Positions 1 through 64,000 of a stretch of 64,000 nt of DNA are shown here, piece by piece (position 1 is the stretch's first letter; every line of letters begins with the position of its first letter). The notes under the pieces are model-generated. The model had not been told where the DNA came from. It was given only the letters and a program-made list of their open reading frames with translations, and did not search any database. The stretch is taken from assembly GCA_029891345.1 (NCBI GenBank), contig CM057002.1, positions 22,616,795-22,680,794 on the forward strand, in the 5' to 3' direction. A program made the translations under genes and the position numbers. The DNA comes from Dryococelus australis (lineage: Eukaryota; Arthropoda; Insecta; Phasmatodea; Phasmatidae).

Positions 1-600
1 GCGTAATAACACGCCACAGTACACTTTTCAACACGATTTCTCGCGTCAGTTTATGATTCCAGAACAAACTGTTAAATGTGTCCCTTACGTAAACGCACGC
101 TGCATAGGCCTATTGAATAGTGCACGTATTTAAAAGCCAAACTTAATAAAACAAGGAAAACCAAATATTATTTAATCTTACTGTGGCCATACACTTTCCA
201 GCATTTATGCTAGAATGCTAATCTGTCGGCAGGGAGCGCTCTTACAAACTAAAACAACCTAAAATTACGTCAGAGATTAGAACACGGAACTTTGTACGAA
301 CACAGCGTGTCTGTTAACTCTCGTAAAAAAAAATACGATTCTTGTAGAACCATTTGTTCTCTGCGTAAATTAGCAAGAACTTGGAGAGTGCGGAGATTTC
401 GTATGTTTTTATTACTGATGCCGTACGCGTCCTGAACCTTCGGAAACGGAACTAATGGATATTCTTGCGCAGCTACACACTTCCGTGGATTCACAAGATC
501 ACGGCTTCGCTAATCAGTAGGCGACGTCACATCAATCATAATTTCTGGCATTCCCGCCCATTTCCAAGGCCACTGAAGACTCGCCATAACTCAACTGAAA
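1..600. other. Unassigned sequence
   Basis: AT-rich non-coding-looking sequence. No exon, repeat or transposon terminus was recognised here. Reading frames are short and show no familiar motif. Confidence 0.4.
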
Positions 601-606
601 ATATAG

Positions 607-656
607 CACGCGCGCACACGCACACACACACGCAGAGGCACGCACCCACACACACA
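607..656. repeat. CA-rich imperfect microsatellite
   Basis: Interrupted CA/CG-CA dinucleotide tract (cgcgcacacgcacacacaca followed by further CA runs). The open frames through it on both strands are a by-product of the simple repeat. Confidence 0.85.
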
Positions 657-1444
657 TATAACATATGGAATAAGTTTTTACCGCGACCGGAAACCGGAAA
701 CAGAAGTCGATGTTTTCTACACAACGTACTGAGTTAACAATTTACAATATTCGATCAAAATTTTTAAGCACTGGAATCAAACGCTTTTCTTTGGAGGTGC
801 CTAGTGAAAATATTCCGACGAAAAATTTCCAAACTTTTGCTCGGCAGCTGAGTTGCGTTGTTCTAGATTTCAGCGCTTTCAAAGAAAGCACCCGAAAGGA
901 GGCAAAGGGTGATTTCCAGAGAAACATGTTATGTAATAACAGAGATGTTCGGGATAGCATTTTCATATCATCTCCATAATTTGCTCCAGGCGGTAACTCT
1001 CTATAGGGATGCGTTAGATACAGATACGTCAAACGTCTCCCTTTCTAGTTTAAAAAAAAAAAAAAAACTACTAAGGTCGCCATCAAATGATTTAACATTC
1101 CCGAACAGCGCCCCCAGAATCACGACATTTGCAGGGGGGGAAAAATCAGCATTAAACTTACCCCGCCAGCCAGTTCTGGGAAGACGTACGCGGAGTTCCA
1201 ATCGACGACGGGAGGAAACTTTTAAGGAAATTTCCTCTCGGGCTGATTTCCTTCGACCTCAGTTCCGGGACATTTTCCACAAAGACGTCTACAACTTTTA
1301 CAGATCGCGCAGTTGCCGCGCGGTGAGGTAAGGTTTCGCGCTTGGTGGCGGAACGACATCGGGAATATTTATTTTCCTTTCCGCCGCTCGAATGTCACGG
1401 AAGAAGCAATATTGCCGTCGGGAAATATTTTCGAAAAATCGAGC
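657..1444. other. Unassigned sequence with homopolymer runs
   Basis: No gene recognised. It holds an A15 run near 1051-1066 and a G8 run near 1133. GC rises between about 1140 and 1330 but no splice-bounded coding segment can be defended. Confidence 0.4.
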
Positions 1445-1661
1445 TAAAGGCTGTTGAGGGTAAAGTGAGCATTTTTGAAAACCCTCTCTTTTGAAATGAT
1501 ATTCAATAAATATACACTTCCGAGTGCAGAGAAAATTTACACACTGTATTTATTACACGGTTATATTTATTTTAAAAGGAGGTTAAAGGATAAAAAATGG
1601 CTCAAAGAAAAAATTAACTATGGCTCAGAAAATCTCGCTTTACCGTGAACAGCGCATATAC
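1445..1661 (+). mobile_element. TIR-A1 MITE, degenerate but nearly complete
   Basis: The left terminus reads ctgttgagggtaaagtgagc, a mutated form of the shared A terminus. The right end is taccgtgaacagcgcatata. The interior has the A1 landmarks in order: a CAATAAATATA stretch, CTTCCGAGTGCAG, an ACACTGTATTTATTAC-type stretch and a GGTTAAAGGAT...ATGGCT segment. It is shorter than most copies (about 217 versus 240 bp) through small deletions, so it is an old insertion. Confidence 0.8.
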
Positions 1662-2000
1662 AGAATGCCTAGCAGTGTCCTCATAACGAATTCCCTGACA
1701 TTTCCCTTGGCTTTTCCAGGTATCCTGCTAAATTTCTCTACCCAACTTACACGGCAAATAATAAAAATATTTTAATGTTTTTCCTAAAATAAATTTAAAA
1801 AAATTTTATGGGTAACGATAACATAGCCTTCATTTATGGATGCTTTCCTATGCAGAAACAAATATTTATATAATATAAAAAATAAGTCAAGCACTCTGTG
1901 TAAATGAAAGTTTTAATATGTACGTTCCACTGGATCGTTACAATATGCAAATAAATAGTCCACTGAATGATGCTTGTCAATGTCCTGTCTGTATGACCTG
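1662..2000. other. AT-rich flank, possible 3' UTR of the small ORF at 2005-2199
   Basis: Near 1690-1740 lies a TTCCCTGACATTTCC...CTTTTCCAGG motif that recurs near 4480-4540 and 59060-59100, so it is probably a fragment of an unclassified dispersed repeat. On the minus strand an ATTAAA polyadenylation-type hexamer lies at 1912-1917, about 90 nt beyond the stop of the ORF at 2005-2199. Confidence 0.3.
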
Positions 2001-2004
2001 TTAG

Positions 2005-2199
2005 TTACAAGCAGCACTGAATGGCAAAGTTCAAAGTTATACCCGTTACCATAAAAAAAATTCCAGCAACCAACACTCTGCCTTTGTTACTCATATAAGA
2101 ACACCACATTGTAAGGCGAACATGGTAAGGAATTTTAGTGTAACCTACAATGTCAAATAAGAACTGAGTCCATGCATTTGCACACGCCGGAAGCGCCAT
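2005..2199 (-). CDS. Small ORF, possible single-pass membrane protein, unrecognised
   Basis: A 64-residue minus-strand frame I do not recognise. Residues about 42-60 are strongly hydrophobic (RVLVAGIFFMVTGITLNFAI), preceded by basic residues K39 and R41, which fits one C-terminal membrane segment. The ATG is preceded directly by an in-frame TAA (2200-2202), so the start is not an internal Met. A good 3' splice acceptor (T-tract then CAG) ends at 2211 on the same strand, so the ORF could be a last exon with a very short 5' UTR. An ATTAAA hexamer lies about 90 nt downstream. The start context is weak (T at -3, G at +4). A chance frame of this length is entirely possible. Confidence 0.3.
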   Translation of the reverse strand: MALPACANAWTQFLFDIVGYTKIPYHVRLTMWCSYMSNKGRVLVAGIFFMVTGITLNFAIQCCL

Positions 2200-2212
2200 T
2201 TATTGAACACCT

Positions 2213-3115
2213 GAAAAAAAAAAACCAAATACAAAGTAAATAGCAAGACGCACGTCGCAGCCAAGCAACTCATGATAATCCTTGTGACCACTCAAGTTGC
2301 ACCATGCAGCATTGAAACCGAAACCAAATACAAAGTAAATAGCGAGACGCACATCGCAGCCAAGCAACTCATGATAATCCTTGTGACCACTCAAGTCACG
2401 CCATGCAGCATTGAAACCACAACCAAATACAAAGTAAATAGCAAGACGCACATCGCAGCCAAGCAACTCATGATAATCCTTGTGACCACTCAAGTTGCAC
2501 CATGCAGCATTGAAACCAAAACCAAATACAAAGTAAATAGCGAGACGCACATCGCAGCCAAGCAACTCATGATAATCCTTGTGACCACTCAAGTCACGCC
2601 ATGCAGCATTGAAACCAAAACCAAATACAAAGTAAATAGCGAGACGCACATCGCAGCCAAGCAACTCATGATAATCCTTGTGACCACTCAAGTCACGCCA
2701 TGCAGCATTGAAACCACAACCAAATACAAAGTAAATAGCAAGACGCACATCGCAGCCAAGCAACTCATGATAATCCTTGTGACCACTCAAGTCGCACCAT
2801 GCAGCATTGAAACCACAACCAAATACAAAGTAAATAGCAAGACGCACATCGCAGCCAAGCAACTCATGATAATCCTTGTGACCACTCAAGTCGCGCCATG
2901 CAGCATTGAAACCAAAACCAAATACAAAGTAAATAGCAAGACGCACATCGCAGCCAAGCAACTCATGATAATCCTTGTGACCACTCAAGTCGCGCCATGC
3001 AGCATTGAAACCAAAACCAAATACAAAGTAAATAGCAAGACGCACGTCGCAGCCAAGCAACTCATGATAATCCTTGTGACCACTTAAGTCGCGCCATGCA
3101 GCATTGAAACCACAA
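2213..3115. repeat. Minisatellite, about nine copies of a 99-bp unit
   Basis: The landmark gcaactcatgataatcc recurs at exactly 99-bp steps (its ATG at 2272, 2371, 2470, 2569, 2668, 2767, 2866, 2965 and 3064). Units differ at a handful of repeated positions (gtcgcgcc / gtcacgcc / gttgcacc; gcaagacg / gcgagacg; ccaaaacc / ccacaacc), and variants are shared among non-adjacent copies, as expected from unequal exchange or gene conversion. Because 99 is divisible by three, one stop-free unit gives long open frames: 353 codons on the minus strand (2200-3261) and 271 on the plus strand (2272-3087). The minus frame encodes a 33-residue repeat containing AAWRDLSGHKDYHELLGCDV. Differences include replacements (R/C, D/N, F/C) as well as silent changes, so there is no clear sign of selection on protein. 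I treat it as non-coding tandem DNA. Confidence 0.9.
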
Positions 3116-3261
3116 CCAAAACTACAATCATCTGTTATGCCTCTACAGTTACTAACAGCATCCTTAAAAGTACAAGTATCATCAGCTAATTTTTTTACAT
3201 AAATCAGAAGAGTACTCTTTACAACGCGGATGAAACCGCCAACAAATTTTCTTATGATCAT

Positions 3262-4440
3262 TGATTTTTACACTGACTTACACGTCCGTCATTCATCTGA
3301 GTAGCCTCAATATTTACAGTAGGGTCAATCATGAACGTAAAACGCACTTGATCAAACTGATTGTAAGGATCGACAGTTACTTTATCATCATAACTACTAC
3401 TAGGTTCATCTCTAAACTGCTTAGTAATACTACTGTCAATATTATGTACAGCACAACTGGGGTTACAGCACTAAACTGATGTCCATTTCCTTCCAACCTT
3501 GTCTTATTATTACCACCTGGCTTCGCTTGAACAGGTATTTGGTAACGCTTCCATGTTCTCGCGTAAGAAGAGGTTTGAACTTTGTGATCAGATCTGGTTG
3601 TATCGCAAGCTGGTTGGCACGACTGGTGACATGCATATTCATGGTCATGCTGAATTGTATTTTAATCCATAATAAATATTTTTTGCCGTAATAATCGGGT
3701 TATGTTTTGTTATTGCTTCTGTTCCTTTTTTTGTTAGTTGGCCCATAGATAACATTTATTCGTAGTAGGCTGTTGGTGGTATTATAAAGTATATATCGTT
3801 TGTGCCATAAAGGAAGCCTGACTAACTCACCTACCATTACCCTTGCACCAAACGAACCAGAAAAATTAATTTGTACCTGCACCAATAAATACACACTTAA
3901 GTGACAGACAGGTTACAGTGAAATTACAGTTCATGACGGGAACTCACTAGGAGGAATACGCCATTGCGGTCTATTAAGATTGTAGTGTAATAGTTGATTT
4001 CAGATCCACTATACAGGATATCGATTCTGTATTTGGTTATTGTTCATGACAACTTTAACATTATTATCCTTGCTTCGTATTTGAATTCCTTTGTCATAAT
4101 TGTACTGCTGGAGTAATTGTGATAACATTGCTGTTTGTTTGACTTAATTCGGTTCAGTGGTTCGGATTTTATGGGCGATTTTTTTTTTCAAGGTGATGGA
4201 CTTGAATATTTCTGCTAAGCGTAAGAAACACTAGTATTACTGTGACCCGACGCGTTTAAAAGTTTTAACCTTGATTTTTTAACCAGGTAGGAATATGGGG
4301 CCAAGCCTTCGCCTGATAAGGGGGCGGTGCGATAAGATATTGTTTTTCTTTTCGTGCTTTAAGAGGGCATTTATCAGAAGTGCTAGAATCCAATAAATAT
4401 TTAATTATTAAAGACATTTCAAACTACCACATCTACTAAC
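3262..4440. other. Unassigned AT-rich sequence
   Basis: No gene, element end or tandem array recognised. Short frames exist on both strands without recognisable motifs. Confidence 0.4.
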
Positions 4441-4469
4441 CTCATAGAAATTTCGCTCATACTTCCGTG

Positions 4470-4550
4470 TCTTTTCCAGAAATTTCGAATTTCCTGACTT
4501 TTCCAGGTTTTTCCTATTTTCCCTGATGCTAGCCACCCTGGCGTAGTGCA
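4470..4550. repeat. Fragment of a dispersed repeat (CCTGACTTTTCCAGG motif)
   Basis: A run of related motifs (tttccagaaatttcgaa, ttcctgacttttccagg, ttttccctgatgctagccac) resembles sequence at 1690-1740, 59060-59100 and near 60150. Recurrence across the window argues for an unclassified interspersed repeat. Its full length cannot be judged here. Confidence 0.35.
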
Positions 4551-4729
4551 CATGGGCTAGCATTCTCCAAGTTAAGGTGGCAGAAATGTGACGAAGAAAT
4601 AGTTCTAAAGCATGACGTATAGAGAGTACGATAAAAAATTCATTGCTACTAAAATGAAGGTTTCGTGTTTCATACGCACCAAAGAACAAATTCGCATATT
4701 ACTAACACGTATTTGCTTACTCAAAAATA

Positions 4730-4888
4730 TCTCACATTTTCACTTGGTTGGCGGATGAATAAAATGACTAAAACGAATGAATAAAATGAGCGATGTTCAT
4801 CTTACATATAGCGGGAGAATACAAAATGTGAAGAAAAGTAGATCCTAAGCACGGCTGTCAAGTGCCAAATTAATTGTGAACGGCATAT
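4730..4888 (+). mobile_element. TIR-A2 MITE, degraded right half
   Basis: The sequence follows the right half of A2: a TTTCACTTG...GAC.CATGAATAAA-type motif (here with a small duplication of GAATGAATAAAATGA), a GGGAGAATACAAAATGTG stretch, an AAGTAGATCCTAAGC stretch and a decayed end (gtgaacggcatatac). No left terminus was found. Confidence 0.55.
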
Positions 4889-5637
4889 ACATAAATGACT
4901 TTTTTCTTTTTTTTTTTTCTTTTGCGTTTCTTTCCGGGCAAATCTCGAGCTTCCACTATAGCAACAAGTCTAATCAGACATGAAAGGAACCCGACCCAAC
5001 CGAATTTAAAAATCGCGGACAACGCATAGGGCCCAAAAGAAGTATTTGGCTTTGAAAAATAAAATGAAGTGGCGAGTAAAAAATAAACTTATTAACTACG
5101 CAGCGATGACGAAGTGGCATTTTTTTTTTTTTCAGTCACCAAGAGGGATATTACTTAAAACTTGAAACAAACGTGTGTGTACCACCAGCCCGCTTGAGAA
5201 GAAAAAAGTCATTATCATGCTCAGTTTTTAATTAGAAGATTTTTTTTTTTTTGTGTTTACAGCCACGAAACTTAGTTTTGACTGAACATTTCGCGATACA
5301 CAATATAACTACGGCGGTAACGAAGTTGTTTTACTGAGTTCTCCAGAGTAAAGTGAGTTTCTCAAGAAAAAATAAAATGTTTGTAGGTATTACGTGGCAG
5401 CTCATAAACTTGCGTACTTAGCATGCATAATACATACTTTACAAGGCTGATATAACATTTCTGGAAACCCTTAACTCATGAAATGTTTTCATTGAGCACA
5501 ACATTTAAAACTCACTTCCAAGCAATTTATATTAATTATATTATATAAGTCCTACTGTCGACACTACGGCCGCAGTTAGACAGTAATTTTACACATATTA
5601 AGGCTACTTCACGTCAAACTTGTTCAGGTCTGTACAC
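4889..5637. other. Unassigned sequence with poly-T runs
   Basis: Contains T-runs near 4905-4920, 5120-5132 and 5240-5252. No gene or element boundary identified. Confidence 0.4.
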
Positions 5638-5790
5638 GTCTCTGTATTGACTCCGAGGGAGCGAGTGAAGCGCAGGAATGCAAGGACCGGGGGAAACTGG
5701 AGATCCCCGAGAAAACCCGCCGGGAATCGAATACGGTTCACCTTGGCGAGAGGCAAGTAGTCTAACCGCTAAACCACCACGGACTCTATT
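5638..5790 (-). mobile_element. tRNA-derived SINE (family 1), internally deleted
   Basis: Reverse-complemented, this begins with a tRNA-like head (GTGGTGGTTTAGCGGTTAGA, then CTCGCCAAGG and a B-box-like ATTCGATTCCC) followed by the family body GGCGGGTTTTCTCGGGGATC and a CGCTTCACTCGC segment. Other copies carry about 60 bp more between the B box and the GGCGGG block. Here the deletion joins two GGCGGG/GGCCGGG-like sites, which suggests loss between short repeats. No tail is visible. Confidence 0.8.
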
Positions 5791-6159
5791 TACTCCGAAC
5801 TCGTTCCGATCACAAGACACTTCTTGTTCAAAGTAAACTGGTTGTTTAAGGGGTTGCCTCTCAAGCCTGCAGCCATGCAGTTTAATGTAAAATTCATTTT
5901 TAATGAATCAATTTTAAAGGTAAATATTTCAGACAAAAAAATTCAAAGCAAATTTCTCAGAAATACTGCCACGTCAAAATAATAAAAAAATTCAATAACT
6001 GTTTTTTTAATATTAAAATTTAAATACTAAATTTTAGAAAAGAAATATTAAACAAAAATCAGCAAGATGTCTTGACTTGCTAGTATTCGTGAAGGAATGT
6101 CATGTAGAATACATTTTTGTGAAGCAATTTTCTTTAAAATTGATGCGCTGAGAAGGATT
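5791..6159. other. AT-rich spacer
   Basis: Very AT-rich with no recognisable feature. Confidence 0.4.
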
Positions 6160-6513
6160 TTAATAGTCAGTTCACAGTTACTTCCAACTTTTCTGAAGTC
6201 CTGCTGAAGTTCTACTTCCAGGATATTCCTCCGCCTCATGCAAACAAAGCTTAACAGAGTCAAAAAAGTTATACAGCAAAGAGACAGTTCACCACATTAA
6301 TGTGCACTCAGTGTAATAATGTTTTGGATGAGAACTATTTCTCATTAGGCATTACCAAGAAACATATTTTCTCATTGTGCTTTATTTTAATTTCTTATAA
6401 ATTAAATATTATAATTTAAAGAGGAAATGTAAATAACAATTAATTTCACCCAAAGGCAAGGTATTTTTATGTTAACGCAAGTATAAAATGTTTGTGGGAA
6501 TAACGTCTGTTTA
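6160..6513 (+). mobile_element. TIR-B element, 3' end replaced by a TIR-A2 fragment
   Basis: Starts at tagtcagttcacagttactt, related to the B terminus, and follows the B core: a GAAGTCCTGCTGAAGTTCTA stretch, ATTCCTCCGCCTCATGCAAA, GTGCACTCAGTGTAATAATG, and an AT-rich segment ending GTTAACGCAAGTATAAAATG. The normal B right end is missing. The sequence passes directly into a TIR-A2-type left end at about 6515. Confidence 0.75.
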
Positions 6514-6546
6514 CGATATGAGCACTTTTGAAATCAGCCTAAAGGG
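6514..6546 (+). mobile_element. TIR-A2 left-end fragment
   Basis: Reads atgagcacttttgaaatcag, the A2 left-end sequence, abutting the truncated TIR-B copy. It is probably the remnant of an A2 insertion into the B element that later lost its right part. Confidence 0.5.
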
Positions 6547-6624
6547 GAACCTTCCCCCGCCATTTTGGATTTATGGCTTTTCTAGCTTGTTTCTATTTTT
6601 AAAAGTTTTTATTTAGCTTCACTT

Positions 6625-7045
6625 GTTTGTATGTACGGCACGTGTTTGCGAGGTGTCTGTCAGGCGCCCCACCGACGAATCACTAGCAATCGCCGTGTAT
6701 TTGGTGGACAAGTAGTCGATTACTGGTGGCGTGTAGAGTTTCAGTGCCGGGGAAATCCTCATTTGCATATGCTTGCGTGGGTAAAACGCCATCCAAACTT
6801 AGAAACACAAGAAGGAATTCGAATGGTCGACGGCGTGTGTGAGTGTGGAATACCATTTGGAAATTCCTATCAGCGTCAGCTCGTACTGATATGTCAGATA
6901 CATCGATATGCACACACGTGTGTTAGATAAATAATGAATATTCAGCGGTTCAACTTCCCGCGAAAAGATTGCACTGAAAAACTCGCCTGATCACAAGCGA
7001 TACCGATGACGGACGAGTCTGGGAATGTATAAATAATCTACCTAT
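6625..7045 (+). pseudogene. Helitron Rep (HUH endonuclease) remnant
   Basis: A 99-residue frame at 6631-6930 matches the N-terminal rolling-circle initiator region of Helitron Rep/helicase proteins. It has the family string VVDYWWRVEFQ...RGNPHLHML, in which H44 and H46 are the paired histidines of the HUH metal-binding motif, and the downstream QIHRYAHTC that in the family precedes a Cys-rich stretch. The frame stops at 6930, but family-like sequence (FNFPRKDC) continues after it in another register to about 7040, so the gene is broken by at least one frameshift or stop. Intact proteins of this family exceed 1000 residues. No catalytic tyrosine region or helicase domain is present. The Rep in Helitrons nicks and joins single strands during rolling-circle-like transposition; this copy cannot do so. 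Confidence 0.75.
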
Positions 7046-7069
7046 ATAATTAAAAAAAAAAAAAAAATA

Positions 7070-7190
7070 TGGATACATTCATATTTAGTATACAAAAGCT
7101 TGGCAAGATATCTGCTTACTACGCTTACGCAAATTAGGTATGGGTTCTATATTGCGCCAAGCTTTTATATACTAAATATAAATTGATACA
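7070..7190. repeat. Long hairpin, about 24-bp near-perfect arms
   Basis: Arm 1 at 7081-7104 (atatttagtatacaaaagct then tggc) is the reverse complement of arm 2 at 7156-7179 with one mismatch. Weaker pairing extends about 10 bp outward on each side. The loop is about 51 bp. It lies just beyond the Helitron Rep remnant but is far longer than a Helitron 3' hairpin, so it may be a separate foldback element. Confidence 0.75.
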
Positions 7191-8237
7191 AAAATATTTG
7201 TAGTAAAGTTCATTATGGCTGTTCGACCACATCTTACAAGTCCTGCAAATTCTGTAACTACTCCTATAATTATTTTTATCTTCTTAGTTCATTTACAAAT
7301 AAAAACTTGGTTTTAAAGGGTTTTCTTTGCAATTTATTTATTTTAAAACTAAAATTCCGTAAGTAATGCTATAACAAACTAGCTATTGATCTTACACATC
7401 AGTACATACAGGGCTGAAATACGAACTCGTTTTTACGCCACAATGTCGATTTTCTCGAATTTTCGCACAATTCATATTGAGACGTAATTATTAGTGCGTA
7501 GTTCAGTCATTGCGTCTGTACTGCCGTGTAAGGTCGATAGCCATTTGGTTATTGGGGTACTTTCGGAATTTTCGTTTCAAATCATTAACAAGCTAGCGAA
7601 ACCTAGAATGCAATATGACGTGGGAAGGTTCCCCTTCAAAGTACGTCAGAAAGATTTTTCTTCTGCACAATGTTCCAATTGGCTGCTATGAACTAAATAC
7701 AAATTGTTACTAACATAGCTACTACAACGGGATTTTATACCTTCGTTACAATAAGTAGAAAGCCAGGTCTAATAGTAAAATACTTTGTGCCATTACAGTC
7801 AAAGTAATATGAGCTGTACTGCAAATAAAACTAAACTCAGCATTAGTGTTGGAGGCGATCATAAATATTTACAGGAGCACGTTTTTAAGGTTAGGTTTTC
7901 CTTTTGTTTGCATTCTGTTACAGAGGTGTAACCATGTGACCATATGAACATGTTCACTTTGGTATTTTGCAAGTGTATATGTGTGTATATGTATGTATAT
8001 GTACGAGCGATTGTAAACCGTTTTCCGTAAGGGTTAGAATACACTGGCACGGGCAAGGACTCATTTTGTACAAAATGCACTTATTTCGAAGGAACTCAAC
8101 CCAAACCGGGTGTATAAGCGAGTCGAGCAAGGCTACTGCTGGCGGGAAAGGCCACGTTCTGAGAAACAGAAGCCCGCCCTTTGTGAAATAATCGATGACC
8201 ACACAAGCTCGCCTGACGACTAGACACTAGAGGCAGG
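7191..8237. other. Unassigned sequence
   Basis: No exon or element recognised. A GTATATGTGTG-type TG/TA-rich stretch lies near 7975-8000. Confidence 0.4.
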
Positions 8238-8475
8238 TATAGGCCGTTCACTGTAAAGTGAGCACTTTTTAAAGCTGTTTCATCAGAAATAATAACCAAT
8301 AAATATATTTAATTAAGGCCTCGGACTTTTGGTTTTAGGTATGGTGAATGTTTACACTGTGTTTATTGCTCTCGTGGCAGGGTTTATATTAACAAGTGGT
8401 GGAAGGAAATAAATTGGTTGGAAGAAAAAAGTAACTAGGGCTTCAAAAGTGCTCACTTTACAGTGAACGACGTAT
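8238..8475 (+). mobile_element. TIR-A1 MITE beside the semaphorin donor site
   Basis: Complete copy: the left end gttcactgtaaagtgagcac and the right end gtgctcactttacagtgaac are inverted repeats carrying the same C-to-T change inside the TIR. The interior contains an ACACTGTGTTTATTGC stretch and a GAAGTGGTGGAAGG-like stretch, and is most like the copy at 27796-28034 (both share a TTCGAGGCC/GGCCTCGGA block). It ends only about 28 bp from the 5' splice site of the exon at 8504-8600, inside the intron. Confidence 0.9.
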
Positions 8476-8503
8476 ATTAAGGGGGAGGTGGCAAGGGACT
8501 GAC

Positions 8504-8600
8504 CTGGCGCCGACCAGCAGGGAACTGTGGTCCTTCTCCAGCAGTTTGAAGTGGTCCTTGTGCGACTCGTTACCCAGGAACCTCTGCGGCGTCTGCTCAC
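8504..8600 (-). CDS. Semaphorin-1a-type exon, start of the sema domain
   Basis: A 97-bp internal exon on the minus strand with an AG acceptor at 8601-8602 (TTGTGTGTTGCAG) and a GT donor at 8501-8503 (GCCAG then GTCAGT). In phase it reads EQTPQ followed by RFLGNESHKDHFKLLEKD and SLLVGA. This is the N-terminal beta-strand region of a semaphorin domain and resembles, from memory, insect Semaphorin-1a/Fasciclin IV, a membrane-bound axon guidance ligand acting through plexin A. The exon begins with two bases of a split codon (phase 1) and ends with AG of the next split codon. The following exon should open with a VYN-SL-type strand and the preceding one should carry the mature N terminus; neither was found, so both neighbouring introns are long or leave the window. 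The acceptor region is tandemly duplicated upstream, and a TIR-A1 MITE lies just downstream. Confidence 0.85.
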
Positions 8601-8875
8601 CTGCAACACACAAGAGACGCGCAGCTTTAGAGAGCGCCCAACCAAGCGCCGTACTTCTCACAGCTATGCTCACAAAGCCACACAGCCACACCGTCTTATC
8701 ACACAGCCAAACTACTCTCTGCTCGCCTGCAACACACAAGAGACACGCAGCTTTAGAGTGCGCCCAACCAAGCGCCGTACTTCTCACAGCTATGCTCACA
8801 AAGTCACACAGTCCTGCCACACCGTCTTATCACACAGCCAAACTACTCTCTGCTCGCCTGCAACACACAAGACAT
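8592..8875. repeat. Tandem duplication containing the exon's 3' splice site
   Basis: Three copies of a block starting TCTGCTC(A/G)CCTGCAACAC lie at 8592, 8718 and 8849 (periods 126 and 131; the last differs by a 5-bp insertion, and the third copy is truncated after about 25 bp). On the minus strand each copy holds CTTGTGTGTTGCAG plus the first bases of the exon (GTGAGCAG or GCGAGCAG), so the acceptor exists in triplicate at 8601-8602, 8727-8728 and 8858-8859. Only the first directly precedes the exon. Confidence 0.9.
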
Positions 8876-9446
8876 ACGCACGGCGTTATACTTGATTTGC
8901 AATGCCACGACGAGGTCTTCCCGACAGTCAGACACGACGTTACATCCCGACCATTTCCGCCACCAAAATTAGTTCAATTTGTACAATATCCCGACACAAT
9001 CCTTCCGACAAGGTGTTGCGTGGGCAAAATCCTAGAATGGCCAGTAACTTGCTATGGAGTGTGAAGAAATCACAGATCATTGTACACTATTTTGTTTTGA
9101 TAACTTTGTAAACGAAGTATTTTTGGATTTTGGAGCAGTTATTTTCTCACGAATATTTATTTTCGTCAATTCATCAGCTTTCTGTTACAAGAAAACCAGG
9201 ATGTACAGAAAAAAAAAAAAACCTTTTTTAATGCGAAATTTACCAGAGTAGTAAAAGCCGCACGACATTTCGTTTCGTAAGGTTATGTATCCGTTAGCGA
9301 GGCCGACCGGTCCGACGCCCGACGAAAGTAGAAATAGAATCTACTTTTGTCGGGGGTGACCTCGCTCCTGATTGGCCGATGAAAAATTTTCGTCCGTATC
9401 GGGACTGTTTTGTCGAACTGTCGGTTATTGTAAATCCAATTTTAGA
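8876..9446. other. Intronic sequence between repeat copies
   Basis: No coding segment recognised. It contains an A13 run near 9211 and a hairpin at 9318-9354, listed separately. Confidence 0.4.
9318..9354. repeat. Inverted repeat, 15-bp arms
   Basis: Arms 9318-9332 (cccgacgaaagtaga) and 9340-9354 (tctacttttgtcggg) are reverse complements with one mismatch, separated by a 7-base loop. It could be a terminator-like RNA hairpin or a foldback remnant; nothing around it decides. Confidence 0.7.
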
Positions 9447-9566
9447 GTGCGTTCAGGCACCGTACTTCTGCCGATCTGCCCTCAATGCTCTCATGCACAC
9501 CGCACCAGCCTGCCACACTGCCTTACCACACAGCCACACTGCCTTATCACACAGCCAAACTATCTG
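9447..9566. repeat. Diverged copy of the acceptor-region repeat
   Basis: Shares agtgcg, a CCGTACTTCT stretch, a duplicated GCCACACTGCCTTA and TCACACAGCCAAACTA with the tandem repeats at 8592-8875, but is clearly more divergent and lacks the intact TTGCAG acceptor. This shows that the repeated segment had more than one round of duplication. Confidence 0.7.
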
Positions 9567-10927
9567 GAATAAAAGCATACTGTTCTCTCTTGGTCTTCAG
9601 CCACGTCAAAGTCTCGGACATCATCGACGATTAGCTGCGGCGGATACTGAAATCGTTATCCTCAGTACAGTACCTACTGTAACATAACATACCGACACTA
9701 GTAGGTTACCAAACTATCCCCTGAAGACAGCTGCGACTGCAGTCTTCGTCTGAATGCCAGTGAATTCTGTGACTTCTACGCAGCTGAAGTTTAAAAAATC
9801 ATATGGAGCTGGGAGCTGGCAATAGTATACCAAATTTCTTCACACAAATTTGGACCAAGAAAGTTAAATGGCTGTGAAGATGAAATCAATGAAATGTCAC
9901 ATGCTAGGCATATTTAAAAACAAAAGGATCGTGTTTTAACTTCAGTTAAACATTTTCTTAATCGGCCCGACTGGATTTCCTCCCCCCCCCCCCCTCTTAC
10001 GTTTCATAGGTTTATACAACTAAAATCACGTCCAGAAATAATCGCAAAACCGATTTTACTATGCTTCAGAATAGCGACAACCTCGTAGGAGGAAGAAATT
10101 GTTCTTGAACTAATTAACTGTATGAAGTGTTCGTTTAGGTATTCTGTTAGAAGTACAAATACGACAAAATAAAAAAAAGTGGATTTCAAATATCATGTAG
10201 AAAATATCTGTGGCAATTTAAATGGACAAGCACGCCACATTCGTCTTGGCCACCACTCTGTAATGTATTGCGAAACTGCTCATCGGCATTGTTCAAATTT
10301 GAAAATAAAAATTAGTATAAATAGAAATACAATCAGCGTAGTACAGCAAACAAATTTCGAAATGTGATGATTTTTTTAAATATATATTTTGAGGTTATGT
10401 GGCAAATTTTGCTTCGCAGAAAAATCAGATTGTCATGTTTCGTCAAATATTTTCATTTCAACTTTACTGTTTAACTAGAAAGTGAAATTCCGACAGTTTG
10501 AAAGGAGATTAACACCCTACTGCCCCGCTGACATCATGAATAATTTACATCGTCATTGACACGGTATTTAGATTATATATTAATCAGGCGGACACGCATT
10601 GATTCCGCTCTCAAACAAAACAACAGTTCAAAACTGCAACTGGAAGGGACAAGCCCTAAAACAGATGAACGAACAAAATGGAATAAGCGTATAACCACAA
10701 ATGAGCATTCATGTTAACACCGAGAGATATTACCTCCTATAGTATAAAACGGATAGCCAGCACATAATGGTAAGTATATTTACTGACGAATAATTTTTTA
10801 GCAAGGGAAGAATGCCGCAGATTGTTTCAAAGTGACGCAGGTAACAGTTATTTGTTGAATAAAATATATCAGTATGATTTTGAGTTAGGAGATAGGATTC
10901 TGATTCAGACTTCCTGCGCACACACAC
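9567..10927. other. Unassigned sequence
   Basis: No gene recognised. A C14 tract lies near 9980-9994. The sequence is AT-rich from 10000 on. Confidence 0.4.
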
Positions 10928-10938
10928 ATACATATGTA

Positions 10939-10988
<50 letters not shown>

Positions 10989-10999
10989 TACATATGTAT
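10928..10999. repeat. 72-bp perfect palindrome with (TA)n centre
   Basis: The block atacatatgtagac at the left is the exact reverse complement of gtctacatatgtat at the right, and everything between is alternating TA. The flanking match shows it is more than a plain microsatellite. Confidence 0.9.
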
Positions 11000-11008
11000 A
11001 GCTATGTA

Positions 11009-11147
11009 AGTAATAATAACAGTGTACGTATTTCACCAGATTTAAAAGTTACCGTCTAAGGCTACAATAAAATATATTATTGACTATTATTTCAAATGAG
11101 AGGGCTTCAAAAAGTTCTCTCTTCACTGTGAATAAATAGCCTATACT
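11009..11147 (-). mobile_element. TIR-A1 MITE, left-truncated
   Basis: Follows the reverse-oriented A1 core (an ATAACAGTGTACGTATTTCACC stretch, AAAGTTACCGTCTAAGGCT, a TTATTGACTATTATTTCA stretch) and ends at a decayed terminus ctgtgaataaatagcctata. The missing left end lies where the TA palindrome now stands. Confidence 0.75.
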
Positions 11148-11150
11148 CGC

Positions 11151-11397
11151 CTATAGGCTATTCACGGTAAAGTGAGCACTTTTGGTAGCCCTCTCATTTC
11201 GAATAATAATCAATAACTATCTTCTATTTTATATTTAGGCGTTAACTTCCGAGTGCAGTGGAATACACACACTGTGTTTATCACGCACATGGCAATATTT
11301 ATTTAAAAAGGAGGATTAAGGATTTAAAAAAATAGCGGAAAAGAAAAAGTAACTAGGGCCTCAAAAGTGATTACTTTACCGTGAACAGTCTATATAC
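11151..11397 (+). mobile_element. TIR-A1 MITE, complete
   Basis: Left end tataggctattcacggtaaa, right end taccgtgaacagtctatata. It is almost back to back with the truncated reverse copy ending at 11147. The core matches the A1 consensus, including GTTAACTTCCGAGTGCAGTG and AATATTTATTTAAAAAGGAG. Confidence 0.9.
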
Positions 11398-12163
11398 TGT
11401 GGCGATGGCGCAGGCGAGTCAGTGTGCGAGGGTTGTCGCCCCTGCAGCATACGCAACAGCAACACACACGGGCGATGTGAGGGTTGCAGAGCCGGCGACA
11501 GGCAGGGGGACCGAAGCCGTAAATCGAAGCCGAGCGAGGAGGGGAGTCTCCCGGACACGACACGAGTGAGACGTGCCGTCCAACACTCAACTGCAACTGC
11601 CAGGACGGTACGAGGGGGTGGAGTTCGCGTGACCCGCCGGGGTTAGTCCAGGGTTCCTCCCGTAATCAGGCACCCCTCACCACTCAGACAACGACCCAAC
11701 CAAGTGGCTCCCCCTTCAATGTTTTCACAGCGGGGGGACTTCCCATGGAGCGACTGAGAACCTCGTAAGTACACTCCGCTATACAACTTCGTCCCCAGCC
11801 CTGTAGGCTGAAACACGAGCTCTCCGGAGACATAACGAAACACAAAGCGAATGTAGTAATTAAGAACTACATTGCGGTATCAAGGTGTCGCGTACGGTAC
11901 GGAACACACGAATAAGCTGAAAATTGTAATGTAAATATTATTGTCTATTTATTTGCTGGCGGATGTAAACATCTACCCAAAATAATCAATTTAAATTTAA
12001 AAAAAACACTGTAAATAACTATTTATATTTCTGGTTTTAAAATTACTGATCACCAAATGCGATATCTGTTGACGGGAAAAATAAACACCTAGGCGACAAC
12101 TGCTAACTGGAAAAGTAAACTAGTGCTGTCTTGGTATCAACCAGTAACCACCCAACAATAACC
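11398..12163. other. GC-rich then AT-rich unassigned stretch
   Basis: 11398-11840 is GC-rich and CpG-containing, with a possible 3' splice site near 11730 (TGTTTTCACAG) followed 34 bp later by a GTAAGT. The 34-bp interval contains an ATG but matches nothing I know. The remainder to 12163 is AT-rich. Confidence 0.3.
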
Positions 12164-12402
12164 TATAAGCTGTTCACGGTAAAGTGAGCACTTTTGAGAC
12201 CCTAGTTACTTTTTCATTTCAGCTATTTTTTATCTTTAGCCACTATTTTAAAGAAATATTGCCATGTAATTAATAATCACATTGTGCAGATTCCACCGCA
12301 CTCCGAAGTTAACGCCCAAGGCTAAAATAATACATATTTATTGACTATTATCCCAAATTAGAGGACTTTCAAAAGTGCTCACTTTATCGTGAATAGCCTA
12401 TT
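12164..12402 (-). mobile_element. TIR-A1 MITE, complete
   Basis: Left end tataagctgttcacggtaaa, right end actttatcgtgaatagccta. Reverse-oriented core with ACTCCGAAGTTAACGCCCAA and a TTATTGACTATTATCCC stretch. Confidence 0.9.
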
Positions 12403-12815
12403 AAGAGACTGCTGCAACTAACATCTTGCGAATAATTCATCATAGTGTTTTACGTCAATTTACAGTACGTTTGCCCGCTTGAAAATATTTTAACTTACAG
12501 TCAGCAACTTGACAATAAATTTAGTATTTTCCTCATCACAACTTGTTGACGTAAGATTGAAAAATTCTCATGTTTCCGGGCTTCGGATCAAACCGAGATC
12601 CAGCAATACAAAACAACACGACGTGAATAAAAAACTACTATAACATCCTCGAACACTCCAAACTCACCAAGATCAGTATGTATCTTCTGTAAATGACGCT
12701 TTTCCAACACTCGCACAACGAAGATTGAAGCACATTTACCCATTATTCAACTCGAGTTACAATGCACTAGATGCTACTGCGCGGCATCGCAGTACCATAG
12801 AGAGACGAAGGAGAA

Positions 12816-12851
<36 letters not shown>

Positions 12852-12869
12852 CCCCATTCATCGTCACTT
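12403..12869. other. Unassigned sequence with (GT)n
   Basis: No gene recognised. A GT microsatellite of about 14 units lies at 12820-12848. Confidence 0.4.
12820..12848. repeat. (GT)n microsatellite
   Basis: Uninterrupted TG/GT alternation following acatg. Confidence 0.9.
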
Positions 12870-13215
12870 CACACATTTTCTGAAGTATTCCTCGTTATTC
12901 GTCAAGCTATTTGTCCGTCTCACGCAAACAAAGATTAACCAAGTCCAGAAAATTACACCAATGGGACAAATCACCCCATTCGTGCGCACTTAGTTGCATA
13001 ATATTTTGCATGAGAACTATTTTCATGAGAACTATTTTGTTGCAAGGCATTGCAATCACACCTATTTTCTTTCTGTTTACATTCATATTAATTATAAATT
13101 TTATCTTATGATTTATACACTAAGCATAAGTTAAAGTTCAATTATAACCAATAATTAGACATATTTAGGAAACATCTAAACATGTCATACGCATGGTAAT
13201 TTTTTTAAATATTTA
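12870..13215 (+). mobile_element. TIR-B element, ends decayed
   Basis: The B core is recognisable (a TTTTCTGAAGTATTCCTCG stretch, CACGCAAACAAAGATTAACC, ATTCGTGCGCACTTAG, GCATGAGAACTATTTTC, ATATTTAGGAAACATCTAAA). It contains a private 16-bp tandem duplication of CATGAGAACTATTTT (about 13010-13040). Neither terminal repeat is clean. Confidence 0.7.
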
Positions 13216-13486
13216 ATTCGAAAACGCCCGTTTAGTCGCCTGGGATGCCAACATAAGGGCGAGATATTTACTGGGTTGTAATCTAGAGTAATGTTTGCAT
13301 GCATGCGATTCATTTAGTTCAAGGTTTGGTATAGCGATTAGAGTGCATAACGTGACCCGAAAGTATCTTACGTGTGCTACCGATGGCCTTAATAAACGAT
13401 CTTTGAAAGGAAGTTAAACCTATCCGTATCCCCTACATCTGCTTTCGTCTACATACTTGCGTTGCTGTTGGGCGGCAAAACACCGT

Positions 13487-13589
13487 ACTATATTCACGGT
13501 AAAGTGAGCACTTTTTAAGGCCCTCCCAAGGCATTAATCAAAATAGCAGTGCATTAAAAAGTGCTCATTTTACCGTGAATAAGCGTATA
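13487..13589. mobile_element. Minimal TIR-A MITE, 103 bp
   Basis: Both termini are well preserved (attcacggtaaagtgagcac and gtgctcattttaccgtgaat) but only about 40 bp lie between them, none of it clearly from the A1 or A2 cores. It looks like an internal-deletion derivative that is nearly terminal repeats alone. Confidence 0.85.
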
Positions 13590-13637
13590 GTCTAGTTCGG
13601 CGTTTATAGATTCAGCGAGCAAGTCATGTGTAGCAAA

Positions 13638-13862
13638 TTAAGTCTGCAAACAAACACGACTTCCCGGAACGACATAGGGTACTTGCGGGGCGCCGGCAAC
13701 AAAAATGTACCAAATTCCAGAGATTCGGAGAGTGTACACGCGACACAAACGAACGACTTTTTTTGTAGGAGACGTTTGCCCTGTAGTGTCTGGCTGAGCC
13801 GTAACTGGTGTTTGCAAGGTAGATAAGAAGCACATCAGGAGAAACGCTGTCACTATCTCCAT
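13638..13862 (-). CDS. Possible secreted-protein first exon (signal-peptide-like ORF)
   Basis: The minus-strand frame from the second Met (about 13862) reads MEIVTAFLLMCFLSTLQTPV then TAQ: a short n-region, an 11-12 residue hydrophobic core and an Ala-Gln that would suit signal peptidase. The frame runs 74 residues to a stop, with no recognised domain after the signal-like part and no strong splice donor (candidates such as CAA|GTACCC are weak). It lies on the same strand as, and about 5 kb upstream of, the semaphorin exon, but does not resemble the semaphorin N terminus I would expect. It may be chance. Confidence 0.15.
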   Translation of the reverse strand: MEIVTAFLLMCFLSTLQTPVTAQPDTTGQTSPTKKVVRLCRVYTLRISGIWYIFVAGAPQVPYVVPGSRVCLQT

Positions 13863-13899
13863 TTTAACGATGCAGAGCATTTGATTGCACTCTTAATAA

Positions 13900-15204
13900 T
13901 AGGAACTTAAAAGTGTTTTTTTTTTCTGTCCGCCGATATCCTCGAATAATTACGGGGAAAGTCGGCGAGGAGAACACGTACAATCTACATAATTTGGTGC
14001 GTAGACATGATTATGATATTTATAAATTTTCCTCCATGACTCCCATTTCTTAAACCTTCAGTTTTTTTTTATTTCAGGGCGAAAAAACATACGAGAAATA
14101 TTATTACATAATGGTTAGATGCTCTTACTATCAGCTGTATTATAGTAATAAAGAAAGAAATCAACTCGGCTTTCCTTTAGATTACAAGTAAGAAAATATT
14201 ATATAAGACTCGAATGTATCCTAGCGCCTTCGTTGTCCAAACAAATATATAGTGGATTCACAAGACGTTACGATGGAATAGCATTCCACACTGGAGTAAG
14301 AAGACATGGGCAATCCAAGAAATAGGCCTACAAAACACACACAATTATATAGTGGTAATATTTTACCATTTTTTATTTATCGGACATAGTTGCGGGTAAT
14401 TTTGAGGTTCTCTACAGCTCAAAGAACTGAGAATCGTATTTTCTAAAAATCTATTAAACCAAATATTTATTAAAAAGAGTGGACCTAGTTGTATCCATCA
14501 AATAAGAACCATTAAATAGTATTTTAATATGAGAAAAAAACCTCGTGTGTAGTATTATTTTTATGTTATTTAACTTACCCTTCAGAAAATTTGCAACATC
14601 AGGATTAATGAGTTACTCGGTTTCGTACGACCAAGGAAAAAGTTCGTGATGAAAATACACACTGCGTGTACATAATAAACACTGTACGGAATACAATATA
14701 AGTACAGAATACAACTGTCTGTACAGAATACACACTGTACAGAACACTACGCCTGCCATTCTGATGTCTGTCAGTAATGCTCCAGCTATCGCAGCGAACA
14801 TCACTCGTTACCAACCAAATTACAGGTGACGCAAAACTTTTGATGTGTGCACATTTTAAGTCACTACCAATTAAGTGACCGGAAAAAGTAAACTGACCGC
14901 GCTGTAAATTATGAATGAAAATCGAAAAATTAATTTTTTAGGGTTGCTGAGTACTTAGGTTCAAAAAAAAAAGTTGGCGGGATCCGGTTCAGTAATATCC
15001 ATAGCGATAGGGACACAAACATGCAAAATACGAAGGCGGTTTCTTCACACTTTTCGAATCAAGCATTTAAAAATAAAACACCACATATGTATGGACGTGT
15101 TTCCTTGTCTTCTAAATATGCCGTGTGTCTCAACTGTTTTGTTATCTTATTAACAAAAAAAGTTCCATATCTTTGATTAAATTGAAAGTTTACTTATATT
15201 CTGC
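13900..15204. other. Unassigned AT-rich sequence
   Basis: No gene recognised. 14640-14760 has several short repeats of GTACAGAATACA around acactgtac, a minor low-copy internal repetition. Confidence 0.4.
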
Positions 15205-15330
15205 TTGTAAATTATATTTCATTCAAAATATGAATAAAACAAAAAGAAAAAAGTGTATTGGTAACGCTTATTAAGAAATAGTTCTTATGCAAAATGTCAT
15301 TACACTGAACGTAATTTTCTGGACTAAATT
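15205..15330 (-). mobile_element. TIR-B fragment
   Basis: Reverse-oriented central part of B: a GTGTATTGGTAACGCTTATT stretch, AGAAATAGTTCTTATGCAAA and a TGTCATTACACTGA stretch. Both ends are missing. Confidence 0.6.
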
Positions 15331-15479
15331 CAGCCTGGCTTCAGAAATGCTGGAAGTCACCATGGATAGAGTATATTCTACAAAAATGCATGGAAGAGGA
15401 CTAAAAATGAAACGATTTCGGAAACCCAGGGAGGTCGGAGACAGCAGATAATAGACGAGGACGAAGTGCAAAGGAAGAT

Positions 15480-15740
15480 AAGAGCCGCGGTTGTCACCCA
15501 GCCGGGGTGGGTCGTACCAAGTTGAAGTGAGAAGGGGTGGGCGGCAGTTCCGGGCATCGCCAACCTCATTAGCGAGCTATCGGCTCACAAAGCTAATGGA
15601 TTTACGCTTAATTAATGCGCGGGGCGGGCCGGTTCGTCGCTCTCCCGCGGCAGCGCCCGTCCGCGAGGCCAAGTGCACACTCAAGAGCACACTCCCCCGC
15701 TCCTAGACCTCCTCGCGCGCACTTGGCACACTTCATCCTC
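15480..15740. promoter_or_regulatory. CpG-rich segment with clustered TAAT sites
   Basis: GC-rich, CpG-containing sequence with CTCATTAGCGAG, AAAGCTAATGG and CTTAATTAATGCG close together (about 15566-15620). These are homeodomain-type TAAT cores in otherwise complex, non-repetitive DNA. A conserved enhancer or an unrecognised promoter/exon would both fit. The call rests on composition and motif density only. Confidence 0.25.
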
Positions 15741-15824
15741 TCCCACAACATTGCGACGACCTGCGTCTTTAATAATTCACGAGGATCTGCGGTACAGCTG
15801 TTAGGATGGCCGTCTAGTATACGT

Positions 15825-15842
15825 AACCTCCCCCCCCCCCCC
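15825..15842. repeat. Poly-C tract
   Basis: Homopolymer C run of about 13, one of many C/G homopolymers in the window (also near 9980, 18091, 21662, 51185, 53925, 55585 and 60390). Confidence 0.8.
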
Positions 15843-16669
15843 GCGGGGCCCTCCTATTCAAAATGTCGGCCTGCAACCACAGAAGAGTGCGGACAAGACT
15901 AGAAAGTTTCTGTGAACAGACACATTTAATTTTAATTTTGTCGGCCTCTCTTTCTCTCTATCCTCTTACTGTGAATTGTTCATGTGCTGTTATACTCTAA
16001 TGTAATATTTATATTGGTGTAGACCACGGTTTTAAAGAGCATATATTAAAAAGAATTAAATTACTAGTTTACAATAAGTTATAAATAGGCTAGTTATTAC
16101 AAAGTGAAGTACTGACCTACCAAAGCGCCAATGAACGTGAAGCAGGGAGTGAATGAAACGACGGGGTAAATTGGGAGTACTCGGAGAAAAACCTGCAGCA
16201 GGCTTTACCCAGCTATAAATTTGACTCAGTTCGCCGTAGTGCGGGGCGAATTTTCTAAACACAAACTGCACCATCGACCAACCCCCCCCCCTTTTTTTTT
16301 CCAATGAAAATACAGTAACTCGCACGGGTTAGGCACTGTTGATAAACGACAGTCGAACAGACACGTTATGTCACTAAATACGAAATAACTAATTTTCTCC
16401 AAAGTCCATCGCGCAAGCCCATGTTTGAGGATATTTCCATAAATGTTTTAAGACTCGCTCACAAATACGCATAATGTCCGCTAATTCGTACCCACCCTCT
16501 AAGCCGCTCACTTATGCACAAAACAAATGCGATAAAAAAACTAGGGACCCTGGAAAAAAAATCTAAAAATCGAAGAGAAAAGAATAAAACTCCCAACGAG
16601 AACTAAAAACCGAAAACGTTCAGCGGCTTCTAAAACAGCCTGAACAATGGATCGAACGAATAATGAAAT
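15843..16669. other. Unassigned sequence
   Basis: 16135-16200 weakly resembles the reverse of the SINE body (a GGAGTACTCGGAGAAAAACC stretch) but has no tRNA head, so it is not called. Nothing else recognised. Confidence 0.35.
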
Positions 16670-17068
16670 ACTGCATAAATCAACCTTCGGAAAAAAATTA
16701 ACGGTTCCTACCTGCATATATTTTAATGGGCGTACTGAGTGACATATGCCCAGTAAAGTTGGTAACGACGGAGGGAAAGTACTTCCTTATCTTAACGTCG
16801 AATAGATTTTTGTTTGTGAACCATTTGTGATAGATTAAATTATTTATTTCGCTTTATGTTTTTTTTTTATTGCATCTAAGTGTAAAAATTAGTCGATTGG
16901 TAAATATTCACTTTTCTAATAATTTCACAGTTTTGCTTGATCGACGCATGAATATAAAGTAATGAGTTCCATGCCAGAGTTAATTTTACGTATGTCGGAA
17001 CGTGCATACATGTAGGTCTTAAAGCAGGGCTTTCGAAATGTCTTAGTTTACCGTGAACAGCCTATAAC
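16670..17068 (+). mobile_element. TIR-A2 MITE, left terminus lost
   Basis: Enters the A2 core at aaatcaaccttcgg and follows it throughout: GGGCGTACTGAGTGACATAT, a CAGTAAAGTTGGTAACGACG stretch, CATTTGTGATAGATTAAATT, a TTGCTTGATCGACGCATGAA stretch, ending with taccgtgaacagcctata. About 25 bp of the left terminal repeat is missing. Confidence 0.85.
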
Positions 17069-17399
17069 ATTTTTTTTTTTTTACACTGCGACCAGTTGGG
17101 ATGAATACGCAAATATAGCGAATGATAAACAATCGCGCGAACCATGAGGCCAAACACGTTGACTAACTTACTCTTTCGGTTATATCACGCGATAAAAATA
17201 AATTAATTGCATGTCAAACAGATATACGGCAGGAGACAGCAAGGGAAGAGAACTGCCTATAACCATCTTGGTGGTTGGAAACTAGTTTCGATGTAAATAA
17301 GTTACGTTGATTTTATTATAATCCAAACCGATAGCAGACATCCGTCTCCGGTAAATTACCCGCCCGGACCGATAGCAAAAGCGCTCACGACGCGGTAGA
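17069..17399. other. Unassigned sequence
   Basis: Starts with a T13 run. Nothing recognised. Confidence 0.4.
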
Positions 17400-17429
17400 C
17401 GAACGACGACATTACAAAACGCGGAGATA

Positions 17430-17900
17430 CAAAGTTGCGATATGCTGAAGCGAGGCCATCAATTTGGCACGGGAGAGGCTAATTAAAATCGGCCGGCAGT
17501 TGCAGGATATCTGCCGACTCTTAAAAGTAATGAGTAGGTGATCAATCCTTTTTTTTTTTTTTTTCCTTCCTTCCGTCTTCGCGGACGTCAGAATCAAAGT
17601 CGAACGAAATACGAGAGGAAGAGTTGCCATCCACAGAAATTAGTCTCCTGTAGGAGCTGGCTGCTTATCATGCTAACGATGAAATTATAACCAAATTAAA
17701 ATTGATACTTCTTTTATCCGCCGAACCTAATTATAATGCTAGCTAATAAGAACTGGGCGGTTAGTTAGCTAGGCTGGGTCTCGCCCGACATGTTGAATTT
17801 TCCATCGATGTCCCGTATCTCCAATAAAATAAGTGGATATTTCTGTTTACAGCCAATTTACATTCCAAATATCCCTTCAAAAGTGGCCGCGAAATTTTTC
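17430..17900. promoter_or_regulatory. Candidate conserved non-coding segment rich in TAAT sites
   Basis: Complex, non-repetitive AT-rich DNA with GGCTAATTAAAATCGG, AAAGTAATGAG, CCTAATTATAATGC and GCTAGCTAATAAG, plus a palindrome-like TTAGTTAGCTAGGC. Such clustering fits a homeodomain-responsive enhancer. A T17 run at 17550 interrupts it. Confidence 0.2.
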
Positions 17901-18585
17901 CCACGCTTTTTCTGGTAGTAGTGACAAGGCAAGAATCGAACTATAATTTAAAAATTATACTGCACTAATTACGTTATAGTCACTAGAAAAAAGCTCTCAT
18001 CGGCATCATTCAAATCCAAGTACTATTGTACGCCTACTACTGCAGCACAGAAAATAAATACCAACAGCATTTAAATTTGTAGTAACCTCCCCCCCCCCCC
18101 CAAATATTTTTTTAACGTGCATCTTATATTACGTCAACGCTCATATTTTTTTGCCCAGGTTTGACGACCTTCTTTCTCACGAATACATCACTGCTAAGCC
18201 GAAGACTCCAAGATGCAGTTAAGGTTTGCTGGACTTTTTTTTTAAGTTGAGAATTTCCTTTCTAGGTTCAGTGCTGTGTGGCACGTTTCTTCTTCGCCCA
18301 CCTGTTGTGACATATAAACAACTACTTTTTTTTTTACGATAACTCTTTTTTTAATACATTGATTCTTGGCGTCACCACGACACCGAACTCATTATTATTT
18401 TTTTTAATTTGCAGCTGACGTAAGTATTTTTGAAGTAAAATTAATATAAAAAAATATGCACCTACAAATATTTAACTATTTGCCTTATTCTGTAGTACAA
18501 CATAAATACCGAGATACGTAACGTTCCTCGACACAAGGTCGAGTGCTTGCAGCCGGGGGGAGAAACTAGGAACGTTGCGATATTA
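17901..18585. other. Unassigned sequence with homopolymer runs
   Basis: Contains C12 near 18091 and T-runs near 18235, 18326 and 18398. No gene recognised. Confidence 0.4.
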
Positions 18586-18589
18586 CTGA

Positions 18590-19065
18590 TATGATGAAAT
18601 ATCGATATTTTTCTTTCGATATCCAATATTTTGCTGTCAACATTCTGCTTCGAAATTTATACTGCTATCAGTATATTTCATCCGATATTTTGCACATTTG
18701 TAATTAATTATTATAATGTATAATAGGACATTTTATAATGACTTTTGTTGCACAAAAATGCAGTATTTAGATTGTAATTAGCAGTGCACGTCTTGAGTAC
18801 ATTTTCTCACAAATGTAAAATTTTTTGATGTTTGTTAGAATTTATATTTTGTACCGTTATTATAAATGGATTTATTCATTTTAATATCTTATGAAATATC
18901 GATACTTCACGATACTGAAACACACAAGTGGGCCTAAATTAGTGTATTAATGGACATTTGGAAATATCGTTCAATATTCTGGGATATCGATCTTTTGTTC
19001 CGATAATAGCGGAATATCGATGGTTATATACAATACCGATATCGAAAGAAACATCGATAGAATTG
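18590..19065. promoter_or_regulatory. Cluster of CGATA / TATCGATA motifs
   Basis: About a dozen CGATA or TATCG cores in under 500 bp, including AAATATCGATATTT (18596), TTTCGATATCC (18617), GAAATATCGATACTTCACGATA (18892, here in two overlapping motifs), GGATATCGATC, GAATATCGATGG and CGATATCGAAAG (to 19050). TATCGATA is the DREF-type core and clustered CGATA is the BEAF-32 boundary motif in Drosophila. Use of these motifs in this species is inference, and a degenerate local repeat could produce the same pattern. Confidence 0.3.
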
Positions 19066-19070
19066 GATTT

Positions 19071-19583
19071 CGCGACGTCCCTAGGAGACACTCGCAAGGA
19101 GATGACCCTACACGAGGGCGGAAAGAAGGGAATACTTGGCCCTGAAGACGATGTGAAGGTGAATGAGGGGGAGGGGGGGTGCCAGCAATCCCCCTTCACG
19201 GAGTGTTGAGAGTGTTTGAGGCGGAGGGGGGGGGGGGTACAACTTGGTGCAGCGGCCTCAAGACCTGTCGCGACGAAGGCAGACAGAGCCGCTTTATCGC
19301 GGCACATTCATCAAGCAGAATCCAGCCATTTGTCCTGAGCGGAGCCCACGACTGCCTGCAGATAACATACATACATCCCTGCCTTCATCCCCGCCATTCC
19401 TTACAACCGCCACGGCAATAATTACACCGCAGCAGCGCGCTATCTGTTAACTCTTTCTGCTGCTGGAGTACTGTTACATCTCGCCGCTGGCTGGAAGGCT
19501 CTTTTCGCTCCCTTCCTTCACGACCGTTCAGTATCCTTCCGCCAGTCCGCCGCATGGAAAGAGTCCCGCGTCCTCTGGAGCGG
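19071..19583. other. Unassigned, GC-rich in part
   Basis: Poly-G runs near 19170-19180 and 19226-19238. Frames are open in several registers because of composition. No gene recognised. Confidence 0.4.
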
Positions 19584-20174
19584 CGTTCCAAAACGTCACT
19601 CTGTGAGCAAATTTTTCTCTTCGGCTGTCCCGAAACACTTCCGAGTAAAAGTTTTACTCGCTCTTTGCAGTGTCCCGAAACTGCAGAGCAATTACTCTGA
19701 ACATATTGCCAGAGTACAACTATTACGCGCGCTATTTCAGGGAGTAACGGAACGTTAGCTGAAAATTGCGGGAAGTTTAATCAAAATTAAACAAACTGAA
19801 AGGAAACGTGGACATTCTGTTTACCGACACACACGGCAAAATTGCACATGTCGAGTGATATAATTCGTACTTTTTATTTATAAATTAACCTGTATAAAGG
19901 TTGCATTTTTAGAATTAATGTTTATGATTAACTTATGGAAATAAGAACTAATTATGTATATAACCATTTTTTTTTTTTTTTTCAGAAAAGAAAGAAGTTG
20001 AGGGAAGCGATATATATCTTTTTTGGAATTTACATTGGTTGCCTAGTCAGTATATATTTGTAAACACAGAATGCTGTTTATGCTCGATTCAAAACGAAGT
20101 TTCCTCTTGCTCGCCTCAGTTGTTACTCAAGGTTACTTTAACTTTACTCCACTCTCGGAGTAACGTTTTGGAAC
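19584..20174. mobile_element. Inverted-repeat element 'D', complete copy
   Basis: The left end gttccaaaacgtcactctg (from 19585) pairs with the right end ctcggagtaacgttttggaa (to 20173) as inverted repeats. The interior includes a near-palindrome CGAGTAAAAGTTTTACTCG, GTGGACATTCTG, an AACCTGTATAAAGGTTGC stretch and ATATATTTGTAAACACAG. The interior recurs at 52130-52890 and the right end at about 54217-54238, which supports a mobile element of about 590 bp. No coding capacity. Confidence 0.7.
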
Positions 20175-20205
20175 ACCACCAGGCGGAGACCGCTAAAGCC
20201 CGTTC

Positions 20206-20333
20206 TATAGTCTATTCACGGTTTGTTCACATTTTTTTAATTAAACCTTCGAAAAATCACCCCATGTATGACGTGTTTAGTTATTTCCTAAATATGGCAT
20301 ACTTCACAAGCGTTTTATACCTATGCTAACACA
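20206..20333 (-). mobile_element. TIR-B end fragment
   Basis: Begins tatagtctattcacggttt and follows the reverse B sequence: AAACCTTCGAAAAATCACCC, ATGTATGACGTGTTTAGTTA, an AAGCGTTTTATACC stretch, CTATGCTAAC. The rest of the element is absent. Confidence 0.8.
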
Positions 20334-21170
20334 GAGTTACGAACTTTTTTTCTTTTTCAAATTTACCATGACGGGACATTTTATCCGACAACTCGATACA
20401 CGAATTCTGACACCAATCAAAGAATCAAGGAAAAATCGTTATGAAAAAAGAACAGTTTTAAACACTATCTCTATGCGGGAAAAGTCAGTATTAAACCACA
20501 GTCATGATTTTCTTTGTCAATACAACGAAATATTGATTACAACTAGTCATCTTCCAGTGTGATTTACATATCTCATTTAATTGGCTTAAAAGGAACAGAC
20601 ACCCTACACACATTGGAAGAAAGTACACATCTTGGCAAGTGCTACTTACACGAACGCACTAGTTGACGAATGCTGCCACCTGTCGGCGTCAGTTGTAACT
20701 ATCTGTGGCCACGAGGCAGCACATCGGAGTAAACGTACTTGTAATCGCGTAAGTGGATAAATTACTGACAATGTCTTTAAAGTCTGGGATACTGGATGTA
20801 TGACGTCTCGTCCTATACCCACACGGGATAATTCTTTCAGCCCCAGGATACGGAAAATTCCGTACAACCTGGACGGTTGGCAACCCTTTAAATTACAATC
20901 CGATGAATCGTATCACAGCATACAAGGATTTTTTTTTTACCACGGGTTAGATGGAATTACAGCATTAGTTTTAAATTCTTTGTTGATTCCATTATTTTTA
21001 TCATCTTAAATAAGATATTTAAGTGTTCAAATGCCTTTGATAACATTCTAGAGTACACTGTGTCAAGATATTTATTTAATTGTTCTATTGTTAATATTGG
21101 TAATACGCGCTTGTATGGTGTACGAGTGTTTTTTTAGGCATTTGTCTGTTAGATGACAAGAAATTATTTG
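20334..21170. other. Unassigned sequence
   Basis: No gene or element recognised. Confidence 0.4.
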
Positions 21171-21413
21171 TATAGGCTGTTCATGGTAAAGTGAGCACTT
21201 TAAAAATGCCCTTCTAAATTTTTCCTTTCTTCCTATTCCCATCTTCCTGCTGCTTTTTAATATAAATATTGATTTGTGACGAATAAACACAGTGTAAAAA
21301 TTTCACCACCCTCAAAATGTAATGCATGATGCTGCAATAAGATATATTTATTAGTGGTTAAAGCCTGCTGGGAGGGACTTAAAAGGTGCTCACATTACCG
21401 TGAACAGCCTGTA
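21171..21413 (-). mobile_element. TIR-A1 MITE, complete
   Basis: Left end ctgttcatggtaaagtgagc, right end ttaccgtgaacagcctgta. Reverse-oriented core (TCTTCCTGCTGCTTTTTAAT, ACACAGTGTAAAAATTTCAC), closest to the copy at 34803-35040. Confidence 0.9.
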
Positions 21414-23367
21414 GTAGGCCTATTTCTTTTTGGTCATGGTATTTTTTAATTGTTTTATCTGTATAAATTTAAATATATATAATCTAATTAATAATTTGGT
21501 GACATATCCAAAAACAATGTCCATTGTCATTTTGTGAATGAATAAATATGAATTTAAAAATGGTATGATCCCCACGTAGGCCGTGCCATGGTGAGAAAGG
21601 AAACCTTCTGCTGACAGAAGTCGCCCCCGCGCGACCCTGAACGGTGATTACCGAAACCTCCCCCCCCCCCGCCCCTTTTTGCTACCCTTTGACACACCGC
21701 GCCATCATCGTGTGTGAGGGGCCGCCGCGTGCCGCCATTTCCGATACGCCGCGCGGCCTCCCCCAGCTCTTTTACATATTCATGGCGCCAGTGGCGAGCC
21801 GCGCTTGCGGCCATTCTGTATGCATTGCTCCCTACCCTTCCCCTCTTTTCAACCCCCTTCCCCCACACCGCCGTGCATATTTCCCGTCCTCTGCCCCACT
21901 CGCCACATATTTGCACCGCGTCTTTGCGTCGTTCTACTCCCAGAAACGACCGAGCTAGTAATCACCGCCCGCCCGTTATTTTGTCTCTCAGTACACACGT
22001 GCGTCCGAAACCACTGTATCATACTACTTTGAAATCACTTCGAAAATATGTAGCTGCCTGGCGCCTCGTCGCTCCTACGCGCAAGGCGTGCAGTGTTTCC
22101 GTCGTAACGTTGTACTGTGCAAATTAGATCTGTAACACAGAAGTTTTATTACACACAATGAAAGACCACAGATTGAACTACGCCTGTATTGTATTTTTCT
22201 CTTGCCGCTTAAGGAAATTACATAAGCAAGCTTTAAAAATTCTTTATTTGACCACTTTCACGATTTTTTCTCCATTAAAACAGTTAATATGATAAAAGTA
22301 AAACGATAGGGACATAAATAATAGTTTTTTAAAATCCTTTCTGCGACTAAATTTGTATTTCCAGAACTTTTATTTACCGAGATACATGTTTATGCGCAAA
22401 CAACGATTTTACAGAAAACATTTCCGTACATAGGCCCCGTGAGGCCACTGCCTAGCAATCCCGCAGCCACTGAATTTTAATAGGGGAATCATTGTTAACG
22501 AGACTGATTTTTAAGGCATAAATTATGAAGATAACTCTTTCAAACAAATAATATACACTGCAACTTTCTCAGAAATTACTGAAACGTAAAGAAATTTTTG
22601 AAAAAATAAATTAAATTTTATTCTAAAATGTAAATTTTATGTTCGATTTCGAGGGACGAAAATACTAAACATAAAAATTGTCAATATTTCTTGACTTGCC
22701 AGTAATTTCAAAACACGTGTCATGTAAACATAACTGTGAATCTTTTCAACATAACCAAAAACAGCATTCACAAGTAAAGAGTTATTACACAAGGATATAA
22801 CGAGACAGCCTTAAACTATTCATCTGATAGCTGAAGCAAGCTGAAGTAGGTTTTATGGTAGTACCAACTTCAGAACACCGAGTAAGAGAAACATTCTCAC
22901 TTTGTTATGTTGGTGGTATTGTAGAGACTTTACCAGCTGTGATTTGTGTTTACACTGTGATTTGCCTATGTTTTCTAATATTATTAATGCATCTCTTATC
23001 CAAAGTTATTACATATCACAAATACATTTGAGCGAATATAAACTATGAGGGGTAGACCGATATTGCTGGTTGCGCACAAACAATCTCCGTATCCCAACAT
23101 TGAACTGCTTTACTGCCAACTCAACTAACAAAAACGGCGTGGATTGGATTTAAAATTAGAAAACGGATTATTAAGCAAGATCCTCTAACCAATTTGTAAT
23201 GAAGTTTGATTTGATTCATATTGTCAAAGAGGATTTTATAATAAAATGGTGCTTTTCGTATAAAATTGAAGATATGAACAAACACATCCATCATTGTTGA
23301 CCACGTGACTTAGACAGTCGTGTTATTTTTGGGGTAGGTCAGTGTTGGGTACATGCATAGAACACAC
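21414..23367. other. Unassigned; GC-rich island at 21600-21930
   Basis: 21600-21930 is GC-rich with a C12 run. Three overlapping plus-strand frames there are compositional, not coding. 22130-23367 is AT-rich. No gene recognised. Confidence 0.35.
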
Positions 23368-23799
23368 TATAGGCTCTTCATGGCAAAATGAGCACTTTTG
23401 AAAACCCTGCTTAAGATCTACTTGTATACACGTTGTGTATCCTTCCGCCTTATGTAAAATTAACATTGCAATAGGCCTCATCACTTTATTCGTGCGTCGG
23501 TTAAAAGAAACTGTGAAATTATGAGGCATGTAAATACTTTACAAATATGCTCATTTTTACACTTGGACGCATTAAAAAAAAAAAAAAAAACAGAAAGAGA
23601 AAGAAATGATTTTAAGTTATCACAATTGGTTACCTCTTTTTGTTCGACGTTAAGCTATGGGACTATTTTCCATCCATCGTTACCAACTTACTGTGCGAAT
23701 GTCACTCAGGGCGCCCGTTAAAATATATGGAAGTAGGGACAGTGACTTCTTCCCAAGGTTGATTTCTAAGGTGCTCACTTTATCACGAACTGCCTTTAA
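23368..23799 (-). mobile_element. TIR-A2 MITE, complete
   Basis: Left end tataggctcttcatggcaaa, right end actttatcacgaactgcctt. Reverse A2 core with an AAGATCTACTTGTATACACG stretch, CCTTATGTAAAATTAACATT, CATCCATCGTTACCAACTT and an A16 run near 23575. Confidence 0.9.
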
Positions 23800-24310
23800 T
23801 CAGGTTCTGTAGTAGCAACGCTGTGTTCTTCTGCTGTATGAACTTTACATAGAATCTCGTTTATAAGCACAAACACGACCGCAAAAACTGCTCTTTTGTA
23901 TCATTATCCGGGTTTTTGTATCATTATCCGGGTTAATCATACAACACATTTAATTGCTGTCCCTGCATTAACAGTCTGGATGGCCATGTAATGGATAAGA
24001 AATTTGGCTAATATAATTACACTTTTTCCTTAGTGGACAAGTTCGTATTTTTAACTTCTCATTGGGTCTATTGGCAATCTGGATTTTATACCGACAGCGT
24101 AATCGGCTACAGCTAGTCAAACACGTTCATGACTTACCAGAGATTCAAAACGAGGACTTCTATCTTCAAAAAACTCAACAACTTCGGTGCGATCGCCTAT
24201 TTGTGAAACCTATAGCTATTTGCGGTTTAAGATTCCGTATTCTTAATGGTTTGTTAATATCGTAGCAATTGAAAGTGCAATAGAGGATAACTCAAATCAA
24301 TATTCAGATA
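23800..24310. other. Unassigned; short direct duplication
   Basis: A 21-bp unit (ttttgtatcattatccgggt) is present twice in tandem at about 23893-23935. Otherwise nothing recognised. Confidence 0.4.
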
Positions 24311-24517
24311 TCTTTATATATATATAATTCTTCTGTGCGTGTGTATGTCACTGGACTCCTCCTAAACGGCTGGACCGATTTTGATGAAATTTTTTGTGTG
24401 TGTTCAAGTGGATTCGAGAATGGTTTAGATTCACAATTCGGTCCACTAAAAATGTTTTTTTAAATAATTTTCGGATTTAAGACATATGTACAGGACAACG
24501 TCTGTCGGGTCCGCTAG
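24311..24517 (+). mobile_element. Short non-autonomous Helitron, 207 bp
   Basis: Starts TCTTTATATATATA preceded by A and ends GGGTCCGCTAG followed by T: the canonical 5'-TC, 3'-CTRR and A/T insertion site. The 5' part carries the text common to insect Helitrons (CTCCTAAACGGCTGGACCG, ATTTTGATGAAATTTTTTG) and the 3' part GGACAACGTCTGTCGGGTCC can fold into a short stem (GGAC/GTCC) just before the end. No coding capacity. A Rep remnant of the same superfamily is at 6625-7045, but nothing shows they are the same family. Confidence 0.8.
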
Positions 24518-25188
24518 TTATGTATAAAGATTTCAAGAATGTTTCTTATTTAGAAGAAACATACTACAGTTAAAGCAGTAAAATAGTTGTAATGCCCTCT
24601 TGATAAACAAAAAGTAACAGCAATTGCTCACCTGTGAATGACCATGAACATATTTTCTCCGCGATAACACACACTAAGTACTAACGAAAAAATATCTTCA
24701 CTTACAATCGGTTTTCATGTGGAGAAAAACTGCCATATTTCCCTGGTTTCTGTTCGTAATAGGTACGGAGAAAGCTTGGTTTAAGACACGCGTCGCTTGC
24801 AAATTCAGTGTAAATAACGTCAAACTGAACTGAAATAATTTTTGTACAGAGCAAATTAATAATAATACTAAAACAAAATTCAGCTTCAAAACACAAGATG
24901 GTTATTAATTTCTACGAAGTTTCCAACCATCGCAATCCTAAGATAGGTTAATAAAAGGAATTGTTTATCATTTGCAGATTTACAAATATTGCAGTGTTGC
25001 AACTACTGCAGACTTGCAATGAAGACTTATTTTGCTGCGCATAACCACAGGCGTACGCAGTCCCATTTTTTTGGAGAAGGGAATCGAAAATGCCGGGAAT
25101 TTTTTTTTGAGGGAGAGTATTGCTATCAAAATTAGAGACTTGTTAATGACCGCCTATGCAGTCGCGCTCCTGCGAAATTTGCATATAT
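24518..25188. other. Unassigned AT-rich sequence
   Basis: A minus-strand frame at 24698-24889 starts with a hydrophobic leader-like stretch (MKLNFVLVLLLICS) but has AT-driven composition and no support, so it is not called as a gene. Confidence 0.35.
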
Positions 25189-25299
25189 TCATATGCACTG
25201 TGTTTATCACTTAACATGGCAATATTTATTTTAAAAGGTGTTTAAAAGGATTTTTAAAAATGGCTGAAAGGAAAAAAAGTTACTAGCGCCTCAGTATAT
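25189..25299 (+). mobile_element. TIR-A1 MITE, right-half fragment
   Basis: Follows the A1 right half: CACTGTGTTTATCACTTA, ACATGGCAATATTTATTTTA, AAAATGGCTGAAAGGAAAA, CTAGCGCCTCA, then stops before the terminal repeat. Confidence 0.75.
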
Positions 25300-25700
25300 A
25301 CAAATGTTAACATTTAGCAGTAATTAAACATATGTCATGACAAAATAACGTATGTTCCTGTGACATGGATTTCTTTCTTCTTTTTTTTAGCGAAAAAAAT
25401 GTAAATAGATATGTACGAGCCTGCACATATAATCAGGAATAAGCTTCGCCAGGAGTAACACATCCCAGTGATTCATTCTGTAGAGAGTAGGTCGGGTGAT
25501 TATAAGATTCTCTTTCCACGAAAACCACCTGGAACCACTTCCTTGTCTTATCGATTTGCTCGGAAACGGTGAACCAAACACTTTACTTCGAGCGTTTCCT
25601 AGAAGACAAACGAAAGACAAAAGGAAGTCTACGTGTAGGAAACCTTAGGGGAACGTGGATCCAGTAGCGTTATATCTAAAGGTGTATAACCTACTCGCAG
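25300..25700. other. Unassigned sequence
   Basis: Nothing recognised. Confidence 0.4.
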
Positions 25701-25783
25701 TACCTATGCACTTTTTTGAAACAAAACCTTTGAAAAATCATCCCATGTGTGATGTGTTTGAATCTTTTCTTAAACATGCACTG
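25701..25783 (-). mobile_element. TIR-B end fragment (first of a flanking pair)
   Basis: Reads cgcagtacctatgcactttt, AAACCTTTGAAAAATCATCC, ATGTGTGATGTGTTTGAAT, then breaks off at the start of the element at 25784-26450. The same B end recurs on the far side (26451-26525). Confidence 0.65.
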
Positions 25784-26450
25784 AGAGAAAAGCGAACAAA
25801 ATATTTGTTTGTATAGGGCCAAATATATATTTAGTTGTCCTAACAAAATATATTTTTGAGCAAACAAAATTTGAAAAGCAACAAATTTGTTCGTATAACA
25901 AAATATATGTTCGAATAAACAAAATCTCTGTGTTTGGCCAAAAACAATTAAAGTGTCAACTAAATGTTTTGTTGAATCAACTGTATATATTTGTTTGGCC
26001 ACTCATTTGACTGCCCTCGTTCGAAAATACAGCTAGAGAGTTTGTATTTTTTGTGACGACTAGGATAGTACCCGTATGTTCGTTAGTGAATCTATTGATG
26101 TTTAACAAGTCGTATAAAGTAAAGCTGTAAATCTAGAAATATTTTTTGGCACACGTTGCCCAATATTTACTGTATATATATTTAAACGCTTTGTGGCCAT
26201 TATCAGTTGCCACATTGGCTGACATTACTGAGGCGTAGCAGACGGATGCAGGTGATCCAGATTCGAATCTCGGCCGAACATGTAAAGTTTTTTTTTATAT
26301 CTGCCCAAACTGTTTAATGCATGTGTAGCCAAACAAATCTTTAGTTGCACCAACCAAATCTTACAGTCTGGGGCAACCAAATGAGAAAAACAAAATAATT
26401 TGGTTGGACCAAATAAATCTTTTTTGAATCAACAACACATTTTTCTCAGT
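25784..26450. mobile_element. Inverted-repeat element with many CAACAAAT/CCAAACAAAT motifs
   Basis: Ends cactgagagaaaag and tttttctcagta are imperfect inverted repeats. Each arm is packed with variants of AACAAAATATATTTTT, GGCCAAA, CCAAACAAAT and AACCAAAT; the left arm has the motifs in one sense and the right arm mainly related ones. Between the arms, near 26230-26275, is a tRNA-like remnant (GTAGCAGACGGATG, then a B-box-like GATTCGAATCTC). I cannot assign it to a known family. Confidence 0.45.
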
Positions 26451-26525
26451 ATATTCGCAGTACCTTCGCACTTTTTCAAACAAACTTTCGAAAAATCACC
26501 CCCTGTATGAGGTGTCTGGTTGGTT
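26451..26525 (-). mobile_element. TIR-B end fragment (second of a flanking pair)
   Basis: Reads tatattcgcagtaccttcgc, then ACTTTCGAAAAATCACCCC and CTGTATGAGGTGTCTGGTT, then diverges. Paired with the fragment at 25701-25783. Confidence 0.65.
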
Positions 26526-26894
26526 TCCTTGTGACGGTGACTCGTCACGTAATTTGGACGTAGTGTTTTTCTGTAAAGGTTGGCAACAGTTGGTTGCCGT
26601 GGCACGAGTGTAGAGTTTTGTTATTCAGTTTATTTTTCAATCAGCCGGCCGATTATTATTTTGTTATTGTATATACACTGTAGTGGAATATTTAATATTT
26701 TTAGAATTTATTAATCATTTTTCTTATTGTACGTTTATATTTTTTGCTCATATATTTCAAATAGTACTTCATTGTAACGTGCGCAGTTTAAATTATTGTT
26801 AGGGTGATCGCCGCCAGGTGAGCTACGTGTTACGTGCCGTGGCGCTGCACTGGCTAGGACCTAGTCAGCTGACGCCCGTTGCAAGGAGCACAAG
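26526..26894. other. Unassigned; possible exon end at 26818
   Basis: CGCCGCCAG followed by GTGAGC (26815-26825) is an excellent 5' splice site on the plus strand in CpG-containing DNA, but no coding frame or upstream acceptor convinces. Confidence 0.2.
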
Positions 26895-27132
26895 TATAGG
26901 CTGCTCACGACAAAGTGAGCACTTTTTAAGGACCTTCTAAATTTTTCCTTTCATCCGATTTCCACCTTCCTGTTGTTTTTTTTTTTATGTAAACATTGCA
27001 ATGTGACCAAGAGTATACATTTCACGACCCTCAAAATTTAATGCTCGATGCTGCAATAAGCTATATTTATGAGTAGTTAATGCATGTTGGGAGGGCCTTA
27101 AAAAGTGTTCACTTTACAGTGAACAGCCGATA
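26895..27132 (-). mobile_element. TIR-A1 MITE, complete
   Basis: Left end ctgctcacgacaaagtgagc, right end actttacagtgaacagccga. Reverse-oriented core (ATTTCACGACCCTCAAAATT, an AATGCATGTTGGGAGGGC stretch). Confidence 0.9.
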
Positions 27133-27795
27133 GTGCGTAATGCTCCAAGCGCCGCACGAGCGGTGCCAAACAGCGGCGGGCGATATACGAATGAAGGCGG
27201 TCTCGGGCCGGAATGTTTTGCACGTAACGTAAAAGTATGAAGCTGCTACCTTGGTGTAAAGACTGCACGTTTATTATTACGTTACGTAACTTAGAGTTAC
27301 GCCCTTGCCACCGCAGAAGTATGCCGGTCCTGTCGTAATGTTTGTTTTTTTTAACTTAGTCCCTGGCTGCGAGTGCCGGAGTGATACATAATCGTGCGCA
27401 GCGACGTAACTGCAGCGTGCAATACCTTTTTAATCGCACGCGGCTGGTGTGTGCAGGAATGCTACGAGCGTCGTGGCGCATTCACTGCGCCGGAGCTGCG
27501 GTCAGCTGACGAGCTGTGCGACCAAGTCGTCCCGGCGGGCGCTGGAACCTGTGACACGGCGCAACAACGGTGATTTTCCTGGGGCTGTGCGTCGTCCCGT
27601 GCTGCCACGTCGCTGCTACATACCAGCTGTGAGAGCAGCGAATCTTGGTGTGGCCTGTACTGTCCGGGCCGTATATTTCCTGCTTGTTCTGCGACGTTAA
27701 AAGTGTTGTGAAAGTTTGCTACGCGGAGCGCCCCTCGTCTGCGAGCGTCTTGTACCGCGACACATCATGTTAACTGTCTATAAGGAATATTTTAC
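27133..27795. other. CpG-rich unassigned stretch
   Basis: Unusually GC- and CpG-rich for this window, with an acceptor-like GTGTGTGCAG before 27457 and an 83-codon frame after it whose product I do not recognise. Could be a promoter/first-exon region, an old LTR or just a CpG-rich repeat. Confidence 0.25.
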
Positions 27796-28034
27796 TATAG
27801 GCCGTTCACGCTAAAGTGAGAACTTTTGAAGCCCTAGTTACTATCTTCCTTCAGCCAATTCATGTCCTTCCACCACTTGTTAATGTAAATCCTGCCATGT
27901 GAGTGATAATTACAGGGTATGCACTCATCATACCCAAAACCAAAAGTTCGAGGCCACAATGAAATGTATTTATTGGATATTATGTCTGATGAAACAGCTC
28001 CAAAAAGTGCTCACTTTACCGTGAAAGGCCTATA
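27796..28034 (-). mobile_element. TIR-A1 MITE, complete
   Basis: Left end ccgttcacgctaaagtgaga, right end ttaccgtgaaaggcctata. The core carries the CCCAAAACCAAAAGTTCGAG block also seen at 8238-8475, defining an A1 subgroup. Confidence 0.9.
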
Positions 28035-28484
28035 ATTGTGTTGCCAGTGCACGTAACTTTTTAGTATAATATGTTCACCACTATAGCACTCAATTTACTA
28101 TAGCATTGAATTTGGAAGCGAAAATACTTGTTATGTATGAGACGGAGTGTGAATGCAAGTGAAGATAGCAGATTGTAACATATTAGTAAATAAAATACCT
28201 TGCAATTTAAACTGAAAATTAGTGTGCGTTGTCAGTTACTGCTTCAATCCTCTGCCTGCATATTTGACAGCTGCAAATATTAATATCGAACTGCGCAACC
28301 TTTACACCGATACTCTAGTAATTAAACTTAACAACGAGTTTGCTACCTGCTCTTAAGATTTGTTGCTCTTTTCTATAATTGAGTTCGTCATCTACTCACG
28401 AATTATGTTTGGAGGTTTAGGGTACTGTTGGCAAAGTGAGGCAGCATTTGAGTATCCTGAAACCTACGCTGGGTAGAAGGCGGT
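28035..28484. other. Unassigned sequence
   Basis: No gene or repeat recognised. Confidence 0.4.
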
Positions 28485-28797
28485 TCATCCTAAACACGAC
28501 ATGTATCAAATAAGCGTTTTATACTTCTGTCAACAGCAAATTCTTTAAAATATAACTTTTAACCACAGTTTATCTATAAATTACATTACCGCATTTAAAA
28601 TTAATAGGAATAAATAGAGAGAGTACCGCTTGTGCAAAATATAATTAGACAGGGTTCGCAAAATGCGGTGGATTGTCCCATTGATGTAATTTTCTAAACT
28701 TAGTCAGGCTTTGTTTCCACGAGTCGGAGGAATATCCTGGAATTAGAACTTTAGTAAGATTTCGGAGAAGTTGGAAGTAACAGTGAATGGACTATAG
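28485..28797 (-). mobile_element. TIR-B element, one end missing
   Basis: Reverse B: AAACACGACATGTATCAAAT, AAGCGTTTTATACTTCTGTC, an AAATGCGGTGGATTGTCCC stretch, GAGGAATATCCTGGAATTAG, ending with the terminus aacagtgaatggactata. Confidence 0.75.
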
Positions 28798-29370
28798 CTA
28801 ACACATATAGAGTGAAGTCACATTTGCAATTGGATCACAGTTTCCTAAACACGCCGTGGGTGCCTCCGAGCCAATAGCATACTTGCAAGGAAACACACAG
28901 CCAATTCCATACTGCCAAGAGTGGTGTAACACTAGCTACTCTATAGAGCCGCAGACAGTGAACGTACAGCTGAGGCTCGAGTATACATAGGACTGTGGAG
29001 TCTAGCCTACAGGTCATTGAACTCGCGAGATGTACTTATCCCTACAAATTACGCATGGTTCAACGACAAACGTATTGCAAAGTTTTTACACGTGTTTTAA
29101 GTTAAACGTGTCCCTAAATAAAAACGCGAATTTTGCAGGTCTCTAGCTGTAGCAGTTCATCTCGCGTGCCTTTGCAAAGTTCAGCGGCGGGCGGGTAAAA
29201 ACCACTAGGTACAAAGAAAAAAAACTATAAATTGAACAAGAATTTCCAAGCTATTTTCGGAGCTGGATAAGTTTCTTGGTGACAATAGGCGGCACTTTAT
29301 TCTTCAGTTTGTCCGTTGGGCCACCACGCACCCGTCCAAATAACGCGTTAGCCATCGTTCATCTTTCCAC
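28798..29370. other. Unassigned sequence
   Basis: No gene or element recognised. Confidence 0.4.
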
Positions 29371-30572
29371 CTGTACTTCGTACACGGTCAACTGGCCACT
29401 TTCGAAATACCTGCTGAGGATATACACGCATGCACATTGTGTATTCTTCCGTAATCATTTTAAATTAACATTTCCGTGGGCCTGATCAGTTCGTTCGTAC
29501 GCCGATCAGGTGAAACTGTGAGGTTATTAGAAATGTAAATACTCTCGAGAACTCACAAATGTTTATCTAACATTTAACTCGACGTTGAGACATGGGACTA
29601 CTTTGGCTTCGTAATCAACACCTTTATTGGGCGCATGCCAGACGTTGTGACATGGGACTACTTTGGCTTCGTCATCAACACCTTTATTGGGCGCATGCCA
29701 GACGTTGTGACATGGGACTACTCTGGCTTCGTCATCAACACCTTTATTGGGCGCATGCCAGACGTTGAGACATGGGACTACTTTGGCTTCGTCATCAACA
29801 CCTTTATTGGGCGCATGCCAGACGTTGTGACATGGGACTACTTTGGCTTCGTCATCAACACCTTTATTGGGCGCATGCCAGACGTTGTGACATGGGACTA
29901 CTTTGGCTTCGTCATCAACACCTTTATTGGGCTCATGCCAGACGTTGAGACATGGGACAACTTTGGCTTCGTCATCAACACCTTTATTGGGCCCATGCCA
30001 GACGCTGAGACATGGGACTACTTTGGCTTCGTAATCAACACCTTTATTGGGCGCATGCCAGACGTTGTGACATGGGACTACTTTGGCTTCGTCATCAACA
30101 CCTTTATTGGGCGCATGCCAGACGTTGAGACATGGGACAACTTTGGCTTCGTCATCAACACCTTTATTGGGCGCATGCCAGACGCTGAGACATGGGACAA
30201 CTTTGGCTTCGTCATCAACACCTTTATTGGGCGCATGCCAGACGCTGAGACATGGGACTACTTTGGCTTCGTCATCAACACCTTTATTGGGCGCATGCCA
30301 GACGCTGAGACATGGGACTACTTTGGCTTCGTAATCAACACCTTTATTGGGCGCATGCCAGACGTTGAGACATGGGACTACTTTGGCTTCGTAATCAACA
30401 CCTTTATTGGGCGCATGCCAGACGCTGAGACATGGGACTACTTTGGCTTCGTCATCAACACCTTTATTGGGCGCATGCCAGACGTTGTGCCAGTTAAAAT
30501 ATACGCAGGTAAGGGCAGCAACGTTTTTTTAAAGGTTGATTTTAAAAGTGCTCAGTCGTGAACAACCCATAC
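29371..30572 (-). mobile_element. TIR-A2 MITE expanded by an internal 60-bp tandem array
   Basis: The outer parts are an ordinary reverse A2 copy: a decayed left end (gtacacggtcaactggccac), AGGATATACACGCATGCACA, CTTCCGTAATCATTTTAAAT; and on the right GTTAAAATATACGCAGGTAA, an AAAGGTTGATTTTAAAAGTG stretch and cgtgaacaacccata. Between them, the A2 segment that in other copies reads GACGTTAAGATATGGAACTA (then the TTGTTGGGCGAAT part) is repeated. The element is therefore about 1.2 kb rather than about 430 bp. Confidence 0.85.
29581..30495. repeat. Minisatellite, 15 copies of a 60-bp unit plus a partial copy
   Basis: Unit GACGTTGTGACATGGGACTA, CTTTGGCTTCGTCATCAACA, CCTTTATTGGGCGCATGCCA, starting at 29581 and repeating with no length change to 30480. 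Variable sites: GTTGTGA/GTTGAGA/GCTGAGA, GACTA/GACAA, GTCATC/GTAATC, GCGC/GCTC/GCCC. GACAA, GTAATC and GCTGAGA variants occur in blocks and scattered copies, which suggests recent expansion and homogenisation. The 308-codon plus frame (20-residue repeat MPDVVTWDYFGFVINTFIGR) is a consequence of a stop-free unit divisible by three. Confidence 0.95.
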
Positions 30573-30702
30573 TCCTTAAAACATCTTAGCGGTGCACATT
30601 TCTACCATCGTAGAGAATTATAATACCGTCATTTTTGTTCAGTGGCCGAACAATTCATGGCAGATAAGAACTATCGATGAGCCAGGACCAGATGCTCGTT
30701 TC

Positions 30703-31100
30703 TAAAGGCTTTTCACCATAAAGTGAGCACTTTAGAAACGCACCCAAGAAAAAAATCACTGACCTTGCATGTTAATATTTTAATGGGTGCACTGAGTGAT
30801 ATTCGTCTAGTAAAGTTGGTAACGACGGATGGAAAGTACGTCGAATAAATAGTGTTAGGTAACCACATGTGACAACTTAAAATTATTTATTTCACTTTCT
30901 GGTTTTTTAATGCATCGAAGTGTGAAAATGAGCAGATAGTATTTACTTCCTAAATAATTTCACATGACCGACGCATGAACAAAGTGATGGGGCCCATAGC
31001 AATGTTAATTTTACATAAGGCGGAGGAATACACAACGTGTATACAAGTAGATCTTAAGCAGGGCTTTCAAGAGTGCTCATTTTACCGTGAACAGCCTTTA
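30703..31100 (+). mobile_element. TIR-A2 MITE, complete
   Basis: Left end taaaggcttttcaccataaa, right end taccgtgaacagccttta; here both outermost bases read TAAAGGC/GCCTTTA, useful for fixing the true boundary. The core includes CAGATAGTATTTACTTCC and a CATAAGGCGGAGGAATACAC stretch. Confidence 0.9.
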
Positions 31101-32241
31101 CAAGCATTATTAAGACGACTTCGGCGAATGTCCATTATCAGTGCAGGTTATCAAGTCAGAATTCACTTGGAGTGAAGACAAGAAAAAAGAACCACGTTCG
31201 AATCGGCAGATTTTGTTCAAATACGACCGTTAGTCACGTGGTTAGTAACTTTATATTTCGTATTTTGTTCCTAATGCACCAAATACAAAAAAAAATTCCA
31301 CCGTTCAAGTTTGAACTTTTAATGCATGTCTCATTTTTAAAGGAACTACGTGAACTCTTAAGAATAAATATTTTAAATTGTGACAATACCAGTACCGCAG
31401 TTAAACGTCAATGGAGTAGTAATGTTTAGGGAATCTCGGGAAAGATTATACACGTATTAAATTTGTATATAACCATTGCAGTAACTGAAGTTTGTAATTC
31501 GATGTTTTTAGCTGTAGCCGCATTGACACGTGGTTACAAGAGCCAAATAAATGGCCACAGACCATATCCAATTCGAACCATGTCAGATTGAAAATTACAA
31601 ACTAACGAATTGACCAATTCGAGCGCGGCCTCTGAAAGAATTGCCAAACAAACACGTTTACATTTTACATTTAGACTACGAGTCGAGTTCCAGTGATTGA
31701 AACAACTGGTAAATAATTACGGCGTTCCAATTTCATGTTTTTTTTTTTTTTCGGGGTAGTTCATGACGTGTGTCGGGGAATTGGTCGGAGGGGTCTGAGG
31801 GGGAGGGGGTGTACAGTAGAGACTAAAATTGGTACGAGAGGTCATAACGGGGAGCGTCGTGCAACTTTCAGAAACCAATTATCTATTTTCCAATGAAAAA
31901 AGCAATCAAGATGTTATTTGCGTGCCATTTAATTTCTGCGACGCGAAAAAGCTCTCTTCGTGTCCCGCGACAGATTTATTTCGGTCTCTTCTCTGGGAAA
32001 TGAGCAGCGTGGGCAATGAGACGCTATCGCCAGACGCCGAAGAAATATTCGTCGTTTTGACATGACAAAAAAAAAAAAAAAAGTGACAAATATTGCTGAG
32101 AATGAAAAACATAAGCGGATATCAACGGAAGTCGAAATATATGACACCAGGAGAAGAAATTCTCAAGGAGACATCTGGACGCCGCCGGTGGTATCTGCTG
32201 CTAGCGAGGCATCCCGCCTAACAATAAGTAAGGATTGCAGC
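31101..32241. other. Unassigned sequence
   Basis: 31740-31755 is T-rich. 31830-32060 is moderately GC-balanced with overlapping frames on both strands, none recognised. Confidence 0.4.
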
Positions 32242-33075
32242 TATAGTACATTCGCCTCTTCTTCGCACTTTTTAAAATCTAACCTATGAAAAATCACTCC
32301 ATATATGACGTGTTTGGTTATTTCCTAAACATGACATGTGTCACGAACTTTTATACTGCTGTTAAAGGGTATTCACGATCAAGTGAGCACTTTTGAAATC
32401 AACCTTAGAAAAAAGTCACTGCTCCTAACTGCATATATTTCTTGGGCGCATTGAGTGACACGCGCCCAGTAAAGTTGGTAACGATGGATGGAAAGTAGTT
32501 CCCTATCGTAACGTCAAATAAAAAGTGTTAGGTAAACATTTGTGACAACTTTGGTTATTTCTTTGACTTTCTGTTTTTTTTTTAATGCACCGATGTGTTA
32601 AAATGAGCAGATTTGTAAAATATTTACTTTTCTAATAATTTCAGAGTTTCACTTGATGGACGCATGAATAAAGTGGCGAGACCCATGGCGGGAGAATACA
32701 CGAAGTGCATACAAGTAGATATTAGCAGGGCTTTCAAAAGTGCTCAGTTTACTGTGAACAGCCTATAATGTGAAAGTGCCTTATTTTTAGTTCTTCTGAA
32801 ATTATAATTTCATTCTATCACTGCGCGATAATAATTCATTTACAATTAAGATGAATAAAAACAGTAGGAAAACACGTAGGTTGGTAATGCCTAGCAAGAA
32901 ATTGTTCCTATGGGAAATGTCACTACAGTGAGTGTGCAGAAATGCGGGGTGCTGTCCCTATGGTGTCGTTTTCTACACTCGGTTCAGCTTTGTCCACGCG
33001 AGGAGGAAGAATATCGAGGAAGCAGAACTTCAGCAGGCCTCCCGGAAGGTTGGAAGTGACGGTGGACAGACTATA
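32242..33075 (-). mobile_element. TIR-B element interrupted by a TIR-A2 MITE
   Basis: Outer ends are tatagtacattcgcctc and ggtggacagactata. The B sequence runs to 32362 (ATATATGACGTGTTTGGTTA, TCCTAAACATGACATGTGTC) and resumes at 32768 (a GTTGGTAATGCCTAGCAAGA stretch, GAGGAAGAATATCGAGGAAG). The interruption is exactly one A2 element. Confidence 0.85.
32363..32767 (+). mobile_element. TIR-A2 MITE nested in TIR-B
   Basis: Left end attcacgatcaagtgagcac, right end actgtgaacagcctata. Full A2 core (a GGGCGCATTGAGTGACACGC stretch, GATGGACGCATGAATAAAG). Confidence 0.9.
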
Positions 33076-33379
33076 GTTAGAGAATCGGGCCAGACTTTCA
33101 ACGTGAATGAAACTAGAGTAACAAAGTACACTGCTGTATGTGCCTGGGCGTTGCCAGATCCGTAAGGTATTGAGTTCTTAATAACGTAAAATAACTGAAA
33201 TTAAAGAATTTCCTTAGAGTGTGTTTGACGTACACGTTTTCCCAATTTGCTGATCTACGAAAATGAACACCAATTTCGCAGTTCAAACGAAGCCTGTCGA
33301 GTGCTTTCAAGACGTCTTACGAACTACTAGGGCCATCTGTTTTTCGTGAAATAGTTTTAGACTCAAGTTTGAAAGCTTA

Positions 33380-33616
33380 CGTGCAAGCTGGAAAATTTTC
33401 ATTTAGCTACAGGCTGCTTGTCAGCGTGAGAGGACAATTCCGACTCGAGTTGGCCGATCAGAATGGAGTTACGCTGACACGTAAACACCCGCGTGATTGG
33501 CTAGCAGACACTGATGACGCGTGCGGTTTAAATTTTAAACCATCCAGCCACGAATACTGGTCCCGAACTAACGCGTTTTGTAGTACAACTTTTCGCGAAA
33601 AACAGGTGGCCCTTCT
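33380..33616. repeat. Dispersed repeat 'X', copy 1
   Basis: Shares with 39960-40170 a stretch containing TTTAAACCATCCAGCCACGAA, a CGAACTAACGCGTTTTG block and GTAGTACAACTTTTCGCG then AAAAACAGG. Class unknown. Confidence 0.5.
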
Positions 33617-33618
33617 CA

Positions 33619-34043
33619 TTAAAGGCTGTTCACGTTAAAGTGAGCACTTTTTGAAATCAAACTTAGAAAAAGACACTGCCCATACCTGCATATAGACTAC
33701 AACGGGCGCACTGAGTGACATGCACCCGGTAAAGTTGGTAACGACAGATGGAAAGTAGTTCCATAACGTCGAATAAAAAGTGTTAGGTAACCATTTGTGA
33801 TAACTTAAAATTATTTATTTCCGTTTATGTTATTTTAATGCATCAGATGTGTAAAAGCGAGCATATTTATAAAATATTTACTTTTATAATCAATTCACAG
33901 TTTCACTTGACCGACGCATGGATAAAGCGATGCGGCCCATATCAATGTTAATTTTGCTTTACACGGCAAAATACACAACTTACATACACGCAGATACTAA
34001 GCAGGGCTTTCAAAAGTGCTCGTTTTACCATGAACATCCTATA
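33619..34043 (+). mobile_element. TIR-A2 MITE, complete
   Basis: Left end ctgttcacgttaaagtgagc, right end ttaccatgaacatcctata. The core matches A2 throughout (CACCCGGTAAAGTTGGTAAC, CACTTGACCGACGCATGG). Confidence 0.9.
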
Positions 34044-34504
34044 TAAATACTGTTTCATAGTGTAAGGGGGAAACGTGAATATTGTTACTGGCGGGGCAAG
34101 GTTTCCTCAGAGTCCTGTCGTTTTCCCTCAGCCTTCATTCCCTCGTTGTTTACTGTCGATCATATTTCACCAACGTCGATTCTAGGCGCCCTACAAATAT
34201 CACCACTGCACTCTCAGCTAAAGAGATATAGTCCATTAACAGTTGATTGCAACTTTTCTGAGACGGTGCTGAAGTTCTGCTTCCAGAGTATTCCTCCGCC
34301 TCATGCAAACAAAGTTAAAATAAGTCTAAAAAAATTACAGAACAGGAACCAGTCACCGCATTTGTGCGCATTCGGTGTAGTAATATTTTGCACAAGAATT
34401 ATTTCTTACTACGGATTGAAACACACCTATTTTATTAAATATTACAATTTATACATAAAATATACGCAAGTGTTCAACTTAACTAAAAATTAGTTGAAGA
34501 AATG

Positions 34505-34738
34505 TGGATGGCCCTTAACATCGATCTTGAGAGCCGATGAGGGTTATTGAGGCGAGTATGGAGCAGCGCCGGAACGAAGGGACGGGGGAAGCCGGAGATC
34601 CCCGAGAAAACCCGCCGACCAACGACATCGTCAGGTACGATTCCCACATCCAGAAATCCGGAGTGACCCGATCGGGGATTGAACCCGGATAGCCTTGGTG
34701 GGAGGCGAGCAGGCTAACCGCTCAACCACAGTAGCACC
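34505..34738 (-). mobile_element. tRNA-derived SINE (family 1) nested in TIR-B
   Basis: Reverse-complemented: head GTGGTTGAGCGGTTAGCCTG, a B-box-like GGTTCAATCCCC, body GGCGGGTTTTCTCGGGGATC, CATCGGCTCTCAAGATCG and a TTAAGGGCC tail. It includes the approximately 60-bp segment missing from the copy at 5638-5790. Confidence 0.9.
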
Positions 34739-34802
34739 CTATAAATGAGTTACTTTAAAGTTAACACAAGTATAAAACACTTGTGATACAAGCCATATGT
34801 AG

Positions 34803-35040
34803 TATAGGCTGTTCACTATAAAATGAGTACTTTTTAAGGCCCTTCTAAATTGTTCCTTCCATCCTATTTCCATCTTCCTGCTGCTTTTTAATATAAAATT
34901 GATTTGTGACGACTAAACACAGTGTATACATTTCACCACCCTCAAAATTTAATGCCTGATGCATTAATATATATTTATTAGTGGTCAAAACCTGTTTACA
35001 GGACCTTAAAAAGTGCTCACTTTACCGTGAACATCCTATA
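34803..35040 (-). mobile_element. TIR-A1 MITE nested in TIR-B
   Basis: Left end ctgttcactataaaatgagt, right end actttaccgtgaacatccta. Reverse-oriented core like the copy at 21171-21413. Confidence 0.9.
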
Positions 35041-35121
35041 AACAACTAAGCACGTCATGCATAGAATGGTTTTTTAAAGGTTTGATACAAAAAAACGTGA
35101 AGAAACCGCAAATAGACTATA

Positions 35122-36231
35122 TTCGGATAAACGCCAAGAAAAGGGATAGAAGAGAGATGAAAGGGGGTTGACCAAGCACGGGGGAAAGGAAGGGGGTTGC
35201 AGTATTTCCCGGCGTCATGATTGGCTGGCACATGGCCCACGATATCGCCGGGCGCTCATCTTTACGACACGTTCCTTGGAAGGGTGGAGAGACACTGGCA
35301 GGAGAGGGTACGATGCGCCCCGATAGCGGAAACGCGCGCGCCCATAATGCACCGCTCAGACGAGGGTGGCTCGACGACAGGCAGTGTAAGGGTTGGGGGT
35401 AGCTCAGCCAGCTGACAGACACACCGGCTCCCCTGAACAGGGGTGGCCAGTACCTGGTCTGGCCCGCTTCCTACCACGCCGTTCAACCGCATCATTTTAT
35501 TGTGCGGCTGGGTTTTGCATGCTTCACGTTAATTTTTTATTTCAATAGCTGAAAGAAATGTATACATGGGTAGCTAACGGGGAGCGGGGGTTGAAGAAGG
35601 TGGAGTGGGGGAGCTCCCCCTTCTGTATAATGCTTATTTTGCCAAGGTATTATGACAAGTCATTAGATATATTTAAAAATGAATCGCCTGCCAAGCTTCT
35701 GAAGTAGCTTGGATGATATCGTGGCACATTCTAACGACGCAAAAGGGAACTAACTATAGGTGTAAGCTAAAGCTCCTATCCCATTCGCAAACCCTGCTCC
35801 CCTCCCCCCTTCGCCAAACATAAATCGTCGCTACGCCCCTGGAAGGATCACACATAAGTAAATATTTGAAGTCTAATGATTATAGTTTTCAAGAAATAAT
35901 ACCGAAAAGTACAACATTTCTGGATATTGGAGCTTAAGTTTTGAAGTGCGTAATTAACTTTGCCAAATAAATCGCATGTCACGTGAACAATGTCATATAC
36001 AAAACATGTTAATTAAGTATCAAGAATATTTCACAATGAGTTCGTGGGTATTTTTAATTAGCTATTGATAGTGTTGCCTACACATTTTTGTTAGTCCAAG
36101 ACGAACTAGTAAATATCAATATTATTTTCTCTCGGACGAATAAAAATGTGTTGGCGAAAACATTAATAGATATTTTAAAATATATTCTGGATGCCAGTAC
36201 CCGAGTACAGATTGTTAAATATCCTTGATCC
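35122..36231. other. Unassigned; GC-rich at 35150-35520
   Basis: 35150-35520 is GC-rich with frames open on both strands. 35600-35830 has C/G-rich runs and ends CGCTACGCCCCTGG. No gene recognised. Confidence 0.35.
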
Positions 36232-36474
36232 AGGGTATTCACGGTAAAGTGAACAGTTTTTATTAAGGGCCCTGCTATATTTAATCTTTCAGCTAATTTC
36301 CACCTTTCCACCAATTTTTAATACAAACATTGCCGTGTGACTAAAACACACAATGTATACATTTCACCATCCTCAAAAATTAACGTCTGAGGCTGCATTA
36401 AAATATACTTAATTGTTGTTAATGTCTTTTGGGAGGGCCTTAACAAGGGCTCACTTTACCGTGAATAGCATATA
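36232..36474 (-). mobile_element. TIR-A1 MITE, complete
   Basis: Left end agggtattcacggtaaagtg, right end actttaccgtgaatagcata. Reverse-oriented A1 core (CACCATCCTCAAAAATTAAC, GTCTTTTGGGAGGGCC). Confidence 0.9.
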
Positions 36475-37862
36475 CTTCAAACTTGGTCTCCCATGTTCTG
36501 AACCTTCCGAATTTCGGTGTTATATTTTGAAAACTATTATCATTTGACTACGAATATTTACTTTTATGTGACCCTTGTATAAAGCTCTTTCGGATAGTAA
36601 AATTTAAAAAAATATTGTAAAATATTTGGGCGGTAAGAATCGTTCTCATCCACCACGTGGAAGTTTCCATTTATGTACCGTAAATCTATTTTCAATTAAA
36701 TTATGAAATATTTAGTACAGTACGTTTACACTATACAAATGGCTTTGACTGTAACTGTCTAATCTTATCCACGCGTTATCATGTAATTGTGAAACGCCAA
36801 GAATAATCTAATCGATGCTGTACTAATCACGTTATTATTACTTGACACAGGTTCTCCGAATTTCTGTATGTTCTACACCGGAATGTATATTGCCAGAGAG
36901 GTAGCGATAGTTGTATTTTCGTAATAAGTGAGCCTAAGCAACTGAAATAAGCTAAAAACCAGCAATTCAACAACCCCAAGCCGTGTGAGGCGGGGAATAA
37001 GTTTTCCGGCTACCTAGTCCTTCAAACTGTAAGCAGATGTTCACATTAAAAAAAACTCTTAAATTGACCAATATTTTTTTATACGTTTATACGAGTATTA
37101 TTTAAGGAACTATTTACGCCCGAAGACTTTTTTTTTTTCAGTTTTATAACCCCTTCTCTAAGAGGGGAAATTGACAAAAAAACTACGCCATTTTACATCA
37201 AACAACATGTCACTAACACTTTGAGGTCGGCACACTTCTATTAGTTTCAAAGACAAGCTAGACGTTAGTTACCTATGTCCACCGCGGCAGGGATACCAAG
37301 TTCTATTGGTCCCTATTGTAACTTAATGCCATTATATTGGCCAAAACGACACCAGTATTTCCGTATTGGCCGGCTGTGAACCAAATGATCTTTCATACGT
37401 AACAAGATGTACATGCAACCGTATTCATTTCAGTAACTGTGAAAAATGGTGTCGTTTATTTACAAAGGTCGTTGTTGATGTTGTGTTGGTTCCTATTTTA
37501 AATTAAAGAGTTGGTGCAAGTATATAAAAGAAGTTCTGTTTTTTTTTTTTGTGTGTGGAAACGATCCAACGGATTTTGTCCGAACTACACTCGGGTATAG
37601 TCCTCAAAGTGATACTTCTTTTTCTTCGTAAAAACCGCGGGGTTTTGAGGTTGACATGAAATGAAAAGGAAAATCACGCCGTAGTCGAAACACGCGAATA
37701 TCACAGTTGTTTCTGGTAGTTCCTGAGCCAACGTTGGGGTTGCGGACACGCCCAGAAACCGAAAACCTGTCAAATGAAACCGTGAAATTACTATCCACAT
37801 CACTGATGCACATTGATTACACCTTTAATAGTACCTGAAATATGAAGAATTACGTTTCCTGA
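36475..37862. other. Unassigned AT-rich sequence
   Basis: No gene or element recognised. T-runs near 37130 and 37540. Confidence 0.4.
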
Positions 37863-37927
37863 TTCTCTGAAGGGAAAAAGTAACTTTGGGCCTCAGAAGT
37901 GCTCACGTTACCGCGAACAGCATTTAG
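37863..37927 (+). mobile_element. TIR-A1 right-end fragment
   Basis: Reads GGGAAAAAGTAACTTTGGGC, CTCAGAAGTGCTCACGTTAC, cgcgaacagcattta: the last 65 bp of an A1 element. Confidence 0.75.
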
Positions 37928-37976
37928 TTGTACTTCAGCCAGGGTTTTCGCATACGCCCAACTACACACGGTTACG

Positions 37977-38001
37977 TTTTTTTTTTTTTTTTTTTTTTTT
38001 T
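37977..38001. repeat. Poly-T tract
   Basis: A run of more than 20 T, followed about 150 bp later by a C12 tract (38153-38165). Confidence 0.9.
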
Positions 38002-38282
38002 CCCCACCGAAGGTTTAATTACCAGTGAGGCGGCAGTACTTTTAAAAATTTATTTCTCTTGGCCTCGGTTCTGCGTGTTGCTCGCTGTTATCTGCCCGCA
38101 CGCGACTTGCACACTGCTCCAACTTGATATGAAGTAGTTAAAGGGCAGCCCCCACCCCCCCCCCCTCATCTTCAAAAAAAAAATATACCAACCATAACAC
38201 AGTCCCACAACACTCGCGACCTCGTCGATTGCCGACTGGACATGCCAACCACCCATTGCCTTCCTAGGTCGTGTTTCCTCCT

Positions 38283-38523
38283 ATAGGCTGTTCACAGTAA
38301 AGTGAGCACTTTCGAAAGACCTCTCATTTGGAATAAAAGTAGAAATATATATTCAATTTTAGCCTTGGACGTTAACTTCCGAATACGGTGGAATACACAC
38401 TGCGTTTATTACTTACGCTGCAACATTTATTTAAGAAAGGTGGTTAAAGGATTTAAAAAAATGGCTGAAAGGAAAAAGTAACTAGGACTTCAAAAGTGCT
38501 CACTTTACCGTGAACGGCCTATA
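38283..38523 (+). mobile_element. TIR-A1 MITE, complete, close to consensus
   Basis: Left end ctgttcacagtaaagtgagc, right end actttaccgtgaacggccta. The core has every A1 landmark (an AGCCTTGGACGTTAACTTCC stretch, GGTGGTTAAAGGATTTAAA, GGCTGAAAGGAAAAAGTAAC). Confidence 0.95.
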
Positions 38524-38599
38524 CCACAACTACGAACATGCGAAACGTCTATACGCTGTTCTATAGTTAATTGAGCCCGTGTTTTAAGATCTACTTCTA

Positions 38600-38639
38600 G
38601 CTTCTACTCTACACCACACTCGGAAGTTAACCTTTGAGG

Positions 38640-38688
<49 letters not shown>

Positions 38689-38729
38689 AAGCTATCAAAA
38701 GTGGTCACTTTACCATGAAGAGCCTATAC
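38600..38729 (-). mobile_element. TIR-A fragment interrupted by (TA)n
   Basis: Reverse A1 text (CACACTCGGAAGTTAACCTT) followed by a TA microsatellite (about 38640-38684) and the right end agtggtcactttaccatgaa. Its left part (TAAGATCTACTTCTAG) is more like A2, so it may be a recombinant or two juxtaposed fragments. Confidence 0.6.
38640..38684. repeat. (TA)n microsatellite inside a MITE
   Basis: About 20 uninterrupted TA units. It replaces the AT-rich segment of the surrounding A element. Confidence 0.9.
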
Positions 38730-39466
38730 CAAGCTTCCAGCGACGGTGTTTGAATGATGAATCTATGATCAAAAAAATTCCTTTCCCATGCATAAAGTTT
38801 CAAGATAACTGTTTCAAACCGAATATATACCGCGTGACATTTCTTAAGGAATACTGGCACGTTAATAAATCTTGCGGGGTTTTGTGTGTTTTTTTTTCTA
38901 ATATTCATATTGAAATTCACATTTTTTTAAAATAAATAATGATTTTTTAAAATTAATTTCTTAACGTAGCATTATTTGCTGAGAAAGTATCACAGAATAC
39001 ATTTTTGTTCGTAAAAGTTATCTTCAAAATTGGTTAATTGCGACGGAATTACTTCAACATAGGTTCCCCATTTATGGTGAAATATGGTCGCCGTTTTGGA
39101 TGTGCGCGTATTTTCCTCCATAACTTAATTTCCTTACTCAACATTTAAAAGCCATGCTAATGAAGGCATATGGAACATTTTTACAGTCATTTCGAAATGC
39201 AACTTATTTTGTTACATGATTAGTTTCGCATCAAATATTACCCAATTATTCACTAGGGCCAATCCCACATGGAAAAATACAGGTATAATTGAAACTACAT
39301 AGATATTTAAAAAATCGTTAAGTAATCCTTTACGTAATGACTATCTTTGATTTTTTATGCCTGGTAATAAATTTTCATTACGAAGATTTGTAAGAAAAAT
39401 CGAAGATGGAATGGATACTATATCCCTTTAAACCCCATACCTGCAGGTTTAGTAGTTATAATACAT
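38730..39466. other. Unassigned AT-rich sequence
   Basis: No gene or element recognised. Confidence 0.4.
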
Positions 39467-39837
39467 TCACGATTACTTTACACTTTTTCCGAGGCCCTGG
39501 TAAGTTCTACTTTCACGATATTCCTCCGCCTCGTGCAAACTAAGCTTAACTACCTCTAGAAAATTACACCAAAGGACAACGCACCGAATTCGTGCGCACT
39601 CAGTTGTAATGATACTCTGCATGAGAACTATTTCTTACTAGGCGCTACCAACACACATGTTTTATCACTGTTTTACTAGTATTTATCATAAATGAAATAT
39701 TGTAATTTATAAATACAATACAGGAGCATAGGTGTAAAACGCTTGTGATACAGGATATGTAGGAAATAACTAAACACAACCTACATGCGGTGATTTTTGA
39801 AAGGTTTAATTTAAAAATGGCGAAGGAACCACTACAG
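39467..39837 (+). mobile_element. TIR-B element, essentially complete
   Basis: Starts tataatacattcacgattac and ends gcgaaggaaccactacagc. The core is intact: ATTCCTCCGCCTCGTGCAAA, ATTCGTGCGCACTCAG, CATGAGAACTATTTCTTAC, AAACGCTTGTGATACAGG, a TGATTTTTGAAAGGTTTAAT stretch. Confidence 0.85.
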
Positions 39838-39959
39838 CGCCCGTAACAGAGAGTGATTTTTTTTTTCAAAGATTGGTCACTACGGACAGGTGTACTTCGC
39901 GATGGTATTTTTTTTTTGGTCATGCTAGACTTCAATATCCTACGTCCACAACCACAGCT

Positions 39960-40213
39960 TCCTTTCATTATTGGCCGCGTGTCTACCTGAGAAGACATGT
40001 TCCCATTTTACTGGGCCAATCGTAATAAAGAACTCCGACACTGAACGTCCATGATTTGAGCACATGAGAAACGTGGCATTTAAAATCATCCAACCACGAA
40101 AGTGCACATGAACTGAAGTGTTTCGGAGTACAACTGGCCTTGAAATATTTTCGCGGAAAACACCTATCCCTATTGATCACGAAAGTGTTTTACTTTATCG
40201 TGAACGGACTACA
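39960..40213. repeat. Dispersed repeat 'X', copy 2, ending in a TIR-A-like end
   Basis: Shares TTGGCCGCGTGT, a CTGGGCCAATC block, GTGGCATTTAAAATCATCCA and GAGTACAACT...TTTTCGCGGAAAAC with copies at 33380 and 62640. It runs into a degraded TIR-A-type end at 40176-40213 (actttatcgtgaacggacta). Confidence 0.5.
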
Positions 40214-40560
40214 TACCTTTATTTTTTTTATCGCAACAGCGTGCGCGCGAGTGCACGACCGCGTTTGAGAGACACTTTCTTCAGTCTCCCGAGCCGAAGT
40301 AAGCCGTAACGATCCCGAGATTACCGCGCCGCAGTTCCTGAAATAGCGCCGTCGCATAAGATCGCGCGGCGCGATCTCTATTCGCGGTGCTGCTGCACCG
40401 GCGAGCGTTGGTTTCGAGCTGTCGCGTGTCGCATCCCCGTTCTGGAGGTCGTGGCTTCCAGCGAGAGTTGAAACACATCCACGAGGCGCTCAATAGCCGA
40501 GGTTTTCAGCTGTGACGGGAATGTAACATCGCGGGGGGAAACATAATTTACTGACAACAG
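40214..40560. other. CpG-rich unassigned stretch with a palindrome
   Basis: CpG-rich. AGATCGCGCGGCGCGATCT (about 40358-40376) is a perfect 9-bp-arm palindrome with a 1-base centre. No coding frame recognised on either strand. Confidence 0.3.
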
Positions 40561-40600
40561 GTACTGCAGCAGTGTCTACTCAGTTATTTCTATGGCAATT

Positions 40601-40855
40601 AGTGGTCGCGGTGGCCGGGCGGTTAGCCCACTCGCCTCCCACCAAGGCGGGTCAATCCCCGGCCGGGTCATCGGATTTTCGCAAGAGGGAATCTTGCCGG
40701 ACGATGCCCTTGGGCGGCGGGTTTTCTCGGGGATCTCCCCGTTTCTCCCGCCCTTTCATTCAGGCGCTGCTCCAAACTCACCTCACTACACCCTCATCGG
40801 CTCTCAAGACATCGACATTTAAAGGCACCCAAATCTCTCCTCTCCACTCCACAAA
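40601..40855 (+). mobile_element. tRNA-derived SINE (family 1), full length with tail
   Basis: Reference copy. tRNA-like head TCGCGGTGGCCGGGCGGTTA with CACTCGCCTCCCACCAAGG and a B-box-like GGTCAATCCCC; then TCATCGGATTTTCGCAAGAG, CTTGCCGGACGATGCC, GGCGGGTTTTCTCGGGGATC, a CGGCGCTGCTCC-like segment, CATCGGCTCTCAAGACATCG and the tail GGCACCCAAATCTCTCCTCT. Length about 255 bp. The tail is not poly-A, which is unusual for a LINE-mobilised SINE. Confidence 0.9.
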
Positions 40856-41343
40856 AAGATTTCATTAATTAATATACCCGTATTGGAGTTTACGTTTTTA
40901 ACAGACTTTGACTCCAAAGCCTTGTTTTATGGCTAGAGACCTGAAGAATTCGGGAGCTCAATGACCTGCAGGCTAGCCTGTATAGTCTTTATGTACAAAT
41001 ATGCCGATATCAACAGCACATTGGTTGTCCGCTATCACAGTGGAAGGCGATAATTGGACACCGTTCTCCAGGAGGTGTCAAACACCGTGTGGACAAATGG
41101 CTAAAGTTATGTAAGCCCACTTTTTTTTATAATAGCTTGTCCCGAAATGAATCCGTTAATTCCTCAGGTCTCTATTTATGGCACATCTCGTGGTCATCGT
41201 GTACGTAAACAGTTCCAACTTGCACTACGGCAATTAACTGTGCCATAAATAATTCTTACTTCCAGTCTGATACTTTTCGTTATGTACACGTTTTTCATCA
41301 TGAACCGAGCTTTGACGAAGAGGAGAGGGAGGGGGAGAGAGAA

Positions 41344-41396
<53 letters not shown>

Positions 41397-42349
41397 TCCG
41401 CAACAGTGCAGTGAGAACACTGCACAAACTAGATTTTTTTTTTCCTTCACAGACTGTGGCCTGTGGCCGTTTCAATTGACCTGTGAGAATTCCTATACTC
41501 CAGTACACAGAAATGTTTTGATTCGTCGCGCGTAAAAAAAAATACATTGGGGAAAACGTAGAAACTAGAAAAATTCGCTGATTTTGCACCGCGTCTAATC
41601 ATAAGTTACATTTCCCTCGTTTTTTTTTGGGGGGGGGGGGGGGCAAAGGTATTTAATTTCAGGACCTCCTGTTTGAATGGTTTATCAACATAGGTACCAT
41701 TTCTATGAGTCTCCGGTTCTATCACAGAGAGCTTGTTTTGTATTTTCTTTGCAGACTGGGATTAATCCAGACCTGTCGTAATGACAATCTGTTGTATTAT
41801 AGACTGTAGACATGAGACATAATAGGCAACTTCTTCCTTCCATTATCATTAGTAACAGCGGATGTGCCTGGTACGTGAAGACGATTGGGCTTCGTGTGTT
41901 TTATTAAGAAAGAAATATTGCGTGAGTGCTGTCATTATTATTTGTTCGTCTCGTCGGTGGGAGAAAGGAGGGGGAGGGGGGAACACAAGGTAAAAACTTG
42001 AAAAATTTGTCCACGTGACAGCATCCCCAATCCGAAAATTCCTACCCCCCACTCCGTCATGAATCACGGAAAAATGATGAGCGATACTTATTTTTTTCCC
42101 CCGGTTGCCTTAACGTCGGCCACAGGCCGTCCCCACCCCCCTTCCCCGGGCCTACAGATTTATATCCACCTTTCATGTTTAATGGAAGGTCGTATATAAA
42201 AGTACAAAAATCCAATCCATTTTTCTGCCGCCGTCCCGAAATAACATATAAACCTGAAGTCCGTCCTGAAAGGTCGAGCTAGGAGGGAGGTTTGTTATTC
42301 CGGTATCGGCGGGCGAAGGAAGGGGGTGGTTGAAGAAGAAGGGGAAAAA
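40856..42349. other. Unassigned with simple repeats
   Basis: Contains the GA-rich tract at 41319-41393 and a T/G homopolymer pair near 41620-41645. No gene recognised. Confidence 0.4.
41319..41393. repeat. (GA)n microsatellite
   Basis: Interrupted GA/GAGG repeat, longest pure stretch about 16 units. Confidence 0.9.
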
Positions 42350-42670
42350 ATATATAATGGCCGCAGGAAAAGAGCAAAGGGCGATGGGTAGGATGCGTGC
42401 GCGCGACGACATAGCCTCCCAGCCGCATATCTTATTCACCGCGGCCGCGCGGCGGGCGATGCGTATCGAGATGTCGAGAACAATCACTCTGCGAAGGTCG
42501 ATACGGAACGAGATGTCGAGAACCATCTCTCTGCGAAGGTCGATACGGAACGGTAAAGGGGGTGCCGCGAGGCGAGGCAGGCCTAGTGTGCGGCCGAAAA
42601 CATTTCCTGCTGACATAATGGCAGCGACCAAACCCCATTTTTTTTTTTTAAGAGGAAAAGGAGCATTCCC
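42350..42670. other. CpG-rich segment with a two-copy 42-bp tandem repeat
   Basis: GAGATGTCGAGAACAATC...GCGAAGGTCGATACGGAAC occurs at 42468 and again at 42510 (period 42, two substitutions). It lies in a CpG-rich block with a GCGGCCGCGCGGC core. Frames are open on both strands but neither product is recognised. Confidence 0.4.
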
Positions 42671-44354
42671 ATGATAATCCCGAACACGCTCCGGCTTATT
42701 GAATGCGTCTGTGATTTCGAGGAAGTGGGAATATACGCTTCCTATAAATTTCATAACTGGGTCGTAGAACTACATGCTGGTTCTTCATCCCTCCATCGCT
42801 TTTTATTTCCCCTTCTTTCGCACTTCTCGTGAAGTAAATCGGAAGAGAAGAATGGAAAATGGCTGAGCGTATAACTGTGCGAACGAGCATGAGACACCGA
42901 TTTTGGTCTTACTACATATATTTTTTCGCCGAATAAATACCACCAGACGGATTTAAAGCGTTTCTAGTTCGCTACGCCATTCCCTTAGAAAACAACAGGT
43001 TCTGGGTTCGTATCCCTGGAAATGGGTGCACGTGTCGCTATCAGACGAAAGCTCACGTTATTTTAGTACAAAAACTGTTCCCGTTTAGTGTTTTTGCAAA
43101 AGCTGATGATTAACGACAGGAAAAATCCGGGAACTCATTCGACGGCTGGTTGGACTACGAACTGAATTGTGTGCTTACTGTGTAAACCAATAAGAAACAT
43201 GCGCGAAGATACCCACGGAACTCCTTATTACCCAGTCATAACAACAAAAAGTGCCAGCTCACTTGAGCAGCAGCAAATTAAGAAATAGGCGAGGTTCGAT
43301 TATGCGTAATCTTGTAGGGACAGGGAAAAATCTGGCCCTGGAGCGAGCTCCACGCCTGGTCCGGCTCTGTAGGGGGTGACTACCCTCAACACCCCAATCC
43401 AGCAGACCCGGCCACTACTCGTTTGCTCGCCCGGGGGGGGGGGGGGACGATTTACAACGATGATATGACTCGAGTCACAGCCCTTCCTCCCCCTGATTTA
43501 CTTACGTTAATTTTTTAAAGGTAATTGTAAAGTGTATTGATTGAAGTCATAAATTGTAAGCATATGTCGAGTCGAGAAGATTTTGTTTGTATTTACTGTA
43601 AAAAAAAACATTGGGATAAGCATCATCACGAATATAACAACTAGACCTGCCTGCAAAATTGATGACTTATTTTTGTACTTATGTGAACTTCAGAACACAC
43701 GAGTGCAGGATATAGAAATTTCTTTGCGTCGAAATTTTTGATTGCCACGAAAAATCCTGCGCGACGCAAAGAAAACTATTAAACAGAAGAAGATTTGTCT
43801 TTTGACCGGACGTCTGGTGACCCCACTCCTGGGATCTAAGTTAATATCCCCGAAGTTAGCGAGGACTCCACGGTAACTGTGTTCGGGAACAGCGTACGAA
43901 GTTTTCTCGAGGGACGTGTTGTCGATCACAAACACAAGTGACCGACGCGTGGGTCGAATGCGCAAGCCGTCGCTGGTAAATTTGCAGACCCAGAAAGGGG
44001 ACGAACTGACCTAACACAAGGATGGAGCGGGGGGGTGGGGTGCGTGTGGCGAAATTGAACTCCTGGGGGTCAGCGCCCAGGATCGAGTCTGAGCGCGTCC
44101 TCTGTTTGGCGCCTTACACGAGTTTGGGAATCGGAAGATCTCGTAAGGTCTCGTATCGACGTGCGCGTCAGGCAGGAGTGAACCTTATTAACAAGTGTTA
44201 CTCAAGTTCGAAAGGGTGCTGCGTGCGGGCACCGCCCAGAAGTGAAACCCGGTTAATTATAATTAATTTCGCGGCGTGCGCCGTGGAACTAGCCCCGAGA
44301 CATTTCGCCAGAACCGATATTTTGCAAGGGCAGTGTATCCGATTCCAACTTTTC
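42671..44354. other. Unassigned; possible SINE head and TAAT-rich site
   Basis: 42960-43040 has a tRNA-like B box (GGTTCTGGGTTCGTATCCC) like that of the element at 46090-46235. GTTAATTATAATTAATTTCG at about 44251-44270 is an AT-rich homeodomain-type site within CpG-rich DNA. A G15 run is at 43435. No gene recognised. Confidence 0.3.
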
Positions 44355-44614
44355 CGAGCGGGGAGTCGAGTGGCGAGATTCGGGCGGCATCGAGGTCTGG
44401 AGAGCCGATGAGGGCGAAGCTAGGCGAGTATTTAGCAGCGTCGGAATTAAAGATCAGGAGAAACGGGAGATCCCGGAGAAAACTCACCCCACTAGCAGCA
44501 TCGTCCGGCACAATTCCCACGTGCGAAAATCCGGGAGCGACCCCATATGAGAATCGAACCCGGTTCGCATAGGTGGGAGGCGAGTAACCTAACCACTACA
44601 CCACCGCGGCGATA
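44355..44614 (-). mobile_element. tRNA-derived SINE (family 1), full length
   Basis: Reverse-complemented: head GCCGCGGTGGTGTAGTGGTT, B box GGTTCGATTCTC, GGATTTTCGCACGTGGGAAT, GTGCCGGACGATGCTGCTAG, TTTTCTCCGGGATCTCCCG, CATCGGCTCTCCAGACCTCG and a C/T-rich tail matching the copy at 40601. The B box is close to the eukaryotic consensus. Confidence 0.9.
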
Positions 44615-44711
44615 ACCTATACCGTCTTTCTGCCGAGCGCAGCAAACGTAGGTTTTTCCCCGTGTTATTATTTCTCCGTCGTCTCTAGCGTGCTTCAAAC
44701 CGCGCTGTCAC

Positions 44712-45215
44712 TATACTCCGCTGTTACTTCCCAATTTCCTGAAGCCCTGCTGAAGTTATACTTCCGGGATATTCCTCCGCCTCGTACAAACGAAGCTCAT
44801 GGAAAGACTCTTCGCTTCATTACTAAGGTGGACGACCAGGCTCTACATAATGTAAGAGTATCTGAATTAAATTTCAATTATCAGCTTCATTACTGGGTCC
44901 GTCGGACCAGGCGGATTAGCTATTCAGACCCATTGGTTTTAAGGCATAATCAGTTCCACAACTATATTAGTAATGCCTACATGGAATATATTCGTTCAGT
45001 GAGAGTTGGACCTGGATGATACGACATTCATGTGTTGGTATAATTCAGTCGTGCAATGGCATAGGGCCAACGTACCACATTCATGCGCACTCAGTGTAAT
45101 AACATTTTGTATAAGAACTATTTCCACTAGGCATTACAACCACGCCTATTTTCTCTGTCTTTATTCATACTAGCTATAAATTAAATACTAAAAATTAGAG
45201 ACAAACTGTAAGTAA
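44712..45215 (+). mobile_element. TIR-B element with a foreign internal segment
   Basis: Left part is B (tatactccgctgttacttcc, CCTGAAGCCCTGCTGAAGTT, ATTCCTCCGCCTCGTACAAA) and the right part is B (CACATTCATGCGCACTCAGT, AACATTTTGTATAAGAACTA, TTCATACTAGCTATAAATTA). About 265 bp (44798-45062) in the middle replaces about 25 bp of the B consensus and matches no other B copy. A plus-strand frame runs from the B part through the insert and stops at 45019. Confidence 0.7.
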
Positions 45216-46089
45216 AATACCCCTCAAAGCACTTGTTTAGATGAAGCGTTCCAGACTCGAATCACATTCACGTTGCCTATGATAGTCGCATTGGCATAAA
45301 AGGATTTTTAACCCCTTCACGCCGTTTGCAGCCAACTGCCTACGTGCTGCACAGGAAAGTAATGTTCGACCGGCACTGTACTCTACGAAGGTCAGTGGCC
45401 AATGATTTTCCCTGGAAGTAACAGATTCGTAAACCATGCTTCTGCTCTACGTTACGATTGGCTCACATTTCTAACCACTGGACATAAAGCCCACAGCTTA
45501 TTGGTTGTGATAAAGAAACAGTTTCTCAACCAATTTAAATACAGCAAGCGTCAAAAATGTTTTTATTTGAAACACCAGAAACCATACATTAATGTGGGAA
45601 TGAAAGGCTGGGTTTACGCAGCTATCTTGAGCACTCTACTCCACATTCGGTCGACGCCCACGTCTTGTTCAACGGACACTACTACCCAGAAGCGCAGAGA
45701 GCGACTCTTGCCGACCCGCCATTCGCCCGTCCATTTGTCATACCCCCTCGCACAAGCTGGCGGTTTTAATGGACAATTAGCCCCACCCCCTCCCGGCCAT
45801 GGTTCGAGCACCCCTAAATAAACGCACCCTCCGGACACTGATACCAGGGGAAATAAGCACGTGGTGCGCGCGACAACATCGCATAGTCTACACGACAATT
45901 TCTCCCTCAGTTCTGGCTGGCGGGCATTTTCAACGACGCCGATTGCATTCAGTCTGTTATCTTAGTGACAAAACTCCAGTCAAACAAGGGACTTATCACT
46001 ACATTGGATCACAATGAATCACACGAATGTGACAAAAGGGGAAGGAAACAGAAGTGTGGTATCCATGATATATTGGGTGGAATTGGATT
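45216..46089. other. Unassigned sequence
   Basis: 45380-45560 has short motifs reminiscent of repeat X (CAATGATTTTCCCTGG, CGATTGGCTCAC). No gene recognised. Confidence 0.35.
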
Positions 46090-46235
46090 GGACAGGGATT
46101 CTTAACGTCCCTTGGTGTTATACCCGAAGGCTTATCAGGGGACAGTTTACAAACTAACTTACGACCTAACACCCGTGCCTTACCTAGGATACGAACCCAG
46201 AACCTACCGCACCAAAGACCAGCGGGAGGTCGGCT
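46090..46235 (-). mobile_element. Possible tRNA-related SINE (family 2)
   Basis: Reverse-complemented: TGGTCTTTGGTGCGGTAGGT followed by the B-box-like GGGTTCGTATCC, then AAGGCACGGGTGTTAGGTCG and CAAGGGACGTTAAG. The B box and flanks resemble 42990-43020. It is distinct in sequence from SINE family 1. Boundaries uncertain. Confidence 0.45.
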
Positions 46236-46265
46236 CGATGATACATGGAGGTGGCAACAGCATAG

Positions 46266-46492
46266 TTGATTTAAGAGATTTGAACGGCTCTTAACAACGA
46301 GATCTTGAGAGCCGATGAGGGTGAAGCGAGGTGAGTACGGAGCAGAGCTGGAATGAAGTGACGGGGAAGCGGGAGATCCCCGAGAAAACCCGCCGACCAG
46401 CGGCATTGCCCGGCACGATACATAGATTCGAAAATTCGGGGGGGGGGGGGGGGGTGACGAGTAGTCTAACCACTAAACCACCGCGGCCGCCC
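46266..46492 (-). mobile_element. tRNA-derived SINE (family 1) with a G17 run
   Basis: Reverse-complemented: head GCGGCCGCGGTGGTTTAGTG, then a poly-C run replacing the B-box region, GGCGGGTTTTCTCGGGGATC, CATCGGCTCTCAAGATCTCG and a TTAAGAGCC tail. The homopolymer (46439-46455 on the plus strand) has destroyed the internal promoter. Confidence 0.85.
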
Positions 46493-46497
46493 AAAAA

Positions 46498-46571
46498 TAA
46501 GATAAATGGCTTGATTTTTCAAAGGTTTGATTGAAAAAGTGTGAAATTACCGCGAATAGACAATAAGCTTC
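46498..46571 (+). mobile_element. TIR-B right-end fragment
   Basis: Reads TGATTTTTCAAAGGTTTGAT, AAAGTGTGAAATTACC, gcgaatagacaata. Directly follows the SINE at 46266-46492, which probably inserted into, or truncated, the B element. Confidence 0.7.
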
Positions 46572-47843
46572 TTACCTCCAACTTCCCTATCCATATAAAG
46601 AGCAGATGTGTAAAGCCCGAACAAATAAAACAACCGTTTTTTTTTCTGAATCAGGACCACGTGATGTGCCAACGAACCGAGAAAATGAAATGAACTTAGC
46701 TTCCTAACCAGGAATTTTAGTTCGGAAAAACAGAAATTAAAGAAATTATTTCCTTTATAAGTGTAACTCCTGCAAAATCAATTTTCTTTCACGTAGCTAC
46801 AATACGCGACATCAAAATGAATGAACACTTTTTTTTTTTTTTTAACTCGATTGCATTATGTGACCCGAGTCCTCGTTAAGACCAAACTGGCAACGGGGGA
46901 AAAGTCTGGATTCTTGGAATTTTATAATGAAGCCCGCGCCCATTCGGCGAAAATGTTCCGTTTCCGCAGCACGTGTTCGGGAAACAAGCCAATTAAATGT
47001 TGTGAAATGTTCATCTCCGGGGGGTCACTGGCCCAGCAGAAACTGCAGAGAGAATGAAGGGAAGTTGCTCGCCGTTCCTTTCTCCACTAAAAACTCGACA
47101 CAGGATGTCGGGATGAACTGGCACTTTTCAAAGTCGCCATTATTTAAATTTTTTTTTTCCTTTCATCACGTCGTGTATTCTCACTCCGAAGGAACTGCTG
47201 ACCCGTGGTATCTCAAGAGCAAGAGTCAATTATGTATTCCCTTTCCATCTAAATAAATTATATACTACATATTTTCCATCGCTGCAGCACTGCTTAGCAT
47301 AGCGAATGACGAAGTCAAAAGCTATTGGCCGGCTAGTCGAGTAATTATAACGTAATTAGTGCCGCATAGTTTTTTAATTATTAACGAATTCTTGTCGTTT
47401 CACAATTACCGGACAACGGGCGCATAAAATTTGGCGACCACGTTTGAAAGGATTTGTAAAATGTAATCATGCTATAATATTTCGTTATTTCGGTGGAAAG
47501 GGGGTTAATGCTGATTTAACCGAACATTAAGGCCCTTACGCAATAGAAGACTTAATAATTTGTAAGTTTCCTTTCCTTTGACGAAATCACAGGTTCACAA
47601 TACAACTGTAAAGTCGAAAGTTCCGACAATTGAAAATCGGTTCAGTGATCTTCGCATAAATGTTTCACCTTGTAACGTAAATCATTACACAGCGCTCAGG
47701 AGTATATTTTACGTGCCAGATTTTTTAAAAATAAGGTTAGGTATTTTTATTTCAGCAATTTTAATTCAAATCAAGAAAAAACATTGCTCGTTTACATAAT
47801 AGATCAGTAATCAATTCATGTGTTTTCTCCTCACCTAACATAT
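46572..47843. other. Unassigned; TAAT-rich segment at 47285-47420
   Basis: 47330-47390 contains GAGTAATTATAACGTAATTA and TTTTTTAATTATTAACG in otherwise complex DNA, a homeodomain-type cluster. T-runs near 46831 and 47150. No gene recognised. Confidence 0.3.
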
Positions 47844-48351
47844 TGTTACGCGCTTACTGCTACGCATCCCGCGCGAGCGAGTGTAAGTAAAGGACAGCAG
47901 TTATATGATAGCAGCGGCAGCAAGTTAAAGGATTGTTTGAAAGAACACGCGAACGATAGGCCGGTGGTGGCGTACCTGTTACAGAAAGCGAGACTATGCG
48001 GTTTTTTTGCGGCACGCGTTGCTGATCTTGGTTGTATCGAGTTCTGCGTTTATCTGAAGAATGATCTGGATTACTGCCCTCGTTCTCTCAGCGCGACTCG
48101 GGGTGCGTTGAGCCTTCCAGACGGCCAGGGCGTGTGGAAATAAATATGGCAACAAGCCTCCAGGCTCGGAGTTGAGTTGTAGTTGATAAGTGAATGAGTG
48201 ACTGAGTTCCGAGCGATAGAATACGAGCAGCGAGAGAGGTGACCAGCGGAAGGAAAATCTGATACTGCGAGTATCAAGCAGTGAAGAGTGCGGCAGGCAG
48301 GCTGGACTATTGGACCAGATACGTGAGTGAAAGGCATTACAAATGGTGGCA
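47844..48351 (+). mobile_element. Probable solo LTR, 508 bp
   Basis: The segment starts TGTTACGCGC and ends GGTGGCA (TG...CA) and is flanked by a 6-bp direct repeat ACATAT at 47838-47843 and 48352-48357, as expected for an LTR-retrotransposon target duplication. It is GC-richer than its surroundings, has a TATA-like TTATATGA near 47903 and a polyadenylation hexamer in GGAAATAAATATGG near 48136. TGTTACG starts are common in insect Ty3/gypsy LTRs (established knowledge). No primer-binding site, polypurine tract or pol sequence follows, so it would be a recombination remnant. The 107-codon plus frame inside is incidental. Confidence 0.55.
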
Positions 48352-48597
48352 ACATATAGACTGAACACGTGTTAATGATGACCTCTGATAAATTCTAGGC
48401 AAAATAACTACTTGACTTTGACTTTAAGTTTCAAGAATTCTAGATCGTAAAATCAAGAGTGCTCTACTTTATTTTTGAGTTCCATTGTGTCAAGCTTCAT
48501 AGGAAACGTGTCGAGGAGCGAACGTAAAGTCAAATGTCAAAGTATTCAATTGTGTGAGTGACTGAAGCATGAAATTTGACAAAAAGAATAATCTAGG

Positions 48598-49424
48598 TAT
48601 AGCCCTATCATTGTCAATCATAACTGTTTTGAAGCCCTGCTAAAGTTCTGCTTTCAGGATACTCCTCCGCCTCAAGCGAACAAAAATTAACCGAGCCTAG
48701 AAAATTACACCGAACGGACAACGCACTTGATTAGTGCGCACTCAGTTTGATAATACTTTGTATAAGGACTATTTCTTGCTAGGCGTCACGAACACGCCTA
48801 TATCTCTCCAGTTCTATTAATATTAAATTTACATGAAATGTTGTATGATATTAAGTATAGGCTGTTCACGGTAAAATGAACACTTTTGACAGCCCTGCTT
48901 AAGATCTACTTGTATGCATGTTATGTACTCCTCCGCTTAAAGTAAAATTAACATTGCCATGGGCCTCGTCACTTTATTCATGAGTCGGTCAAGTACACCT
49001 GTGAAATTATTAGGAAAGTATATAGTTTGCCAATGTTCTCATTTTTTTACACCTTGATGCAATAAAAAAAAAACAGAAAGCAAAATAAATAATATAAGTT
49101 ATCACAAATGGTTACCTAAGAATTTTTATTTAATGTTAAGATATGGAACTACTTTCCATCCATCGTTACCAACTTTGTTGGGCGAATATCACCCGGTGCG
49201 GCCATTAAAATATCTGCAGGCAGGGGAAGTGACTTCTTTCAAAGATTCATTTCAAAAGTGCTCACATTATCGTGAACAGCTTTTAAAGGTTCAATTTAAC
49301 CGAAAATTAACACACTTCCATGCTAACAGACGTATTTAAGAAACAACCTCACACGTCGTAAATGGGATGACTTTTCAAAGGTTAGGTTCAGAAAGCGTGG
49401 AGATGAACTGGGAATAGACAACAT
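48598..49424 (+). mobile_element. TIR-B element interrupted by a TIR-A2 MITE
   Basis: Outer ends tatagccctatcattgtcaa and gaactgggaatagacaacata are decayed B termini. The B core (TTTTGAAGCCCTGCTAAAGT, ACTCCTCCGCCTCAAGCGAA, AGTGCGCACTCAGT) runs to 48855 and resumes at 49286 (GGGATGACTTTTCAAAGGTT). Confidence 0.85.
48856..49285 (-). mobile_element. TIR-A2 MITE nested in TIR-B
   Basis: Left end ctgttcacggtaaaatgaac, right end acattatcgtgaacagcttt. Full reverse A2 core, including the single-copy form of the segment (GACTACTTTCC-like region, TTTGTTGGGCGAATATCACC) that is tandemly repeated at 29581-30495. Confidence 0.9.
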
Positions 49425-49801
49425 AACCTCAAAGCGCCTTCTCTTTGTGCCTACCCGCGGTCTTCCTGCCGGAGAATTCTGCGGACATGCGGGCGCGGTA
49501 GTGACACGACGACAGCTGCAGAATGTGCGTCCCGCGCAGAGAGAGAGAGAGGTGTGAATTGAAGATTTCGCCCGAACCAACCCGCATTCCAGCGAGACAA
49601 CTCCCTGACCCCTCCCCCACCTATCTGCAAGACAAACCCATTCTACAACAAACCCTATGTACATCACACAAGAGGAGCTCTCACCCCTCCCCCACCCCTT
49701 ACTATACATGAAACCTCTGTGGTGGCAACCGACTTGTGGTACGAGTCGTGGACCCTATTACACGATGTCTCTGTCTTCTCTGCGCATGTAGCCTCCACCG
49801 C
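49425..49801. other. Unassigned sequence
   Basis: GC-rich and C/A-rich at 49440-49700 with a short GA tract near 49541. No gene recognised. Confidence 0.35.
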
Positions 49802-50236
49802 TGTAGTCCAATCCGGTTACTTCAGCCATTTATGAAGCCCTGCCAATATTCTACTTCCAGGATATTCCTCCGCCTCGGTGCAAACTAAGCTTAACAAGTC
49901 TGGAGAATTACACCATAGGGGCAACGCACTACATTCGTGCACACGCAGTTGTAATTATATTTTGTATAATAATTGTTTCCCACTACACGTTACCAACACA
50001 CATATTATATCCCCCTGTTTTTTATTCAAATTATTTATCAATGAAGCATTATACTTTATATATATATATGATATTGATAACATTTCAATTTAACAGGATA
50101 AAAGAAGTAACATGAACACAAGTATGAAACGCGTGTGATACAGGGCGTATTTAGGAAATAACTAAACATGGCATACAAGGGGAGATTTTTCAAAGGTTTC
50201 ATTTAAACAGGCCGAAGAAACCGTGAATGGACTATA
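49802..50236 (+). mobile_element. TIR-B element, complete
   Basis: Best full-length B copy. Starts tgtagtccaatccggttact and ends gaagaaaccgtgaatggact then ata. Core order: GAAGCCCTGCCAATATTCTA, ATTCCTCCGCCTCGGTGCAA, CATTCGTGCACACGCAG, a TA-rich spacer, AACACAAGTATGAAACGCGT, ATTTAGGAAATAACTAAACA, GATTTTTCAAAGGTTTCATT. Length 435 bp, no coding capacity. Confidence 0.9.
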
Positions 50237-50254
50237 GGCACCATACGCTTTAAA

Positions 50255-50395
50255 TTCGAATCAGTGGGGAACCACTTATTTCTAGTGAAATTCAACCACT
50301 CTAATAATCGAAAAAGGTTCCACTTAGAATCAGTGGAAAACCACTGATTGCTTCAGTGAAAAAATTTCACTGATTGAGTAAGTGACGGCCGACCG
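50255..50395. repeat. Array of short palindromes (CAGTGG/CCACTG, CAGTGAAA/TTTCACTG)
   Basis: AATCAGTGGAAAACCACTGA (50328-50347, continuing TT) and TCAGTGAAAAAATTTCACTG (50353-50372, continuing A) are perfect hairpins. Single arms (AATCAGTGGGGAACCACTT, TAGTGAAATTCAACCACT) precede them. The block ends near GACCGCAGTGGCTG. Confidence 0.8.
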
Positions 50396-50399
50396 CAGT

Positions 50400-52129
50400 G
50401 GCTGATTAGATATTGTGTTTTATTTGCATATTTTGTATTAATTATTATTTCGTAAATTTTACATTCACTGTAAAGCATTCCTGGTCAATAACGTTCGCTT
50501 CCAGTGATCTTAAGTTTGTAATCCAGGAGTAATGAAATTCACGATTGCGAGAGTTTCTGTAGAAATGCCATTAAAATAAAGTGAATTACCGAAGTCTGTA
50601 AATGGCCCACGCAAGACGTAACTAATTTTTGTTACAGCAAATCTGATAATAAACCTTACGATACCTGCGCAAAATGTCGTTGGAGAATATTAATGTCGTA
50701 GCGACGCAATACCAAAATCTATGACATCGTGTTGAACCAAAATAACGCGGGACTAAAAAGTAGTTTTACGTAAAAGTAACCTAAGTCAAAATGTGCCTCC
50801 GGATTAAGACACTGCTGAGTACATTCTTTGTTAAGACATCGATGGGTATGTTATTTTTTTGCATCCATGCGAATGTCAGTTTGGTACTAGCCACGAACGT
50901 AAGACAAAAAAAAAAAAAAAAAAAAAAAAATTAAAAACTACAACATTTTTGACTTCGCAAATCCTAAAGAGCGACGCGTATTAGTACAAACGCGATCACT
51001 CGCAAGCGGAATTAATAACCTGCCGTGTTCGGAAGTCCTCCAGAAAGAAAATCGTAATAGGGAAATGTAAAAATCTTATTATTGCGAGAAAATTTATGAG
51101 AAGGGGGAAGACGGCTCCCCACTTCGGCGCTCACTCGACCCGGCACAAATTGCAGCTCGCGCGAAATCCCTCTTAACGATTACCCCCCCCCCCCCCCCCC
51201 CTTCCACTCATACAATTTCCCTATCAACCGACTTTCCGAAAGACTATTCCTACCTCTTGAGAAGAGGCTAACAAACGGCGCGCCTTAATGGCGACGCTGA
51301 CATCATAATTAAAATTCCCGAAAGCTCTGCCCTCCCCCGAGCGACGAACTTCGCGGTTAGGGATTCGCCCGGGGCTTATCGCACGCGAAAAGGCGTCCGT
51401 CATTTCCGAAGCAGCATCTCACAGCTCCACACACCATAGACTAAAGATGAGGTAGACCGCTCATTACCTTCTGCGCACATACCCAACTGGGGTAGGTAAT
51501 ACCCCAATCAAACACAACTGTCAACGTCACATCATCAACAGTGATTTAAGTGTTTGTTTATATCTTAATTTTTTTTAATGACAAGCACTACTATATACAC
51601 ACTTTCACAAATTTCAATTTAATCAAACTGCATTCCAAACTGGTAAGAGAAAATATACGTGCATCTCAAAGTATTTGTTTACAAATCAAGTTTTCTAACC
51701 CATTTTTGCTAGACGTGTAGGCAGAAAAGCAGTTCAATGCTGAGACACGTAGATTGGTTGTGCGCAGCCCAGCGATATCGATCTACCCCATCTTTAGTCT
51801 ACGCCACAGGCTCAACCCCACCCCCACCCCCCTCCGCAGCAAGGCAATAGGTCATCGGATTCGGTTCGACCGCAGCACCCCTTATACGAATTCGTTCCGA
51901 AAAAAATGCTAGAGCTGTTTTATATTATTTATTACCGGCTTATAGGCGTAGATAAGGCACAGTCGCCTTCTCTTACACTGCACCAATTACAAATTTACTT
52001 TCACTTGCTATAAATGCATACATAAAAATATTACAGATAATAACAAACACGTATATAACTTAACACTAAACAAACTTACGATACAATTAAATTACTCAAA
52101 ACATGTACACACAGTATTTCAGCGAGTAA
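50400..52129. other. Unassigned; A-run, C-run and CpG-rich block
   Basis: A26 at about 50906-50931 and C16 at about 51184-51200. 51240-51420 is CpG-rich with TTAATGGCGACGCTGACATC and ATAATTAAAATTCCCG, a candidate conserved segment. No gene recognised. Confidence 0.35.
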
Positions 52130-52890
52130 CGAAGGGTAAACTAAAAAAGAATGGGAGTTAAATACAAGTAAATAAAACTGAAGGAAGATGTGAACATTCT
52201 GGCACGGGAAAAATATAAATGGGTGATAAAATTCGTATTATTTTAATCTAAAAGTTAACTTGTATAAAGTTTACATTTTTAGACATAATGTTTACGATTA
52301 ACACTTGGTAATTAAAGCTGTTCATGTGTGTGCACATACGTTATATATATAGTCACACACACATATATATATACATACACACACACCTTGAGGGGTGGAA
52401 TCTACTTTGTGCACACCTTTGGACATTGGTCTGTCGATCCTCCTACCCCCCCCCCTTCTCACTCAATTTTCCCGCGAGGAGATGCGCGATAACTGATTGC
52501 GGGAGGGGGGGGGGTGTTGTTCACCTACCTTTCGGCCTAGAACGCGCACGGTCGGGCCTATTGAACCGAGATTAAGTGGGTATGTTTCCATTGTAGCACT
52601 TTTTTGAGGTCCTGCATAGAATTTCCAAAAATATTGAGATGTATTGTATGGTGGAATGTATAGTCGTTTACGACTCTGCCCTTATTGCTGTGCATTGTAT
52701 AGAACATGACGACTATCACGTGTACCATAATCATGTACCACAATAGTGGTACGCACAGACATTTGATAATTTAACATATGGAATAATTATATGTTGGAAT
52801 TTGCATAGGTTACTTAAAATCGGTACATATTTGTAAACACAGGATGCTATTTTCTCTTGCTTTTCCTCCGCTGTTACTTTACTCTCAGTG
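52130..52890. mobile_element. Inverted-repeat element 'D', second copy, interrupted
   Basis: Matches the interior of the 19584-20174 element: GATGTGAACATTCTGGCACG, AACTTGTATAAAGTTTACAT, TAATGTTTACGATTAACACT, and after an interruption (about 52320-52785, containing CA/TA microsatellites) TACATATTTGTAAACACAGG and CTGTTACTTTACTCTCAG. Terminal repeats are not intact. Confidence 0.6.
52322..52388. repeat. CA/TA microsatellite
   Basis: Alternating GTGTG, TATATA and CACACA tracts inside the interruption of element D. Confidence 0.85.
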
Positions 52891-54174
52891 GCGATGCGTG
52901 CTATCATTTCATGGGCAAGCTACTGCGTGCAGAGGGCAGCAGTGGCGTTGATCTCTCCAATCATGGTTGGGGAGGGGGGGTTCTGGGGTCCTCCCCCAGG
53001 AAAATTTGTGTTTCAAGATGCAAAATGGTGCCACTTAAACATTTTTTCGTGCCTAAATATAAAATACACCGCTTGTAAAAATTATTTATATTTTTTGACA
53101 TAAAGTTTGCCGGAGTGAAAAATATTACAAAGATACATTCATCGAACCCGGAACCATGTCAACTCAAAATAAATATTATTTTAATACCCATCGATAGTGA
53201 GGAATTTACATACGGAGCAATTTTGTTTGTACAGAAGTGTAGACACGTAAAATGATTATTCGGTTTTGTGAAGACGGAAAGCAGTCAACTCTATTTTTTA
53301 CCAAATTCTTTAAGAGACAAAAACGAATTTATGTGAACTTCAGAACGCTCGTGTTTTTGAACAGCATTACACAGATTGTTAAGGTCACAATACCCAGTTG
53401 CAGTCCACGTGTTAACATCCTTTAAAAACAATAAATATGACCTTTATTGCATGTTGTCGTGATCGTAAGTTCAGGTGTCAGCCTACCCTCTTTTATGATG
53501 TCACATCTTTCCTGAAAAGTGAAAGCACTGCTGGAAAATGCTTCACTCGTAATTCACACACACCACACTTACATCAACATGTTTCTGTTAAACTCATTCT
53601 ATCTACACGGATCTCAGTCTCACACGGTAATTTTGTAACTTTTATGTAAGGTATACATCGCGTACGAATGTGGTATAACATTCTCAGCACCAAAACTAGA
53701 TTAAATAAAAGCAATACGATTCACGTCGTGCGCACGAACTTGCCCGTGCAGCGATCTGGTTACTGTAAACTACATGACGCCAACTGCCTGGCGGCTAGAC
53801 CAGCTTCGGCTATGTCCGCTTCAGTTCGGTGAAGAAAGCACTACCATCGTAGCTTCTAACACAGGTTGACGCGGCCATGAGCCCCCGGCCCACCCCGGGC
53901 GGTCTTCCTACCTTGCTCCCTCCCCCCCCCCCCCGGCAGCAGGGGAAACCCCTGCGACTGTCTACCTGCTGAAAGCATTACTTACAGCGTTTCCAAACAT
54001 CTTGGTTTCGCTAGCCAACGAACGAGTTGTTTTCTTATAATGTACAGTATTGTTTCCCGAGTAGAAAGTGTACCGCATGAGTGAAAAGTTACCTTGAAGT
54101 AAATATAGGTTAGAATTTAATATCTATTTTAAATATAACGTTGTCAGGAAACTGTCTGGGCAAGTACTGTTTGC
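52891..54174. other. Unassigned sequence
   Basis: G7 and C-rich runs near 52975 and 53922-53934. No gene recognised. Confidence 0.4.
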
Positions 54175-54240
54175 CTTGCTTGCCCTAACGAGAGGCCACT
54201 GTTTGCTGTACTCTCAGAGTAACGTTTCGGGACGCAGCCC
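54175..54240. mobile_element. Element 'D' right-end fragment
   Basis: CTGTACTCTCAGAGTAACGT followed by ttcgggacg parallels the right end of the 19584 copy (CACTCTCGGAGTAACGTTTTGG). The left part is not clear. Confidence 0.4.
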
Positions 54241-54893
54241 CGATCTGTGGTCGACGTGTGGGACACTTGTCGTGTGGCGACATCTACCGGCAGTCAGACC
54301 AACTTTATCGCGACGCATCCACGCGCACGCGAACACGCGCGCGATGGGAGAATGGGGGGGGGGGGATAACAAAAGAGGAGCTAAGCGGGGCGTAAATGAT
54401 AGTAACGATATGTAGCGAAACAGAACCGTCAGGAATTGATGCTGGAGGGGTGATGGGGGGGGGGGGGGTTGCGCAAATTCTCGCGCGCCGGGGAGCAAAA
54501 AAAAAAATTACACGCACGCACGAACAGCAGCCTTTCGCCCAGGCCCCATCGGAATAATGGACACAGTGCGTGCGGGCGCGCTAGTCGTTAATAACGCAAG
54601 GGCGTGGTCGCTCTTCTGCCAGAAACAAGCTCGCTCCAACCATCAACCCCTCCTCCCCACCCTGCAACTACCACCCAGGCAAATGCATTTCTCCCATTGG
54701 TTAGCGGGTTGAGGGGGTGTTACCATATGCAGACAGAGATTTTACGGAGTTGACGCAAACAACAGTTTAGGCCAACCCTCGCCCTTGTAAATATACACTT
54801 TCACCGCGATTTTGTAATATATATTTTTTTAACAGCAGTATGTTGTTATGTCCTGAAAAATAATTTACCCGGCACCATTAGTAATGGAAGCCA
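54241..54893. other. Unassigned, GC-rich
   Basis: G10 to G12 runs near 54354 and 54456. Frames over them are compositional. Confidence 0.35.
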
Positions 54894-55028
54894 CCAAATT
54901 TTTCGCACGTGGGAATCGTGCCGGACGGTGCCTCTGGTCGGTGGGTCTACTCAGGGATTTTCCGTTTCCCCCCGCCATTGCATTTCGGCGCTGCTCCATA
55001 CTCGCCTCCCACCTGCCATCTTGGATCC
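54894..55028 (+). mobile_element. tRNA-derived SINE (family 1), 5'-truncated, body part
   Basis: Begins inside the element (TTTTCGCACGTGGGAATCGT), lacking the tRNA head, continues GCCGGACGGTGCCTCTGGTC, CGGCGCTGCTCCATACTCGC and stops at CCATC, where an insertion begins. The tail is at 55301-55362. Confidence 0.8.
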
Positions 55029-55030
55029 AT

Positions 55031-55298
55031 CGATTTTTCGCCAAAGCGTCTGTTTTGAGAAGGTGTATTGAAATTTCCCGCAATACATATCCTAAACAAC
55101 AGCTTCCCAAACTTTATCGAACTTGTCACAGCTTCGCTGCGTTTATTAATTTTCAGCTGGTAGGCGTCGAAGCGAAACACGAGATTACTTCTCGCGGGCG
55201 ATTACAAAAGCGACGATATCAACCGTTATCAAGAAACACTGACCTCAGACAATGCACTAGGCAATGCTCCGTGCTCTGTCGTTAAAAAAAAAAAAAAA
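55031..55298 (+). mobile_element. Poly-A-terminated retro-insert inside the SINE
   Basis: About 270 bp ending in A15 (55284-55298). ATCCAT occurs at its left border (55025-55030) and again just after the poly-A (55298-55303), consistent with a target-site duplication. The sequence matches nothing I recognise. Poly-A plus duplication indicates LINE-type retroposition: a truncated LINE, another SINE or a processed transcript. Confidence 0.65.
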
Positions 55299-55300
55299 TC

Positions 55301-55362
55301 CATGATGCAAGACTGAACCTCGAAGTTAAGAGCCAACCAAATCTCTCCACTCCACTCTAGCG
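55301..55362 (+). mobile_element. SINE (family 1) tail after the retro-insert
   Basis: CATGATGCAAGACTGAACCT, CGAAGTTAAGAGCCAACCAA, ATCTCTCCACTCCACTC corresponds to the family 1 3' region (as at 40790-40855). Confidence 0.75.
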
Positions 55363-55852
55363 GAGCAATGAACCTTTTTCACGTACGTGTTTTGTTTTCA
55401 AGACCCAAGGAAATTTTCAAAATAGTACTGCCCGAACTACGCGCGAGGGTGTTATTCTTCAAAATGCTAGCCACAAATGTCACAGCAGATTTTATCTAAT
55501 TCCACTCCGCAGAACTTTACACTATACGAGACCAGGGGCAGAGTTCACATACCTTTATACCCTCCCGCTCTTCAAGGACTAGCCCCCCCCCCCCCCCGCC
55601 ACTCATCAAGGTCTAGGGAGGGATGAAAGAAGCATGTTCGAAACCCGCAATTCGGGGCAAGCTCCGGTAACATCCCCCTTATAGCAAAAGTTGTCCAGTG
55701 AAAAAAAACCCGTATCGTGTTCTCCTAATGTCACAAGATTTTTTTTCAAATACGAATTATTATTTTTTGTTAGAAACTGTACTTTTACCACGATAACTAG
55801 AGTTCTGTGAACTTTGCCAATTCATTCGGTTGCGGGTCATGCTACAAACACG

Positions 55853-55884
<32 letters not shown>

Positions 55885-56356
55885 TTGGACAACAGTCGTT
55901 TCGCTCTAACGAATGTAAGCCAGTAATAAAATAAAAAAAAGAGGTACAAATATTGTGACAGTATCACGCGATATTCACTTTTTAAGAGCGTGTAAAAGTA
56001 TGAAAAGTTTCAGGCTGGTGCCAGTTGGACTGGACTCGCAAGATTCACAAACCATTCATTCATAGCGCTCCCTTTCATATCGAAGCAAATAAAGCATGTG
56101 TATGCTCTTAATTTTACGTGTGCTTACAGGAGCTCTTGATGATTCGCAACCTGTGACCTTGGCGAATAGTTATTACCAACACAAACGACACTGTCACATT
56201 TCAAGGGTTTTCTCATATTTAACTATATTTTCCTGCTGTGTCAAACCATCAAGGCGACCCTCTGCTGAACTGCGTCCAAGTGTGTTTCAAATCTCAAGTC
56301 ATTTTAACGGGCGCCAAAAATGTGTGTCCTCGAAAAGAAAACGCACTACAGGCTAA
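55363..56356. other. Unassigned with homopolymers
   Basis: C15 near 55583 and a T28 tract at 55852-55880. No gene recognised. Confidence 0.4.
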
Positions 56357-56594
56357 TATAGGTCATTCACGTTAAAGTGAGCACTTTTGAAAGCCCTCTC
56401 ACTTGGAATATTAGTCAGTAAATTTATTTTATTTTAGCCACGGACATCAACTTCCGAGTGCGGTGGAATATATACACCGTGTATATTGCTTACATGGCAA
56501 TACTTATTTGATAACATGGTTAAAGAATAAGAAATGGCTGAAAGAAAAACAACTAGGGCTTCAAAAGTGCTCACTTTACAGCGAACAGTCTATA
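56357..56594 (+). mobile_element. TIR-A1 MITE, complete
   Basis: Left end gtcattcacgttaaagtgag, right end actttacagcgaacagtcta. A1 core (CATCAACTTCCGAGTGCGGT, a CATGGCAATACTTATTTGAT stretch). Confidence 0.9.
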
Positions 56595-57206
56595 GTGTGT
56601 GCTACATCCAAGACACCAAGCACATTGGGAACATTATAAGCATGTCCTTCAACATGGCTGAAAACTGCTTTTTTAAAGACTAATGATGCTCAAAATATAC
56701 TAACCGGTTTCATATGAAACTAGATTGAGGAGTGCATTGGATTTTGCTACAATGCCTACCGACTGGCAGCTGCGAAATTTAAATAGGAAATCGCATGCAA
56801 AGAAAATTTCGTCTCAATGCGTTAATTTTAAAAGATAGGCGAATTTTATACGAGAAGATCCCTACGAGCGTACATTTTCAATATAGATACGCAGTAAGTA
56901 CTTTTTTTTTTAAACATAAATTTTAAAAATTCATTACAAACAGACTATACATGTAATGGAAACAGGTTCACTGTAGGGAACACTGCACGCGAGTTCTAGG
57001 GGCGATATCATTTTGCATGCGCCGTCTGCTGTCGCCCTTAGCGCTTTATAGATTTTTGTCTGAAATATACAGATCAATCAACTAAGCGGCAGCCTTGATG
57101 CACTTCCTGCTTCTCTATTTTTTCTAGAAATCCAATGTATGAAGAGGTTTTGTTAACAGATTACAATGTATTAATTGATTACTTAAAATCAATGAGACGT
57201 TTCTGT
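56595..57206. other. Unassigned AT-rich sequence
   Basis: No gene or element recognised. Confidence 0.4.
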
Positions 57207-57448
57207 TACAGGATATTCACGATAAAGTGAGCACTTTTAAAAGCCCTCCCATTTGGAATGATAGTCAATAAATATAATTTTATACCTTAGACGTTAACTT
57301 GCGAGCGCGGTTGAAAATACACACTGTTTATTTCTTGCATGGCAATATTTATTCCAAAAGGGTGGTTAAAGGATTAAAAAAAAAAATGGATGAAAGGAAA
57401 AAGTGACTAGGACCTCAAAAGTTCTCACTTTACTGTGAACAGCCTATA
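57207..57448 (+). mobile_element. TIR-A1 MITE, complete
   Basis: Left end ggatattcacgataaagtga, right end actttactgtgaacagccta. A1 core (AGACGTTAACTTGCGAGCGC, a CATGGCAATATTTATTCC stretch). Confidence 0.9.
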
Positions 57449-57739
57449 ACATTTGATATCTAGTATTTCAATATTTTTTTATTATTATTTATTTTAAAAT
57501 CATACTACCGTAAAATAAATTTGGATTTTAACTTTTTATATTTGCACAGAAATTGAAAAACAAGTGTTAATAAACTGTTAAAACTTTTTTTATTTAAAGA
57601 TAACTTCCTATGTATTCTAATATTTTTAAGCAATAAATATAAAAAAAATCTCGAGTGGAGAGTGAACCCAGGGCGAGGCAACACTCTCCAAGTGATTGGC
57701 TTACCAGATGGGACCCGTAGGTGCCAGTCAGCCCCGTAC

Positions 57740-57893
57740 GTGACATGAAGTGAGGCCCTAGGATGGAGCGGCGCTGGAATGCAGGAGCGGGGGAGGCGGG
57801 AGTGCCCCGAGAGGACCCGCCCGCAAGCGGCATCGAGCCCGGATCGCCGTGGTGGGAGGCGAGCTGCCTAGCCACTGCGCCACCGCTGCCCCC
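57740..57893 (-). mobile_element. tRNA-derived SINE (family 1), internally deleted
   Basis: Reverse-complemented: head GCAGCGGTGGCGCAGTGGCT, CTCGCCTCCCACCACGGCG, GATCCGGGCTCGATGCCGCT joined directly to GCGGGTCCTCTCGGGGCACT and CATTCCAGCGCCGCTCCATC. The segment after the B box is deleted, as in the copy at 5638-5790 but at a different junction. Confidence 0.85.
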
Positions 57894-58600
57894 TAATATT
57901 AAAACTATGCAATCTATTTTTAAAAGTTACAATAACGGTACACCTTGCGCTAGCTCGCCAACCAGCCAGCATTAAAAATTATTTTTATTAATTAATAAAA
58001 ATGACGGGAGAAGTTTCAATTCACATTTCGCAATTCCGCAAGCTTCCAAAAGAGCCGGCCCTATCCAACACCGCTCGTCATCTATGCCGAAGCACTGAAT
58101 GATGAATACACGGCATTTGTCATTTGATCGAAGCTGCCACTGGCGGGAGGATGGGAACCGAACAAGTCTCCCTTCCCCACCACCCCCCCCCCCTCTTTTT
58201 CCCTGAGGAATTAATTAAAACGTGCACGCCGCGCGTCACAAAAAAAAAAAAAGAGTTTTCGCAGAAGGCGTGGCCTTGAAAGGCGATCTAGCACTGCACG
58301 ACGTATACCGAGAGATGAATACGAGGGCTTTTTGACGCACCCCGCGCGGGCCGATCTGACGATATGAGAACTCACCGTCGCGACAGGAATTAAACCAAAC
58401 CAACACCGGGGCAAAAATAAGTTCTGGTTTTCGCAGGAACAGAAATACCTGTCGGATAAACGCAATATGTTCTTTTGTCGCTTGTAGAACTCAATCAGCT
58501 AACGACAGTGGCGTTCCTAGATAGAAAGCGAGACTAGCCACGCCCGCGCGTTAGTCGTGCTAGCATATACGTAACTCAGCTTCGCCGACCGTATTTAAGG
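57894..58600. other. Unassigned sequence
   Basis: C-rich near 58180. A12 run near 58240. No gene recognised. Confidence 0.4.
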
Positions 58601-58609
58601 GGATTCTGT

Positions 58610-59005
58610 AGTTGCCAAATACGTCTCATTGTTAGCAATTGTGTCTACGGTATTCTAATTATTAGAAAGCTATGGAATATTTAAATGTGAATATTTTTTC
58701 ACAACGAAAATAATCTTCCGATATATTTTGTCTCCAATTCATACAAGTTATTGAAACACCAACACGGTCGTGCAAAAGTGCCAAAGCCAGTAAAAATGAC
58801 TACGTAGCCCTCACATTATAATTGTTTTGTCAGATGGTGTTTTGAACTATCTCGCGACACAGTCATATGTTTCCTGGACATAATGCAGTGTTAAAACCAT
58901 ATAGTCAGTGCTTAGAATTCTGAGGAAACAATATGCAAAAGATTGTTTGTGCTATTTTTCATCGCTTTCACAATGCTTCCTTACGCCCGGACGTGGCCTT
59001 GAGCT
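58610..59005. repeat. Dispersed repeat pairing with 62880-63150
   Basis: AAAGATTGTTTGTGCTATTT followed by ttcatcgctttcacaatgct matches GAAGATTGTTTATGCTATTT followed by tccatcg...cgcattgct near 63096. GTTTTGAACTA and AGTGTTAAAACC also recur in the same order. Class unknown, possibly part of repeat X. Confidence 0.45.
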
Positions 59006-59526
59006 GTGAAGGCCTTTAACTAGATACGCGTTAACAGAGTCGTTGTAGTAAACTTACGAAAATTCCCCTGAAACTTCCTTAACTTTTCTAGGTATCCTCC
59101 CTTTATTAGAATGAAAATTACACGTGTACCTAAACGACAGTCCCCGAAGCATTTAAATCTTCCTGCCAGAGCGGAACAAACCGAAATAATAAACGGGGCA
59201 CAATTCATGAAATGGCGTGCAGCAGAAGTGTTAGGAACGTGTTAAGTAGATTACTATACGTAATGGATCCTAACAATATTCGTTCTCGCGTTCCCTGATT
59301 CAGTGCTCGCCAGCTTAGTTGACGGCCTGCGAACGAGCAAAGTGCGTATCTTATATATTCTATGCATAACAATAGTAATAATTCAAGTTGGCATGAACTT
59401 TGAACTTGGAACTGATGACTAATATTTCGTGCTGCGGCTCGGAAGTCCTGGAATGTTGGTCCCCCCCTGAACACCCACCACCCGCAAACTTAAGGTGGCG
59501 GATACTATTTCCCTGACCTTTCTGGG
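59006..59526. other. Unassigned; CTTTTCTAGGTATCC motif
   Basis: 59060-59100 (CCTGAAACTTCCTTAACTTT, then TCTAGGTATCC) resembles 1690-1740. No gene recognised. Confidence 0.35.
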
Positions 59527-59782
59527 GTCCACGATGATGTAGTGGTCAGACTAGTCACCTCCCGCCAAGCCGAACCAGGTTCGATTCCTGGCGAGGTTGC
59601 CCTCGGAATTTCCACGCATGTTGGGAATCGTGCAGGGAGATGCCGCTGGCCGGCGGGGTTTTCTCGTGTATCTCCAGTTTCCCCCCGCCCCTTGCATTCT
59701 GGCGCTGCTCCATTATCACATCGCTTCACTTCCATCGGCTCTCGAGATCTCAATGAAGGGTTTAATATCCACTCCAGCTTCG
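59527..59782 (+). mobile_element. tRNA-derived SINE (family 1), full length
   Basis: Head GATGTAGTGGTCAGACTAGT with the best B box in the window (GGTTCGATTCCTGGC), then TTGGGAATCGTGCAGGGAGA, GATGCCGCTGGCCGGCGGGG, TTTTCTCGTGTATCTCC, CATCGGCTCTCGAGATCTCA. Good match to the A- and B-box spacing of RNA polymerase III genes. Confidence 0.9.
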
Positions 59783-60686
59783 AATTTTCTTGCTAATCTT
59801 CGCAATGAAAATGCACGACCAGTAATAAGAAATCCAAGCTAGATATGACATGGACGACTACGTCACGCATTTTTTTTTTTATCTGTAGGGTTTCAAATAC
59901 ACCTGTATTTTCCCATGTGGGACTGAAATTATTAAATAACTAGATAATGTTCCATTGCGGTTACAGATGTGACACTATTCATGTAAGAAAAATAAGAAAG
60001 ATTTAGAAATAACTGTTAAAATGTTCCATATGCCATGACTAGGTTTGGTTTTTAAATACTGACTCGGAAAATTAAGTTAATGTGGGAAATACCCAAATCC
60101 CAGATAGCAAGGATACTTCCCCCTTAAGAGCCGCCCATATCTCTCAGTCCTGACTTTCCCAGACGTCAGCCACCTTGATATTTATGTCCCGCACAATCCG
60201 GATAGTGTAGACCGTGAGAAGGATCGTTTAGCACGAGCCCGGGCCTAGCGGTCTGAGGAAGGAAAAACGGCAGAACGGGCATCTCCCCGCCGGTTAACGG
60301 TTACGGCCGCAACACTTTGGGGGTGTCCACACCACACTCGGCCATCCACGTCAACTCGCGCCAACTGCAGGTGTAAACTGAGGCAGTAAACCCCCCCCCC
60401 CCCACCTTCCCCCCTACCTCCTGAACACAGGGGGTTACGTTACGACTTCGTTGCATATCCCTGCAACCTCGTTCCCGCCGGAAACAACCGAGTCATTTCG
60501 GAAAGTCTTGCGAAATGTCTCCACGGGCCCTGCCCCCTCCCCCCGCCCACCATCCATCATACTCACACACACGCACACACACCACCACCATCAGTTGTTT
60601 AACCGCATACGAGAGAACTGTCTACTCTTGAAGATTTACACAGCGGCGGAGTGTTAAATGTTGGCCAGATATGCTGGTGTTGCTAT
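59783..60686. other. Unassigned, GC-rich at 60170-60540
   Basis: C13 near 60391 and an ACAC/CACCAC tract near 60563-60592. No gene recognised. Confidence 0.35.
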
Positions 60687-60785
60687 TACAGGCTATTCGC
60701 GGTAAAGTGAGCACTTTTGGAATCTCTCTCATTTGGGATAACAGTCAATAAATACAGTTTATTTAAGTCTTAGGCGTTAATGTGA
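60687..60785 (+). mobile_element. TIR-A1 left-half fragment
   Basis: Left end ggctattcgcggtaaagtga, then TCTCATTTGGGATAACAGTC, AATAAATACAGTTTATTTAA, TCTTAGGCGTTAA, then diverges. Confidence 0.8.
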
Positions 60786-61275
60786 TATTTCACTTTTTTT
60801 TTTTTTTGCTTTGGTTATCCGAAAGAGCTTTGGAAAAGGACCCCCCTTAATTCAGTTATTAGTTGTAAAATCATTATAGTTTTTAAAACACTCAAAAGTT
60901 TTAATTTCCCGAATTCGGCAGCATACTAGGCTCTGCTCCTAGATATTTGTTTCCACTCAAATTGAATTCAATTCATTCGTCATTCAGTCTCCTGGTAAGG
61001 AAAATGAAGACGCTGTTCATGAATTAATCAAGAATTCGGGGCGGGATGTGTTGAGAATGTTTGATTTGGGGGGGAAAAGTAAATCCAATGGTTTCCTTCC
61101 CCCTCGACCAATACGTCCCTTCGGCAATAAGCCGTTAAGATGTATTTTGTAGCGCGTGTAAAGAAACTGTTCCGACCGAACGTAATTCACAACTAGCAGG
61201 TAGCCTGCCAAAGCGGTGAACTAGTTTACACTTCTGGCAGACGAAGCAGTCGAGCGATATCGTGTTCACACCTTA
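60786..61275. other. Unassigned sequence
   Basis: T-run near 60796. No gene recognised. Confidence 0.4.
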
Positions 61276-61706
61276 CTATAGACTGTTCACGATAAAACTG
61301 AACACTTTGGAAATGAACCTTAGAATAAAGTCACTGCCCCTGAACGCATATATTTTAGTGGGCACTCTGAGTGACATTTGCTCAGTAAAGTTGATAACGA
61401 TGGATGGGAAATAGTTCCATAAGTTAACGTCGAATATTAAGAGTTAGGTAAATATCTGTGATAACTTAAAACTAATTCTTTAAATTTTTGTTTTTTTTTA
61501 TTGCATCGAAATGTGAAATTAAGCTGGTTTGTATAATATTAACTTTTCTTAAAAGTTCAAGGTTTTACTTGACCGAGGCATGAATAAAGTGATGAGGCCC
61601 ACGGCAATCTTAATTTTACATAAGGCGGAAGACTACATAATGTGCATACAAGCAGATCTAAAGCGGGGCTTTCAAAAGTGCTCATTTTACCGTGAACAGT
61701 CTTTAT
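61276..61706 (+). mobile_element. TIR-A2 MITE, complete
   Basis: Left end agactgttcacgataaaact, right end ttaccgtgaacagtcttta. Full A2 core (GTGGGCACTCTGAGTGACAT, a TTGACCGAGGCATGAATAAAG stretch in two overlapping parts, CATAAGGCGGAAGACTACAT). Confidence 0.9.
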
Positions 61707-61840
61707 ATTCCTGCAGCTCTGAAGCATGGCCGCTCGCATTTTCCGATACGCATTTTAAATATTTCTCCGGAGTAAAAGAGTGTGTCGTAAATGTGCAACT
61801 GTCACATCAGTTCGTACGGAAACGATGTGCAGTGGATACC

Positions 61841-62086
61841 TATAGTCTGTTCACGGTAAAGTGAGCACTTTTTAAGGCACTGACTTTTTTTTTTTGTTTT
61901 TAGCCAATTTCTACCTTTCCGACACTTTTTATTATAAACATTGCCATGTGGCCAACAAACACAGTGCATACATTCCTCCACTCCCAAAAGTTAACGCCTG
62001 AAGCTCCCATAAATATATATTTATTAATGGTTAATGACTGTAGGAAGCGCCTTAAAAAGTCCTCACTTTACCGTGAACAGACTATA
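61841..62086 (-). mobile_element. TIR-A1 MITE, complete
   Basis: Left end gtctgttcacggtaaagtga, right end ctttaccgtgaacagactat. Reverse-oriented core (CCTTTCCGACACTTTTTATT, CTCCCAAAAGTTAACGCCTG). Confidence 0.9.
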
Positions 62087-62620
62087 ATAATGTTGTTTGC
62101 AGCGCATTTGAAAAAACGAAACTGCATTAACAAACACGGGAGGTAGAAAACAATGACGTAAACAAACAAAACAGAAATTCCGAAATTGTTTACAGGTTAT
62201 CACAAAATGTTCGTAGAGTAACGATTCGAGCAGACTACGAGCATATTTTGCTTACATCTTGTGATCCAACGTCTGGGAGCGCCATTTATTAAGACCGACT
62301 CTACATGCAGCCACGTGTCACGCACATTAACTACCCTCCATTACTGGGAGCCATTCTCAAACCACCACACGCATATTATAAACATCGCACGGCGCTTTTA
62401 GTCACGCTTAATTATCCACTGCCTCCTCTCTAATCCGCTTACGAGATCATCTTTTCAGCAACTATGTTATTTAGCTCTCTGAAATGGTGGGATATGCTCG
62501 TACCACACTCGCCAAGCATGTACTCCGGACTGTTAATACAATTTAATGTACATAGACTGTGCGTTTACAGGCAGAGGCGCTTGAATTTCGCGGATGTAAT
62601 TCCGCGTTGGCTGAACTTCA
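62087..62620. other. Unassigned sequence
   Basis: No gene recognised. Confidence 0.4.
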
Positions 62621-62639
62621 AAATGTCTCGCCCGTGCAC

Positions 62640-63155
62640 AGGCTATGTTTTCTTTCGGCTACTGGCCGCGTGTTTTCATCAACAAGACGCCGCTGTTTCA
62701 TTTACTGGACCAATCAGAATTATGTTACTCCAGCAATGAACACGTTATGATTCGTGGTCAAGCATTTGAAATGCGTGGCATTTAAAACCGTCAAATCGCG
62801 AAACTGGGCCTGACTTTAAAATGTCTAGCTGTCGTATGGGTATCATTGTAATGAGCTCTCGATTCATATACATATAAAAAATTTATGCAATGATAAACCT
62901 GAAAGTCGATACTTCGTTGCCCATTATAGGAAATTGTCAAAGTCAGTAAAATTCGCTGAAACGATGTTTATTCTTCTCTATAAACCGTGTTTTGAACTAA
63001 AGCGAGAATACTGTATCTGTTCTGAACAGATTGCTGTATTAACACCCTGAAGTACAGCCACAACTTACACTTATGAAGAAACAGGACACACGCGAAGATT
63101 GTTTATGCTATTTTCCATCGTCGCGTCATCGCATTGCTTCCTTGAGGCCAGGTAT
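62640..63155. repeat. Dispersed repeat 'X', copy 3, with downstream part
   Basis: CTGGCCGCGTGTTTTCATCA, ACTGGACCAATCAG, GCGTGGCATTTAAAACCGTC and GCGAAACTGGGCCTGAC parallel 39970-40120. The downstream part (62880-63150) pairs with 58610-59005. It may be one long old element of which different copies keep different parts. Confidence 0.5.
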
Positions 63156-63219
63156 AACATTGAAGCGTTTACATGCTCTTGCAATCCTCTTATTTTTCTC
63201 ATGCTCTGGCATTCCTTCA

Positions 63220-63250
63220 TGTCGCTCTCTCTCTCTCTCTCTCTCTCCCA
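63220..63250. repeat. (CT)n microsatellite
   Basis: About 13 TC/CT units. Confidence 0.9.
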
Positions 63251-63365
63251 TGCCCGTCCTATGCCTTGGTGTCTTCTTATATTCCTTCCAGCATCCTTTA
63301 TTTTCTCTCTTGTGTCCCACTCATTTCCTCCCTCTCCTTCACCACAGTCGACGTCTGCTATGGAC

Positions 63366-63543
63366 AGCCATCTTTAATTCCCGCCGCTAGCCGGCTGCTG
63401 TAGGCGACCATCTTTGATTACCGCGCCCGCCACCGGAGTGTGCTAAGTTCTTTCTTTTTAAAGATATTCCCGCCGCAAGTCGTCTGTTGTAGGTGGCCAT
63501 CTTTGATTCCTGCGCCCGCCATCAGAGTGTGGGAGGTTCGACC
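63366..63543. repeat. Two-copy tandem repeat, period about 89 bp
   Basis: CCCGCCGCTAGCCGGCTGCT at 63380 and CCCGCCGCAAGTCGTCTGTT at 63469, each followed by GTAGG, CCATCTTTGATT and CGCGCCCGCCA-type sequence. Confidence 0.75.
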
Positions 63544-64000
63544 GTTCGTAGTTAGGAATGCTGGTATCGATGCTACCATTTTGTGTGTGTGTGTGTGTTA
63601 ATTCACTCATCGCCGGCAGAGACGCGCTAGCATCGGGAAGATGAGTTCAAATGGCGGTCACCAGCACAGGGAATTTTTAGTTGGTCGCGGTTTCAGAACT
63701 TAAAAAATTGCTGGAGGAATGCGATTTCGATCTGACCACCCTACGGTGACCAGTTCGGCGTCTAGATTACACGACCACCATTGCACGTGAAGTGTTAGGA
63801 GAAGAAATAACGTATATACTCGCATCGGCCTATGCACTCGCCAGACGATAAAATTGTTATCGCGAAAAATAAATGTTTAATGTGGAATTAACACACAGGA
63901 AAAAACTGCAGGCATCGCGCATGCACGTGTGCACACACACTTGGAATGTGTAAAAGTTGTATAATATTAATAGCGGAAAAAACACCACCACATACATACA
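63544..64000. other. Unassigned sequence
   Basis: (GT)n of about 9 units near 63582-63598. No gene recognised. Confidence 0.4.

Follow-up and report, generated by a model that had tools for sequence, protein, structure and literature searches.

Tandem copies of an acceptor splice site ahead of a Sema1a exon in the phasmid Dryococelus australis

The Sema1a exon and its three acceptors

The window, that is, the whole stretch of DNA analysed here, comprises 64,000 nucleotides of Dryococelus australis (contig C10, 22616795-22680794); the genome of the species, in which its parts were searched for, comprised 3,415,067,245 bases in 646 contigs. On the minus strand the window holds a 97-nt coding exon (8504..8600) with phase 1 at its start and phase 2 at its end; it encodes (G)EQTPQRFLGNESHKDHFKLLEKDHSSLLVGA(R) and is followed by a donor GT at 8503-8502. 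The start of the next exon, AG|GAACATC, completes the R codon split at its end. An earlier note had ascribed this exon to a semaphorin, and the assignment was borne out, the gene being Sema1a: the exon matched Drosophila Semaphorin-1A (PDB 6qp9) with E=1.4e-4, and a genome search with a grasshopper semaphorin I sequence, the query on which the counts of semaphorin matches rest, gave 15 minus-strand matches in collinear order on C10, starting at 22625416 and descending to 22451310, with the exon at 8600-8504 as the most N-terminal. Two of the 15 were weak individually (E 1.08 and 2.65), yet in order. Other semaphorin matches lay on contigs C5, C7, and C9, as a rule at lower identity than the C10 set, and the paralogous exon on C5 has the same intron phase as the Sema1a exon. 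Neither the exon nor its extended form was assigned to a Pfam family, and scanning the window with Rfam (at the gathering threshold) and for tRNAs returned nothing.

The search for the upstream, N-terminal exon, made with the protein query and, in the window, with a YVQF-type motif, gave no convincing match in the ~55 kb of window upstream or in 196 kb beyond it, at a sensitivity that would miss a short or diverged exon. A short first exon is to be expected in Sema1a, and this search may have missed it. The intron upstream of the exon is thus probably longer than 55 kb and perhaps longer than 250 kb. Several tandem repeats were also noted. The downstream intron carries nine copies of a 99-bp tandem repeat (2221-3120) that is open on both strands (355 aa on the minus, 290 aa on the plus), as follows from a unit that is a multiple of three without stops; what is probably the upstream intron carries fifteen copies of a 60-bp repeat (29581-30487), again with open frames on both strands (327 aa on the plus, 321 aa on the minus), and two copies of a 42-bp unit, 95% matching, lie at 42467-42552.

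Three tandem copies of the acceptor had been proposed on the minus strand, and all three were found where expected: TTGTGTGTTGCAG occurs three times in the window, always on that strand, with its AGs ending at 8601, 8727, and 8858. We call these a1 (8601..8613), the exon-proximal and true site, a2 (8727..8739), and a3 (8858..8870), the last lying in the tail of unit 3 (8858..8885). The AGs are spaced by 126 bp (a1 to a2) and 131 bp (a2 to a3), and delimit unit 1 (8601..8726, 126 bp, equal to 42 codons if a2 were used) and unit 2 (8727..8857, 131 bp), both on the minus strand. The first exon bases had also been said to be copied at each acceptor; nine exon-derived bases do head each upstream copy, but they are not identical to the exon, which begins with GTGAGCAGA at 8600, while GCGAGCAGA stands at 8726 and 8857. 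The copies carry GGC and the true exon GGT, both glycine codons. Just inside the exon a1 can be told from a2 and a3 (GTGAGCAGACG versus GCGAGCAGAGA), and a2 from a3 at a 5-bp gap.

In the alignment of units 1 and 2, three substitutions fall in the 126 ungapped columns and there is one 5-bp gap; the two units are 2.4% apart, and the tandem copies are beyond chance. A search of the species' own genome, which skips very common words, found the unit at this locus only, apart from a partial match at 9562-9526. A dispersed element was considered as the source of the unit and rejected on this ground, and the restriction to one locus points to a local duplication across the intron-exon boundary.

False tandem copies or false indels, left by unpolished long reads, are a very improbable explanation of the array. 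The assembly authors do state that short-read polishing might correct leftover long-read indel errors (PMC10268593), and one false base could still alter the 42-codon frame; the units, however, differ by substitutions, by the 5-bp gap, and by an inserted MITE, and the array spans ~1 kb against a read N50 of 35 kb (PMC10268593).

The outer unit, its MITE, and the probable order of events

The body of unit 3 (9442..9562, minus strand) extends to CACTCTAA and contains an internal 21-bp duplication (9512-9561). It is separated from its tail by a 553-bp MITE (8889..9441) with imperfect TIRs like GCTGGATTTACAAT and with TAA on either flank (9444-9442 and 8888-8886). The body shares 82% identity with unit 2 (75 of 91 ungapped columns), and its alignment score of 53 compares with a mean of -24, a standard deviation of 8, and a maximum of 9 in 2000 mononucleotide shuffles. 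When the MITE was excised in silico, CACTCTAA joined the a3 tail and a full unit was restored. By this alignment, the third acceptor copy belongs to a complete and older unit that a MITE has split. The earlier note had called the arrangement recent, which holds for the duplication that gave unit 2 but not for the outer unit, older and interrupted as it is.

The MITE is a repeated element of this genome. With 40 of 2095 candidates scored, the stretch 8996-8884 matched at least 39 other places in the genome; of 41 matches found in the own-genome search at that same depth, 39 fell in the MITE, one was the locus itself, and one was a 54-nt match at 8476-8423, downstream of the exon. Seven near full-length copies aligned over 590 to 611 columns to the stretch between 9450 and 8882, and the window copy differed by 6.5% from their consensus. 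TIR-like, imperfect ends were present in all eight copies examined and TAA on both sides, read by eye, in five of the eight, the window copy included. The element may be PIF/Harbinger-like, of a family with a 3-bp TAA/TTA target duplication. It has an acceptor-like site of its own at 9181 on the minus strand (TTTTCTTGTAACAG), which scored 5.02 with a generic acceptor matrix by which a1 scored 4.98.

An inverted repeat of 35 nt lies at 8238-8476, starting about 27 bp downstream of the exon donor, with its arms 91% complementary and 169 nt apart; it resembles a second, different MITE, so that the exon is flanked by two small inverted-repeat elements. Among the 40 of 2095 candidates scored, a single genome match, on contig C12 at 83% over 54 nt, fell at 8476-8423, where it covers one arm of this repeat.

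The native left edge of the unit reads CCAGATAGTTTGG and the copied junction GAGCAGAGAGTAGTTTGG, with a CAGA microhomology between the exon start and the intron. From these and the differences among the copies we infer that the intron end and the first nine exon bases were tandemly duplicated twice. An old duplication at the CAGA microhomology would have given units 3 and 1, after which the MITE would have inserted into unit 3; unit 2 would then have arisen by a later unequal exchange between the tails of a3 and a1, and a 5-bp deletion in unit 1 would have set the spacing at 126. The site a2 resembles a1 upstream of the AG and a3 downstream of it, as expected if an unequal exchange joined the two tails. 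AGG is kept in the unit 3 body where unit 1 has the 5-bp gap, so that a deletion in unit 1 is the simplest account of the gap, and the in-frame spacing of 126 would be a derived accident or a later gain. Divergence rises from 2.4% (units 1 and 2) through 6.5% (window MITE against its consensus) to ~18% (unit 3 body). Insertion of the MITE before the recent duplication of unit 2 is likely on this series, rather than proven, since the differences are few.

Acceptor strength and the use of the copies

We scored the acceptors with a matrix fitted to 17 further semaphorin acceptors of this genome, 14 from Sema1a and 3 from the C5 semaphorin, each left out in turn; these had been chosen by eye from 20 fetched loci, of which L053 gave a spurious match only and L054 and L055 no match. 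The scores were 11.8 for a1, 13.7 for a2, and 15.2 for a3, against 0.2 to 15.5 for the 17 others. A generic matrix, with 3' splice-site frequencies not fitted to this genome, gave the order a2 (5.31), a1 (4.98), a3 (4.27), placing a3 below a1, opposite to the fitted matrix; among the 3349 minus-strand AGs of the window these scores ranked 21st, 28th, and 50th, respectively. At least two acceptors of competent sequence thus precede one exon, as at an alternative 3' splice site. With all three scores inside the range of the 17, sequence alone does not silence a2 or a3.

The two upstream sites would have different consequences. Use of a2 would extend the exon by 126 bp, or 42 in-frame codons free of stops, as had been foreseen, and the inserted segment (EQRVVWLCDKTVWLCGFVSIAVRSTALGWALSKAARLLCVAG, 42 residues), described there as Cys- and Leu-rich, holds three Cys, an odd number, and six Leu. 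Use of a3, 257 nt from the true site, would shift the frame and meet a TGA in codon 21, again in agreement with the earlier note.

The reading that we favour, and hold to be probably right, is that a1 makes the normal mRNA and the upstream copies are little used, with the duplication history as set out above. Only a1 gives the conserved N-terminus, and the homology and frame of the exon at a1, the same phase in the C5 paralogue, and the collinear gene all argue for it as the main site. The other two would be competent but accessory: a2 would yield a low-level isoform with 42 extra residues, a3 a premature-stop transcript that is probably destroyed, and the units would have no conserved function. 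Against the dominance of a1, the fitted matrix puts both a2 and a3 above it, and the local acceptor sequence gives no reason for a1 over a2. The frame-keeping spacing of 126 nt also counts against a plain accessory role.

That spacing, together with an extension whose frame is kept and open and with an a2 that is competent by its fitted score of 13.7, would suit a regulated choice between a2 and a1 that yields two functional forms of Sema1a, one of them longer by 42 residues ahead of the sema domain, the kind of alternative splicing that the earlier note envisaged. We consider this unlikely. The in-frame spacing was apparently derived by the 5-bp deletion, and the openness of the a2 frame is not very improbable by chance: a frame of this length stayed open in 131 of 2000 dinucleotide shuffles, on top of the 1 in 3 for length. 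The extension carries three cysteines and no sign of selection or constraint; all three substitutions between units 1 and 2 are non-synonymous in the a2 frame, as read from the alignment, which is too few for a test.

A candidate dual-specific junction and known systems

With the exon start the true acceptor a1 reads CAG|GTGAGC, so that the AGGT motif is present and the junction is at the same time a very strong match to a 5' splice site; a2 and a3 both read CAG|GCGAGC and lack AGGT. AGGT sites, known as dual-specific, show a 4.7-fold deficit among the annotated 3' splice sites of humans, and the introns spliced by them are enriched in genes with tandem repeats, e.g., UBC (PMC10809524). Recursive splicing, a process that the exon junction complex represses, can skip exons at which a 5' splice site is re-formed (PMC6224609).

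In Sema1a, a1 could then serve as both acceptor and donor: the upstream units would be removed stepwise, or the exon would sometimes be skipped by re-splicing from TCG|GTGAGC, and the copies would be stepping stones in a very long intron. The pairing energies speak for it. For CAG|GTGAGC at a1 the pairing with the 5' end of U1 comes to -11.1 kcal/mol, more stable than that of the exon's own donor, and only 3 of 4161 minus-strand GT sites of the window, a1 included, are as stable. Of the seven AG|GT or AG|GC sites with an acceptor score no lower than that of a1, itself included, a1 is the strongest donor by 4.4 kcal/mol. At the 17 other semaphorin acceptors the pairing ranged from -0.8 to -9.3 kcal/mol, the -9.3 of L047, the only other value below -8, being possibly an out-of-register pairing. 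If the upstream exon ends in TCG, an assumption that we take from an insect protein, the re-formed site would pair at -8.3 kcal/mol, compared with -8.0 for the exon's own donor, and the upstream intron, with no exon found in 55 kb of the window or 196 kb beyond, is probably very long.

We nevertheless regard this use of a1 as quite unlikely. The GC at a2 and a3 pairs at -6.7 kcal/mol and, once re-formed, at -3.9. Skipping an exon of 97 nt would shift the frame. The last bases of the upstream exon were not found in the searched sequence, so that TCG stands as assumed, and the GT at a1 may be incidental, arising as it does from a Gly-Glu codon pair. The C5 paralogue exon begins GGGCGG, and the dual site is thus not common to that paralogue. 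Bolder, and in our view improbable, is the proposal that the dual-specific boundary of a constitutive semaphorin exon has been tandemly amplified in a very long intron, as an early UBC-like ladder of splice sites in which one synonymous C/T in a glycine codon would set whether a copy can re-splice.

The duplicated segment contains a 3' splice site and the start of an exon, as in intron gain by tandem duplication. Such a gain, by tandem duplication across an intron-exon boundary, is described for the potato RdRp gene PGSC0003DMG402000361 (PMC4974935). There, as here, both copies inherit 3' splice signals and a short segment of former exon heads the next unit. In potato, however, that segment supplied a GTAAG donor and RNA-seq proved the new intron, whereas the Sema1a copies offer only GCGAGC; unlike the potato gene, too, the Sema1a locus has three units and a MITE. 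Neither upstream copy at Sema1a supplies a GT donor, and in 8900-8490 the only pre-exon site at or below -6 kcal/mol besides a1 was a GC at 8604-8603, inside the a1 acceptor.

The UBC polyubiquitin array (PMC10809524) resembles this locus in its tandem units, delimited by repeated splice sites, in a unit length that is a multiple of three (one unit at Sema1a), and in an AG|GT at the true junction that makes a strong donor match. The UBC units, however, code for protein and their AGGT boundaries are used both ways, while those of Sema1a are intronic, with AGGC at two of three putative boundaries. Annotated RS-exons repressed by the exon junction complex (PMC6224609, and for Drosophila reporters PMC8605326) resemble the Sema1a exon, in which a strong 5' splice-site sequence stands at the very start, behind an intron that is probably very long; unlike theirs, the re-formed Sema1a junction would depend on the assumed end of the upstream exon. 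Two in-frame acceptors of competent sequence before one exon are also what ordinary alternative 3' splice sites would look like. A literature search gave no relevant paper on duplicated acceptors or on semaphorin splicing in phasmids. Deposited RNA-seq of the species includes the ventral ganglion (PRJNA930028; PMC10268593).

Judged by its sequence, the locus adds a fresh case of a tandem duplication that spans an intron-exon boundary. It comes close to the potato RdRp gene, and it has a spare acceptor in frame and a candidate dual-specific junction of unusual strength. It offers a clean natural case in which such a duplication would set acceptors in competition within a neural guidance gene, and its copies can be placed in time relative to one another and to the MITE. 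How the spliceosome chooses between acceptors that are nearly identical can be asked here directly, as can the question of whether such a dual-specific junction is buffered or put to use.
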